From NCBI GenBank assembly GCA_022448165.1, contig JAKVAS010000004.1:1-51006 (forward strand): a DNA stretch of 51,006 nucleotides. Reading direction: 5' to 3'. Of this stretch, positions 1 through 51,006 are shown piece after piece. Every line of letters begins with the position of its first letter. Position 1 is the stretch's first letter. The position numbers and the translations under genes were made by a program. The notes under the pieces were generated by a model. It worked only from the letters and a program-made list of their open reading frames with translations, was not told the origin of the DNA and searched no databases. The DNA is from Crocinitomicaceae bacterium. GTDB lineage: Bacteria > Bacteroidota > Bacteroidia > Flavobacteriales_D > Crocinitomicaceae.

Positions 1-476
1 CAACAGGAAACAAGGATATCGTTCAAGGACAACACTTTGAGGCAATGAGAGATAAAACAATTGTATGTAATATTGGTCATTTCGATAATGAAATCGATAT
101 GGCATGGTTAAATGGTAAATACGGTTCAACAAAAGTAGAGATCAAGCCTCAAGTGGATATGTACACTATCGATGGTAAGGATATTATCGTGTTGGCAGAA
201 GGACGTTTGGTGAATTTAGGATGTGCAACAGGGCACCCTTCATTTGTAATGTCTAATTCATTTACTAACCAAACATTAGCACAGTTGGAGTTGTGGAATA
301 ATTCTGCAAACTATGAGAATGATGTTTATATGCTTCCTAAGCACCTAGATGAGAAGGTTGCTAAACTTCACCTCGCAAAAGTTGGAGCTGAGTTGACTGA
401 ACTTAGAAAAGATCAAGCAGATTATATTGGTGTGGATGTAAATGGTCCTTACAAGCCTGAACACTACAGATATTAA
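1..476 (+). CDS. ahcY: Adenosylhomocysteinase, C-terminal part (5' end outside window)
   Basis: This is the last ~157 codons of S-adenosyl-L-homocysteine hydrolase, the NAD-dependent cytosolic enzyme that splits S-adenosylhomocysteine into adenosine and homocysteine in the methyl cycle. The frame is open from the first bases of the window, so the gene starts upstream. Visible family motifs are [12 protein letters not shown], the [17 protein letters not shown] segment that closes over the active site, and the conserved C-terminal KPEHYRY, where the last residues reach into the neighbouring subunit's NAD site. The C-terminus is intact, and two hairpin-plus-T-run terminators follow within 100 bases, so transcription probably stops here. 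Identification is by motif recognition and is secure. Confidence 0.95.
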
Positions 477-497
477 TATCTGAATAGATTATATTTG

Positions 498-530
498 AAA
501 ACGGCGTCTTTTAAGATGCCGTTTTTTTTT
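498..530 (+). terminator. Intrinsic terminator after ahcY
   Basis: The arms AACGGCGTCTT (500-510) and AAGATGCCGTT (513-523) pair over 11 bases with one G-U wobble and a 2-base loop. They run straight into a T tract ending at 530. The element starts 22 bases after the ahcY stop. Confidence 0.85.
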
Positions 531-536
531 GCTGTA

Positions 537-570
537 AAAATGCTTGTTTTATTGGAACAGGCATTTTTTT
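537..570 (+). terminator. Second, tandem terminator after ahcY
   Basis: The arms AAAATGCTTGTT (537-548) and AACAGGCATTTT (556-567) pair over 12 bases with one wobble and are followed by Ts to 570. The A-rich left flank would give a U tract on the other strand, so it may also stop minus-strand transcription arriving from the J-domain gene. Confidence 0.7.
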
Positions 571-701
571 AGTGCTGGAATTTTGAATGTTTTAGAATTG
601 TATCAAGGTAATTATATGGTCTTAATTTCTGCAGAAAAAGAAAGTGTTTCTAAGTCTCTCGTATTGGTTTGATAAGATTATTAGTGATTTTTAGTTACAA
701 G

Positions 702-720
702 GCGTTGGGACTTCCAATGC
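702..720 (-). terminator. Possible weak hairpin after the J-domain gene
   Basis: GCGTTGG (702-708) pairs with CCAATGC (714-720), 7 bp with one wobble and a 5-base loop. It sits just past the stop of the minus-strand gene. No clear U tract follows on the minus strand, so its role as a terminator is doubtful; the bidirectional hairpin at 537-570 may do the job instead. Confidence 0.3.
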
Positions 721-725
721 TGTTA

Positions 726-1544
726 TTATTTCTCAATACTTAAAAGTGTTTCATAAGCGTTTTGAATTTGAATAAACTTTTCTTCAGCAATTTTCCTTTG
801 TATTTCAGTAGCAGTTATAAACACATCTGGATGAAAACGTTTTACCAAAGAGCGATAAATTGATTTTAGCTCTTTTAAATTTACGTCTTCTCTTATTCCA
901 AGGACATTCTTGGCATCTTGAAGAGATGTGTTGATTATCGACTTTTTATTGTTCCCTTTTTGCGTATAGTTTTTTTGTTTTCTGTGAGAATTATGATAAG
1001 ATTGATAAATAGCAATTGTTTGTTTTAATTGTTCTTCAGAAAGCTTGAGCTGTGCATTCATAAGCGTTAAAAATGTAAGTTCTCTTTGATTGATACTTCC
1101 ATTTATCATAGCTATTCCTGTTAAAAAATAGATAACTTGCGAGCGCCCTTCGTTTGAAGTTAAATGGGTATTTAGCCATTTGTTGACTGACTGAATATTA
1201 ATAGGATGACGCAAAGAAAAGAGTAAAGAGTCTCCAAAATTATAGGTCTCTTTTGGAAAGTATTGATTGAAATAACTATTAATGAATTGGGTTTTATCTT
1301 TACTTGAGTCGTAATCAAAGATTACTAAACGAGCGCCAAGTGCCAGATAGGCTTCTAATAGATTATCTTGATTGAACTTTATCTTTTGCGGGAAGATACC
1401 ACGTCGCCATGTTTTCGCGTGTCTTGTTTTATAGATAAACCAACCTAACCCCAATATAATTGGAGCAAGGAAAAGAATAACTACAAGATAGGTTGGAATA
1501 TCTGTTGATGGGTGAAGATATAAAATCGGAAATAGCATAGTCAT
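726..1544 (-). CDS. Membrane-anchored J-domain (DjlA-like) protein
   Basis: The 272-residue protein has one N-terminal membrane segment (about residues 17-38, YLVVILFLAPIILGLGWFIY). A helical middle part (about 140-185) resembles the TerB/DjlA region, and a C-terminal J domain carries the diagnostic HPD at residues 238-240. J domains stimulate the ATPase of DnaK. Here the membrane anchor would place the co-chaperone at the cytoplasmic face of the inner membrane, as in proteobacterial DjlA (family knowledge). The order TM, TerB-like, J matches DjlA although overall length and linker differ. The gene stands alone between ahcY and a divergent lipoprotein gene. Start: ATG at 1544; a second ATG two codons later is equally possible. 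The J domain is certain, the DjlA assignment inferred. Confidence 0.8.
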   Translation of the reverse strand: MTMLFPILYLHPSTDIPTYLVVILFLAPIILGLGWFIYKTRHAKTWRRGIFPQKIKFNQDNLLEAYLALGARLVIFDYDSSKDKTQFINSYFNQYFPKETYNFGDSLLFSLRHPINIQSVNKWLNTHLTSNEGRSQVIYFLTGIAMINGSINQRELTFLTLMNAQLKLSEEQLKQTIAIYQSYHNSHRKQKNYTQKGNNKKSIINTSLQDAKNVLGIREDVNLKELKSIYRSLVKRFHPDVFITATEIQRKIAEEKFIQIQNAYETLLSIEK

Positions 1545-1665
1545 GAGTGAAAAATACGGATTATATGAAATAATGCTTTTTGTCCGAAAAGAAACATGAA
1601 ATCAAATTTTATGATGAACTAGATTAGAAAGTCATTTTCTTAAATGCCTGAACTGTTAAGTGACT

Positions 1666-1697
1666 TTAGGAGTGATAAGATAAATATCTTACATTTG
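1666..1697 (+). promoter_or_regulatory. Promoter of the 1702 lipoprotein gene
   Basis: TACATTTG at 1690-1697 matches the Bacteroidota -7 consensus TAnnTTTG. A poor -33 candidate (TTAG, 1666-1669) lies 20 bases upstream. Only four bases (TCCT) separate the -7 element from the ATG at 1702, so transcription should begin at or next to the start codon. Confidence 0.6.
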
Positions 1698-1701
1698 TCC
1701 T

Positions 1702-2385
1702 ATGCGTACATATGTTTATTTGCTACTACTATTACTTGTATCCTCTTGCGCCCCATCTAGATTCGTTGAGCCTTTGGATAAGAAAGAATTTGCACTTGGA
1801 GGTAATTTGGGAGGGCCGTTGATATCCTTTGCAGGTGTTCCTATATCGGTTCCATTGTCTTCTATTGAGGGCGGTTATGGTCTAGATACAAATCTAACGA
1901 TTCATGCCGGGTTGCACACAACTTCAATGTTTTTTGGAAATTTTCAAATCGATGGAGGAGTTACATATCAGTTTTTAGAACAACAAAAATATTTACCAAG
2001 CCTTAGTGTTTCGCCAGCGTTTAACTTTATTATCGATTTAGATGATGGACAAGCTGACTTTTGGCCAATGCTTGATGTGAACGCATTTTGGAATTATGGT
2101 AATAGAAGAAATTATTTCTATTTAGGAGTAAATAATTATTTCGAATTATCATCCACTATGGCAAATGATTTACCTCAAGAAAGATTTTTACTGTTTAGTC
2201 CACAGGTTGGTCATGTTATTAAAGGAAAAAATAGGGCATGGGAACTCTCATTGGAATTAAAACTAATAGCTCCCAACTTGGAAAGTGCAAACGCATTCGT
2301 TTCTTATACGGGAATTACTGGGAATAGAGGTGCAACTGGAGTTTATATAGGGTTTAGAAAGTTACTTGGAAGAAAAAAGAAATGA
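1702..2385 (+). CDS. Lipoprotein, possible outer-membrane beta-barrel-like protein
   Basis: This 227-residue protein has a lipoprotein signal: a hydrophobic leucine run followed by the lipobox VSSC, with Cys16 as the lipidation site. The mature part is rich in alternating aromatic and glycine residues (for example GGVTYQF and YFYLGVNNYFEL) and ends GVYIGFRKLLGRKKK. That pattern recalls small beta-barrel proteins of the Bacteroidota envelope. I do not recognise a named family. It overlaps the next gene by four bases (ATGA), so the two are co-transcribed and probably co-translated; the partner is also a lipoprotein. A -7 element only four bases before the ATG suggests leaderless translation. 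Confidence 0.75.
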   Translation: MRTYVYLLLLLLVSSCAPSRFVEPLDKKEFALGGNLGGPLISFAGVPISVPLSSIEGGYGLDTNLTIHAGLHTTSMFFGNFQIDGGVTYQFLEQQKYLPSLSVSPAFNFIIDLDDGQADFWPMLDVNAFWNYGNRRNYFYLGVNNYFELSSTMANDLPQERFLLFSPQVGHVIKGKNRAWELSLELKLIAPNLESANAFVSYTGITGNRGATGVYIGFRKLLGRKKK

Positions 2386-3278
2386 ATATGAAAGTACTAA
2401 TAGTCATGATTTTTGCATCATTGATGTTGTATGGGTGTAAGAAAGTAGTGTTAGATTCTTTTGCCTTTCCTTCGGAGAAAGTAGATGCGTATCAATTTGA
2501 GGAGTTTGAAGGGGGAGAGATCGTTATTCCTGATTCACTTAAGATTGAAGCCTCTAATAGAACGGAGGTTTCAATGATTTCAAAAGATGCAGCCTCTGGA
2601 GAAGAATATACTATTTATGGTGTTTATATAGGTGATATGGCAACGATAAGTACGGATACAGTTATTCTTTATTTGCACGGACAATCTAAGCACATGGATT
2701 ATTATTGGACGCGAGCAACTCTGTTAGCGAATGTTGGTGGAAAACATAACTATGGAGTTTTAATGATTGACTATCGAGGGTATGGTAAATCCGAAGGTAG
2801 TTCAAGTGAACAAGGATTATTTGAAGATGCGGATGCAGCAATCTTATGGTTGAAAAACCATGGAGCTAATGCCTCTAGAACATTTTATTACGGCTATAGT
2901 CTTGGTGCAATCCCTGCAATTGATAGGGCTGCTTATAAATCAGATTTTGTCTCTACAAAAATAATGCTAGAGTCTCCTTTGGCTTCCATTGAGTATCTCG
3001 TACATGGCTCAACGGTAATTACTGTAAACCCAGGATATGTTACCGATTTAGAATTTGAAAATGCTGAAAAGATTAAGGATTTTGGAGGTTCTTTATTGTG
3101 GATGCATGGAAAGGATGACGATTATATTGCAATTGAGAACGGAGAATTGATTTATTCAAATCATTCAGGTTTTTCAAAAACAGCCTACAGAATTGATGGA
3201 AGTGGACATTCGGAGGTGCCGAATACAATGGGAGTAGAGCTTTACATGCAAAGGGTTCTAAATTTTATTCGTGAGTAG
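2382..3278 (+). CDS. Alpha/beta hydrolase lipoprotein
   Basis: A 298-residue predicted lipoprotein (lipobox LYGC, Cys19) with an alpha/beta-hydrolase fold. The first motif is LYLHGQSKHMDYY with the oxyanion HG, followed by MIDYRGYGKSEG. The nucleophile elbow is GYSLG, with Ser as nucleophile. An acid candidate lies in WMHGKDDDYI and the catalytic His in GSGHSEVP near the C-terminus, so the triad is complete. The layout resembles the BEM46/ABHD13-like serine hydrolases (FrsA/YqkD type), whose substrates are usually unknown. It is probably tethered in the periplasm or outer membrane. It overlaps the upstream lipoprotein gene by ATGA, suggesting a functional pair. The substrate cannot be read from the sequence. 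Confidence 0.82.
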   Translation: MNMKVLIVMIFASLMLYGCKKVVLDSFAFPSEKVDAYQFEEFEGGEIVIPDSLKIEASNRTEVSMISKDAASGEEYTIYGVYIGDMATISTDTVILYLHGQSKHMDYYWTRATLLANVGGKHNYGVLMIDYRGYGKSEGSSSEQGLFEDADAAILWLKNHGANASRTFYYGYSLGAIPAIDRAAYKSDFVSTKIMLESPLASIEYLVHGSTVITVNPGYVTDLEFENAEKIKDFGGSLLWMHGKDDDYIAIENGELIYSNHSGFSKTAYRIDGSGHSEVPNTMGVELYMQRVLNFIRE

Positions 3279-3289
3279 TTGATTTCTAA

Positions 3290-3321
3290 TTGTAAATCAT
3301 CGGGCAAAATATGTATATTTG
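3290..3321 (+). promoter_or_regulatory. Promoter of pyrH-frr
   Basis: TTG at 3290-3292 and TATATTTG at 3314-3321 are 21 bases apart, fitting the -33/-7 (TTTG / TAnnTTTG) pattern of Bacteroidota. The -7 element overlaps the in-frame ATG at 3311. The transcript should therefore begin near 3326 and the usable start is the ATG at 3344. Confidence 0.7.
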
Positions 3322-3343
3322 CTCGGTCTCAAATCAAGTGTAC

Positions 3344-4051
3344 ATGAAGTATAAGAGGATACTCCTTAAACTAAGCGGAGAGTCATTAATGGGTGATAAA
3401 GCCTTTGGCATTGACAATAACCGCCTTGCAGAATATGCAAAACAAATCAAAGAAATTTATGATTCCGGTGTTCAGGTGGCGATTGTCATTGGTGGCGGGA
3501 ATATTTTTAGAGGAGTACAAGCCGAAGAAGGTGGAATGGATAGAACACATGGTGATTACATGGGGATGTTGGCAACAATGATCAACGCTATGGCATTACA
3601 AGCAGGCTTGGAGTCTGTTGGGGTTCATTCTAGATTACAGTCGGCGATTGAAATGAAAGAAATTTCAGAACCGTTTGTCAGAAGAAAGGCTGTACGTCAT
3701 TTAGAAAAAGGACGTGTGGTAATATTTGGAGCTGGAACAGGGAATCCATATTTTACAACCGATTCTGCAGCATCTTTAAGAGCGATTGAAATTGAAGCAG
3801 AAGTTATTTTGAAGGGAACTCGAGTAGATGGAGTCTATACGAGTGATCCTGAAAAAGATCCAGCTGCGACGAAATATGACATGATTAGTTTTGATGATGT
3901 ATATGGAAAGGGATTGAAAGTAATGGATATGACAGCTTTCACGTTATGTAAAGAAAATGATTTACCGATAATTGTTTTTGATATGGATACACCAGGTAAT
4001 CTTAAAAAAGTGGTTGAAGGTGAACAGGTTGGTACAATTGTTCGGAACTAG
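3344..4051 (+). CDS. pyrH: UMP kinase
   Basis: Hexameric bacterial uridylate kinase converts UMP to UDP using ATP, in the cytosol, for pyrimidine nucleotide synthesis. The 235-residue product has the amino-acid-kinase-fold motifs KLSGESLMG near the N-terminus, [37 protein letters not shown] and the ATP-site segment [14 protein letters not shown] chose the ATG at 3344 ([14 protein letters not shown]), the usual family N-terminus. The frame also has an ATG at 3311, but that codon lies inside the -7 promoter element. frr follows 17 bases after the stop, the near-universal pyrH-frr arrangement. UMP kinases are typically activated by GTP and inhibited by UTP (family knowledge). Confidence 0.96.
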
Positions 4052-4068
4052 AAGAAAAATTAAGAGCG

Positions 4069-4632
4069 ATGACAGAAGAAATTAATATGATATACGAGGA
4101 GCTTAGAGGCTCAAATGGAAAGTCAATTAGTCACTTTGAAACTGAATTGTTAAAGATCCGTGCGGGAAAAGCGTCTCCAGCAATGCTGCAAGGAGTTATG
4201 GTTGATTATTATGGATCACCAACACCTCTTCAACAAGTTGCTAATGTAAATACAATGGATGCGCGTACAATAACGGTGCAGCCTTGGGAAAAAGCTTTGT
4301 TGGATGAAATAATGAGAGGAATCATAAATGCAAACTTAGGTTTTGCTCCTCAAAGTAATGGAGAATCATTAATTATTTCGGTTCCTCCATTAACAGAAGA
4401 AAGAAGACGTGAACTTGCGAAAAGAGCAAAATCAGAAGGAGAAAATGCTAAGGTAGCGATTAGAAATAATCGTAAGGATGCATTGGATATGGTGAAATCA
4501 CTTAAGGAGGATGGTCTTTCAGAGGATATGATGAAAGATGCGGAAGCAGAAATTCAAAACTTGACAAATAGTTCTTCAGCTAAAATCGATGCATTGATAG
4601 CTGTAAAAGAAAAAGATATAATGACGATATAA
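4069..4632 (+). CDS. frr: Ribosome recycling factor
   Basis: RRF acts with EF-G to split the post-termination ribosome. The 187-residue length is standard. Family signatures are the LLKIRAGKASPAML helix start, DYYGSPTPLQQVANV, ITVQPWEKALL, and the PPLTEERRRELAKRAK helix followed by AKVAIRNNRKDAL. The fold is a three-helix bundle plus a small beta domain resembling tRNA in shape. It lies 17 bases after pyrH and is probably co-transcribed with it; an intrinsic terminator follows at 4655-4686. The ATG at 4069 is used; MIYEEL a few codons later is less likely but cannot be excluded. Confidence 0.96.
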   Translation: MTEEINMIYEELRGSNGKSISHFETELLKIRAGKASPAMLQGVMVDYYGSPTPLQQVANVNTMDARTITVQPWEKALLDEIMRGIINANLGFAPQSNGESLIISVPPLTEERRRELAKRAKSEGENAKVAIRNNRKDALDMVKSLKEDGLSEDMMKDAEAEIQNLTNSSSAKIDALIAVKEKDIMTI

Positions 4633-4654
4633 CGGCTTTTTATAGAAAAAATAG

Positions 4655-4686
4655 AGTCATTCTGAATTTTCGGAATGACTTTTTTT
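4655..4686 (+). terminator. Intrinsic terminator after frr
   Basis: AGTCATTCTG (4655-4664) pairs with CGGAATGACT (4671-4680), with one wobble and a 6-base loop, followed by six Ts. It separates pyrH-frr from the arginine leader. Confidence 0.88.
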
Positions 4687-4799
4687 ATAATTGCAAATTG
4701 CACTTTATTTCAGAATGAATCATTGATAATAGTGCTATACCTAAATGGGGTATTTAAAGTAATTTTATTGTGTAAATGTAAAAGTCTAATTTTTATTGA

Positions 4800-4807
4800 T
4801 ACATTTG
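4800..4807 (+). promoter_or_regulatory. -7 element of the arginine operon leader
   Basis: TACATTTG matches TAnnTTTG. No convincing -33 TTG lies at the normal spacing (a TTG at 4768-4770 is 29 bases upstream). By the usual geometry transcription would start near 4812, a few bases before the leader-peptide ATG at 4819. Confidence 0.6.
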
Positions 4808-4818
4808 CACTCGTTAAA

Positions 4819-4926
4819 ATGAATACACAAAGTACATATCCATCTTATTTGAAGCAACGTCCTGTTGCTAATGGAGTTACTTTGCTTTCTTCTGTAAGGA
4901 GAAATAGAAGACCCAATAGGGTCTAA
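4819..4926 (+). CDS. Putative arginine attenuator leader peptide
   Basis: This is a 35-codon ORF beginning just downstream of the -7 element and lying directly ahead of the arginine operon. Its C-terminal end reads SSVRRNRRPNRV. Codons 27, 28, 30, 31 and 34 are all Arg (AGG, AGA, AGA, AGA, AGG), and codon 14 is also Arg (CGT). The last codons and the stop lie inside a hairpin (4909-4924) followed by six Ts. A short ORF with a run of codons for the end-product amino acid, next to a terminator-like hairpin and upstream of the cognate biosynthetic operon, is the hallmark of ribosome-mediated attenuation as in trp and his leaders. The peptide has no other recognisable feature. Translation and function are inferred and unproven. 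Confidence 0.68.
   Translation: MNTQSTYPSYLKQRPVANGVTLLSSVRRNRRPNRV
4853..4869 (+). other. Leader RNA hairpin, possible pause hairpin
   Basis: AGCAAC (4853-4858) pairs perfectly with GTTGCT (4864-4869), with the loop GTCCT. The same 5' arm (AAGCAA, 4852-4857) could instead pair with TTGCTT (4882-4887). Leader-peptide codons 12-17 could therefore sit in mutually exclusive structures, as expected of an attenuator. Confidence 0.45.
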
Positions 4927-4932
4927 TTTTTT
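4909..4932 (+). terminator. Attenuator-type terminator overlapping the leader ORF end
   Basis: AGACCC (4909-4914) pairs with GGGTCT (4919-4924) over 6 bp with an AATA loop, then AA and six Ts (4927-4932). The 5' arm covers Arg codon 31 and the 3' arm runs into the stop codon. A ribosome stalled on the Arg codons would physically block it. CTTCT (4889-4893) can pair with AGAAG (4906-4910) as a weak competing stem. Confidence 0.6.
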
Positions 4933-4934
4933 AT

Positions 4935-4953
4935 GTGGAGCTACGTGCCTCAC
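4935..4953 (+). other. Imperfect hairpin downstream of the attenuator
   Basis: GTGGAGC (4935-4941) and GCCTCAC (4947-4953) pair at six of seven positions (one G-U, one A-C mismatch) around a TACGT loop. It is GC-richer than its surroundings. Its function is unknown; it could be part of the attenuator or a 5' stabilising stem of the read-through mRNA. Confidence 0.35.
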
Positions 4954-4990
4954 CGTTTCAATAATCACATCTCGTAAGTACAATTTTTAA

Positions 4991-5008
4991 CAAAAGATAA
5001 TTCTTTTG
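4991..5008 (+). promoter_or_regulatory. Inverted repeat abutting the first arg gene start
   Basis: CAAAAGA (4991-4997) and TCTTTTG (5002-5008) form a perfect 7-bp inverted repeat with a TAAT loop, ending two bases before the ATG at 5011. In RNA it could occlude ribosome access; in DNA it could be an operator. It does not resemble the ArgR box consensus. Confidence 0.45.
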
Positions 5009-5010
5009 AC

Positions 5011-5667
5011 ATGCAATTTTTAATTTCTGTGGCTGATGAAAGTCACTTAAAGCATGCATCATTCATCTGTAATATGATGGCTGAAGCTGCGCAAATTCGC
5101 GGAACTGGTATTGCTATAAGAAAGCCGGAATATATCTGCCAAAAGATGAAAGAAGGAAGAGCGATAATCGCGCTTGATAATGATATGCCTATTGGATTCT
5201 GTTACATAGAAAGCTGGGATAATCAAAAATATGTTGCCAATTCAGGTTTAATTATTAATCCGAAATATCGAAATAAAGGATTGGCTAAGGCAATTAAAAA
5301 GGCCACGTTTGAATTATCCAAAAAACATTTTCCGAATGCTAAATTGTTTGGTATTACTACAAGTATGGCCGTAATGAAAATCAATTCAAGTTTGGGATAT
5401 CAGCCTGTTACATTCTCTGAATTGACTCAAGATGAAAAGTTTTGGAAGGGATGTAAAAGCTGTCCTAATTATGACATTCTAGAGCGTACTAAAAGAACAA
5501 TGTGCATTTGTACTGGAATGGTGTGTGATTTAAGCAAGATAAATCAGACAAATAAAAAATCAACATGGGAAGGATTCAGGAAGTTCTTGAAACAACGCAA
5601 GGTTCGAATAAAACAAAAAACAAAGCAATTTCCCAAACTCAACAAATTTATAGATCATGAAAAATAA
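5011..5667 (+). CDS. GNAT-family N-acyltransferase, probable glutamate N-acyltransferase of arginine synthesis
   Basis: A 218-residue GNAT protein. The acyl-CoA-binding motif is PKYRNKGLAKAI (residues 84-95), with a preceding GFCYIESW strand and a following SSLGYQPV. After the GNAT core comes a cysteine-rich stretch (Cys148, 151, 165, 167, 172; FWKGCKSCPNYDILERT), followed by a basic lysine-rich tail. It is the first gene of the arginine operon and overlaps argG by 11 bases. Bacteroidota lack classical ArgA/ArgJ in such clusters, and a GNAT protein in this position has been proposed as the N-acyl (succinyl or acetyl) glutamate synthase. I infer that role from operon position and from the otherwise missing first step. 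The cysteines suggest a metal site, which is unusual for GNAT enzymes. Confidence 0.8.
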   Translation: MQFLISVADESHLKHASFICNMMAEAAQIRGTGIAIRKPEYICQKMKEGRAIIALDNDMPIGFCYIESWDNQKYVANSGLIINPKYRNKGLAKAIKKATFELSKKHFPNAKLFGITTSMAVMKINSSLGYQPVTFSELTQDEKFWKGCKSCPNYDILERTKRTMCICTGMVCDLSKINQTNKKSTWEGFRKFLKQRKVRIKQKTKQFPKLNKFIDHEK

Positions 5668-6853
5668 TAAAGTAGTATTAGCATTTAGTGGCGGATTAGA
5701 CACTTCTTATTGCGTTAAATATTTAAAGCACAATAAAGGGTTAGAGGTACATTCAGCTATAGTAAATACAGGAGGATTCTTAATAGAAGAACTCTTAGAA
5801 ATAGAAGATAAAGCATATACTCTAGGAGTTAAAACACATATTGTATTGGAGGAAACACAAACGTATTACAACAAGATTGTGAAGTACTTAATTTTTGGAA
5901 ATGTATTGAAAAATAATAGTTACCCTCTGTCTGTTAGTGCTGAACGTATTCATCAAGCGATTGCGTTAGCCAATTATGCAAAGTCTATTGGTGCAGCTTC
6001 AATTGCTCACGGTAGTACAGGAGCAGGAAATGATCAGATACGTTTTGATTTGATTATTCAATTAATAGCTCCGGAATTGGAGATTATCACTCCTATCAGA
6101 GATCAGGAACTCAGTCGTAAGGATGAAATCGATTTTTTAGCGAATCATGGGGTTAAAGTTGATTGGAAGAAAGCTCAATATTCGATTAATAAAGGACTTT
6201 GGGGAACTAGTGTTGGTGGTTCTGAGACATTGACATCTGACCTTCCATTGCCTGAATCGGCATTTCCAAGTCAACTTGAAAGTACTGAGTCGAGTACTAT
6301 TTCTCTTTCATTTTGTAAAGGGGAGATATGTAAGTTAAACGGGGAGAAAATAGATCCTGTAACGGCAATTCAAAATATTGAAGAAATGGCAGGGAAATTT
6401 GCTATTGGACGAGATATTCATGTAGGTGATACCATTATTGGAATTAAAGGACGTGTGGGGTTTGAGGCTGCAGCGGCTGGTATTATCATAAAAGCACATC
6501 ATACATTGGAAAAGCATACCTTATCAAAATGGCAATTACATTGGAAAGAGCAATTAGGTACATGGTATGGTATGTTTATTCATGAATCTCAATATTTTGA
6601 ACCAGTTATGCGAAATATTGAGACTTTCCTTGAAGCTACGCAAGTCAATGTAACTGGTACTGTAACGATAGAATTACATCCATATCGTTTTGTTGTACAG
6701 GGTATCACTTCAAAGCATGATTTAATGAATTCTGATTTCGGAGAATATGGAGAAGTCAATAAAAATTGGAGTGGGAATGATGTGAAAGGGTTTACTAAAA
6801 TCATGGCAAATTCTATGCAGATATTTAATCATGTAAACAAAAATGAATTATGA
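5657..6853 (+). CDS. argG: Argininosuccinate synthase
   Basis: ArgG joins citrulline and aspartate using ATP to give argininosuccinate, the penultimate step of arginine synthesis. The 398-residue product starts MKNNKVVLAFSGGLDTSYC, containing the N-type ATP pyrophosphatase P-loop SGGLDTS at residues 11-17. Further family segments are AHGSTGAGNDQIRFD (aspartate/citrulline site), ITPIRDQELSRKDEIDF and the KGLWGTSVGGSE motif. Length is normal for the family. It overlaps the upstream GNAT gene by 11 bases and argC by 4 bases, indicating one transcript. Confidence 0.96.
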   Translation: MKNNKVVLAFSGGLDTSYCVKYLKHNKGLEVHSAIVNTGGFLIEELLEIEDKAYTLGVKTHIVLEETQTYYNKIVKYLIFGNVLKNNSYPLSVSAERIHQAIALANYAKSIGAASIAHGSTGAGNDQIRFDLIIQLIAPELEIITPIRDQELSRKDEIDFLANHGVKVDWKKAQYSINKGLWGTSVGGSETLTSDLPLPESAFPSQLESTESSTISLSFCKGEICKLNGEKIDPVTAIQNIEEMAGKFAIGRDIHVGDTIIGIKGRVGFEAAAAGIIIKAHHTLEKHTLSKWQLHWKEQLGTWYGMFIHESQYFEPVMRNIETFLEATQVNVTGTVTIELHPYRFVVQGITSKHDLMNSDFGEYGEVNKNWSGNDVKGFTKIMANSMQIFNHVNKNEL

Positions 6854-7827
6854 TAAAGGTTGGAATAATTGGAAGTGGTGGATATGTTGCAGGCGAGCTT
6901 ATTCGTTGTCTTGTTCATCATCCAAAAGCTAAGATCGATTTTTTATATAGTAACTCTCAATCAGGACGCTGGATTAAGGATGTTCATGATGATATGTATG
7001 AATTCGAAAATCTCAAATTTACGAATGAGATTAATGAGAAGGTTGACCTTGTTTTTTTGTGCTTAGGCCATGGGAATTCAACTCAGTTTTTACTTGGAAA
7101 TTCATTTTCAAGTCACACTAAAATAGTTGATCTGAGTAATGACTTTCGATTAAATAATAAGGCTAATTTTCAAAGCAAAAATTTTGTTTACGGATTAGTA
7201 GAGTTGAATAAAGAGAAGATTAAAAATGCACAACGAGTTGCAAATCCCGGTTGTTTTGCAACGGCAATTCAGTTAGGGTTATTACCCCTTGCAGCTGCCA
7301 AATTGATTGAAAATGATATTCACGTGAATGCTGTGACAGGTGCTACAGGTGCAGGTCAGTCGTTAAGTATGACATCACATTTTAGCTGGAGAAATAACAA
7401 TGTGTCAATTTATAAGGCATTTAAACACCAGCATCTAAATGAGATTATAGAGAGCATTGTTTCTTTACAAGAGGAGTTTAGTAATGATGTTAATTTTTTA
7501 CCCGTTCGGGGAGATTTTACTCGTGGAATATTTGCTTCAATTTATATGAAATGCGACCTAAATGAAGATGAATTGGTCAATTTATATAAGACGTATTATA
7601 AAGATGCACGTTTTACTTTGATTAGCAGCAATACAGTTCATTTAAAACAAGTGGTCAATACTAATAACTGTTTAATACAGGTTCAGAAAATTGATGATAA
7701 AGTACTAATCACTTCTGTAATTGATAACCTCTTAAAAGGAGCTGCTGGTCAAGCTATCCAAAACATGAATCTCATGTATGGACTAGAGGAAAGTACAGGA
7801 CTGAATTTTAAAGCGAATTACTATTGA
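6850..7827 (+). CDS. argC: N-acetyl-gamma-glutamyl-phosphate reductase (N-acylglutamyl-phosphate reductase)
   Basis: ArgC uses NADPH to reduce N-acylglutamyl phosphate to the semialdehyde, the third step of arginine synthesis. The N-terminal Rossmann motif is VGIIGSGGYVAGELIRCL. The catalytic cysteine lies in VANPGCFATAIQLG near residue 130, and GATGAGQSLS follows. The 325-residue length is typical. The ATG overlaps the argG stop (ATGA). In this lineage the acyl group may be succinyl rather than acetyl; ArgC itself does not show which. Confidence 0.94.
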   Translation: MIKVGIIGSGGYVAGELIRCLVHHPKAKIDFLYSNSQSGRWIKDVHDDMYEFENLKFTNEINEKVDLVFLCLGHGNSTQFLLGNSFSSHTKIVDLSNDFRLNNKANFQSKNFVYGLVELNKEKIKNAQRVANPGCFATAIQLGLLPLAAAKLIENDIHVNAVTGATGAGQSLSMTSHFSWRNNNVSIYKAFKHQHLNEIIESIVSLQEEFSNDVNFLPVRGDFTRGIFASIYMKCDLNEDELVNLYKTYYKDARFTLISSNTVHLKQVVNTNNCLIQVQKIDDKVLITSVIDNLLKGAAGQAIQNMNLMYGLEESTGLNFKANYY

Positions 7828-7829
7828 TT

Positions 7830-8960
7830 ATGAACTTATTTAATGTTTACCCACGATTTAATATTACACTTTCTAAAGCGGAAGGTGTATATGTGTATGA
7901 CGAAAATGATGAGTCATATTTGGATTTATATGGAGGTCATGGAGTGAATTCCGTAGGACATTCCCATTCAATATATACGCAAAGATTAAAAGAACAAATT
8001 GATCGAATTGCATTCTATTCAAATTCGATTGAAATGCCCCTTCAGGAAGAATTGGCAAGGAAATTATCTTCTCAAAGTGGTTATCCAAATTACAATTTGT
8101 TTTTGTGTAATAGTGGGGCTGAAGCGAATGAAAATGCGATTAAGTTAGCTTCTTTTAGCACGGATAGAAAGAAGGTTGTAGCTTTTAAAGGAAGTTTTCA
8201 TGGACGAACGTCAGCAGCACTTAATGTTACTGATAATGTGAGCTTATCAGCTTCTGTTAATCAGAATAATTTCCCAGTTGATTTTATAGAGTTAAATAAT
8301 AAAGGACAATTAGTAGATGCATTAAAGAAAAAGGATGTTTGCGCTGTTATTGTTGAAGGTATCCAAGGCGTGGGAGGCTTAGACTCTTTATCAGAAGATT
8401 ATTTTTCCTTTTTGGAACAAAATTGTAAGGAGCATGGTGCTTTATTAATCCTTGATGAAATACAAAGTGGATTCGGTCGGTCAGGGAAGTTCTTTGCTCA
8501 TCAGTATGCTAACATTGAAGCTGACATTATTACAATGGCAAAGGGAATGGGAAATGGTTTTCCTATTGGAGGCTTATTAATTAATCCAAAAATTAAGGCT
8601 AAAAATGGAATGTTGGGAACTACGTTTGGAGGAAATCACTTAGCATGTACTGCAAGTATAGCAGTGTTAGAAATTATTCAAAAGGAGAGTTTATTGAATA
8701 ATGTTAAACAGATAAATAAGCACTTGTTAAAGGAATTAAAGCAGTTCAATGATATTAAGGAGATTAAGGGAAAGGGACTAATGTTGGGCATTGAATTCGA
8801 TTTTCCGGTGAAAGAAATGAGAATAAACTTGCTAAGTAAATATCACATTTTTACGGGAGCTTCAGCAAATCCAAACCTATTACGAATTCTTCCTCCTTTA
8901 GGAATAACAGTAAAGGAAATAGCCCCCTTTATTTCAGCATTAAAAGAAATACTATCATGA
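7830..8960 (+). CDS. argD: N-acylornithine aminotransferase (PLP-dependent class III)
   Basis: ArgD transfers an amino group from glutamate to N-acylglutamate semialdehyde, giving N-acylornithine. The 376-residue protein has class III aminotransferase features: YLDLYGGHGVNSVGHSH, FLCNSGAEANENAIKLA (phosphate site), AFKGSFHGRTSAALN, LLILDEIQSGFGRSG (Asp contacting the PLP ring) and the PLP lysine in TMAKGMGNGFPIGG. I use the ATG at 7830 (MNLFNVYPRFNITLSK), two bases after the argC stop. An in-frame TTG two codons earlier overlaps argC and is less likely. It overlaps argF' by four bases. Confidence 0.94.
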   Translation: MNLFNVYPRFNITLSKAEGVYVYDENDESYLDLYGGHGVNSVGHSHSIYTQRLKEQIDRIAFYSNSIEMPLQEELARKLSSQSGYPNYNLFLCNSGAEANENAIKLASFSTDRKKVVAFKGSFHGRTSAALNVTDNVSLSASVNQNNFPVDFIELNNKGQLVDALKKKDVCAVIVEGIQGVGGLDSLSEDYFSFLEQNCKEHGALLILDEIQSGFGRSGKFFAHQYANIEADIITMAKGMGNGFPIGGLLINPKIKAKNGMLGTTFGGNHLACTASIAVLEIIQKESLLNNVKQINKHLLKELKQFNDIKEIKGKGLMLGIEFDFPVKEMRINLLSKYHIFTGASANPNLLRILPPLGITVKEIAPFISALKEILS

Positions 8961-9907
8961 AAAAATTTACATCTATAAATGATGTTGAGAACCTGAACGA
9001 GCTAATTGCTCTTTCTGAAAAGGTCAAGCAAGCGCCTTTTGATTTTAAATCAATTGGAAGAAATAAGACAATAGGATTGCTTTTCTTCAATTCGAGCTTA
9101 AGAACACGATTGAGTACTCAAAAGGCAGCAACAAATTTAGGAATGACTGTAATGGTTATGAATATTAATAATGATGGTTGGAGTCTTGAATTAGAAGATG
9201 GAACCAGAATGAATGCCGATACACAAGAACATATTAAAGAAGCGGCAGGTGTCATTTCTCAGTATTGTGATGTTATTGGAGTTCGAAGCTTTGCTTCACT
9301 GAAGGACAGAATAGGAGATTATGAAGATGAAATAATTAACAAATTTATCAAGTATACTACAGTTCCTGTTATTTCTTTGGAAAGTGCAATTCTACACCCT
9401 TTACAGTCTTTAGCAGATGTAATCACAATAAATGAGAATAAGACAAATAATAAAACTAAGGTTGTACTGACCTGGGCTCCGCACCCTAAAGCTTTACCGC
9501 AGGCTGTTGCGAATTCATTCGTAGAATGGGTGCGTGAAACAGAAATGGAATTGATTATTACTAACCCCAAGGGATTTGATTTGGCCACTCGATTTACGGA
9601 TGGAATCAAGGTGATGCATGATCAAGATATAGCCTTAAAAGAGGCTGATTTTGTGTATGCTAAAAACTGGTCATCTTATGATGATTATGGTAGAATAGGA
9701 ATTGAGTTCGATGATTGGACGATAACTGAGGAAAAAATGAAATTAACCAACAATGGAAAGTTCATGCATTGTTTACCTGTGCGTCGAAACGTAGTAGTGA
9801 GTGATGAGGTTATAGATTCTACAAATTCTTTAGTCCTTGAACAGGCCAATAATCGAACGTATGCGGCGCAAACCGTTTTATTAAAAATGTTACAAGATGA
9901 AAAGTAA
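8957..9907 (+). CDS. argF': N-acylornithine carbamoyltransferase (N-succinyl- or N-acetylornithine type)
   Basis: A 316-residue transcarbamylase of the branch that carbamoylates N-acylornithine rather than ornithine. The carbamoyl-phosphate motif is FFNSSLRTRLST (S-x-R-T-R), followed by HPLQSLAD and, near the C-terminus, MHCLPVRRNVVVSDE. The proline-rich AOTCase/SOTCase features WAPHPKALPQAVANS and YAKNWSSYDDYG are also present. In Bacteroides fragilis the homologue uses N-succinylornithine, and residue 90 (Pro there, Glu in the Xanthomonas acetylornithine enzyme) is reported to set specificity. Here residue 90 is Gln in NADTQEHIKEA, so the preferred acyl group cannot be deduced by that rule. 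It overlaps argD by 4 bases and argB by 11. Confidence 0.92.
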   Translation: MKKFTSINDVENLNELIALSEKVKQAPFDFKSIGRNKTIGLLFFNSSLRTRLSTQKAATNLGMTVMVMNINNDGWSLELEDGTRMNADTQEHIKEAAGVISQYCDVIGVRSFASLKDRIGDYEDEIINKFIKYTTVPVISLESAILHPLQSLADVITINENKTNNKTKVVLTWAPHPKALPQAVANSFVEWVRETEMELIITNPKGFDLATRFTDGIKVMHDQDIALKEADFVYAKNWSSYDDYGRIGIEFDDWTITEEKMKLTNNGKFMHCLPVRRNVVVSDEVIDSTNSLVLEQANNRTYAAQTVLLKMLQDEK

Positions 9908-10673
9908 GATATCTATCGTAAAAATAGGAGGGAATATTATTGATGATCCATATGCACTAAAGACGTTTATTAGTGATTTCGCGAAAATAAAGCATCCGAA
10001 AATTCTAATTCATGGAGGAGGAAAAATCGCAAATCGACTTAATGAAGAGTTGGGAATTAAAACAGTTATGAATGAGGGGCGTCGAATTACATCAGCTAAG
10101 AATCTTGATACTGTAATAATGGTATATGCAGGTTTGATAAATAAGAGAATAGTAAGTGCTTTACAAGGGCAGGAATGTAATGCGATTGGATTGTCTGGAG
10201 CTGATGCGAATTGTATACAGGCTTCAAAACGATCTGTACACCCTGTAGATTTCGGATGGGTTGGAGATGTTAAGTCGATTAATCAATCAACAATCAATTT
10301 GTTTTTAAGAGAAGGTATAACACCTGTTTTTTGCGCAATTAGTCACGACGGAAATGGACAGTTACTAAATACAAATGCAGATACAATTGCTTCAGAAATT
10401 GCTATCTCAATGAGCAACGACTATGATACAGAACTGATTTATTGTTTTGAGAAAAGTGGTGTTTTACAAAATGTGAATGATGATGATTCAATCATTCAAA
10501 AGATCAATACAAAGAAGTATTTAGAATTAAAAACAAAAAGAATCATTAATAAAGGCATGTTGCCAAAAATGGAAAATTGCTTTCATGCGTTAAACAACAA
10601 TGTATCAAAAGTAATCATTGGTAACTCTTCAGTCATTAACAATGATGAAAAGTGTTCCATTTTAACCTTATAG
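9897..10673 (+). CDS. argB: N-acylglutamate kinase
   Basis: ArgB phosphorylates N-acetyl- (or N-succinyl-) glutamate with ATP, the second step of arginine synthesis. The amino-acid-kinase fold shows VKIGGNIIDD at the N-terminus (phosphate-binding Lys and Gly pair), IHGGGKIANRLNEELG, GLSGADANC and LLNTNADTIASEIA. The C-terminal segment INKGMLPKMENCFHAL matches the family's KGGMxPKxxAC pattern. At 258 residues it lacks the N-terminal helix extension of arginine-inhibited hexameric kinases. Feedback by arginine at this enzyme is therefore less likely, which would leave transcriptional control more important. It starts inside argF' (11-base overlap). Confidence 0.93.
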   Translation: MKSKISIVKIGGNIIDDPYALKTFISDFAKIKHPKILIHGGGKIANRLNEELGIKTVMNEGRRITSAKNLDTVIMVYAGLINKRIVSALQGQECNAIGLSGADANCIQASKRSVHPVDFGWVGDVKSINQSTINLFLREGITPVFCAISHDGNGQLLNTNADTIASEIAISMSNDYDTELIYCFEKSGVLQNVNDDDSIIQKINTKKYLELKTKRIINKGMLPKMENCFHALNNNVSKVIIGNSSVINNDEKCSILTL

Positions 10674-10674
10674 T

Positions 10675-11733
10675 ATGAAAGACGAAATGATGCTAAAGGC
10701 AATTGAGTTATTAACAAAGTTGATTGAGACACCCTCTTTTTCCAAGGAAGAAGAGGAAACAGCCAAAATTATTGAAGACTGGTTTTTAGAGTTTGAAATA
10801 GAATGTAAACGTAATGGAAATAATGTGTGGGTCACAAATAAATACTATGATACGAAGAAGCCAACAATATTATTGAATTCTCACCATGATACGGTAAAAC
10901 CAAATAAAGCTTACAGAAACAATCCTTTTGAGGCAAAGGTTGAAAAAGGAAAACTTTATGGTTTAGGGAGTAATGATGCGGGAGGAGCTTTGGTTGGGTT
11001 GATGAGTTTATTTGTTCATTTCTATAAACAGAAGGACCTAAAATATAATCTTTTATTTGCGGGAACTGCTGAGGAAGAAATATCTGGTATAAACGGTATT
11101 TCAAGCATCCTTAACCTAATGCCTCCAATAGATTTTGCTGTAGTTGGAGAGCCTACAGAAATGCAATTGGCGATTAGTGAAAAAGGATTATTGGTCATAG
11201 ACGCCTATGCTACAGGAGTTTCTGGACATGCTGCTCATGATAATACCGAAAACTCGATTTATAAGGCACTAAGAGATATCAGTTGGATAGAGAGTTATAG
11301 CTTTCCTAAAACTTCAAGCACTTTGGGGAAAGTAAAGATGAGCGTAACACAAATTAATGCTGGTACGCAACACAATGTCGTTCCCGCAGATTGTCATTTT
11401 GTGATTGATGTAAGGGTGAATGATGTCTATCAAAATCAAGAAATATTTGAGATTATTAAAAAGCATACGGGATGCCATATGAAGGCTCGCTCGTTTCGAT
11501 TAAATTCTTCTTGCATTGATTCAAATCATCCAATTGTAAAAGCGGGAGTAAGTTTAGGAAGAGAAACTTACGGTTCTCCAACGATTTCTGATCAAGCATT
11601 ATTGACTTGTCCTTCATTAAAGTTGGGGCCTGGAAAGTCATCTAGATCGCATAGTGCGGATGAATTCATTTTGCTTTCAGAAATCAAAGAAGGGATTAGC
11701 CTATATATTGACATATTTAATGAAATACTTTAA
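10675..11733 (+). CDS. argE: M20-family N-acylornithine/N-acylcitrulline deacylase
   Basis: The 352-residue dinuclear zinc hydrolase removes the acyl group late in the pathway. With an N-acylornithine transcarbamylase upstream, the natural substrate should be N-acylcitrulline rather than N-acylornithine (inference from pathway order). Metal and catalytic motifs are LNSHHDTVKPN (His ligand and Asp), LGSNDAGGALVGL (bridging Asp) and FAGTAEEEISG (general base Glu and ligand Glu). The dimerisation-domain histidine lies in GVSGHAAHDN, and a C-terminal metal His in SRSHSADE. It begins one base after the argB stop. DapE is the other M20 possibility, but the operon position favours ArgE. Confidence 0.9.
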   Translation: MKDEMMLKAIELLTKLIETPSFSKEEEETAKIIEDWFLEFEIECKRNGNNVWVTNKYYDTKKPTILLNSHHDTVKPNKAYRNNPFEAKVEKGKLYGLGSNDAGGALVGLMSLFVHFYKQKDLKYNLLFAGTAEEEISGINGISSILNLMPPIDFAVVGEPTEMQLAISEKGLLVIDAYATGVSGHAAHDNTENSIYKALRDISWIESYSFPKTSSTLGKVKMSVTQINAGTQHNVVPADCHFVIDVRVNDVYQNQEIFEIIKKHTGCHMKARSFRLNSSCIDSNHPIVKAGVSLGRETYGSPTISDQALLTCPSLKLGPGKSSRSHSADEFILLSEIKEGISLYIDIFNEIL

Positions 11734-11744
11734 AGAATAATACC

Positions 11745-13025
11745 ATGAAACTTTGGGATAAAGGATATACTACAGATAATTTAGTTGATCGATTTACAGT
11801 CGGAAAAGACCGTGTGTTAGATTTACAACTTGCAAAGCATGATGTTGCAGGAAATATTGCTCATGCTAAAATGTTGCATAAAATTGAAATATTGACGAAA
11901 AGTGAGCTTGATTTAATTTTAGAAGGACTAGCACAAATTCAGACTACAATTGATAATGAAACATTTACAATTGAAGAAGATTTTGAAGATGTTCATAGTA
12001 AAGTTGAATTTGAACTTGTACAACGGATTGGCGAAGCGGGTAAAAAAATACACACAGCACGTTCTCGGAATGATCAAGTTTTAGTTGATCTACATTTATA
12101 TACGAAAGAGGAGATAGATACGATAAAGGGATTAATTAAGACCTTATTTGATACTTTGATTGATTTGAGCGAACAATATAAGGAGGTGCTTATTCCTGGC
12201 TATACGCATATGCAAGTAGCAATGCCTTCTTCATTCGGATTATGGTTTTCAGCATACGCAGAGAGTTTAATTGATGATATTACTTTGTTGAATGCAGCAT
12301 ACAAAATATGTGATCAAAATCCGTTGGGATCTGCGGCGGGATATGGTTCTTCTTTTCCAATAGATCGAACAATGACAACTGAGTTATTAGGATTTGAAAG
12401 TATGAAATATAATGTGGTCGCCGCTCAAATGAGCAGAGGAAAGATAGAGAAAACGACTGCTTTTGCTATTGCTTCTGTGGCAGGAACGTTATCTAAGCTT
12501 TCTGCTGACGTATGTTTGTATATGAGTCAGAATTTTAATTTTTTAGGTTTTCCTAAGGAGCTTACTACTGGGTCAAGTATTATGCCGCACAAACAGAATC
12601 CAGATGTTTTTGAGTTGATGCGAGCGAAGTGCAACAAGCTTCAAAACATGCCCTCTGAAATTATGATGATCACGAATAATTTAACCAGTGGTTATCATAG
12701 AGACTATCAATTGCTTAAAGAGAATCTAATGGAAGGTATAAATACCCTAAAGGATAACTTAGAAGTTTGTGATTTTATGTTAAGACATGTTATTATCAAT
12801 AAAAATATTCTCAATAACGAAATCTATGATTATTTATATAGCGTAGAAGAGGTAAATAAACTTGTTCTTAAAGGTGTAAGTTTTAGAGAAGCATATCAAA
12901 AGTTAGGGAAGGAAATATTAGACGGAAATTTTACTCCAGAAAAAGTAGTGAATCATTCTCATGAAGGAAGTATTGGTAATTTATGTTTAGATAAAATTAT
13001 AGCTAAATTTAAGCTCAACTATTGA
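11745..13025 (+). CDS. argH: Argininosuccinate lyase
   Basis: ArgH splits argininosuccinate into arginine and fumarate, the last step. The 426-residue product belongs to the fumarase/aspartase superfamily. It has LWDKGYTTDNLVDRFTVG at the N-terminus, HTARSRNDQVLVDLHLY, the GYTHMQVAMPSSFGLWF region with the catalytic His, and the signature GSSIMPHKQNPDVFELMR on the flexible catalytic loop. It is slightly shorter than the usual ~460 residues. It follows argE after 11 bases and is the last gene of the operon. No strong terminator follows; the next gene starts 135 bases on. Confidence 0.95.
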   Translation: MKLWDKGYTTDNLVDRFTVGKDRVLDLQLAKHDVAGNIAHAKMLHKIEILTKSELDLILEGLAQIQTTIDNETFTIEEDFEDVHSKVEFELVQRIGEAGKKIHTARSRNDQVLVDLHLYTKEEIDTIKGLIKTLFDTLIDLSEQYKEVLIPGYTHMQVAMPSSFGLWFSAYAESLIDDITLLNAAYKICDQNPLGSAAGYGSSFPIDRTMTTELLGFESMKYNVVAAQMSRGKIEKTTAFAIASVAGTLSKLSADVCLYMSQNFNFLGFPKELTTGSSIMPHKQNPDVFELMRAKCNKLQNMPSEIMMITNNLTSGYHRDYQLLKENLMEGINTLKDNLEVCDFMLRHVIINKNILNNEIYDYLYSVEEVNKLVLKGVSFREAYQKLGKEILDGNFTPEKVVNHSHEGSIGNLCLDKIIAKFKLNY

Positions 13026-13160
13026 TTCTGAAATATTGGATTGAACGAAGGTTTAATAGCTAGTAGTATAGTTATGTAATAATTGCAATCAAGGAAATTA
13101 GGACAATAGTTTTTTGTACACACTACCCCCTTTTTATAGGGCTTCACTAAAAAAGAAGTA

Positions 13161-15482
13161 ATGAAAAACATAATTTTATTGACTGGTCTAATTATTCTAG
13201 GGTCTTGTAATGAAAACAACCCCAATATCGAGTCCAATATTTCAGAAACACTCAATACTGATTTTACAAAGTATGTTAACCCTTTTATTGGAACAAGTAA
13301 AATGGGGCATGTTTTTCCTGGAGCGACGGCACCTTTTGGAATGGTGCAGTTGAGTCCACAAACGAACTTTGAGGTGATGTTTAAAGAGGATGGTGGGTAT
13401 AACAGTAAGACATATGAATATTGTGCGGGGTATCAATATCAGGATTCAACAATAATAGGGTTTTCTCATACAAACCTTAGTGGAACTGGGCATTCTGATT
13501 TAGGAGACTTTCTAATTATGCCAACCACAGGGGATTTAATATTAGATCCTTTAAAGACGGAAAGAGGAGAAAAAGGGTTTTACTCAAAGTATTCACATGC
13601 TACAGAAAAAGCATCCCCTGGTTATTACAAAGTAGATTTAGAAAGTTATAATATTAAGGCAGAATTAACGGCAAGTGAGCGTGTTGGTTTTCATCAGTAT
13701 ACGTTTCCAAAATCCGATGATGCACATATTATTTTGGATATGGTTTACAATATTTATCATCATGAGAATAAGAATGTATGGACCTTTATTCGTGTGGAAA
13801 ATGATTCGTTAGTAACTGGTTATAGACAAACAAAAGGATGGGCAAGGGATAAAAAAGTGTTTTTTGCAATGAAATTTTCAAAAGCCTTTAAGAGCTATGG
13901 TCATAAGAAATATGAAAAAGTGAAGTATGATGGTTTTTACCGAAATTTCAATCAGCAAGAGAATTTTCCCGAGATGGCTGGAAAAGATATTAGAGTCTAT
14001 TTTAATTTTGATACGCAAGAAAATGAAAAGATCAATATTAAATTTGCGTTGTCTTCTGTTAGTTCTGCAGGCGCTCTGAAAAATCTAGAAGCAGAGGTTT
14101 CCCATTGGAGCTTTGATAAAACTCGAGAAGAAACTAAAGCTAAATGGAATAAAGAGCTATCAAAAATTGAAGTATCATCCTTAAATGATAGTGATAAAAT
14201 AAATTTCTATACTGCGATGTATCATACTAATTTATCGCCAATATTGTATGAAGATGTGGATGGTCAATATCGAGGTTTAGATCAAAATATTCATCAATCG
14301 GACCAGTTTACAAATTACAGTGTTTTTTCACTTTGGGATACTTATAGAGCTTTACATCCGTTGTTTAATATTACTCAGCCTCATCGAAATAATGATATGA
14401 TAAAATCAATGCTGGCACATCATGATGAAAGTGTACACAATATGTTGCCTATTTGGAGTCATTATGCAAATGAAAACTGGTGTATGATAGGGTATCATGC
14501 AACTTCTGTAATTGCTGATGCAATGGTCAAAAATGTTGGCGATTTTGATAAAGAAAGAGCTTTAGAGGCTTCAGTGAATACTGCTAATGTGCGTTATTTT
14601 GATGGTTTAGGTGATTATATAGATTATAAATATGTTCCTGATGATAAAAGTCATTCTTCAGTATCTAAAACATTGGAGTATTCATATAATGATTGGTGTA
14701 TTACGCAAATGGCAGAAGAGGTTGGTAGGACTCATACGCAAGATGAGTTTGAAAAACGGGCTGAATATTACAAAAATGTTTATGATTCAAAGATTGGTTT
14801 TATGAGACCGAAATTGACAGATGGAACATTTAGAGAAAATTTTGACCCGATGGATACTCATGGACAGGGTTTCATTGAAGGGAATGCATGGAATTATGGA
14901 TTATATGTCCCACAAAACATTGATGAGATGATATCATTAATGGGAGGAAAGGAAAAGTTTAGTAATCATTTGGACTCCTTATTTACGATTGATATCGAGG
15001 AAAAATATATTGCTAAACATGAGGACATTACTCGAGATGGAATTATTGGAAATTATGTTCATGGAAACGAACCAGGACACCATATTCCCTATTTGTATAA
15101 TTGGACTGGTCACCCAGAGAAAACACAAGAACGAGTTCGAATGATTATGAAGACTATGTATGCCCCAACAGTGGACGGACTTTGTGGTAATGACGATGCT
15201 GGACAAATGAGCGCATGGTATATATTTAGTTCTTTAGGGTTTTATCCTGTAACTCCCGGGTCTCCTTATTATGCGTTAGGAAGCCCACTAGTTGTGAAAG
15301 CTACATTGCATTTAGATAATGGAAATAAGTTGATAATTAAAGCTAAGAACCAAAGTGAAGAGAATGTATACGTACAAAGTGTTATTATTAATGGTGTAAA
15401 GCATACAGGCACATTACTTTCTCATCAAGATATTATGCGAGGAGGCGAAATTGTTTTTGAAATGGGAAATCAACCGAATTAG
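13161..15482 (+). CDS. GH92 alpha-mannosidase lipoprotein
   Basis: A 773-residue glycoside hydrolase family 92 protein; the family consists of calcium-dependent exo-acting alpha-mannosidases (mostly alpha-1,2) releasing mannose from N-glycans or mannans. The lipobox LGSC (Cys16) indicates a lipoprotein, so it is probably on the outer membrane or in the periplasm. The N-terminal GH92 signature is YVNPFIGTSKMGHVFPGATA, followed by FSHTNLSGTGHSDLGD. The catalytic (alpha/alpha)6 domain carries the acid Glu in GQGFIEGNAWNYG (about residue 572), NYVHGNEPGHHIPYLYN, and the Asp pair in LCGNDDAGQMSAWYIF (about residue 675). It stands alone with no SusC/SusD pair next to it, so it may serve general glycan salvage. 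Specificity within the family is not visible. Confidence 0.92.
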   Translation: MKNIILLTGLIILGSCNENNPNIESNISETLNTDFTKYVNPFIGTSKMGHVFPGATAPFGMVQLSPQTNFEVMFKEDGGYNSKTYEYCAGYQYQDSTIIGFSHTNLSGTGHSDLGDFLIMPTTGDLILDPLKTERGEKGFYSKYSHATEKASPGYYKVDLESYNIKAELTASERVGFHQYTFPKSDDAHIILDMVYNIYHHENKNVWTFIRVENDSLVTGYRQTKGWARDKKVFFAMKFSKAFKSYGHKKYEKVKYDGFYRNFNQQENFPEMAGKDIRVYFNFDTQENEKINIKFALSSVSSAGALKNLEAEVSHWSFDKTREETKAKWNKELSKIEVSSLNDSDKINFYTAMYHTNLSPILYEDVDGQYRGLDQNIHQSDQFTNYSVFSLWDTYRALHPLFNITQPHRNNDMIKSMLAHHDESVHNMLPIWSHYANENWCMIGYHATSVIADAMVKNVGDFDKERALEASVNTANVRYFDGLGDYIDYKYVPDDKSHSSVSKTLEYSYNDWCITQMAEEVGRTHTQDEFEKRAEYYKNVYDSKIGFMRPKLTDGTFRENFDPMDTHGQGFIEGNAWNYGLYVPQNIDEMISLMGGKEKFSNHLDSLFTIDIEEKYIAKHEDITRDGIIGNYVHGNEPGHHIPYLYNWTGHPEKTQERVRMIMKTMYAPTVDGLCGNDDAGQMSAWYIFSSLGFYPVTPGSPYYALGSPLVVKATLHLDNGNKLIIKAKNQSEENVYVQSVIINGVKHTGTLLSHQDIMRGGEIVFEMGNQPN

Positions 15483-15516
15483 TATATTATACAATAAAAA
15501 TACAGATGCTTTTCGG

Positions 15517-16689
15517 CTATAAAACAACGATTTCTACACGACGATTGGATTGTTCCTCTGAACTTGTTTTAGGTTTAGCATATATTGGTTTAGTATTTCC
15601 ATATCCAACGGAGGATAAACGAGATTTGTCGATACCATTATCAATAAGGTATCTCATTACTCGTTTAGCACGAGCTTCGGAAATTTTTTGGCCTGCATGT
15701 GTGTTTTTCCCAAGTGCAAAAACATGTCCTTGAATTTCGATGTTAAGGTTTGAATTTAACGCTAGGAAATCTTTGAGACGATTTAATTTTGGAAGGGAAC
15801 TTTTTGTGAATTCACTGGTTCCTGGAGTAAATTCAATTTCCTCGATTTGCTTAGATGTTCCACTGGATATTTTGTCCATATATATTTCAACTTCTTTATC
15901 TTTAAAGGAGCTGATTTTTTCTACGCGATCATTGAAGAAATAACCGTCAGAGTCACATTTAATTGCTAATTCACAGTTCTTATCAACGTTAAATAAAAAT
16001 TCAGAACCAACGTAACTTCCCGAAATTGAACTTCTACCATTTAGAGTAACACTTGCAATAAGTGGAAGATTGGTTTTTCGATCTTTAATTACAATTCTAA
16101 AAGTTGTCGCAAAGTCATCATTTCTACGATCAACAATTTTTGATTCAGATACTATAGGCACGGAAGGCATAAATTTCCAGTCTAAATTTAATTTATCCTT
16201 TACCCCTTTTTCTGTAACAAATAAAACTTGAATTTTCTTTCCTTTATTCAATGGTAGAGAGTACAAAGTTCCACCACCAATTTCATAATTAAGTCCAACT
16301 TTAGTTTGATCTTTAGTTAAGTATAAACGTTTTATTTCAGCAGCTCCAGAACTAATTTCCCCGCAAATATCATTTTCATATTGCTTAAAAATGACCATTT
16401 GTAAAAAACCGCTTTCCTTGGATGCATCGAAGGTTATCTCACCATCTTGTTCTGAAATGAATGAAATCCAAATAAAATTTCCCGAATTAATCTCAGCTAA
16501 TGCTGGGTAAGACTCAAGTGTTTTTTTGTCTGCGTTTTTTCCTGTAAATTGAAGTTGATAATTACCATCATCAAATATGTTAATGGCACCAGTACACGAA
16601 TTTAACGGAATCGTATTAAGCCCTGAGTTTTGTGCGAAAGTAGTTGAACACAACAGGGTAATAATTAATATAAAAGATAGTTTTGTCAT
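15517..16689 (-). CDS. Secreted OmpA-C-domain protein
   Basis: The 390-residue protein has a signal peptide (MTKLSFILIITLLCSTTFAQ), a beta-rich N-terminal half of unknown fold, and a C-terminal OmpA-like domain (about 290-390). That domain holds IEIQGHVFALGKN, ISEARAKRVMRYL, DNGIDKSRLSSVGYGNTKP and SNRRVEIVV. OmpA domains bind peptidoglycan diaminopimelate through an Asp in GHTD and an Arg. Here the Asp position is Phe324 (GHVF), whereas Arg340 is kept, so binding may be altered. The start region (first ~8 codons plus upstream) is duplicated 107 bases upstream. A near-match to the -7 consensus (TAAATTCG on the minus strand) lies ten bases before the ATG. It converges with the GH92 gene. Confidence 0.82.
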   Translation of the reverse strand: MTKLSFILIITLLCSTTFAQNSGLNTIPLNSCTGAINIFDDGNYQLQFTGKNADKKTLESYPALAEINSGNFIWISFISEQDGEITFDASKESGFLQMVIFKQYENDICGEISSGAAEIKRLYLTKDQTKVGLNYEIGGGTLYSLPLNKGKKIQVLFVTEKGVKDKLNLDWKFMPSVPIVSESKIVDRRNDDFATTFRIVIKDRKTNLPLIASVTLNGRSSISGSYVGSEFLFNVDKNCELAIKCDSDGYFFNDRVEKISSFKDKEVEIYMDKISSGTSKQIEEIEFTPGTSEFTKSSLPKLNRLKDFLALNSNLNIEIQGHVFALGKNTHAGQKISEARAKRVMRYLIDNGIDKSRLSSVGYGNTKPIYAKPKTSSEEQSNRRVEIVVL

Positions 16690-16857
16690 GGTTAGAGTGC
16701 GAATTTAAGTAAAGGTTTGCTAAATCGCTTTATTAGACACATAAGGATATGTGCGGAACTCGTTGAGCTTATTAATATAAAAGATACTTTTGTCATGATT
16801 AGAGGGCGAATTTAAGTAAAGATTTGCTAAATCGCTTTATTAAACATATACGGATAT
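16664..16857. repeat. 87-bp imperfect direct repeat covering the OmpA-gene start
   Basis: Copy 1 is 16664-16750 and copy 2 is 16771-16857, both 87 bases with about seven mismatches, separated by 20 unique bases. Copy 1 contains the first codons and ATG of the minus-strand OmpA-domain gene plus its upstream region. Copy 2 repeats the same start codon and signal-peptide beginning (MTKVSFIL-like), which quickly leaves frame, plus the promoter-like sequence. The second copy ends eight bases before the GTG of the globin gene on the plus strand. This looks like a segmental duplication of a promoter and gene start, or the relic of a duplicated gene. Confidence 0.85.
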
Positions 16858-16864
16858 TATTATT

Positions 16865-17224
16865 GTGAATACTATTTATTCAAAAATTGGACCAGAAAAA
16901 CTAAGGGAGTTGGTAGATCTATTTTATGATCGTGTGTTTATTTCTGAAATTTCTCATCTATTTAAAACCGATCACTCTTTAATAAAAGACAAGCAATATA
17001 TGTTTTTAACTCAATTTTTGGGAGGACCACAATTATACTCCAATACGTATGGTCATCCTAAAATGAGGATGCGGCACTTCCCCCATGAAATTGACGAGAA
17101 TGCTATGAACGTATGGCTAAAATGTATGAAGGAAGCAATACAGGCTTCGGGTATTGATGAAGATTTAAAAGAGCCCCTATACAATTGTTTCCCAAAATTG
17201 GCGGCACATATGAAAAATCGTTAA
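16865..17224 (+). CDS. Group II truncated haemoglobin
   Basis: A 119-residue 2-on-2 globin. The segment FLTQFLGGPQLYSNTYGHPKMRMRHFPHEI is characteristic of group II (trHbO/YjbI-like) proteins. It contains the proximal F8 histidine in RMRHFP and the Tyr/Trp-rich distal region, and ends with a G-helix NAMNVWLKCMKEAI containing the conserved Trp. Such proteins bind oxygen or NO and are linked to oxygen or redox chemistry; the exact role is variable. The start codon is GTG at 16865, since no ATG gives the expected N-terminal YSKIG. The stop overlaps the stop of the converging DUF4403 gene within a shared TTAA. Confidence 0.88.
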   Translation: MNTIYSKIGPEKLRELVDLFYDRVFISEISHLFKTDHSLIKDKQYMFLTQFLGGPQLYSNTYGHPKMRMRHFPHEIDENAMNVWLKCMKEAIQASGIDEDLKEPLYNCFPKLAAHMKNR

Positions 17225-18612
17225 TCTAATGTGATTCCAAGCTTGCCTAGACTATGAATGCGAATATGAAGCTGCTCTCCTAAAGGTTGAATTGTTCTGA
17301 TATCAATCTTTGTAATACTACCATTCATTGTTACTCCCTCGTCGAGTTCCATGTTTAAACTTGAATCTAGTTCTTTTTTCATTGATTCAAGATGAGGTCT
17401 AAGATCCATTGCGGCTTGTTCTCTTAACATTGTTGTGATTTTCTTATCGAACATCCATTTTGCGCCTTTGATCAAAGCACTTTTGGTATTAATATCAAAG
17501 GTTAGATCTGGAAAAGAAATAAATTGTTTTTCTGGATCAAATACTGGTGTTCCTGTCAAATATAGGGTTCCAGATTTGTCTCCAGAAAAATCAACTTTTA
17601 TATTCATTTGACTGTTATATGCACCATGTATAGAAATATCTCCAAAAATGATTTCTTTTCCTTTTAAATCAAGTTTTTGCCCTTTGATTTCACGGGTTAA
17701 AATTGCGCTTAATGAGTCATAGTTCGTAAATATATCCATTGTTATATCAAAACCATTTCGGTCTTTATAGGTTGATAATTTGGGTAATTCCGACGGGTTT
17801 TGGTTTGATGGTTGGGAAAGTACTTTTGGTTGTGCTTTTAAAATTGCGTTGAAATATGCCGTGTCTCCTTTGTAACGAATCTTACCCATTGACATTCCTA
17901 ATGGATTTAACTCTAAGAAGCCATAGCCTTCAAGATCTGTAGGTTCCCATAATAGTTTCCATGTTTCTTCGACTTCAGATTTTAAAGAAACGGCAGAAAT
18001 TTCATCGTCAATGACAGTTTCTAGTTCTTTTAGAGCAACAGTAACCTCTTCTTCAATTTGTGACGTAGCATCGTATTCGAATACACTAATTTTACAAGGT
18101 GATTTGGCTTTTACCTTTTTTAAAGTCGTTTTAGATTTTAAAGAATAGTCTTCAGTAATTCCGATTTGGGTAGAATACCCAACATGTACTTTTCGCATCG
18201 GTTCTCCAACGCCACAAGAAGCATAAATACGAGGTGTAATACAATATGGGTCACTTGCGAACAAGTCGCTACAAGCTGCACAATAGTTGATCCATAAAGA
18301 GTATTTACCATCTACATCGAATAGTAGTTTATCACCAATACCTTTAAATTCAATTGGACTCCGAACGAATTTGTATTTAAAACTTACTCCATCACATTGT
18401 TGCTCATTTCCTCGAAATACTTTATCTAATTCAGCATCCGTCTGGTCAAAATATGGTTTAAGATTAACCTTTATTGGAATCTTAATCATAGATGCTGGGG
18501 ATTCAGATACTTTATAGTCTTCTTGTACAATAACTTCTGGGGCTACAGGTTGGATGCTTCCGCAAGCACTTAGGATAAGTGTTAAGAAGGAAAGGTAGAT
18601 GAAGTACTTCAT
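17221..18612 (-). CDS. DUF4403-family lipoprotein
   Basis: A 463-residue lipoprotein (lipobox LSAC, Cys17) whose composition and motifs match the DUF4403 family seen in Bacteroidota and Proteobacteria. These are large beta-rich envelope proteins of unknown function. Recognisable parts are the N-terminal IKIPIKVNLKPYFDQTDAELDK, the central VEETWKLLWEP, the DLTFDINTKSALIKGAKWMFD segment and the C-terminal ITKIDIRTIQPLGEQLHI. The family has repeated lipid-binding-like beta modules, so a role in lipid or envelope homeostasis is possible but is only inference. It is transcribed on its own, between the icd terminator and a converging globin gene. Confidence 0.75.
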   Translation of the reverse strand: MKYFIYLSFLTLILSACGSIQPVAPEVIVQEDYKVSESPASMIKIPIKVNLKPYFDQTDAELDKVFRGNEQQCDGVSFKYKFVRSPIEFKGIGDKLLFDVDGKYSLWINYCAACSDLFASDPYCITPRIYASCGVGEPMRKVHVGYSTQIGITEDYSLKSKTTLKKVKAKSPCKISVFEYDATSQIEEEVTVALKELETVIDDEISAVSLKSEVEETWKLLWEPTDLEGYGFLELNPLGMSMGKIRYKGDTAYFNAILKAQPKVLSQPSNQNPSELPKLSTYKDRNGFDITMDIFTNYDSLSAILTREIKGQKLDLKGKEIIFGDISIHGAYNSQMNIKVDFSGDKSGTLYLTGTPVFDPEKQFISFPDLTFDINTKSALIKGAKWMFDKKITTMLREQAAMDLRPHLESMKKELDSSLNMELDEGVTMNGSITKIDIRTIQPLGEQLHIRIHSLGKLGITLD

Positions 18613-18646
18613 GGTTTTACTAAGTGTAGTTTGTTAGGGTAAAAAT

Positions 18647-18678
18647 AAGAAAGGCTCTTCATTTGAAGAGCCTTTCTT
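18647..18678 (-). terminator. Intrinsic terminator after icd
   Basis: AAGAAAGGCTCTTC (18647-18660) and GAAGAGCCTTTCTT (18665-18678) form a perfect 14-bp stem with an ATTT loop. On the minus strand it is followed by ATTTTTA. It ends isocitrate dehydrogenase transcription 16 bases after the stop and lies just upstream of the DUF4403 gene. Confidence 0.88.
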
Positions 18679-18693
18679 TGATAAAGTTATTCA

Positions 18694-21001
<2,308 letters not shown>

Positions 21002-21045
21002 CCCGAAGAGGATGATTTTTTAAGGGCTGAAAATTCAGCTTAGAC

Positions 21046-21624
21046 TTAAAACTTTTCGTTGATGAATGTAATGAGTTTTTGAACAGCACGAGCACGATGA
21101 CTAAACTGGTTTTTTTCTATCAAGGTCATTTCTGCAAATGTTTTACCACAGTTTTCAGGTTCAAAAATTGGGTCATATCCAAAACCATTTGTTCCTTTTT
21201 TTTCTTCACGAATATGTCCATTTACGATTCCTTCGAATTCATAATTTTCACCATTAATTCTAAGGGCTATTACGGTTTTAAATCTAGCAGTACGATCTTT
21301 TTGATTCTTTAATTTTGATAAAACCAAGTTCATGTTGTTTTCATCGCTTCGATCTTCTCCAGCGTATCTTGCTGATTTTACCCCGGGTTCACCAGATAGC
21401 GCTTCAATTTCTAACCCTGTATCATCTGCAAAACAATTTAGTTGAAAGTGATCTACTATGTAATCGGCTTTTTGATTTGCATTTCCTTCGATAGTGGGGC
21501 AGGTTTCAGGAATGTCTTCATGAAGATCAATATCATTTAACGTCATTACCTCAAAGTTGTCTGGTAAAAGAGCGGCTATTTCTCGGGCCTTATTTTGATT
21601 GGAGGTAGCGAATATAAGTTTCAT
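21046..21624 (-). CDS. rdgB: Non-canonical purine NTP pyrophosphatase (RdgB/HAM1)
   Basis: The enzyme hydrolyses dITP, XTP and dXTP to the monophosphates, cleaning the nucleotide pool. The 192-residue length is standard. Motifs: ATSNQNKAREIAALLP at the N-terminus (substrate phosphate site), CFADDTGLEIEALSGEPG with the catalytic metal-binding Asp pair, GVKSARYAGE, and GTNGFGYDPIFEP and SHRARA at the purine pocket. It overlaps the upstream glycosyltransferase gene by four bases and so seems attached to the end of the polysaccharide operon. That is probably a positional coincidence rather than a functional link. Confidence 0.95.
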   Translation of the reverse strand: MKLIFATSNQNKAREIAALLPDNFEVMTLNDIDLHEDIPETCPTIEGNANQKADYIVDHFQLNCFADDTGLEIEALSGEPGVKSARYAGEDRSDENNMNLVLSKLKNQKDRTARFKTVIALRINGENYEFEGIVNGHIREEKKGTNGFGYDPIFEPENCGKTFAEMTLIEKNQFSHRARAVQKLITFINEKF

Positions 21625-22694
21625 ACGTTTAATAGCTTTTTGTAATTAGGGTAATTTGCATTTACAGAATAGCATGATTTTATTTTAACATAAGCATTCT
21701 TACCTAATTCATTTCTGAGTGATTGGCTTTCTATTAATTTAATTAGATGTGTTTTCCATTCATCTGATGTGGTGCATAAGAACCCATCTTTTCCGTGGGT
21801 AACAATGTCTGAATTAACACCGATAGGGGATATTATTGGGGCAATCTCTAATGCCATATATTGAAGTGCTTTAAACCCACATTTTCCTTTGGCCCAATGT
21901 GTTTCATCTAAGGGCATAACACCAATGTTAAATGTCGATAAATCCGAAATCTCAGATGCTTTATCCCAAGGGCAAAACACCAATGAATTTAAAAGATAAT
22001 TTGGCGAATGATTGGAAATTACTTTAAAAATGAAGTCATGTGTTTTTTCTAGTTCTTGTAAAATGGGAACGATTGAATCTAAGTAATGTAAGGTCGTGTG
22101 CGTTCCTGTCCATCCGATTACGGGAATGTTTTTTTTATGATCACTTTTTTCATTGTGCACGTTTTCGAGATCAATGGTTGTTGGTACTATCGAAACATGT
22201 TGATTATATTTTTTTGCCCATTCTTTCAAGAATGGATTTCCAACAGAAATATGTTTAGCCCATTTAGCAATTTTTTTTACTTTTCCATAGGTTTTAAGTC
22301 GGTGAAACTTAGCGTTTGATTGACTATAGTTGGGCAGCCAAATCGCATCATCGAAATCATATATGTATGGCTTACGAATGACCTTCGCAATTATCCATTC
22401 AAAAATGGGAGGTCCGATCATAGATGCTTCACGATGTATGAATACAACATCTGCTTTTCGGATAGAAAACAATAGAATAAATCGTTTCCAAAACGAAGCT
22501 AAAATTCCAAATGCTTTTTTGAAAAAAGTTCCATTCTTATATAGTGATTCCCATGTCGTATCAGATAAAAAAGGGTGAAACTCAATGGTGTTCCCTTCCT
22601 TTTTTAATCGGTCGATGTACTGCTCAAAACGAAAACGTTGAGAAGGTGCTTTTCCTTGCGGGTAGGGAGCGAGTATATAAATTTTCTTAGGCAT
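21621..22694 (-). CDS. GT-B glycosyltransferase (GT4-like)
   Basis: A 357-residue putative glycosyltransferase. The N-terminal KIYILAPYPQGKAPSQRFRFEQY is the first Rossmann strand and donor loop seen in a GT4-like group of Bacteroidota capsule loci. It is followed by VFIHREASMIGPPIFEWII and KPYIYDFDDAIWLPNYS. The C-terminal half has IGWTGTHTTLHYL (second Rossmann domain) and LQYMALEIAPIISPIGVNSD in the donor-binding region. Donor and acceptor are unknown. It overlaps rdgB by 4 bases and the next upstream glycosyltransferase by 8. Cytosolic, probably peripheral at the inner membrane, as is usual for such enzymes. Confidence 0.82.
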   Translation of the reverse strand: MPKKIYILAPYPQGKAPSQRFRFEQYIDRLKKEGNTIEFHPFLSDTTWESLYKNGTFFKKAFGILASFWKRFILLFSIRKADVVFIHREASMIGPPIFEWIIAKVIRKPYIYDFDDAIWLPNYSQSNAKFHRLKTYGKVKKIAKWAKHISVGNPFLKEWAKKYNQHVSIVPTTIDLENVHNEKSDHKKNIPVIGWTGTHTTLHYLDSIVPILQELEKTHDFIFKVISNHSPNYLLNSLVFCPWDKASEISDLSTFNIGVMPLDETHWAKGKCGFKALQYMALEIAPIISPIGVNSDIVTHGKDGFLCTTSDEWKTHLIKLIESQSLRNELGKNAYVKIKSCYSVNANYPNYKKLLNV

Positions 22695-23874
22695 CTATTG
22701 CTTTATAAACACTAAGATAGCGTCTGATTCCTTCAGAAAGTGAAAAGTAGTCATTTGCTCCTTTTTTTATTCCTTCAATATCAAACTTATGTGATTCGGT
22801 AAATGCATTACGATAACTTTCATCTGTAAAGTCATCAATAACAATTCCTGCTTTATATCGTTCCACAATTTCATCAGTATCTCCAACACCAGAATTACAT
22901 ACCAATGGAATTCCCATGGCCATAATTTCTCCTTGCTTCGTTGGGGAAGATGCTTTTTTTGAATAGCTTGCTCGAATGAAGAAGATGGAGCTGTTAAATA
23001 TTGAGATGTGCAATGGAACGTCTTTATGAAGTGCTGAGGTAATCACGATTTGATTTTCTGAGATTCCTTTTTTACTACATTCTATATGAATCATTTCCGG
23101 TGATTCACCTGAAACGAACAGAAATTTAGCCTTTGAGTTATTTTTTTTAAGAATTAAGAAATAATCTAACATTTCATCTAACATATACCATGTTCCAATT
23201 GACCCCACATATCCTAAAACAAAATCATCAGGATTAATTCCGAGTTTCGTTTTTAGGGAGGCTTGCTGTTGGACGGTAATTTTCGAAGGGTCGAATAGGT
23301 CCAAGTTAACGCAACAGGGAATTACTTTTATATTGGGTTTCTGAACTGAAAAAGCATCCCAAGATTCAATTTCTCTACGCCCATTTTCTGTCAATGAAAT
23401 AGTATAATCAGATTCTTTAAAAAATTGAATTTCTTTTCGTTTGAAAAAATTGTAAATGCGTTTAAATATAAAGTTGTTGGTGTTCCAAATTTTCCCATCC
23501 ACACGTTCATCAGCCCAAAAACCTCGCATATCAAAGACAAATTTTACGCCGTACTTCCGTTTAAGGTTTAATCCGCTTAATGCAGAAATGTAGCTACGAC
23601 AATGCACAATTGAGAATTTATGTGACCGATGAAGGAACTTAACGACTTTTTTCAATCGCCTTACTTGCTTAATGGTTTTGAGTAATCCACCTTTTAGGTG
23701 ATAGTCTTGCGGGTGCCAATATATATTATGTTCAGTACAAATTGATCGAATGTGACGATGGTGTGTTTTAAATCGATCTGTTTTTTCAAAACTAATTAAA
23801 TGAAATTCATACCCTTCTTTTGACAGCCCAATGATATATGGTAATACCTGTGATTGCCCTAAAGGATCAGTCAT
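22687..23874 (-). CDS. Glycosyltransferase family 4 protein
   Basis: A GT4 enzyme with FVFDMRGFWADERVDG, PCCVNLDLFDPSK, VLGYVGSIGTWYMLDEMLDYF and the donor-site EIMAMGIPLVCNSGVGDTDEIVE. From the ATG at 23874 it begins MTDPLGQSQVLPY, which lacks the first beta strand that homologues carry (usually KKVLYISYDGMTDPLGQSQ). Those residues are encoded in frame upstream: ATT AAA AAA GTA CTA TAC and on, from 23907, with a stop codon three codons further out. The real start may therefore be a rare ATT at 23907 (406 residues). I list the conventional ATG. It overlaps the downstream glycosyltransferase by 8 bases. Substrates are unknown. Confidence 0.85.
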   Translation of the reverse strand: MTDPLGQSQVLPYIIGLSKEGYEFHLISFEKTDRFKTHHRHIRSICTEHNIYWHPQDYHLKGGLLKTIKQVRRLKKVVKFLHRSHKFSIVHCRSYISALSGLNLKRKYGVKFVFDMRGFWADERVDGKIWNTNNFIFKRIYNFFKRKEIQFFKESDYTISLTENGRREIESWDAFSVQKPNIKVIPCCVNLDLFDPSKITVQQQASLKTKLGINPDDFVLGYVGSIGTWYMLDEMLDYFLILKKNNSKAKFLFVSGESPEMIHIECSKKGISENQIVITSALHKDVPLHISIFNSSIFFIRASYSKKASSPTKQGEIMAMGIPLVCNSGVGDTDEIVERYKAGIVIDDFTDESYRNAFTESHKFDIEGIKKGANDYFSLSEGIRRYLSVYKAIDA

Positions 23875-24021
23875 TCCGTCGTATGATATGTATAGTACTT
23901 TTTTAATAGAGTTCTAAGTTGAGTATCTTAAATTTGAATTCGTTGTAATAATAATGTTTTTTAAAATTTCATGAGTTCATAAAATCCATTATTTAGAGTG
24001 AGTATCTTTCTAAATTAATTA

Positions 24022-25923
24022 TTATTTCATCCATCGTTCGTACCACATTTGAAACATTAGTATATACCAAATTTTTACATCGTACTCCTTTTTACCCCCG
24101 AAGAATGCTTTTTTTATTTTATCAATTTCAGACCATTCAAAAATTCCTTGCTCATCAATTTTCTTTTGAGAAATATATTCTTCTACATATGGTTTAAGAT
24201 CTGTGTTTAACCATTTGGCAATAGGTATTGCAAATCCCATTTTAGGACGATCCATTAGTTTTTCAGGAATGTATTTGTGAACGATATCTCTCAAAATTCG
24301 CTTTTTAACACCTTCATGGTATTTGAAATGATTTGGTAATCGTGCAGCAAACTCAATGATTCGGTGATCAAGGAACGGTTCTCTCCCTTCTAAACTAACG
24401 GCCATTGTAGATCGATCTACTTTTTGAAGAATATCATCTACTAAATAGGTTTGGTAATCAACGGCCATCATATAAGAAAGGGGAGTGTGATTATTTTTTA
24501 ACTCAGTGCTTCCATAAGCGGTATCCAAAACGGAAACATCATGTTTTACGAGCCCTTGTATTTGCCCATCCGTAAATTGTTGACTTAAACTGAACATGAT
24601 GCTTTGATCAGAGGGATCTTTTAATACTTGTTTTAGTTTTTCATACCTATTGTGGAAGTTGTACTTGTTCTTTAGTATTGGAATTCGATCCGAAGGAACC
24701 TTGTTCATAATTCCAGCGATTGATTTCCTAGCAAAGCCTGGGATTTTATTCAGTTTTGTGCCATAGCGTGCCATGTAGTCATATCGGTTGTAGCCAGCAA
24801 AGATTTCATCTCCTGCATCAGCACTTAACGCAACAGTTACCTCTTTTCGCGCCATTTTACTTACAAGTGTTGTAGGAATGGCTGAAGAATCCGCAAATGG
24901 TTCGTCAAAATGAAAAGGAAGATCTTTAATCAAGTCTATAGCTTCTGACTGGGTACAAGTTATTTCTGTATGGTCTGTTCCAAGATGTTTTGCAATGTCC
25001 TTGGCGTATGGAGCTTCATTTAACCCAAGGTCAGGGACGCCAATTGTGAATGTTTTTAGTTTTTCGGTTCTTTCTGCTTGTAAGATAGAAGTAACGCAAG
25101 CACTATCAAAACCCCCACTTAGAAATACGCCAACGGGAACATCAGAAACCATTCGATATTCAAAAGCAGACTTTAATAAAGTTTCAGTTTTAGTAATTGC
25201 TTCGGAATAGCTAAGGTCTAATTTGGATGCATTGTAATGATCATAGACGTTCCAATATGCAAGCTTCTCAATTTTTCTTGTTTCAAAATCTAGTGTAAGA
25301 TAATGTCCTGGATTTAGTTTTTCACAATTCTCAAAAATGCAATGAGAAGATGGAATATTCCCATATTGTAAAAAGGCTGCAGCTGCATCCTTATTGATTT
25401 TCTTGTCAAAATTGGGATGTTCGTGAAAAGCTTTTAATTCTGAAGAAAATAAGAATAGTCCATCTTTCCAGTAATAGAAGAAAGGTTTTACCCCAGCACG
25501 ATCTCTAATACAAACGACCTTATTTTTTTGTGTGTCGAAAAGAACGATTGCAAACATTCCAATGAATTTTTCAATACAATCTATTCCCCATTCAGCATAA
25601 GCGTGAAGAATCATTTCAGTGTCAGAGTCTCCATTAAATGAATGACCAAGTGCTAAAAGTTCACTTTTAATTTCTCTAAAATTGTATATCTCTCCATTAA
25701 AGCAAACCCATAAATGCTCAAAAGCCATAGGCTGTTTTCCATGATCAGATAAGTCAAGGATTGCTAATCGACGGTGCCCCAACCCCACTTGAGCAGATGT
25801 AGTATTGATAAGTTCCAAGCCTTCACCATCAGGTCCTCTGTGCGATAGGGTTTTTGTCATCTTTGTAAGATGCTCAAACGACGACTTCCCACGGAAGTCA
25901 ATGAATCCTGTTATTCCACACAT
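24022..25923 (-). CDS. asnB: Asparagine synthetase (glutamine-hydrolysing)-like amidotransferase
   Basis: An AsnB-family protein of 633 residues starting MCGITGF, so Cys2 becomes the N-terminal nucleophile of the class II glutaminase. I therefore reject the in-frame ATG 30 bases upstream. The glutaminase domain shows SHRGPDGEGLE, LGHRRLAILDL, CFNGEIYNF and DSDTEMILHAYAEWG. The synthetase domain has the PP-loop VGVFLSGGFDSACVTSI and LSADAGDEIFAGYNRY. It lies in a polysaccharide locus, where AsnB homologues often amidate sugar uronic acids (WbpS-like) rather than make free asparagine. Both roles are possible. A promoter-like TACATTTA lies five bases before the ATG, suggesting separate expression. 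Confidence 0.88.
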   Translation of the reverse strand: MCGITGFIDFRGKSSFEHLTKMTKTLSHRGPDGEGLELINTTSAQVGLGHRRLAILDLSDHGKQPMAFEHLWVCFNGEIYNFREIKSELLALGHSFNGDSDTEMILHAYAEWGIDCIEKFIGMFAIVLFDTQKNKVVCIRDRAGVKPFFYYWKDGLFLFSSELKAFHEHPNFDKKINKDAAAAFLQYGNIPSSHCIFENCEKLNPGHYLTLDFETRKIEKLAYWNVYDHYNASKLDLSYSEAITKTETLLKSAFEYRMVSDVPVGVFLSGGFDSACVTSILQAERTEKLKTFTIGVPDLGLNEAPYAKDIAKHLGTDHTEITCTQSEAIDLIKDLPFHFDEPFADSSAIPTTLVSKMARKEVTVALSADAGDEIFAGYNRYDYMARYGTKLNKIPGFARKSIAGIMNKVPSDRIPILKNKYNFHNRYEKLKQVLKDPSDQSIMFSLSQQFTDGQIQGLVKHDVSVLDTAYGSTELKNNHTPLSYMMAVDYQTYLVDDILQKVDRSTMAVSLEGREPFLDHRIIEFAARLPNHFKYHEGVKKRILRDIVHKYIPEKLMDRPKMGFAIPIAKWLNTDLKPYVEEYISQKKIDEQGIFEWSEIDKIKKAFFGGKKEYDVKIWYILMFQMWYERWMK

Positions 25924-25928
25924 AGTTG

Positions 25929-25953
25929 TAAATGTAGGAACATTTTTTGTCAA
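25929..25953 (-). promoter_or_regulatory. Possible promoter of asnB
   Basis: On the minus strand TTG (25951-25953) and TACATTTA (25929-25936) are 14 bases apart, shorter than usual. The -7 element differs from TAnnTTTG at the last base and ends five bases before the ATG. Confidence 0.4.
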
Positions 25954-25961
25954 TTAATTGC

Positions 25962-26828
25962 TTAACGTTTTACAAAAATGCCTTTTAGACTATCACCAAT
26001 TTTAAAGAGATTGAGAACTCCATTTAGGATCGATTTAATTCCCCTAAGTATAGGGCTCTTTTCGAGACGTCTTCTGAACATTTCATCGTCTGAAGTTTCT
26101 GAAACAAAATCTTGGTTACTTTTCCCTTTACTTGTTTTTAGCCTTGTAAAGCTATATCCACTGGTCCAGATACGTTTAGGAGTTAAATGACTCGCTTGGA
26201 AAAGAGCTTTAATGCTTTTGTTTGTGAAATAGGAGAGGTGTGTTGGATAGGTGATGACGTCATATTGTTCTTTTAAGCGATAGCGATGTATTGCATTAAA
26301 ATTGGGTGTAGTGATATAAACCGCGCCTCCCTTTCTTGTTATCCGATACATTTCATCCGTTGTTTCTCTTGGGTTAATAAGATGCTCAATAACTTCTATA
26401 CATACAATAACGTCAAATTGATCTTTGGGAAATTGCGCATCTTTTACATTTCCTTGGTATAGGTTTAGATCCTTTTTCTTAGCATTATTAATACATTCTT
26501 CTGAGAATTCAGTTCCAAAAACTTCCCAACCACGTTCTTTGGCTATTTCAAGAAAGTAACCTTGTCCAGCACCAATATCCAATATTTTATTTGTTTGACG
26601 GTATTTTTCAAATGAATCGAGTAGGGAATGGTATCGTTTTGCAGTAATTGGAGAGAAATAATTGGAGCGCAAAAGCTCGTCTTGATAAAAAGAGGTTAAT
26701 TCATCTTCTGTTGGACGTTGAATTGTTGAAATACCAGAACATTTATCACACCGCTGCAGTGGAACGTTATTGTATCCATCAATAGGATTTGTTTCGTTGC
26801 TACCGCATATATTACAGTTGTAAGTCAT
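25962..26828 (-). CDS. SAM-dependent methyltransferase with N-terminal zinc motif
   Basis: A 288-residue class I methyltransferase. The N-terminus carries a probable zinc knuckle (CNICG, then CDKC about 22 residues later) typical of sugar C-methyltransferase-like proteins. The SAM-binding motif I is ILDIGAGQGYFLEIAKERG, followed by VFGTEFSEECINNAK and VIVCIEVIEHLINP, which is followed by GGAVYITTPNFN. In nucleotide-sugar and capsule clusters these enzymes methylate sugars or lipid-linked intermediates. The target here is unknown. It lies two bases from the next glycosyltransferase gene and 38 bases upstream of asnB. Confidence 0.85.
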   Translation of the reverse strand: MTYNCNICGSNETNPIDGYNNVPLQRCDKCSGISTIQRPTEDELTSFYQDELLRSNYFSPITAKRYHSLLDSFEKYRQTNKILDIGAGQGYFLEIAKERGWEVFGTEFSEECINNAKKKDLNLYQGNVKDAQFPKDQFDVIVCIEVIEHLINPRETTDEMYRITRKGGAVYITTPNFNAIHRYRLKEQYDVITYPTHLSYFTNKSIKALFQASHLTPKRIWTSGYSFTRLKTSKGKSNQDFVSETSDDEMFRRRLEKSPILRGIKSILNGVLNLFKIGDSLKGIFVKR

Positions 26829-26830
26829 AA

Positions 26831-28129
26831 CTAAAGTTGATCGAGCAGTTGTGCTAAGACTTTCGTCTGTTCTTTGCGTGAATAAAACTGAATACGTTCT
26901 TTATTTGGTTTCAATTGACTCTCTTTTTGGAGTATTAGTTTTTCAATTGATTCAATAATTTCTTTGACAGAAGAACAAATAATGCCTAGTCCAGTATCTG
27001 TTAATGTCTCTGATACAATATCCTTATCGTCGGGATAGAGTAAAATCGGCTTTCCCATACCAACATATTCGTATAGTTTACTTGAAGGAATGCCTCGTAA
27101 ATTGGTATGTGATATCATTAATAGTAAATCCGACTTCTCTTGTAATTTTAATACTTCTTCTCTTGGAATTCGATTTGTTATATTAACTTGTTTCTTAATG
27201 TTTCGGGCGAGAGAAGAAATTCGTTTTGCCTGTTTAGGATCGAAAGAAAGCCCTGGGAAATTCAGCTGAATTAGATATTTCTTTTCTAAAATAAGCGTCG
27301 AAATTGCTGTCATGAAAGCTTCAATCGGTTGCGTATCGTATAAGCTTCCATTGTAAGTAATGGTAAATGTATCACTAACGACTTTTGAAGAAGCCAAATT
27401 TTGGTTGTTTTCATAACCATTGAGCAATACGGCGAAGGGTTTGTTTACAAAATCTCCAATTTTTTTTGCGTAGTAAGGAGAGATTGAGGTAATTAATTTT
27501 GCTGAACCAACCCATTTTTTTTCACTCTTTTCTTGCAAGCGTTGAATGTAACCAGAAACCCCATTTTTTTTCCTAGGAGTAAGTTCTGTTGTATTCCAAT
27601 CATCTCTGTAATCAGCTATCCATGAAATATCTAACGTTTTCTGTAAGTGATATCCAAAGAAGAATTGATTGAAAGGGTTTCCTGAAATTATAACTTTTTT
27701 TACTTCAGAGTTTTCTTCAAGCCATTTTTTAGAGAAGGTATGTAAATTGCTGTGAGGAATTGATTTTAAGCTGAAATTTTCTCGAATTAGATTTAGTACC
27801 GTAAGCGGCTTTGTTAATCGTTGAAACTTACTTCCTGATAGTTTCGTGAACATTTGATCTCTAAAGTTCGCCTTGTAAGGGAGGTAATAAACTTCGTAGT
27901 TCTCATTTTTTTCGTGACGAATCGAATTCCCTACACTTCTTAATACATCTTCTGGCTTAGAAATAGTGCGATCCCAGTTTCGTGTAACGATTGTTGGGTA
28001 ATATCCATATTTGCTCAAATAGTTTGCCCATCCAAGAATTCTCTGAGCAGCGGTCAGATTACAAGGGGGGAAGAAATAGGATATTATGAGGACTTTTTTC
28101 AAAAACGAATAAGATTTGATAATATTCAC
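26831..28129 (-). CDS. GT4-like glycosyltransferase
   Basis: A putative GT-B enzyme of 432 residues. KKVLIISYFFPPCNLTAAQR is the first strand and loop of a Bacteroidota GT4-like group. VKKVIISGNPFNQFFFGYHL and ISWIADYRDDWN follow, with FTITYNGSLYDTQPIEAF at the start of the second domain and GIPSSKLYEYVGMGKPILLY as the donor site. The listed start is GTG at 28129. An alternative TTG at 28102 would give MKKVLIISYF, closer to homologues. The GTG overlaps an 8-bp inverted repeat shared with the divergent gene at 28164. Substrates are unknown. Confidence 0.8.
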   Translation of the reverse strand: MNIIKSYSFLKKVLIISYFFPPCNLTAAQRILGWANYLSKYGYYPTIVTRNWDRTISKPEDVLRSVGNSIRHEKNENYEVYYLPYKANFRDQMFTKLSGSKFQRLTKPLTVLNLIRENFSLKSIPHSNLHTFSKKWLEENSEVKKVIISGNPFNQFFFGYHLQKTLDISWIADYRDDWNTTELTPRKKNGVSGYIQRLQEKSEKKWVGSAKLITSISPYYAKKIGDFVNKPFAVLLNGYENNQNLASSKVVSDTFTITYNGSLYDTQPIEAFMTAISTLILEKKYLIQLNFPGLSFDPKQAKRISSLARNIKKQVNITNRIPREEVLKLQEKSDLLLMISHTNLRGIPSSKLYEYVGMGKPILLYPDDKDIVSETLTDTGLGIICSSVKEIIESIEKLILQKESQLKPNKERIQFYSRKEQTKVLAQLLDQL

Positions 28130-28149
28130 TTATTTTCACACGAAAATAA
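28130..28149. promoter_or_regulatory. Inverted repeat between divergent glycosyltransferase genes
   Basis: TTATTTTC (28130-28137) and GAAAATAA (28142-28149) are perfect complements around ACAC. It lies in the 34-base gap between two divergent starts and could be an operator or a structured 5' end. Confidence 0.4.
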
Positions 28150-28163
28150 CGTTAATATACTAA

Positions 28164-29381
28164 TTGAAAACGAAGAAGCTCATACTATTTACTTCTGCAT
28201 ATCCTTATGGATCAGGGGAAACGTTTTTAGAAACGGAGATAAGTTATTTGTCTGCTGCTTTTGATCAAGTTTTAATTGTGTCGAATGATGTTAATTCAGA
28301 AATATCCAGAGCTGTTCCAAAGAATTGTGATGTTATACGGAGGTCGGATTTTATTGGTAGAAAGGATAAGTTTAAAGCGGTGTTTTTAAGCTATAATCCA
28401 AAGATTAAGGCGGAAAAAAGAATTATTCAGGAGAAGTATAGCCTTAGACTGACTAAAGGGATTCGAAATACGATGCTGATTTCTTTGTATCGGGGGACTA
28501 TGGTAAGACGCTTTTGTGAAGGAATAATGACTAAAGATGAGAAGATCGAATATACATTCTATAGCTATTGGTCAAATGATAATGCAATAGGGTTGGCTCT
28601 GTTAAAGGAGAGGTTTCCGGAAGTAAGAGCAATAACAAGGACGCATGGTTGGGATTTATATTTTGAAGTAACTCAACATGGATATCAGCCTTTTCGACAT
28701 TTGTTAGGGGCGAATTTGAATATGATTTATCCGATATCAAATCGTGGAGTTAAATATTGTAAAGAGAACTGGCAGTTGAATGGGAAGAACATTGAATTGT
28801 CTCGATTAGGTGTTTCTAAACAAACGTTAAGTGTAAAAAAAACGGGTTTGTTTACTTTAGTGAGCTGCTCTAATGTAATTCCTTTAAAACGAGTTGAATT
28901 GATTCTGAATTCGCTTAAATTGATCGAGAAGAAAGTTCGTTGGGTGCATTTTGGTGCTGGTAAAGGATTAGAAGCTTTAATGCTTGAAGCGAAGAATTTA
29001 CCTTCTAATATTGAAGTTCAGTTTATGGGGCATGTGCAGAATTCCTCTGTGTTGGAATGGTATCAGAATAATTATACAAGCCTTTTTGTAAATGTGAGTA
29101 CAACGGAAGGTATTCCTGTTTCGATTATGGAGGCAATGTCATTTAGTATTCCTGTAATTGCGACAAATGTTGGAGGGACAAGTGAAATTGTGAATTCATC
29201 AAATGGTAAACTACTTCCTGCAAATTTATCAGCAACGGATTTAGCAAATGAATTCCTTGATTTTTTATCTAAAAGAGAGGAAGATAGAAGTTTACTTCGA
29301 GATGGGGCGTACACTACGTGGAAGGAGAACTATGATTCCGATTCTAATTACATTCAGTTCGCAAAAAGACTTTCTTTCTAA
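28164..29381 (+). CDS. Glycosyltransferase family 4 protein, inverted within the locus
   Basis: A 405-residue GT4 enzyme. The N-terminus is KKLILFTSAYPYGSGETFLE (GxGExF donor-loop type), mid-domain TRTHGWDLYFEV, then LVSCSNVIPLKRVELIL at the inter-domain start and VNVSTTEGIPVSIMEAMSF with the EX7E-type donor motif, followed by PVIATNVGGTSEIV. The start is TTG at 28164; no ATG or GTG upstream preserves the frame and the first strand begins immediately. It is the only plus-strand gene between 18694 and 42170. Its stop overlaps the stop of the converging gene (CTAA), so it was probably inserted or inverted cleanly. Donor and acceptor are unknown. Confidence 0.85.
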   Translation: MKTKKLILFTSAYPYGSGETFLETEISYLSAAFDQVLIVSNDVNSEISRAVPKNCDVIRRSDFIGRKDKFKAVFLSYNPKIKAEKRIIQEKYSLRLTKGIRNTMLISLYRGTMVRRFCEGIMTKDEKIEYTFYSYWSNDNAIGLALLKERFPEVRAITRTHGWDLYFEVTQHGYQPFRHLLGANLNMIYPISNRGVKYCKENWQLNGKNIELSRLGVSKQTLSVKKTGLFTLVSCSNVIPLKRVELILNSLKLIEKKVRWVHFGAGKGLEALMLEAKNLPSNIEVQFMGHVQNSSVLEWYQNNYTSLFVNVSTTEGIPVSIMEAMSFSIPVIATNVGGTSEIVNSSNGKLLPANLSATDLANEFLDFLSKREEDRSLLRDGAYTTWKENYDSDSNYIQFAKRLSF

Positions 29382-30490
29382 CTTTCGCGATATAGTTTGA
29401 GGAGTTGGCTTACATATGGTTTAATATCGAATTGTTTACTGAACTCTTTTGCTGACTCACCCATTTTAGAACATATGTCAGGGTTCTCAAGAAGGGAAGT
29501 GATTTTATCAGCAATTGCTTTAGGTGACCGATCAGGGAAAAGGTATCCATTTTCACCATTGTTAATTAGATCTCGATTTCCGAAGCCGTCTGTACAAACA
29601 ACAGGTAATCCAGCTGCCATTGCTTCAAGTAGCACAAGTCCAAATGGTTCGTAAATAGCTGTATGAAGATAAATAGTTGCTTTTTTTAAGAAGATTTCGG
29701 GATAATCTACATTTCCATGAAAGTGAACGAGTTCTTTAATTCCACAGTTTTTGGCTTGTTCGTGGAGTTCTTTTTTTAAAGGACCATCGCCTAAAATATC
29801 CAAATGCATAAATACATGTTGTTCTTTTAGAGCTTGGATTACTTGTAGAGCTAGCTTATGCCCTTTTTTTGAAACTAAACTTCCAATAATGACGGCACGT
29901 TTTTCTTTCTTGGTAGTTACGGGAGCTTGAAATTGATTAAAAGAAATAGCATTGGGAAGATGAGTTATCTTGATAGTAGGGGGTAAATTTGATTTTGCAA
30001 AGTTAAATGTGTCCTTTGAAATGGCAATCGCTTGTGTCTGCCTTCGCTTATATACTTTTAAGAGTTTTCGTTTTTCAAACTGTTCCGTAATTGTTGTTTT
30101 TAGCCCTTTCTTAAACTTATTTATTCCAGAAAACTGTCGCATGTTATCATGGAAATGAAAAAAATATTTTGCGCTTGGATAGTTAATTTCACTTAAAACA
30201 ATCTCTGATTCCAATAAATGAGAATGGATTATATCAGGAGAAAAAGATTCGATCTCCTTTTGAAGTGCAGTAACATTAACTTGCGTCTTGTTTAAAATAG
30301 AGGGGATTACCTTCGAAGGGATCACCTCTCGATCAATGCCTTTTAGTAGAAAGTCATATTCATTATCAGGTCTGAAGTTTATTAGTTTAACTTTTATGTC
30401 TGGGAGTCTCGTTAGCTCTTGACAAATGTTGACAACTAGACGTTCAGCACCACCTTTATTTAGATTCGGAATGATGTGTAAGATTCTCAT
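29378..30490 (-). CDS. Glycosyltransferase family 4 protein
   Basis: A 370-residue classical GT4. MRILHIIPNLNKGGAERLVV holds the GGAE acceptor/donor loop; IIHSHLLESEIVLSE, VIIGSLVSKKGHKLALQV and FHGNVDYPEIFLKKA follow. The C-terminal donor site is EPFGLVLLEAMAAGLPVVCT, with the two glutamates of the E-x7-E motif. I use the ATG at 30490, which overlaps the FkbM gene's stop as ATGA. An in-frame ATG 33 bases upstream would extend into the neighbour and add nothing conserved. Such enzymes add hexoses or N-acetylhexosamines to growing repeat units; the exact sugar is not predictable. Confidence 0.9.
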   Translation of the reverse strand: MRILHIIPNLNKGGAERLVVNICQELTRLPDIKVKLINFRPDNEYDFLLKGIDREVIPSKVIPSILNKTQVNVTALQKEIESFSPDIIHSHLLESEIVLSEINYPSAKYFFHFHDNMRQFSGINKFKKGLKTTITEQFEKRKLLKVYKRRQTQAIAISKDTFNFAKSNLPPTIKITHLPNAISFNQFQAPVTTKKEKRAVIIGSLVSKKGHKLALQVIQALKEQHVFMHLDILGDGPLKKELHEQAKNCGIKELVHFHGNVDYPEIFLKKATIYLHTAIYEPFGLVLLEAMAAGLPVVCTDGFGNRDLINNGENGYLFPDRSPKAIADKITSLLENPDICSKMGESAKEFSKQFDIKPYVSQLLKLYRES

Positions 30491-31377
30491 AATCCAAGGG
30501 AGTGTGCTATATTCGGTTGACAAATAAGGAAATTGTAGAAGTTTGATTTAGATAACTTATGAGTGATCTTAGGAGGATTTACTTCATCTATATTGTAGAA
30601 AACGTAGCCAAGTCCTTCTAATTCTTTTTCTATTTGATTGCCAATCGTATCATTTAATATTTCAACGAGAATGCTTGGTTTATTTTTTTGAATAATCGAA
30701 CGCATACCCACCATAGCTTCTAATTCATGAAGTTCAACATCTAGTTTTATTAAATCGACTGGTAGTTGATTGATTTCAGACAGGTCATCAAGTCGAATGG
30801 TCTCAATTGAATAAGTGGTCTTAATTTCTTTTGGAAGTGAATGGAGGACATCTTTGTTTAGAGATGCACTGTATTGTGAGCTTGATGTCACATCGTGAAA
30901 TATTGCTGTTCCTGTTTTGTCGGAAACTGCTTGATGGAAGGATGTCACATTTTTGAAATTATTTATTTCAATATTCTGTTTTAACAAATTTCTTGTTCGA
31001 ATGACTGGCTCAAATGCGAATATCTTTGCGTTAGAATTGATTGTGGCAGCAAGTACAGTATATATTCCTGAATTAGCACCAATATCTAGTATGATATGAC
31101 TTTTTTTACAAAGCTTTCTCCAAATGTCTAAACTGATTGGCTCCCATGAATGATCGATTCCTTTCCAAAACACTTCATTTTCAATAGTTGTGTCTCCTGG
31201 ATTGTAAAGCTGAAATTTTTGTTGATTTAACTTAACGGAAAAGTTACCAATATATCGAGTGTCTTTGTAGAATCGATCTATAGGGATATTTAGTTTTCTA
31301 ATAATATTCCTAGTCAATCGTTTAAGTGGGTTTAGCTTCCAGCATTGGATTAAGAAGCGATAGCCATATCTTTTCAT
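30487..31377 (-). CDS. FkbM-family methyltransferase
   Basis: A 296-residue SAM-dependent O-methyltransferase of the FkbM type. The core is ILDIGANSGIYTVLAA (motif I), KIFAFEPVIRTRNLLKQNIE, VTSFHQAVSDKTG and the family-typical LPVDLIKLDVELHELEAMVG, followed by PSILVEIL. FkbM proteins in surface-polysaccharide clusters usually methylate a hydroxyl on a sugar. It is flanked by ATGA overlaps on both sides, so it is tightly coupled to the GT4 downstream and the GT-B-like gene upstream. The methylated position is unknown. Confidence 0.88.
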   Translation of the reverse strand: MKRYGYRFLIQCWKLNPLKRLTRNIIRKLNIPIDRFYKDTRYIGNFSVKLNQQKFQLYNPGDTTIENEVFWKGIDHSWEPISLDIWRKLCKKSHIILDIGANSGIYTVLAATINSNAKIFAFEPVIRTRNLLKQNIEINNFKNVTSFHQAVSDKTGTAIFHDVTSSSQYSASLNKDVLHSLPKEIKTTYSIETIRLDDLSEINQLPVDLIKLDVELHELEAMVGMRSIIQKNKPSILVEILNDTIGNQIEKELEGLGYVFYNIDEVNPPKITHKLSKSNFYNFLICQPNIAHSLGL

Positions 31378-32417
31378 GAGTCTAGGAATTTAGCTGTTCT
31401 TTCTTCTGATAATACGTTTAACAACTTTGCATATAAAATACACTCCTTAGAAATTGCACTATGGTTTGCTAATATATCCTCAATTTTCATGAAAATTTGC
31501 CAACTATCATCTGCTCCGCATACCACAAGCTGAGATTTTAGATCTTCGTTGTAATCAAAAAAAGAACTGGTATTTCCGGAGATACATGGAACGCCTTGGG
31601 ATATACTTTCAGCACAAACTTGTCCTCCCATACCTTCGCTAAAAGTAACATGCATATTAAGCGACATTGAACCAATTAGGTCGAAAAAAACTCTATGTTC
31701 CATGAGTTCATACATCTTCTTTTTAGGGATTTTTAGATAGTCCAATTCTTCATTGTTAAACAAATGTATAGTGGCATTTTCAATCATTGAGGCGGCCATA
31801 GCCTGATTGTGAATGTTTTTTCGAAATGAATTATTCACTAAACAACCAATATTTATATCACTAGAAAGTTCTGGAACTTCTTCCTTAATGGTATTGTTTG
31901 GAAGTATTATTTCAAAACAAGGAATGGAAAATCGTTGTTGTGTGGATAGTCCTAGGCCTTTTTTAACGAATCCAAGTGATGTTATAATTCCTTTTTGACA
32001 GCAGTTAATGATTTCTGTAAATATGCCTTGTTGTTCTACATTTCCAGCAAATTCAGCAAGAAATCCATGAAAGATTACTTTTTGAGAAATATTGGAATTG
32101 AGTGAACCGCTGATGTTGAAAAAGTAACGAGGGAAACCACTGAAAATGACTTGTTTAAAATCTAATTCATTGATTGTTTTACAAAGTGAATTGAGTTCTG
32201 AATCAGTTAGAATTGAATTTGAATAAGACTGCGGGATTTCAAAAGTTGCTTTTGGAAAGAGCGATTTTGTCGCAATGTTAACGCCTAGCCAATTGTAACC
32301 AGTTGTTTGAGGGCAGATGGCAAGAATTTCACTTTTGACACGAATTTGCTCCAATTGTCCCTTACATTGATCTAGTAGGTCTTTATTGTGTCTTCGGGAT
32401 ATGAATGGTATTGGCAT
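31374..32417 (-). CDS. Unassigned GT-B-like protein of the polysaccharide locus
   Basis: I do not recognise a named family for this 347-residue protein. Its middle and C-terminal parts look like a GT-B fold: HVTFSEGMGGQVCAESISQG followed by VPCISGNTSSFFDYN resembles the donor-binding EX7E region of glycosyltransferases. VIFSGFPRYFFNI and VIFHGFLAEF resemble Rossmann strands. The N-terminal half diverges from GT4. There is no signal peptide and no membrane segment. It overlaps the FkbM gene by ATGA and follows the acyltransferase after 59 bases. A glycosyltransferase role is inferred from fold-like motifs and location. Confidence 0.6.
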   Translation of the reverse strand: MPIPFISRRHNKDLLDQCKGQLEQIRVKSEILAICPQTTGYNWLGVNIATKSLFPKATFEIPQSYSNSILTDSELNSLCKTINELDFKQVIFSGFPRYFFNISGSLNSNISQKVIFHGFLAEFAGNVEQQGIFTEIINCCQKGIITSLGFVKKGLGLSTQQRFSIPCFEIILPNNTIKEEVPELSSDINIGCLVNNSFRKNIHNQAMAASMIENATIHLFNNEELDYLKIPKKKMYELMEHRVFFDLIGSMSLNMHVTFSEGMGGQVCAESISQGVPCISGNTSSFFDYNEDLKSQLVVCGADDSWQIFMKIEDILANHSAISKECILYAKLLNVLSEERTAKFLDS

Positions 32418-32476
32418 GACGATTTATGTAAGAGGTGTGTCTAAAGATACGTTTTTCGGATAAATTACATTGTTAA

Positions 32477-33184
32477 CTACTCCCAGCTTACATCGTCTTT
32501 TAAAACCTTGGCGGGATTTCCAGCGATTAATACGTGATCTCCGAACGATGAACTTAATAAGCTACTAGTCCCTATAATGCATCCTTCTCCGGTTTTTGTA
32601 GACTTTAAAAGAGTGCTTTTTGCACCAATCCAGTTTTTTGCTCCGATGTGAACCTCCTCCAGCTTCTCTGATTTTGGAAGTAAGGTATGTAAATCGGAAT
32701 CCATAATTAGTATTTCCCAAGAAAGTAGACAACCGACACCGAAGCGAATTATGTTTGAGCATATGATAGTAGAAGAAGCTGTGATTGTAAAATCATCACC
32801 TATTGTAAGCTTAGCCTTTTCATTGACAGAAATTCTGCACCCAACGCCTAAAAGGGCTCTCCCTTCAAAAATGAGTTGAGAACTAGGTTTTAAATCAATA
32901 ATTCCTTTGTCTGTTTTGGAATCATAGATGCCAATTTCAAATGTTCCAAATTGAATCATTCCAGTTTGCCATTCTTTAGGCAGAATTATTTTTCCTTCTA
33001 ATGATTTTAGTACATAGTTACGGGAAACATAAATGGGGAAATGCTTGGCTACTTTAAGATCAAAATGTTTGAAGTTGATTCGTAAACTGTTGCGAAAAGC
33101 GCGAATTCCATATTGGAAAATAAATAAACGATGCCGAAGCAATAGAATCGGAAGTGTAAGAATTAAACGTAGTTTTTTCTGCAT
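32477..33184 (-). CDS. Left-handed beta-helix acyltransferase (hexapeptide repeat)
   Basis: A 235-residue protein with a LbH acyltransferase domain in the C-terminal two thirds. It has repeated [LIV]-G-x4 hexads such as LLGVGCRISVNEKAKLTIGD and NIIRFGVGCLLSWEILIMDS, then VHIGAKNWIGAKSTLLKST and GCIIGTSSLLSSS, ending VLIAGNPAKVLKDDV. That ending (AGNPAKVI) is the hallmark of the maltose/galactoside/WbbJ-type O-acetyltransferases. It probably acetylates a sugar hydroxyl using acetyl-CoA. The catalytic His is likely the one in DSDLHTLLP. It is similar in plan to the gene at 37496. Confidence 0.82.
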   Translation of the reverse strand: MQKKLRLILTLPILLLRHRLFIFQYGIRAFRNSLRINFKHFDLKVAKHFPIYVSRNYVLKSLEGKIILPKEWQTGMIQFGTFEIGIYDSKTDKGIIDLKPSSQLIFEGRALLGVGCRISVNEKAKLTIGDDFTITASSTIICSNIIRFGVGCLLSWEILIMDSDLHTLLPKSEKLEEVHIGAKNWIGAKSTLLKSTKTGEGCIIGTSSLLSSSFGDHVLIAGNPAKVLKDDVSWE

Positions 33185-33216
33185 TTTTAGATGAGGTCAA
33201 ATGAATGAAGTATCAA

Positions 33217-34269
33217 TTAATTCGATTTTTCTAAAAGTGTTTTATCCTCGTAACAATTTGTGAAGAATGACTTTTCTAAAGATAGTGTTTTCTTGAAAAG
33301 AAGTTTGAATCCATATTTTCTAAGTAAATACTTATGAACGCGTCTAAATTTTTTTTCCTGAAGGGTGTACTCAGTCATGTTTTTTTGTCTTAAACGTGCG
33401 AGAAAATGGAGGATGTCATTGAATACAAGGTTTTTTAGTACGATTGATAAAATCAAAGATAAGTAGAGTTTTCCACGTGTTTTTCGGTGGAATAACCAGT
33501 CTGAAACAACAATTTGACTTCGTTTCAAAAACTCATTCGGCATGCTTGCACTTCCTATGTGAATTAATTCGCTGTTCGGGTAATGATAGAACCTCATACC
33601 GGCTTTGTTAACACGCCACGCCCACTCCATGTCTTCTCCATAAAGAAAAAAGTCAGGGTCAAATTGTAGTTTTTTTGTTTCTAGTTGATTTTTAGAGCTT
33701 AGAAGAAACGCACCATTGATCCAGTTTGGGAAGGTTTCTGTTTTATGAGCTTCTCGTTGTTGCTCTGCCTTTTTTTGTTGTTTGTTTCTTCTGAGAATCC
33801 TATGGAATAGTAAAATATATAATGGGTTTGAATTTAATTCTCTTCCAATACCAGGAAAGTTTAGTCGTAATGTTTCTTGATAACTTCCATCTTCGTTGAC
33901 TAAGTTTGTTCCTAGAACATATTGCTCATGGTTTTTAAGGCTTTTTAGTCTAGAAAGACAAGTGCCTAAAGTATTGGGAGCTTTTAGGACAACATCTGAA
34001 TTTAAGAATAAGATGTATTTTCCAGATGCGTGTTCAAGGCCCAAATTGTTAGCACGGCCAAAGCCACTGTTGTAGTCACATTGAATCCAAATAATCTCTG
34101 GGAAAACCTGTATTAATTGGGCGTAACTTTCGTCTTCAGAATGGTTGTCTACCACAATGATTTCAAAGTCAAGCTCTGTCTCAAATTCAAGAATGGATGC
34201 TACGCATTGTTGGATAAGTTTCGGATTCTTGTAGTTAACAATGATTATGGAAATTTCCGTCTGTTTCAT
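33217..34269 (-). CDS. Glycosyltransferase family 2 (WbbL/rhamnosyltransferase-like)
   Basis: A 350-residue GT-A enzyme, the only GT2 of the cluster. ISIIIVNYKNPKLIQQCV and FEIIVVDNHSEDES form the nucleotide-binding strands. SGFGRANNLGLEHASGKYIL precedes the FLNSDVVL metal-site motif (NSD variant of DxD). NWINGAFLLSS and FFLYGEDMEWAWRVNKAG carry the acceptor and catalytic acidic residues (ED). The layout matches WbbL-type rhamnosyl- or deoxysugar transferases. It overlaps the next gene by 4 bases. The C-terminal ~100 residues are basic and may contact the membrane. Confidence 0.88.
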   Translation of the reverse strand: MKQTEISIIIVNYKNPKLIQQCVASILEFETELDFEIIVVDNHSEDESYAQLIQVFPEIIWIQCDYNSGFGRANNLGLEHASGKYILFLNSDVVLKAPNTLGTCLSRLKSLKNHEQYVLGTNLVNEDGSYQETLRLNFPGIGRELNSNPLYILLFHRILRRNKQQKKAEQQREAHKTETFPNWINGAFLLSSKNQLETKKLQFDPDFFLYGEDMEWAWRVNKAGMRFYHYPNSELIHIGSASMPNEFLKRSQIVVSDWLFHRKTRGKLYLSLILSIVLKNLVFNDILHFLARLRQKNMTEYTLQEKKFRRVHKYLLRKYGFKLLFKKTLSLEKSFFTNCYEDKTLLEKSN

Positions 34270-35447
34270 TGTTGTAAGGATAGCAAGAGGTTTTCTAATT
34301 CACCAATACGCTTTTTTGCACTATGATTCGAAATAATGAAGTCATGCGTTTTGTTGCTTTCTGCTTTAATTTTATCCTCATTTGATATCACTTCAAATGA
34401 ATGCTCAACAAAAGATTCCATGTCATTAAAAACACTTAAGCGATCATCTATTTTAGATGGGTCGTGTTTTTCTATATTGAAGAACGTCATTGGTAGACCA
34501 AAGCTTGCAATTTCTATACTTGAATATCCTAAAGTAGAATTTCCAATGTTCATCCAACCCATTGTTATTTCATCCTTAATAATGGTCTCTTGTAAGTTAG
34601 GAACATGCCCTTTAAAATGAAGAGACTTTTCAATACCCAGAACCTTGGTGGTTTGAAGATAAAAGTCATAGATTGATTGCTCTAAATATTTCCCATAGAA
34701 ATACAATTTAGCATTTGGAAGTCGTTTTAATAACGAATGAAATGCAAACAAGAACATAATTGTTGGTTGGTCAAAATTTATTCTGGAAAACACTCCAATT
34801 ATAGGAGTTTCAACGTTTGGTTCGTATGTGTTCTTTCGGTTCTCAAGATCCAATATTAATGGGAAATTAAAGAACTTAAAATCTGGAGAACTAATGTGTT
34901 TGAAACTTGTTTCTTTTACATGATCCTGTTGACTCTCTATCATGGTTACGAATTGATAAGAGCGATTGGGAAGTGATTCATATGGATTTTCCATATATTG
35001 AATTCCCCAACTTAATAAATGAATGATGGTATTGGGAAATTCAGCAAAAATCTTTGGAAAACGATTGAAAGTCTCAATTTTTAAGATTGAGATAATGTCG
35101 TAGCCTAAGAGTTTTTCCCTAAGAACATTTTCAATCCTTTGATTAAGCTGTTTCTTTCGACCTAACATGGTTTGAGATCGATAGGTAAACGCATTTAATA
35201 AACGCCGTTTTCCTAAATGTTCAATTTCTGAATATAGTTCCCCATGGGAGTATGTTTCAATAGGGATTCCAAGCGCGTAAATTTGTGCTTCGTAATAGTT
35301 GTTAGATTCGTTTAATGGATAAGTACAAAGTACAGTTGGGTTGAATTTATTTTTATCGATAGCTTTTAATATTTCAAAAAGATATCGCTCTGCTCCATGT
35401 TGGGCTAAAGTATCAACAACAAATACAATGTTTTTTTTCTCCGTCAT
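34266..35447 (-). CDS. GT-B glycosyltransferase (GT4-like)
   Basis: A 393-residue protein with a GT4-like N-terminus IVFVVDTLAQHGAERYLFEI (the HGAE loop is equivalent to GGAE), then NTIIHLLSWGIQYM. The second domain starts near IIGVFSRINFDQPTIMFLF, with LYFYGKYLEQSI and FKGHVPNLQETI. GYSSIEIASFGLPMTFFN follows as a divergent donor motif. It belongs to the operon: a 4-base overlap with the GT2 gene and a 1-base overlap with the aminotransferase. Its donor motif is weaker than in the other GT4s, so subfamily and activity are uncertain. Confidence 0.75.
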   Translation of the reverse strand: MTEKKNIVFVVDTLAQHGAERYLFEILKAIDKNKFNPTVLCTYPLNESNNYYEAQIYALGIPIETYSHGELYSEIEHLGKRRLLNAFTYRSQTMLGRKKQLNQRIENVLREKLLGYDIISILKIETFNRFPKIFAEFPNTIIHLLSWGIQYMENPYESLPNRSYQFVTMIESQQDHVKETSFKHISSPDFKFFNFPLILDLENRKNTYEPNVETPIIGVFSRINFDQPTIMFLFAFHSLLKRLPNAKLYFYGKYLEQSIYDFYLQTTKVLGIEKSLHFKGHVPNLQETIIKDEITMGWMNIGNSTLGYSSIEIASFGLPMTFFNIEKHDPSKIDDRLSVFNDMESFVEHSFEVISNEDKIKAESNKTHDFIISNHSAKKRIGELENLLLSLQQ

Positions 35448-36550
35448 TAAAAGCGATTTATTGTTTTGATGATATGGGAAATTTGTGCTTCCGATAAATT
35501 TGAATTTAAAGGTAAGCTTAAAACTTGAGAATGAATCTTCTCAGTGATTGGGAGTGAAAGATGATGTAAAGTCGGAAAACCTTGTTGTTGGTGTGGCGGA
35601 ATGGGATAGTGGATCAATGTTTGGATCCCATTTTTACTTAAATAATTTTGTAATTCATTTCGCTGTTGAGAGCGTATTACAAATAAATGCCAAGCATGGC
35701 TTTCTTCATTTTCTATTACACTAGGTAATTGGATTTTGGTTGAATTAATTTCATTTCTATATCGAAGCGACTGTTGTCTACGAGTTTCGGTTTCTGAATC
35801 TAAAGAACTAAGTTTTACCGATAAAACAGCAGCCTGAATTTCGTCCATTCGACTGTTAAATCCAAGGTGTTCATGATGATACTTTTCAGTACTTCCATAA
35901 TTTCTAAGGGATTGAACAATTTTTGCAAGTTCACTGTTCTTAGTGGTAATAGCACCTGCATCGCCAAATGCACCCAAGTTTTTTCCTGGATAAAAACTAA
36001 AAGCCGCGGCATCGGAAAGTGTTCCTGCTTTTTTGTTATTGATCATTGCTCCATGTGCTTGAGCAGCATCTTCAATCAAAAGAAGGTTGTTTTCGCGCGC
36101 TATAACTTGAAGAGCATCCATTGGAGCCAATTGTCCATATAGGTGTACCGCAAGAATAGCTTTCGTTTTTTTGTTTATTGATTCGTTTAAATTGCTTGGA
36201 TCCAAATTAAACGAAATTGGGTTTGGCTCAACAAGAATAGGTTTTAATCCTGCTTTTTCAATGGCCATTATCGAGGCTATAAAGGTATTCGCAGGAACGA
36301 TAACCTCATCTCCGTTACTTAATATTCCAAGTGTTTTATATGCTTCAAAAATAAGAATTAAGGCATCTAACCCAGAAGCAACCCCCATTGCATGAGTAGT
36401 ACCACAGTAGCTTGCCCATTCTCTTTCAAATTGAGAAAGTTGATTTCCCATTAGATACCATCCAGATTCAAGAATTTCCTTGATCCGCTCTGATATTTCA
36501 GCATTGTGCTTCTTGTTGAGTTCGCCTAATTGTAAAAAAGGTACTTCCAT
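35447..36550 (-). CDS. fdtB: DegT/DnrJ/EryC1/StrS sugar aminotransferase (FdtB/QdtB-like)
   Basis: A PLP-dependent nucleotide-sugar aminotransferase of 367 residues. [34 protein letters not shown] and [20 protein letters not shown] (Asp and Gln contacts to PLP) precede the PLP lysine in [37 protein letters not shown] and the C-terminal HLFVIRS and PIPPHQQ complete the family pattern. With the ketoisomerase at 37081 and the acyltransferase at 36555 it should aminate dTDP-3-keto-6-deoxyhexose at C3 (as FdtB or QdtB). Whether the product is the galacto (Fuc3N) or gluco (Qui3N) sugar depends on the ketoisomerase and cannot be settled by eye. Confidence 0.87.
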
Positions 36551-36554
36551 GGCT

Positions 36555-37106
36555 TTATTTGTGTAGAAGTTCGTTGAAATTGGTTAAGGTTTTACTATCT
36601 TCCATGGAATATCGTTTTCCAGATTTAGAAATATAACCAATTTGTTTCCCTGGGTTTCCAACCCAAACCGTGTGCATTGGTATATCTTTGATGATTACAG
36701 CACCTGCTCCAACCAGCGAATATGCTCCGATCGTTGAGCCTCCTACAATTGTTGCATTAGCTCCGATACTAGCACCTTCTTCAATTGTAATTTGATCAAA
36801 TATATCAGGATATTGCTTTGATCTAGGGTAAAGGTCGTTTGTAAATGTCACATTTGGTCCTATAAAAACCTTATCCGAAATACGGGTTCCATCCCAAAGT
36901 TGTACACCGTTTTTAATGGTAACATCATTACCTATAACAACATCATTTTCAATAAAAATTTGAGCGCAAATATTACAATTACTTCCAATTTTTGCTTCAG
37001 GCAGTACAACCGTAAATTGCCAAATATTAGTTTTCTCACCAATATTTTTTGATTGAACATCACTTAGTGGATGAATACACTTATTTGATTCTTTTGAATT
37101 CATCAT
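36555..37106 (-). CDS. fdtC: Hexapeptide-repeat N-acyltransferase (FdtC/QdtC-like)
   Basis: A 183-residue left-handed beta-helix acyltransferase. [21 protein letters not shown] at the start is followed by regular hexads ([41 protein letters not shown]), the PRSKQYPD loop, then [23 protein letters not shown] and the terminal [11 protein letters not shown]. Such enzymes acylate the 3-amino group of dTDP-3-amino-3,6-dideoxyhexose, usually with acetyl-CoA. The gene overlaps the ketoisomerase by 26 bases and is four bases from the aminotransferase gene, so it is clearly part of the three-gene cassette. Two adjacent ATG codons make the exact first residue uncertain. Confidence 0.86.
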
Positions 37107-37482
37107 AATCTCTTATATAATCATCTTCTTTATATGATTCTGATGCCAAACAAAGAAGGACTGCATTGTGCGAAAATTTGATAGTTCTCCAATATCCTTC
37201 GGGAACAAAAATTCCTTTTTCCGGGGAGTCTAATGTATAACTTGTAATATTTCCTTTTTTGTCTTCTAGTTCAAATTCGATAATACCAGAAACGGCAACA
37301 ATAATTTGTTTTAAGGATTTATGCGCGTGATTACCTCTAATTATATGGTTTGGAGTAAAATAGGTCCAGTATACGCGTTTGATCTCAAAAGGGATCAAAT
37401 CTTGATATTCAGCCACGCTGATGTAGCCAATGTCAGGACGTCCAATCGATTTAAATGTGATTTCAGAAGGTTGTTGTGTCAT
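37081..37482 (-). CDS. fdtA: dTDP-4-keto-6-deoxyhexose 3,4-ketoisomerase (FdtA/QdtA family)
   Basis: A 133-residue cupin of the FdtA/QdtA (WxcM C-terminal) family. These enzymes convert dTDP-4-keto-6-deoxyglucose to the 3-keto sugar that is then aminated. Motifs are FEIKRVYWTYFTPNHIIRGN with the conserved HAHK (the first His is thought to be catalytic), LKQIIVAVSGIIEFEL, and the C-terminal GIFVPEGYWRTIKFSHNAVLL with [13 protein letters not shown]. The small size is normal for the family. It overlaps fdtC by 26 bases. The rmlA/rmlB genes that supply the substrate are not in this window. Confidence 0.86.
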   Translation of the reverse strand: MTQQPSEITFKSIGRPDIGYISVAEYQDLIPFEIKRVYWTYFTPNHIIRGNHAHKSLKQIIVAVSGIIEFELEDKKGNITSYTLDSPEKGIFVPEGYWRTIKFSHNAVLLCLASESYKEDDYIRDYDEFKRIK

Positions 37483-37495
37483 TTCCTATCGTAAA

Positions 37496-38206
37496 TTATT
37501 GATCGATTAGATCTCGTGTCCAATTCGCTATGTTTTCCTTTACTACTTTAGCAGGAAGCCCTGTTAACATAGACTTTTCCGCATAGTTTCCTTTTGTAAC
37601 AACGCTGTTGGATGTAACAATGCATCCGTTTCCAAGTGTTACACCTTTCAATACTTTTACACCAACACCAAGCCACACCTTGTCTCCAATTATTGTGGAT
37701 TCAGTATGTGTTTTTCCAAAAATTGTATGCCAATCACAGTCAGTTAAAAAAGTATCCCATGCAATAATACAGTCATAACCAATAAGCAACGAATTCTTAA
37801 CCAGTATAGTGGAATTCCCTGTGATTCCTGACCCGGATTCATGTTTCCTTCCTTTAAGTTCTAGAAGTGCGTCATCATTAAGATAAATTTTTATACCGTC
37901 ACCAAGGATAAATTGGTTTTCAATATTTATTTTGGAGTTCTTTTTAAGTTCTATAACTGTGGTTGCTTTTCGATGTGTCCAGCGTTCCAGGATCAATCGA
38001 TCATTGATGATGAATTGAGCTCCTTTTTCTTTTGAAATTTTTATGTTAAATCGTCCTCGAAATTGAATTGCGGGGAATATTGAAAAATCATCAACATATC
38101 TGAATGTCAGATAGGTTGAACGACACCATGTGCTGAAGCGAACAGATTTCAAGTAATTCTTGTCGAACCCATATCTAGCCTTCTTTAATTTCGCCCAAAA
38201 ACCCAT
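37496..38206 (-). CDS. Left-handed beta-helix acyltransferase (hexapeptide repeat)
   Basis: A 236-residue putative O-acetyltransferase. The first ~60 residues are not repetitive (WCRSTYLTFRYVDD). LbH hexads follow (KINIENQFILGDGIKI, GSGITGNSTILVKNSLLIG, WLGVGVKVLKGVTLGN) and end GNGCIVTSNSVVTKG plus the typical LTGLPAKVVKENI. The catalytic His lies in DCDWHTIFG, comparable to DSDLHTLLP in the 32477 gene, so the two enzymes share a subfamily. It sits between the Wzt gene and the fdt cassette. The acceptor sugar is unknown. Confidence 0.82.
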   Translation of the reverse strand: MGFWAKLKKARYGFDKNYLKSVRFSTWCRSTYLTFRYVDDFSIFPAIQFRGRFNIKISKEKGAQFIINDRLILERWTHRKATTVIELKKNSKINIENQFILGDGIKIYLNDDALLELKGRKHESGSGITGNSTILVKNSLLIGYDCIIAWDTFLTDCDWHTIFGKTHTESTIIGDKVWLGVGVKVLKGVTLGNGCIVTSNSVVTKGNYAEKSMLTGLPAKVVKENIANWTRDLIDQ

Positions 38207-38207
38207 A

Positions 38208-39404
38208 CTACTGCTCTTTGAATTCTGTTGAGTAATTAATCATTGGACGAGTTACTCCTGGTAAAATGGTGTTGTTTCCAGCAAGAGTCTCGTTTTCAAC
38301 TTCTATTGTGTGAACACCTTCTGCGTTCATGAATACGTCATGTAAGCTTGAGGCAAAAATAACGTTAAATGAGTAATGTCCAGCATTTAAAAAGTTTGCA
38401 GGCACATCTCCTGAAATTGAATAAATGCCTTTTTTTGAGTCGTTTTCTTCGCAAAGCCAAGTTCCATGGTGAAAGACAATAACCTCATCTTTAGATCGTA
38501 ATTCAAATGTGAGCGCTAAGTTTTTATTTTCTGTCTTATGAAGGAAATCCATGGAAAAAGTAAACCCGCTGGAAATTGAAATTGCAGTTAGAGTATTGGA
38601 TTTTGTTTCAAAGGACTTTATTTCGATTAGCTCATTCGTGAAAAGACCATTTGTTTTCTTGGGAGGAGTGTTGATTTTATGATAAAAATCAATTGCTTCC
38701 AACTGACTCCCTGAATATTGTATTTCACCACTCTTAAGAACAATTCCTTTTGTACAAAGTTCTTTAACGGCGGCAATGTTGTGACTTACAAAAAGGATTG
38801 TGATTCCTTCACGTGCAGCATCTCCCATTTTACCTAGACATTTCCTTTGGAACTCTGCGTCTCCAACCGCCAATACTTCATCAATGATTAATATTTCTGG
38901 TTCAAGGTGGGCAGCAACCGAAAAAGCGAGTCTTACGTACATTCCCGATGAGTAGTTTTTCACTGGAGTGTCAATGAACTTTCCAACACCGGAAAAAGCT
39001 ACAATTTGATCGAATTTATCCTTTACTTCTTGACGAGTCATTCCAAGAATAGTCCCGTTTAGATAAACGTTTTCTCGTCCTGTTAATTCAGGGTGAAAAC
39101 CGGTTCCAACTTCAAGTAATGACGCTACACGTCCATTAATTTCTATTTTTCCCGTAGTGGGTTTCGTGATTTGAGAGAGTACTTTAAGCAAGGTGCTTTT
39201 TCCTGCTCCGTTTTTACCAATAATTCCGACTACATCACCCTTATTAATCTCGAAATTTATATTCTTGAGCGCCCAGAATTGATCTACTTTACTGGATGGT
39301 TTGAATATACCAGTCAACGTTGATCGCAAGCTTGTGTCTTTTTGTTTTCCTATGGAATAACGTTTACCAAGATCACTGACTCTTATGGAAGTGTTTTCTT
39401 TCAT
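38208..39404 (-). CDS. wzt: ABC exporter ATP-binding subunit with carbohydrate-binding C-domain (Wzt-like)
   Basis: A 398-residue protein. Residues 1-240 are an ABC ATPase with Walker A GIIGKNGAGKSTLLKVL, signature YSSGMYVRLAFSVAA, Walker B ILIIDEVLAVGDAE and switch His in FVSHN. Residues ~245-398 form a beta-rich domain like Wzt-C (SGFTFSMDF and GIYSISGDVPANFLNAGHYS), which in O9a/O12-type systems recognises the capped non-reducing end of the glycan. It powers export of undecaprenyl-linked polysaccharide together with the Wzm permease next door (gap of 5 bases). The extended C-domain implies chain-terminus recognition and therefore probably a terminal modification, perhaps the methyl group added by FkbM or the other methyltransferase (inference). 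Confidence 0.92.
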   Translation of the reverse strand: MKENTSIRVSDLGKRYSIGKQKDTSLRSTLTGIFKPSSKVDQFWALKNINFEINKGDVVGIIGKNGAGKSTLLKVLSQITKPTTGKIEINGRVASLLEVGTGFHPELTGRENVYLNGTILGMTRQEVKDKFDQIVAFSGVGKFIDTPVKNYSSGMYVRLAFSVAAHLEPEILIIDEVLAVGDAEFQRKCLGKMGDAAREGITILFVSHNIAAVKELCTKGIVLKSGEIQYSGSQLEAIDFYHKINTPPKKTNGLFTNELIEIKSFETKSNTLTAISISSGFTFSMDFLHKTENKNLALTFELRSKDEVIVFHHGTWLCEENDSKKGIYSISGDVPANFLNAGHYSFNVIFASSLHDVFMNAEGVHTIEVENETLAGNNTILPGVTRPMINYSTEFKEQ

Positions 39405-39409
39405 TCCTA

Positions 39410-40255
39410 CTATACAAAATCGGCAATTTCATCTTCTACTTTTTTGAAATACATCAACCCGGTAATAAATATGAGAACAATCATTCCAAAAGAAATATAC
39501 ATCAAGTTTCCAGGAGGTTCACCTCCAAAAACACTCCATCTAAAACCTTGAACAACTCCTGCCATTGGGTTTAAGTAATATATTTGAATTAGTCCTGAAG
39601 GTAACCTTTCAGAAGCCATTTCTATAGGGTAGGCTACAGGAGTTAAGTACATTCCAATTTGAACAATAAAGGGGACTATATGTTGAAAATCTCTAAATCG
39701 TACGGTTAATGCACTTAACCATATGCCAACACCTAAGGCCGCAATGATCCCTGCTAAAATGAATAATGGAGCAAACCAAACGGTTGTGGCTGGTGTTATG
39801 CCATAATAGATCATTAACACTACCATAATCAGCATAGCGATTCCAAAGTCAATTAGCCCAACAACCGCTTTTGAAAGAGGAATGATTAAACGAGGGAAAT
39901 ATATCTTCTTAACCATGGATTGACTTTGGATAATTGAACTTCCAGAGTTTGTCATTACATAAGAAAAATACGTCCATACGCTTAAGCCACATGCCGTAAA
40001 AATGACATGATTAGGTGCTGGTTTTATACCTGCAAACGTTCCGAATATTAGAGTTAAAATGATCAATGTCACTGCGGGCTGAACAAATGCCCATAAAAAA
40101 CCGATAGTTGTTTGGGCATACCGAACTTTGAAGTCTCTCCAAGCAAGAGTTAAAAATAAATCTTTATATCTAAAAATTTCACGAAAATCAGGGAGAGTTC
40201 GCCGTTGATTTGCGTTAATAATTTTCGTCTGTATGGAATTACTGTTCTTTGCCAA
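39410..40255 (-). CDS. wzm: ABC-2-type polysaccharide export permease (Wzm-like)
   Basis: A 281-residue ABC-2 permease with six predicted membrane segments. FLTLAWRDFKVRYAQTTIGF is the amphipathic gate helix plus TM1 entry, and AFVQPAVTLIILTLIFGTFAG follows. The C-terminal part has QIYYLNPMAGVVQGFRWSVFG, a Wzm/TagG hallmark near the periplasmic loop. It acts with Wzt to flip the lipid-linked polysaccharide across the inner membrane. The start at 40255 is TTG (MAKNSNS); I see no upstream ATG in frame that gives a better match. Confidence 0.9.
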   Translation of the reverse strand: MAKNSNSIQTKIINANQRRTLPDFREIFRYKDLFLTLAWRDFKVRYAQTTIGFLWAFVQPAVTLIILTLIFGTFAGIKPAPNHVIFTACGLSVWTYFSYVMTNSGSSIIQSQSMVKKIYFPRLIIPLSKAVVGLIDFGIAMLIMVVLMIYYGITPATTVWFAPLFILAGIIAALGVGIWLSALTVRFRDFQHIVPFIVQIGMYLTPVAYPIEMASERLPSGLIQIYYLNPMAGVVQGFRWSVFGGEPPGNLMYISFGMIVLIFITGLMYFKKVEDEIADFV

Positions 40256-40320
40256 ATTTGATTGATAAGCCTAACAAATATAGGTGTTTTTAGAGATAAA
40301 ATCGGTGAATCAATTGAATT

Positions 40321-41655
40321 CTATGTCGGGAGGTCGCTTTCTGTTTTTTCGTTGTTGATTGTGAGTAATATGATTAAAAATGGTAGTATCGGAGCTCTAA
40401 GACGGACAAGTACACCGAAAAGACTAGAGGTTAGTCCTGTAATGAATGCAATCAATATTGTGAATACGAAACAAAAGACTAAGAATTGATGGGTTTTAAT
40501 TTTTCTGATATTTGATCGTGCTTTTCGAATGAAAAGAATGAAGAAGTAAATAAAAAGTAAGCTCTCAAATCCGTTGAGAAGAAGTGAAAGGTTTAATGAT
40601 TCCCAAATTATAGGGCGAAAAATACCTGTTAAAATTGCTGCTGGAGCAACAGTTAGAAGCCCAATAGGAGTGTATTGAATTGTTCCAATGTTATAGCGGT
40701 TGGTGCCATATATTTCATTGGTAGCAAAGTCTTGTTGAATAATTGAGGCCTCTTGGAGTATTGAGTTTCCTGAAAGAAAATCTTGTTCAGATTGTGATAC
40801 TAAGCTTCCGCCAAGTATCACAATCCCTAAAGTTATGATAAAGGTTCTTAGAGCTACTCTGGCACCCCGACTAATTCCGATGTTCTCAAGGGTGTGGTTT
40901 GTTATAACAATTAAAAGCGGAATCATCGTTGCTATAAGCATAATGGATCTGACGTGGTAGGCGACAAATGTGCCAACACCTATGAATAATAGGTTTTTAA
41001 ATAGCTTTTTATTTTCCTTAAATAATAGGGTGAATGAATTTACTATAATTACAATTAATCCATTAAGTATGAAAGTGTCTTTGGATATTCCAGAACACCA
41101 GAAATTAACGGAAGGAACAAACATAGTAGCGAGTGCAATCCATTTTGTTTTTCCAAGGTTTAAAGAATTAACAAATAGGTATAAACGCCATGATATGCCG
41201 GCTGTGATATAAGCTATAATTAGTGTTGTTGCAAGGTAGCTTTTGAATGTTAGGAAGGATATTAGGGATATGATTTTACAAACAAAGAAGCCTTCAGGCT
41301 CTCGGTATATCCAGCTTGGAGGATATCCTGTTCTAGAATCGAAGTAAGATGAGTAAAGTTCTGGTGAGGGAGGTTGTATCAGTTGGTCGAAATAGAGTGA
41401 GGGATCTTTAAAAAATAAATTGTTCAATGATATCGCTCCATCAAAATAGGCAATTGTATCACCTCCTTTGTATATGATTAAGTAAAATAAAGAGAAGGCA
41501 AGGGAAAAGAATAGCTTGGTAATTACGTTGTAAACATAGTAACGAGATTCCCCCTCTTTTTTTGAAGATGAAGTTATAAAAGTTAAGATAAGGATGATTA
41601 TTAACCATACAAAAGCTGGGAGTAACTGTAAAAAACTAAATTGGGCTGAACTCAC
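40321..41655 (-). CDS. Polytopic membrane protein, possible polysaccharide polymerase or GT-C enzyme
   Basis: A 444-residue protein with about ten hydrophobic segments, for example LLPAFVWLIIILILTFIT and AFSLFYLIIYKGGDTIAYF. A large loop follows TM3 (YFDSRTGYPPSWIYREPEGF), then further TMs including WCSGISKDTFILNGLIVIIV and a long loop with LVSQSEQDFLSGN. No family is recognised with confidence. Wzy polymerases and GT-C mannosyl/arabinosyltransferases share this topology, and the KD and D/E-rich loops fit a GT-C style. The start codon is GTG at 41655. ABC-exported O-antigens do not need Wzy, which makes the presence of such a protein notable. The function remains unknown. Confidence 0.6.
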   Translation of the reverse strand: MSSAQFSFLQLLPAFVWLIIILILTFITSSSKKEGESRYYVYNVITKLFFSLAFSLFYLIIYKGGDTIAYFDGAISLNNLFFKDPSLYFDQLIQPPSPELYSSYFDSRTGYPPSWIYREPEGFFVCKIISLISFLTFKSYLATTLIIAYITAGISWRLYLFVNSLNLGKTKWIALATMFVPSVNFWCSGISKDTFILNGLIVIIVNSFTLLFKENKKLFKNLLFIGVGTFVAYHVRSIMLIATMIPLLIVITNHTLENIGISRGARVALRTFIITLGIVILGGSLVSQSEQDFLSGNSILQEASIIQQDFATNEIYGTNRYNIGTIQYTPIGLLTVAPAAILTGIFRPIIWESLNLSLLLNGFESLLFIYFFILFIRKARSNIRKIKTHQFLVFCFVFTILIAFITGLTSSLFGVLVRLRAPILPFLIILLTINNEKTESDLPT

Positions 41656-41696
41656 TAAAAATTAAATTTCTGTTTTTTGTACGGTGGAAATGAAAA

Positions 41697-42170
41697 TTAG
41701 TTGTGATGATAAGGTTCCCCCTTTAAAATTGTATGTGCTCGATACAGTTGTTCTAGGAAAAATAAACGAACCATTTGATGCGAGAAAGTCATTGAAGATA
41801 AGCTGATTTTTGATTGAGATTTGACATAAACATCATCTGAAAATCCATACGCGCCTCCGATTACGAAGATGATTGATTTGCCTCCTTGGTTTTTTCTTTT
41901 TTCAATAAATTTAGAAAATTGAACAGACCCAAATTGATGGCCGTTCTCATCAAGAAGTATAAGTTGTTCCTGAGGTTTAATAAGGTTTAAAATCAATTTT
42001 CCTTCTTCGGCCTTTATTTGGGCTCGTGACATTTTTTTTGCGTTTTTCAGCTCTGGAATTTCAATCATTTCTACAGAGCAATAATGCTTTAGGCGTTTTA
42101 GGTACTCATTTTCACCGTCTTTTAAGTATCCTTTTATTGTTTTTCCAACACAAATCAGTTTTATTTTCAT
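41697..42170 (-). CDS. rlmH: 23S rRNA (pseudouridine1915-N3)-methyltransferase RlmH
   Basis: RlmH methylates pseudouridine 1915 in helix 69 of 23S rRNA, using SAM and a knotted SPOUT fold. The 157-residue length is standard. Motifs are MKIKLICVGKTIKGYLKDGE, LILLDENGHQFGSVQFSKFI, IIFVIGGAYGFSDDVY (knot region) and SLSSMTFSHQMVRLFFLEQL, ending AHTILKGEPYHHN, with the C-terminal tyrosine and histidines contacting RNA. It diverges from the DUF4783 gene. Its -7 element (TAAATTTG on the minus strand) ends four bases before the ATG, so the mRNA is probably leaderless. Confidence 0.95.
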   Translation of the reverse strand: MKIKLICVGKTIKGYLKDGENEYLKRLKHYCSVEMIEIPELKNAKKMSRAQIKAEEGKLILNLIKPQEQLILLDENGHQFGSVQFSKFIEKRKNQGGKSIIFVIGGAYGFSDDVYVKSQSKISLSSMTFSHQMVRLFFLEQLYRAHTILKGEPYHHN

Positions 42171-42174
42171 GATT

Positions 42175-42182
42175 CAAATTTA
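42175..42182 (-). promoter_or_regulatory. -7 element of rlmH
   Basis: On the minus strand TAAATTTG matches TAnnTTTG and is followed by four bases and the ATG (42168-42170). No good -33 TTG is evident at the usual spacing. Confidence 0.55.
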
Positions 42183-42205
42183 GTTAAATTCAATTTTAAA
42201 GTCAC

Positions 42206-42239
42206 TTGATGGACTTTGTTGTTTGCGGCATTATATTTG
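42206..42239 (+). promoter_or_regulatory. Promoter of the DUF4783-nadC unit
   Basis: TTG (42206-42208) and TATATTTG (42232-42239) are 23 bases apart; the -7 element is a perfect TAnnTTTG. The predicted leader to the ATG at 42273 is about 30 bases and A-rich. Confidence 0.6.
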
Positions 42240-42272
42240 CTACTTTGCGGATAAGAAATAGAAAAAGAAATT

Positions 42273-42656
42273 ATGAACGTACTTTATTCACTTCTTACAT
42301 CATTTGTGTTCCTTTGGAATGTCGGTACTGATGTGCCGTATGATGCAATCGAAAAGGCATTTAGATCAAATAATTCGAAAGAAATTGTAGAAATGAGCAA
42401 AACGAAGGTTTTGATAAATGTTTTAGGTAAAGAAGGTGCGTATAGTAAGTCACAAGCGGGATTAGTTTTGAAAGGTTTTTTTGGAAAGAATCCTGGAAGC
42501 GAGTTTGAGTATGTTTTTAAGGGGAAACAATCAACTGAAGGTACTTTTGCAATCGGAAACTATAAAACGAAAGATTCAATATTTAGGGTGACCATCCATT
42601 TTAAAAAAGTAAGTAACGATTTTAAAGTCGAAAGCCTTAAAATTGAAAAGGTCTAA
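42273..42656 (+). CDS. DUF4783 family protein
   Basis: A 127-residue protein with an N-terminal hydrophobic signal-like stretch (MNVLYSLLTSFVFLWNVG) and a small cystatin/NTF2-like domain. IEKAFRSNNSKEIVEMSKTK, YSKSQAGLVLKGFFGKNP and FEYVFKGKQSTEGTFAIGNY match the DUF4783 family found widely in Bacteroidota, usually next to nadC. No biochemical function is known. It is probably exported to the periplasm. It lies 56 bases upstream of nadC, which may also have its own promoter, and diverges from rlmH, a gene order seen in related genomes (recollection, not checked here). Confidence 0.85.
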   Translation: MNVLYSLLTSFVFLWNVGTDVPYDAIEKAFRSNNSKEIVEMSKTKVLINVLGKEGAYSKSQAGLVLKGFFGKNPGSEFEYVFKGKQSTEGTFAIGNYKTKDSIFRVTIHFKKVSNDFKVESLKIEKV

Positions 42657-42672
42657 CTTAAAAGACTAAGTT
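42655..42672. other. Inverted repeat after the DUF4783 gene
   Basis: AACTTA (42655-42660) pairs with TAAGTT (42667-42672), 6 bp with a 6-base loop. It overlaps the DUF4783 stop and lacks a T run, so it is weak as a terminator. Confidence 0.3.
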
Positions 42673-42700
42673 ATTAGCATTTCTATAGGTTCAATCTGAT

Positions 42701-42708
42701 TATATTTG
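42701..42708 (+). promoter_or_regulatory. -7 element of nadC
   Basis: TATATTTG matches TAnnTTTG and is followed by TTTC and the nadC ATG at 42713. A weak -33 candidate (TTAG, 42674-42677) lies 23 bases upstream. The transcript should begin at or within a base or two of the start codon. Confidence 0.55.
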
Positions 42709-42712
42709 TTTC

Positions 42713-43549
42713 ATGATTGACGAAATTATCCAAAATGCTCTTCGTGAAGATATCGGAGACGGTGACCATTCTACACTTTCTTGTGTTCCTGAAAATGGAA
42801 GAGGTACAGCTAAATTATTAGTAAAGGCAAATGGAATTATTGCAGGGGTTGAGCTTGCTGAGAAAATTTTCAAAACATTCGATCCTTCCTTGGAAGTTGA
42901 GGTGTTTATTCGGGATGGGCAAGAGGTTAGTTATGGTGATGTCGCTTTTGTTGTAAGGGGAGCTTCAAGGTCAATTCTTACTACAGAACGTTTGGTGCTC
43001 AATTTCATGCAGCGTATGAGTGGTATTGCTACACAGACTAGTAAGATTGTGAAATTAATCGAAGGGACTAACGTTAGATTGTTGGATACACGAAAGACGA
43101 CACCTGGAGTTCGTTTTATGGAGAAGTGGGCTGTTAGAATAGGGGGAGGTCATAATCATAGATTTGCATTATATGATATGATTATGTTGAAGGATAATCA
43201 TGTTGATTATGCAGGTGGAATTCATCAGGCAATTGAGCGTGCAAACAGTTATTTGAAAGAGACAGGTAAGGATCTAGATATTGAAATCGAAGTTAGAAAT
43301 GAAGATGAATTGGCTCAGGTTATAGAGGTTGGAAATGTTCAACGGATTATGTTGGATAATTTTTCACCAGAGAGAATAGTTGCGGCGTTGGAAACTATTC
43401 CGAAAGATTATGAAGTTGAGGCTTCAGGAGGCATCACAATTGATACTATAAGATCTTATGCTGAAACAGGAGTCGATTATATCTCTGTGGGAGCGTTAAC
43501 ACATAGCTTTGAGAGTCTAGATATGTCCTTAAAGGCCGTTTATGAATAG
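42713..43549 (+). CDS. nadC: Nicotinate-nucleotide pyrophosphorylase (carboxylating)
   Basis: NadC (quinolinate phosphoribosyltransferase) makes nicotinate mononucleotide from quinolinate and PRPP in de novo NAD synthesis. The 278-residue product has LREDIGDGDHSTLSCVPE at the N-terminus, LTTERLVLNFMQRMSGIAT, the substrate-binding LDTRKTTPGVRFMEKWAVRI and GGGHNHRFALYDMIMLKDNH, and the barrel ends IEIEVRNEDEL, IMLDNFSP and EASGGITIDTIRSYAETGVDYISVGALTHS. Fully canonical. It lies 56 bases after the DUF4783 gene with its own -7 element. Confidence 0.96.
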   Translation: MIDEIIQNALREDIGDGDHSTLSCVPENGRGTAKLLVKANGIIAGVELAEKIFKTFDPSLEVEVFIRDGQEVSYGDVAFVVRGASRSILTTERLVLNFMQRMSGIATQTSKIVKLIEGTNVRLLDTRKTTPGVRFMEKWAVRIGGGHNHRFALYDMIMLKDNHVDYAGGIHQAIERANSYLKETGKDLDIEIEVRNEDELAQVIEVGNVQRIMLDNFSPERIVAALETIPKDYEVEASGGITIDTIRSYAETGVDYISVGALTHSFESLDMSLKAVYE

Positions 43550-43559
43550 TTTGATAATT

Positions 43560-43943
43560 TTAAAAATCATCTAAAATTTCTGAGTCATCATTTGGACTAG
43601 AGTCGTCTGACTTCAAGAAGAATGATATCCCCATGATAATCATCCCGCCAAGAATGATTTGTTTTGAATATGGCCAATGCATTAGTTGGGCAAATAGCCC
43701 AGAAAAGATAACAATGCTTGCTGTCCAGTATGTGAAGTTGAGGATGGGGTTCTTTTTTTCAGCATCAAATGACATTAGGTTGAAAACGAGACCTACAGCT
43801 CCAGCAATCATGAATATGTATTGTGCAGTTATAATCGGAATATAAGAGCGTCCGTATCCAAGGAACAAATTAATTCCGGTTAAAAACGCAACAGCAAATG
43901 CTATAGCAGCTATTTTCTTTAATACGGGTTGTGTTCTATTCAT
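43560..43943 (-). CDS. Small GldL-like membrane protein
   Basis: A 127-residue protein with four membrane segments (about 8-27, 35-55, 66-86 and 92-109) and an acidic C-terminal tail (DDSSPNDDSEILDDF). The segment GLFAQLMHWPYSKQIILGGM contains the LMHWP motif that also marks GldL, the type IX secretion and gliding motor subunit. This protein lacks the long cytoplasmic GldL tail. Short four-TM relatives of this kind are common in Bacteroidota and their role is unknown. Its start overlaps the GGGP synthase stop (ATGA), so the two are co-transcribed. Confidence 0.65.
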   Translation of the reverse strand: MNRTQPVLKKIAAIAFAVAFLTGINLFLGYGRSYIPIITAQYIFMIAGAVGLVFNLMSFDAEKKNPILNFTYWTASIVIFSGLFAQLMHWPYSKQIILGGMIIMGISFFLKSDDSSPNDDSEILDDF

Positions 43944-44716
43944 ACAGATTGTTCTATGAAGGATTTTATGTCAAGAAGAAAATTGATGTCTTCCTCAAGT
44001 TTATTGCCGATAACGATTACGTTGGCATTGGAAGCGTTTTCAATTTGTTCAATCGAGCGAATTCCTCCGCCGATAATAATAGGAGCTCCAAGTGTTGAAA
44101 GTGAAGATGTTATTTCGGAGGATATTGCATTTTTAGCACCGCTTCCAGCATCGAGATAAAGTATCTTTTTACCTTGAAGAAGCCCTGCTTTTGCAGTGTT
44201 TACTATTATCGATTTTTTATCTGGAGGGATAGGTGTTGTTTGGCTTACGTATGCCACTGCAGAATTGGTTCCTCCGTCGATTAAAATGTATGCTGTCGGT
44301 ATTACTTCTATTTCCATTTCAAAAAGCTCCTTAGCTGATTGCACATGGTGGCCAATTAAATAGTCAGGGTTTCTGCCTGATATTAAACTCAAATAGAGTA
44401 TTGCATCTGCTTTTTCTGAAATTTGATGAGATGCCCCCGGGAATATAACGACCGGAATGGAACTGTTTTCTTTTATATACGATATACAGGATTCGAAATC
44501 TTCTCTTGAAACAGTACTCCCCCCAACAAAAAAGTAGTTCACATTAGCAAATTGAGCTTTTTTTAGAAGATTAGCCAAATAACCGTTGTTGTTCGTTTTG
44601 TCTGGGTCAATCAATATTGCAATCTGACCTTTTTTAGAGGTTAGTTGATTAAATATTTCGGTCGATTTTAACAACGGCTTCAGAATTGATGGAAATAATA
44701 GTATTGTTTCTATCAA
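43940..44716 (-). CDS. Geranylgeranylglyceryl-phosphate synthase family protein
   Basis: A 258-residue TIM-barrel prenyltransferase of the PcrB/GGGPS family, which attaches a polyprenyl group to glycerol-1-phosphate. Motifs are IAILIDPDKTNNNGYLANLL, VNYFFVGGSTVSREDF, SIPVVIFPGASHQISEKADA, LLFLSLISGRNPDYLIG-type (here LYLSLISGRNPDYLIG), PTAYILIDGGTNSAVAYVSQ, LYLDAGSGAKNAI and PIIIGGGIRSIEQI. Archaeal enzymes make membrane lipids; Bacteroidota homologues are known but their ether-lipid role is unclear. The ATG at 44716 overlaps the PPTase gene by 68 bases. A TTG at 44674 would reduce the overlap to 26 and remove a non-conserved N-terminus, so the true start is uncertain. Confidence 0.88.
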   Translation of the reverse strand: MIETILLFPSILKPLLKSTEIFNQLTSKKGQIAILIDPDKTNNNGYLANLLKKAQFANVNYFFVGGSTVSREDFESCISYIKENSSIPVVIFPGASHQISEKADAILYLSLISGRNPDYLIGHHVQSAKELFEMEIEVIPTAYILIDGGTNSAVAYVSQTTPIPPDKKSIIVNTAKAGLLQGKKILYLDAGSGAKNAISSEITSSLSTLGAPIIIGGGIRSIEQIENASNANVIVIGNKLEEDINFLLDIKSFIEQSV

Positions 44717-45293
44717 ATATATCCAATTTTACGAATACCTCATTGTTTGGATTGATAATCTTTCCATTCCATTTCTGGTCTGTTAGCTTGGATAGTATTA
44801 ATTCCTCCGAGAATATAATTTTTTTTCTTCCTGCCAATTTGTAAAGAGCTTCTTTTGCCGACCAAATTTTCGTGATGTCCAAAGATGAATCGATATCTAT
44901 ATGGTCACGTTCATGTTGAGATAGGAATTTGTCTCTAAGAGATAAAATGTTTGATCGATAAGATTCAAGATCTAAACCAATATAATAGTCTTCATTTACA
45001 GCAATACCAACTTGATGATTACTGTGACTAATAGAAAAATGCGGAATGTCCTTAATATAAGGTGCTCCAATTTCAGAGTAATAGATGTGTTTTTTGCCAA
45101 AGATCCGACTTCTTAATATTCTTGTCGCTGTATATTCTTGTCGCCGCTTAGTGCTTTTGAAAGTCAGTAAACGTTGAACTTCAGTATCAGTTAGTTTATC
45201 GGTATAATCCAAAGGGTTAAATGTCGAATATGACATCAAATGGATAGTTGTACTGCCGCTATGTATATTTTCAAAATGAAATCCCATGTTCAT
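44649..45293 (-). CDS. 4'-phosphopantetheinyl transferase
   Basis: A Sfp/AcpT-type PPTase that moves phosphopantetheine from CoA to carrier proteins. The conserved core is IPHFSISHSNHQVGIAV, then YYIGLDLESYRSN (magnesium-binding D-x-E) and ITKIWSAKEALYKLAGRK (W-S-x-K-E-A motif). I use the ATG at 45293 (MNMGFHFENIHSG). An ATG at 45344 would add a cysteine-rich, non-conserved stretch, and the ATG two codons later (45287) is an alternative. About 214 residues. The next gene (GGGP synthase) overlaps its 3' end, so the two are co-transcribed. The carrier protein partner is not in the window. Confidence 0.9.
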   Translation of the reverse strand: MNMGFHFENIHSGSTTIHLMSYSTFNPLDYTDKLTDTEVQRLLTFKSTKRRQEYTATRILRSRIFGKKHIYYSEIGAPYIKDIPHFSISHSNHQVGIAVNEDYYIGLDLESYRSNILSLRDKFLSQHERDHIDIDSSLDITKIWSAKEALYKLAGRKKIIFSEELILSKLTDQKWNGKIINPNNEVFVKLDIFDRNNTIISINSEAVVKIDRNI

Positions 45294-45466
45294 GACAAAA
45301 GAACGAATAAATATGCATTCAATAATTAGACATGTATAATTCAATGAGAATTCGGAGAGATAAGAAAGGAACCCTGAAGATAATGTCGGTACTTTCGTTA
45401 AGGAAAGTTAAGTGAAATTGTATTTAATTTTTTTTAACATTCAAGTGATTGAATCTTATTTTTTCT

Positions 45467-45474
45467 ATATTTAC
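45467..45474 (+). promoter_or_regulatory. -7 element of the TonB-dependent receptor gene
   Basis: TATATTTA differs from TAnnTTTG at the last base. It lies 45 bases before the ATG at 45520, leaving a short A-rich leader. A T-rich tract (45428-45435) precedes it. Confidence 0.4.
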
Positions 45475-45519
45475 GCGCTTTCTACGAGTAAAAAAGTTTA
45501 AAATAAACAAACTGTACTT

Positions 45520-48500
45520 ATGTTACGAAAACTTAGTTTAATACTAGTAAGCTTCTTGCTTACAATGTCTTATGGCTTCTCCCAGACTGGCTTGGGGACC
45601 ATTAAAGGTGTCGTAAAAGATGCCGATTCGAAAGAAATAATTCCTTCGACAACCATTTTCGTTTTTCAAAACGGAGTAAGAAAAGGTGCTGCAAAGACGG
45701 ACTTCGACGGTAAGTTCCAAATTAACTCTTTGACGCCTGGTACTTATGATGTTGAAGTGAAGAATATGGTTGAGGGATATAAAGTAACCAAACTTACTGG
45801 CGTTATTGTTAGTTCTAACAAGATTACTTTCTTGGACAAGCTAACATTACAGAAGCCAAAGGATATTTTGAATATCGAAGAGGTTACAGTTATTGCATAC
45901 AAGGTTCCTTTGATTAATAAGGATGGTGGTGCTTCAGGTGCAACCGTAACAAGAGAAGATATTGCTCGTTTACCTGTTCGTTCTGCTTCGGGTGTTGCGG
46001 GAACAGTGGGAGGAGTAAACGCAGACGAAGGTTCTGGTGATCTTAGTGTACGTGGTTCTCGTTCAGATGCAACTTACTTCTATATTGATGGTATTAAAGT
46101 TCGTGGTTCTTCAAGCTTACCTAAATCGGCGATTGAAGAAGTTACGGTTATTACGGGAGGATTGCCAGCTAATTATGGTGATGCTACTGGGGGGATTATC
46201 TCGGTTACAACTCGTGGTCCATCAGCGAAGTATTTTGGAAGTGCTGAGGTGGTAACTTCTGGTTTTTACTTTAATGGAGCTGATCCAGATGGGTATGACG
46301 GAAAGGTTTTTGGACTTGATAAGTACGCATATAACTTAGTTGAAGGAATGTTTTCTGGACCATTATGGATGCAGAAAGATTCAACAGGTAAGAAAACGAA
46401 GCCAAGATTAGGTTTCTTAGTTTCAGCGAACTTGACGGATAGATTAGATAGTCGACCTTTGGCTGGAGGTAGCTGGAGAATTAAGAAGGATGTTAGAGAT
46501 GAATTGTTGGAGAATCCACTTCGTCAGGCGTCACAAGGATTTGGGACTTTCCATAATGCCAACTTCTTAAGACAAGAGGATTTTGAAAAAACTCCTTGGA
46601 GAATGAATGTTAGAAATACAAACATTTCGGCACAAGGAAAGATTGATGTAAACACAGGTCCATCGGTAAACTTGACATTTGGTGGTTCTATGAACTATCA
46701 GCAAGGTAGTAATTATAGCTATGCAGGTTCTTTATTTAATTTTCAGAACTATGGTGCGTTTAAGGAGCTTGACTGGAGAGTTTATGGTCGTTTAACGCAA
46801 CGTTTTACAAATAATGAAGAAGGAAGTAGCTCGAAAATTAAGAGTGCTTACTATAACATCATGGTTGATTACTCAAAGAGTAAACGTGATGACTTCGATC
46901 CAAAGCATCAATATAACGTGTTCAATTACGGTCACGTAGGTACATTCGAAGTAGAAAGAGAAAGAACATTTGAAGTTACAGATCCTAACCAACCATGGGT
47001 AGTAGAACAAACTGCGATACCAGGAGCTGTTAATGTAAACTTTACACCATCATCTACGAACCCGGCACTTGCTGCTATTACTGAACAGTATTATGCTTTG
47101 AATGCTGGATGGGAAGGGTCGTCTATCCCTGTTAATCCTTTTAACGATCTTTTGACTATTCAACAAGGTGGAGGATTATTGAACGGAATGTTCCCTCAGT
47201 CGGTTTACGATATTTGGAGTAATATTGGATCACCTTATAACTACTTTGGGAAAACTGAGAATGATCAGTTTCGTGTTACTGGAGCAGGTTCCGTGAACAT
47301 TGGAGATCATTCAATTTCTTTAGGATTTGAATATGAGCAACGTTGGGATAGAGGTTGGACTTCTGGAACTAGGACAAATGGAAATAGAAATGGACCAGCT
47401 GGTTTATGGACTATTGGAAGACAATATTTGAATTCACATATTAGTGAGTTAGATGAGAATGATGTTCGCCCTTACTATGAAGGAACATTTTTACACTTAT
47501 CCAAAGATTTCTTAAACACTGGGTATGCATCTACTTCAGGTACAGGTAACTTTGGTGGAGCACAGCAAAATGATAATCAATTCTCTTTTGATTACAACGT
47601 GAGACAAGCGCTAGGTTTGGATCCTGCAGCGAATGATTGGATTGAAATTGATGCATTAGATCCTAATTTGTTGAGCTTAGAAATGTTCTCTCCTGATGAA
47701 TTGTTAAATCAAGGAAATTCTTACGTTTCTTATTGGGGGTTTGATCATGTAGGTAATAAGATCTCAGGAACAACTGATATTAATAAGTACTTTAATGAAT
47801 TTGATGAAAATGGAAATTATAAACGAACTGTTGGTGCCTTTCAGCCAATTTACATGGCGGGTTATGTAATGGATAAATTTGCATTCAACGATATCGTATT
47901 TAACGTTGGTCTTCGTGTAGATGTGTTCGATGCAAATCAACCAGTGTTGAAGGATCCTTACTTGTTCTATAATGCTAGAACTGCAAGTGAAGCAAAAGCG
48001 GAATTAGCAAATGATCCTACATTAACTTGGGTAAATATTCCAGATGCAATTGGTGATGATTATGTTGTTTACGTGAACGATGTTAATAACCCAAATGCAA
48101 TTAACGGATTTAGAAATGGAGATACTTGGTACGATGCAAATGGTATTGAAGTAGATGATCCTGCTTCTATTCAAGGATCGGGGGGAATTGCTCCATGGTT
48201 ACTTGATCCAACAAAGGAAACAATTGATGCAAGTGCGTTTGAAGATTACAAAGCGCAAATTAATGTAATGCCACGTATTGCATTCTCTTTCCCAATCTCT
48301 GACGAGGCTTCTTTCTTTGCTCACTATGATATCTTGACAAAACGTCCTACTAGTGGGTTTAGATTTGATCCTTTCCAATATCAATTTGTGAATGAGAGAA
48401 GTGCAATTATTAACAATGCAAACTTGAAGCCTGAAACAACAATTGATTATGAACTTGGTTTCCAACAAGTATTGTCTAGAACATCGTCATTAAAGATTTC

Positions 48501-49317
48501 TGCATTCTACCGTGAGCAACGTAATAATGTTCAGTTACAGAACATTTTCGAAGCATATCCTGCAACATATAGAACATATGGAAATAGAGATTTTGGTACT
48601 GTAAAAGGAATGACAATCGCATATGATTTGAGAAGAACAGGAAACATCCGAATGACTGCAAACTATACGTTGCAGTTTGCTGATGGAACTGGGTCTGACG
48701 CGACATCAGCATCAGGGCTTATCAATGCAGGACTTCCTAACTTGAGAGCAATATTCCCATATTCATTTGATCAGCGTCATACATTCGCAATTACAATGGA
48801 TTACCGTTACGGTTCTGGAAAAGATTACAATGGTCCAATGATCAAAGATTTTGCGTTGTTTGAGAATACTGGATTGAACATTGTATCTAACATCTATTCT
48901 GGATCACCTTACTCTTCACAAACGGCAATTACAAACCAAGGTCAGTTTACTCCATTGTCTGCTGGTCTTGATGGTACAACAAATGGATCTCGTTTGCCAT
49001 GGTCTTACCGTTTGGATCTTCAGTTGGATAGAACATTTGATTTGAAGTTTGGAAAGGGAGATAAGAAGAAGGCAACATTCTTGAATGTATACGTACGTGT
49101 AACGAATTTGTTGAACCAGTTTAACTTATTGAATGTTTATAGAGCTACAGGAAACTGGGATGATGATGGTTTCTTAGCAGCTGCTGCTAGTCAAACGTCT
49201 ATTCAAAACCAGTTAGATGAACAAGCGTTTAGAGATTTTTACACGATGAAAATTCAAAACCCATTCAATATTAGTGCTCCAAGAACGATTCGTTTGGGGG
49301 TTAAATTTGATTTTTAA
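45520..49317 (+). CDS. TonB-dependent receptor with carboxypeptidase-like N-domain
   Basis: A 1265-residue outer-membrane TonB-dependent transporter. After a signal peptide ending MSYGFSQ comes a carboxypeptidase-D regulatory-like beta domain (about 25-110, TIKGVVKDADSKEIIPSTTI and TDFDGKFQINSLTPGTYDVEV). The plug domain (about 125-240) has IARLPVRSASGVAGTVGGVN, LSVRGSRSDATYFYIDGIKV and ITGGLPANYGDATGGIISVTT. A long beta-barrel follows, ending with the C-terminal Phe of LGVKFDF for BAM recognition. It is large but lacks an adjacent SusD-like gene, so it is not an evident glycan PUL. The following secreted protein starts 19 bases later and may be a partner. The substrate is not predictable. 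Confidence 0.92.
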   Translation: MLRKLSLILVSFLLTMSYGFSQTGLGTIKGVVKDADSKEIIPSTTIFVFQNGVRKGAAKTDFDGKFQINSLTPGTYDVEVKNMVEGYKVTKLTGVIVSSNKITFLDKLTLQKPKDILNIEEVTVIAYKVPLINKDGGASGATVTREDIARLPVRSASGVAGTVGGVNADEGSGDLSVRGSRSDATYFYIDGIKVRGSSSLPKSAIEEVTVITGGLPANYGDATGGIISVTTRGPSAKYFGSAEVVTSGFYFNGADPDGYDGKVFGLDKYAYNLVEGMFSGPLWMQKDSTGKKTKPRLGFLVSANLTDRLDSRPLAGGSWRIKKDVRDELLENPLRQASQGFGTFHNANFLRQEDFEKTPWRMNVRNTNISAQGKIDVNTGPSVNLTFGGSMNYQQGSNYSYAGSLFNFQNYGAFKELDWRVYGRLTQRFTNNEEGSSSKIKSAYYNIMVDYSKSKRDDFDPKHQYNVFNYGHVGTFEVERERTFEVTDPNQPWVVEQTAIPGAVNVNFTPSSTNPALAAITEQYYALNAGWEGSSIPVNPFNDLLTIQQGGGLLNGMFPQSVYDIWSNIGSPYNYFGKTENDQFRVTGAGSVNIGDHSISLGFEYEQRWDRGWTSGTRTNGNRNGPAGLWTIGRQYLNSHISELDENDVRPYYEGTFLHLSKDFLNTGYASTSGTGNFGGAQQNDNQFSFDYNVRQALGLDPAANDWIEIDALDPNLLSLEMFSPDELLNQGNSYVSYWGFDHVGNKISGTTDINKYFNEFDENGNYKRTVGAFQPIYMAGYVMDKFAFNDIVFNVGLRVDVFDANQPVLKDPYLFYNARTASEAKAELANDPTLTWVNIPDAIGDDYVVYVNDVNNPNAINGFRNGDTWYDANGIEVDDPASIQGSGGIAPWLLDPTKETIDASAFEDYKAQINVMPRIAFSFPISDEASFFAHYDILTKRPTSGFRFDPFQYQFVNERSAIINNANLKPETTIDYELGFQQVLSRTSSLKISAFYREQRNNVQLQNIFEAYPATYRTYGNRDFGTVKGMTIAYDLRRTGNIRMTANYTLQFADGTGSDATSASGLINAGLPNLRAIFPYSFDQRHTFAITMDYRYGSGKDYNGPMIKDFALFENTGLNIVSNIYSGSPYSSQTAITNQGQFTPLSAGLDGTTNGSRLPWSYRLDLQLDRTFDLKFGKGDKKKATFLNVYVRVTNLLNQFNLLNVYRATGNWDDDGFLAAAASQTSIQNQLDEQAFRDFYTMKIQNPFNISAPRTIRLGVKFDF

Positions 49318-49336
49318 TTGAGAGATAAGAAGCATT

Positions 49337-51006
49337 ATGAAAAAGCAAATAATAGCAATTGTATTGGGAGCGACCGGATTAATGTGGTCCAACAGTGCAT
49401 TATCTTACTACGGTCCAAACGACCATAGTGGTATAAATCAATCAGGTAATGGTCAAACGCCAGTATCGATTGCGAAAGGAGCGAATTGTGCGCCAGCATC
49501 GGCAAAATTGACGATTGAGTTTAATGATGTAAGTGCATTGATTGAGCAAGGAGGAAGTATGTTTCAGGATCGAAATAATGGTGTTGGAACATATGAGGTG
49601 CCTAAAGGAAGTGGTTTGAATGTGATTTTTGCAGGGGCTCTCTGGATGGGAGGTACCGATGTAAATGGTCAATTGAAAATTGCAGCAATTCGTTACCGAC
49701 AAGGTAATGATTTTTGGCCTGGACCACTGACTGTAACACCTAATTCAGGCACATATAACCCAGGAGGACCTGTAGGTGATGATGTTGTCAGAGATTACGG
49801 AGAAGCAAACATTGATCCTGATCAGTGTTTAGCATATGACCGATTTTACACGATTAGAAAGGCGGAAGTTATTCGATTTAATCTTTATTGGGAATGTGAG
49901 AATGGGGTCCTAACGGAGGGTTGTGATGAAGTTATTCAACCTACAAATGATGAATTGAACCGTATTTATGGATGGCCAGCACACGGAGATGTTTCTTTAA
50001 ATCAAGACTATTTCTTAGCTCCTTTCTACGATCGCGATGGTGATTTGTTCTATAATCCAGAAGCGGGAGATCACCCTTGGTTTGATGACATTCTTGGAAG
50101 AGATGATATCGAATGTGGTATTGACCGTCGGATTTCACTTTTTGGTGATGAAACTAACTGGTGGGTATTTAACGATAAAGGAAATATTCATACAGAAACA
50201 AATGGTGATCCAATTGGTATGGAAATTAGAGCACAGGCATTTGCTTTTGCTACAAATGATGAAGTTAACAGAATGACTTTCTTTAACTACGAAATGATTA
50301 ACCGTGGTACACAAACGTTGGAAAATACTTACTTCTCTCAATACAATGATGCGGATGTAGGAGGTTATTCTGATGATTATGTAGGTTGTGATGTTTCTAG
50401 AGGACTAGGATTTACTTTTAACGGTGATAACTTTGATGCTGATGAAGCTGGTAATTTAGGTTACGGAGACAATCCACCAGCAATCGGTGTAGATTTCTTC
50501 GAAGGACCTTATTTAGATGCTGATAATATGGATAACCCTGGACCATATTATGACCCTGTACTTGATTCAACGATTGTTCCATCTATAAATGATGCGATCA
50601 ATGGAAATGGAATTGTATATAGTGGTATTGGTGTGGGATACGGTGATGGTATCATTGATAACGAACGTTTTGGTATGCGTCGATTTACTTACTATACAAG
50701 TACATCTGCGTTTCCATACAATGATCCAGGGAATGCTGCTGAATACTATAACTTTATGAGTGGTTCATGGGCTAATGGTTCTGCAACAGTGTACGGAGGT
50801 CTTGGATATGTTGGTTCTACTGGAGCTACAAATATTCCTACAGATTATATGTTCCCAGGAGATTCTGATCCATTGAATTGGGGTACTGCAGGAGTTGATC
50901 CTGGTTTTAATTGGGATGAAGCAACAAATAGTAACCCTTCTGGTGACCGTCGTATGGTACAATCAGCTGGGCCATTTACATTAACACCAGGAGCTGTTAA
51001 TAATAT
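49337..51006 (+). CDS. Large secreted protein after the receptor, C-terminus outside window
   Basis: The frame opens at the ATG at 49337 (MKKQIIAIVLGATGLMWSNS) and is open to the window end, at least 556 codons. A signal peptide probably ends near ALS. The mature part is glycine-, aspartate- and aromatic-rich with no recognised enzymatic motif. Representative stretches are IFAGALWMGGTDVNGQLKIA, PFYDRDGDLFYNPEAGDHPW and FFNYEMINRGTQTLENTYFS. The composition and the IFAGALWMGG segment resemble large Bacteroidota proteins that usually end in a type IX secretion sorting domain; that end is not visible. It lies 19 bases after the receptor gene and is probably co-transcribed. Confidence 0.75.
   Translation, partial: MKKQIIAIVLGATGLMWSNSALSYYGPNDHSGINQSGNGQTPVSIAKGANCAPASAKLTIEFNDVSALIEQGGSMFQDRNNGVGTYEVPKGSGLNVIFAGALWMGGTDVNGQLKIAAIRYRQGNDFWPGPLTVTPNSGTYNPGGPVGDDVVRDYGEANIDPDQCLAYDRFYTIRKAEVIRFNLYWECENGVLTEGCDEVIQPTNDELNRIYGWPAHGDVSLNQDYFLAPFYDRDGDLFYNPEAGDHPWFDDILGRDDIECGIDRRISLFGDETNWWVFNDKGNIHTETNGDPIGMEIRAQAFAFATNDEVNRMTFFNYEMINRGTQTLENTYFSQYNDADVGGYSDDYVGCDVSRGLGFTFNGDNFDADEAGNLGYGDNPPAIGVDFFEGPYLDADNMDNPGPYYDPVLDSTIVPSINDAINGNGIVYSGIGVGYGDGIIDNERFGMRRFTYYTSTSAFPYNDPGNAAEYYNFMSGSWANGSATVYGGLGYVGSTGATNIPTDYMFPGDSDPLNWGTAGVDPGFNWDEATNSNPSGDRRMVQSAGPFTLTPGAVNN

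Follow-up and report, generated by a model that had tools for sequence, protein, structure and literature searches.

Arginine pathways are the standard example of control by a repressor (ArgR), and in the classic attenuators of the trp, his and ilv operons a short open reading frame (ORF) with a run of codons for the amino acid of the pathway lies between the promoter and the biosynthetic operon. Several variants of the latter arrangement are in print. The regulatory Ile/Val/Leu codons of actinobacterial ilvB leaders overlap the candidate terminator, and the Mycobacterium cys leader peptides are found without a clear terminator (PMC1262725), whereas the uORFC-8-2 cysS motif has two stems, the first of which contains the leader codons, and always ends in a U-run (PMC8632094). 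In Salmonella orf34-speF (PMC6386406) and S. aureus rbfL (PMC13009471), Arg codons of a leader ORF serve as arginine sensors by making the ribosome pause; the targets are polyamine synthesis and a biofilm regulator, and not an arginine biosynthesis operon, and the control is exerted through Rho/RNase G and through occlusion of the RBS, respectively. Among the Bacteroidota, strong clues for leader-peptide attenuation before amino acid operons were given for Flavobacterium psychrophilum, with pheA and hisG elements named and with arginine not named in the section on this subject (PMC9723704). Our literature search, with most subscription papers outside its reach, found no arginine-biosynthesis leader peptide in Bacteroidota, in keeping with a preliminary description of the present locus, whose author knew of no arginine attenuator of such a design in this phylum.

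The stretch of DNA that we analysed (the window) comprises 51,006 nucleotides of the genome of a Crocinitomicaceae bacterium (3.39 Mb, 306 contigs, 86.5% complete) and contains a GNAT-argGCDF'BEH operon preceded by a short ORF with an Arg-rich end (Table 1). The arg leader resembles the classic attenuators in its short ORF, its codon run and its place between promoter and operon, but it uses Arg, its last regulatory codons and its stop codon lie inside a hairpin (h1), its T-tract is usually poor, no conserved antiterminator was seen and an extra hairpin (h2) is present. It shares the overlap of codons and hairpin with the actinobacterial ilvB leaders, which belong to another phylum and other amino acids and for which no h2 is described in the available text (PMC1262725). 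It has the two successive stems of uORFC-8-2, but the arg leaders mostly do not end in a U-run (PMC8632094). Taken as a whole, we read it as an attenuator by which the ribosome senses arginine and controls the operon in place of the absent ArgR repressor, and we give this reading a probability of about 0.6. That the leader senses Arg in one way or another is highly probable.

Table 1. Features of the arg leader region and of the downstream operon in the window
Feature	Position	Strand	Basis
Terminator-like site 3' of the frr-like gene	4653-4682		terminator scan
-7 promoter element TAnnTTTG (TACATTTG)	4800..4807	+	sequence; 11 nt 5' of ATG
Leader ORF, 35 codons, C-terminal Arg run	4819..4926	+	translation; relatives; Arg-only enrichment
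Hairpin TTTCTTCT/AGGAGAAA, just 5' of h1	4886..4904	+	predicted in the window; conservation not seen
h1, 6-bp hairpin AGACCC-AATA-GGGTCT over the last codons and the first stop-codon base; likely intrinsic terminator stem in the window's clade	4909..4924	+	folding, terminator scan, T-tract comparison
Six-T tract, after h1 and AA	4927..4932	+	sequence, terminator scan
h2, GTGGAGC-TACGT-GCCTCAC, 6/7 pairs, one A-C mismatch	4935..4953	+	loop type and position recur in relatives
GNAT-family gene, first of the arg operon, probable ArgA-type N-succinyl/N-acetylglutamate synthase	5011..5667	+	Pfam PF00583 over cut-off
argG	5657..6853	+	best NCBIfam matches are argininosuccinate synthase models, below their cut-offs
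argC	6850..7827	+	TIGR01850 over cut-off
argD-like class-III aminotransferase	7824..8960	+	PF00202 over cut-off
argF'-type N-acyl-ornithine carbamoyltransferase	8957..9907	+	NF003384 over cut-off
argB	9897..10673	+	TIGR00761 over cut-off
argE/dapE-type deacylase	10675..11733	+	TIGR01910, below cut-off
argH	11745..13025	+	TIGR00838 over cut-off

Upstream of the leader lie two genes that we take, from their translations, to be pyrH-like (3311-4051) and frr-like (4069-4632). The GNAT protein BT3761 of B. thetaiotaomicron is a probable N-succinylglutamate synthase (PMC7311316), and the GNAT gene of the window is probably its counterpart, judging by operon position and family and not by alignment to BT3761. 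The leader peptide (MNTQSTYPSYLKQRPVANGVTLLSSVRRNRRPNRV) has Arg at codons 14 (CGT), 27 (AGG), 28 (AGA), 30 (AGA), 31 (AGA) and 34 (AGG), that is, at five of its final nine codons, and the translation agreed with the preliminary description both in the 35 codons of the ORF and in the five Arg residues of its tail. Among the ORFs of the 260 nt examined upstream, the highest Arg count over the final 12 codons was five, a value reached by none of 60 dinucleotide shuffles. The TAnnTTTG element, which had been placed about 11 bases before the ORF, is indeed found 11 nt before the ATG; it is the consensus named for flavobacterial sigma-A (PMC9723704), and its strict form occurred at most 45 nt before a possible ATG in 40 of 120 leaders, the start codon of which is often uncertain. 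Free-energy folding of 4812-5010, proposed earlier as a check, gave z = -3.3. The stop codon TAA (4924-4926) overlaps h1, which ends at 4924, by one base. No Rfam model, for a T-box or any other leader family, matched the window at the gathering score.

The choice of Arg codons in leader tails was biased in 33 named loci, where AGA made up 0.05 of the Arg codons versus 0.20 in the downstream genes and AGG 0.24 versus 0.11; hairpin pairing could be an alternative cause of this bias. The leader of the window itself has AGA three times, despite the rarity of this codon in leader tails.

The GNAT gene was detected, the window genome counted, in three of 60 near relatives and, at the level of the order, in 12 of 399 genomes, two of which matched weakly. 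Within the window's genus (g1) it matched in three of 34 genomes, its own included and several of them incomplete, so the arg operon seems patchy there. In a draw over the phylum, 169 of 392 genomes had GNAT at E <= 1e-30; apart from the window's own genome, the reading for Arg ORFs covered 129 of these (29 + 100 loci); the other 39 were outside it, four of them being read for the argR slot only.

In the window's family, a short ORF with an Arg-rich end, overlapping a hairpin or shortly before it, was found in L001 (the window), L002, L003, L005, L006, L007, L009 and L011; L004 and L008 had a 19-codon ORF with two Arg, and in L010 no leader was found in the region upstream of GNAT. Over the phylum, ORFs whose final 12 codons include four or more Arg were present between -300 and -40 of GNAT in 63 of the 129 loci in the forward and in six in the reverse direction, whereas every other amino acid, put to the same test, gave at most six forward and at most nine reverse. 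By family, the leader with four Arg was found in 30/31 loci of f35 (0.3 expected from shuffles), 7/9 of f14 (0.2), 6/7 of f19 (0.1), 12/30 of f17 (0.3), 4/12 of f15 (0.1), 2/3 of f18 (0.1), 1/2 of f41 (0.2) and 1/1 of f51 (0.1), and in none of the 34 loci that f16, f21, f22, f34, f36, f37, f39, f49, f53, f56, f59, f63 and f68 contribute together. The named set gave 31 of 88 loci (2.5 in shuffles), genomes with ArgR counted. When at least three Arg in a slightly wider stretch were accepted, 102 of the 129 loci were included, with chance matches in GC-rich families among them. The conservation that the preliminary description had proposed to look for was thus seen in the ORF position, the Arg run and the overlapping hairpin, which are kept in many Bacteroidota, but not in the peptide outside the Arg run, whose sequence varies freely, as expected of a leader peptide.

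This free variation would also be compatible with a short ORF that arose by chance, h1 being a mere terminator of the upstream transcript. We hold this to be very improbable, because the upstream gene already has a terminator-like site (4653-4682) and because the enrichment in the 129 loci is for Arg only and is absent from genomes with ArgR. The comparison strongly supports the role of the ORF as a putative sensor.

Eleven of the 30 f17 loci had GNAT and no leader even at three Arg, all of them from genus g75 (11 of the 11 g75 loci read). By their likeness to named loci, f17 would correspond to Flavobacteriaceae and g75 to Flavobacterium. None of the genomes of these g75 loci (e.g. L171, L174 and L178) gave an ArgR match in the phylum draw either. 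Two tandem Arg-rich ORFs, the second one near or over h1, were observed upstream of GNAT in some loci (e.g. L006, L011, L061, L087, L092, L131, L147, L159, L160, L179 and L194).

ArgR (PF02863) was detected in 15 of the 60 genomes tested; the genome of the window, at 86.5% completeness, gave no match, and neither did the nine further family members that were tested. ORFs that had three or more Arg and ended no more than 180 nt from GNAT were present in none of the 15 genomes with ArgR versus 37 of the 45 without it (Fisher p 9e-9, a value not to be taken literally, because the genomes share history and the counts are not independent trials); none of the 37 genomes with such a leader gave an ArgR match. 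The limit of four Arg gave 0/15 versus 22-23/45. With the wider -300 limit, ORFs with three Arg were found in three of the 15 ArgR genomes (L067, L078 and L080), and these ORFs appear to lie inside the upstream coding sequence. Eight genomes lacking ArgR fell below the three-Arg limit: L016, L017, L004 and L008 have two Arg in the leader tail, L033 and L070 have a hairpin of the h2 type, and in L041 and L055 neither leader nor ArgR was found in this test.

In the phylum draw, ArgR was found in 125 of the 392 genomes, with an overlap of only six with the 169 GNAT genomes. One of the six (G483) has a borderline ArgR match with an internal stop, and in G686 and L358-L361 argR ends just before GNAT, with no Arg leader between them (by eye in the case of L358-L361). 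The ArgR gene beside GNAT in such Bacteroidales-type genomes occupies the same slot before the same operon and presumably exerts arginine control as well, but through a protein repressor. A leader distribution complementary to that of ArgR is therefore supported by these counts.

A terminator scan of 4550-5100 gave three sites (h1, its reverse-strand reading and 4653-4682) versus a shuffle mean of 0.2. The 6-bp hairpin followed by six Ts had been placed correctly in the preliminary description, with the T-tract at 4927-4932. When the unchanged window RNA was folded with the ribosome footprint kept unpaired, the probability of h1, which is 0.98 in the ribosome-free RNA, was 0.83 when codon 27 occupied the A site, 0.18-0.19 with codon 28, and 0.00 with codons 30, 31 and 34. 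It was also 0.00 with the ribosome at the stop codon (codon 36), an effect missed in the preliminary description. A stall at most of the Arg codons would thus prevent the terminator from forming, but a ribosome that lingers at the stop codon would have the same effect, and termination at high arginine would need release of the ribosome or an RNA polymerase (RNAP) ahead of it.

The Ts in the eight positions after h1 numbered seven in the window, six to seven in L002, L003 and L006, five in L007, four in L009 and none in L005. Over 135 loci the mean was 3.4 of 8, with at least six T in 14 loci, although the h1 finder chose the wrong hairpin in some of them; among the 23 his loci of the same genome group with an identified stem, 12 had at least six T, a comparison that favours his, because the his stems were chosen with the T count in the score. 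A candidate intrinsic terminator between leader and first gene is present in the window and some close kin, with a weak T-tract in most relatives. We consider it slightly more probable than not that h1 is an intrinsic terminator in the window. The earlier proposal that a stalled ribosome covers the 5' arm of the terminator is plausible, according to the folding, for the window and some close kin, but it is not supported as a mechanism of general validity, the T-tract being poor in most loci and the additional stems of the preliminary description not being seen in relatives.

The hisG gene of the window's genome (L254:1188-1300) has, in contrast, a textbook leader attenuator comprising a His run (MNFNQLHHHHFHTCTQSS), the mutually complementary segments ACTCAG and CTGAGT, and CCGTCTGAGTAAATCAGACGG-T7 as a clean terminator. 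A script detected His leaders in 23 of 30 his loci (it also returned a 24th, L262, which has no His run), and inspection by eye showed classic pairs of leader and terminator in some of 27 ilvD loci (L276, L280, L286 and L292). The presence of a textbook his attenuator in the same genome indicates that the arg leader is a separate build and not just the local style.

The words AAGCAA and CTTCT/AGAAG, from which alternative stems had been proposed, are present and correctly placed in the window, but no conserved counterpart was seen by eye in relatives, nor was any other conserved antiterminator or alternative pairing. Occlusion by the ribosome could take the place of an antiterminator. An antiterminator made of the 3' arm of h1 and the 5' arm of h2 was rejected, both being G-rich in the window's kin (by eye). 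A long-range stem between the start of the leader and the sequence just before GNAT belongs to the minimum free energy structure of the window, but was discarded there (p 0.58 against shuffles); tested computationally, it stood out in family f35 alone, where 19 of 31 loci had p <= 0.05. In f35 loci (e.g. L128, L134, L149 and L120) a covarying stem joins approximately codons 7-10 of the leader to a segment about 40-70 nt before GNAT, with the arms TAGAATTGA/TCAATTCTA, ATAGTATTGA/TCAATACTGT, TAGGATC/GATCCTA and TAACATTGTT/AACAATGTTA.

In tnaC, ribosome stalling protects the transcript from Rho, and the same sensor could be read out in this way in the arg leaders, with arginine-dependent stalling shielding the transcript, h2 serving as an RNAP pause or structural element and h1 being no terminator. 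Most leaders are without a T-tract after h1, and the last 57 nt ahead of GNAT are rich in C and poor in G, with a mean C/G skew of 0.47 in f35, 0.37 in non-g75 f17 and 0.25 in the named non-ArgR set, compared with 0.09 in generic upstream regions and 0.18 in his. An Arg-codon leader that acts via Rho and RNase G has been published (PMC6386406). However, the leaderless g75 loci have a like skew (0.48) and f14 and f15 one of only 0.13, showing that the skew is no mark of the leader, and the window itself has a good T-tract. We consider a readout by Rho rather doubtful.

Hairpin h2, located between h1 and the GNAT start, was absent from the preliminary description and was found by side-by-side reading of the loci. 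In the window h2 alone is weak (-5.2 kcal/mol, z -0.77, no better than its shuffles); its probability was 0.41 in 4812-5010, where other pairings compete, and rose to 0.93 only for an RNA ending at 4960. Several families, but not all, have a hairpin at this position with this type of loop and a covarying stem. Seven stem positions paired in 25-27 of 27 rows, with several pair types, and the loops were UACGU (10 rows), UACGC, UCCGU and UAUGU (four each), UGAGU (two) and UUCGU, UGCGU and CACGU (one each); the rows were chosen by stem and loop, 22 by a pattern demanding G at loop position four and five by hand, so that the selection itself favours the model in both the pair counts and the invariant G. 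The loop list gave 20 matches in 13.65 kb versus nine in 1,736 kb, having been chosen after viewing the same loci. In the phylum set, which was not used to choose the list, the TACGT-type hairpin was found in six of the 129 loci forward (three of seven in f19, two of three in f21 and one locus of f17), and in none in reverse or in the upstream control. In f35, h2-like hairpins were seen by eye without this type of loop.

In the Flavobacteriaceae-like loci, AGGTGAGTCC or a close variant was present in 18 of the 19 non-g75 f17 loci and in none of the 11 g75 loci. Over 23 aligned sequences of this h2, 96.1% of the cells paired versus 89.3% in shuffles, and four of nine pairs had two-sided changes, a number reached by 11 of 500 shuffles; further pair types, one of five measures, were no higher than in shuffles (121 of 500 reached it). 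The 12 strong matches of a covariance model (R1) in whole genomes were all its own training loci; on 20 held-out genomes it recovered the arg locus in four (E 0.015-0.033) and not in 16, with three weak matches elsewhere than at the arg locus (E 0.065-0.087). A second model (R2) likewise had only training loci as strong matches (12/12), with weak ones (E 0.048 and above) in four of 12 g75 genomes. No second strong copy was found by either model in any genome searched, although scoring was confined to 150 candidates per genome out of the several hundred to 2,800 of the first look, so that a second copy could be passed over.

Two further roles for h2 were rejected: a kissing or pseudoknot contact of its loop with the leader, the loop complements not being conserved (by eye), and mimicry of a tRNA-Arg anticodon, which UACGU and UCCGU fit but UAUGU and UGAGU do not, the closing pair varying as a true pair. 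A possible loop-loop contact was seen (by eye) in L062, L077 and L209 only, where the h2 loop AGCUCG is the complement of CGAGCU of h1. The his leaders L266 and L268, of Sphingobacteriaceae type, carry h1 and a TACGT-loop hairpin, and hence h2 is not strictly tied to arginine.

The recurrent h2 loop (UACGU, UAUGU, UACGC and UCCGU, with UGAGU in Flavobacteriaceae-like loci), its covarying stem and a sequence conservation that exceeds the need of a plain terminator or pause would also fit a post-transcriptional control, in which the position of the ribosome sets the h1/h2 fold seen by an RNase or RNA-binding protein and the operon mRNA is stabilised at low arginine. The TACGT-type loop was present in only six of the 129 phylum-set loci, the h2-like hairpins of f35 lack it by eye, and we know of no trans factor for such a control. 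There is a precedent in speF, with RNase G (PMC6386406), but on balance this explanation is distinctly unlikely.

According to the attenuator that we favour, when Arg-tRNA is scarce the ribosome would stall on codons 28-34, h1 would be kept open and the operon transcribed; when Arg-tRNA is ample, the ribosome would finish and leave, h1 would form and, in the window's clade, transcription would stop at the T-tract. In clades without a T-tract after h1, transcription of the operon would be cut down otherwise. Hairpin h2 would be accessory, its candidate tasks being an RNAP pause, a protein site, an RNase site or a Rho-related one. More tentatively, and with the odds against it, the leaders may form a widespread class of Bacteroidota arginine attenuators that replaced ArgR and do not depend on an intrinsic terminator, the ribosome gating h1 and h2 (with a UNNGY pentaloop in several families), to be read by RNAP or an undescribed trans factor.

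The overlap of codons and terminator, leaders without a terminator and leaders that sense Arg are already in print for other genes (PMC1262725, PMC8632094, PMC6386406, PMC13009471), so that the arg leader is not a new category. Its hairpins are arranged differently from those of the textbook his attenuator in this genome and include the extra element h2, in bacteria whose transcription-translation coupling is little studied. In a good part of the phylum, a leader peptide seems to occupy the slot in which relatives have their repressor gene, which makes the exchange of repressor and attenuator directly testable.
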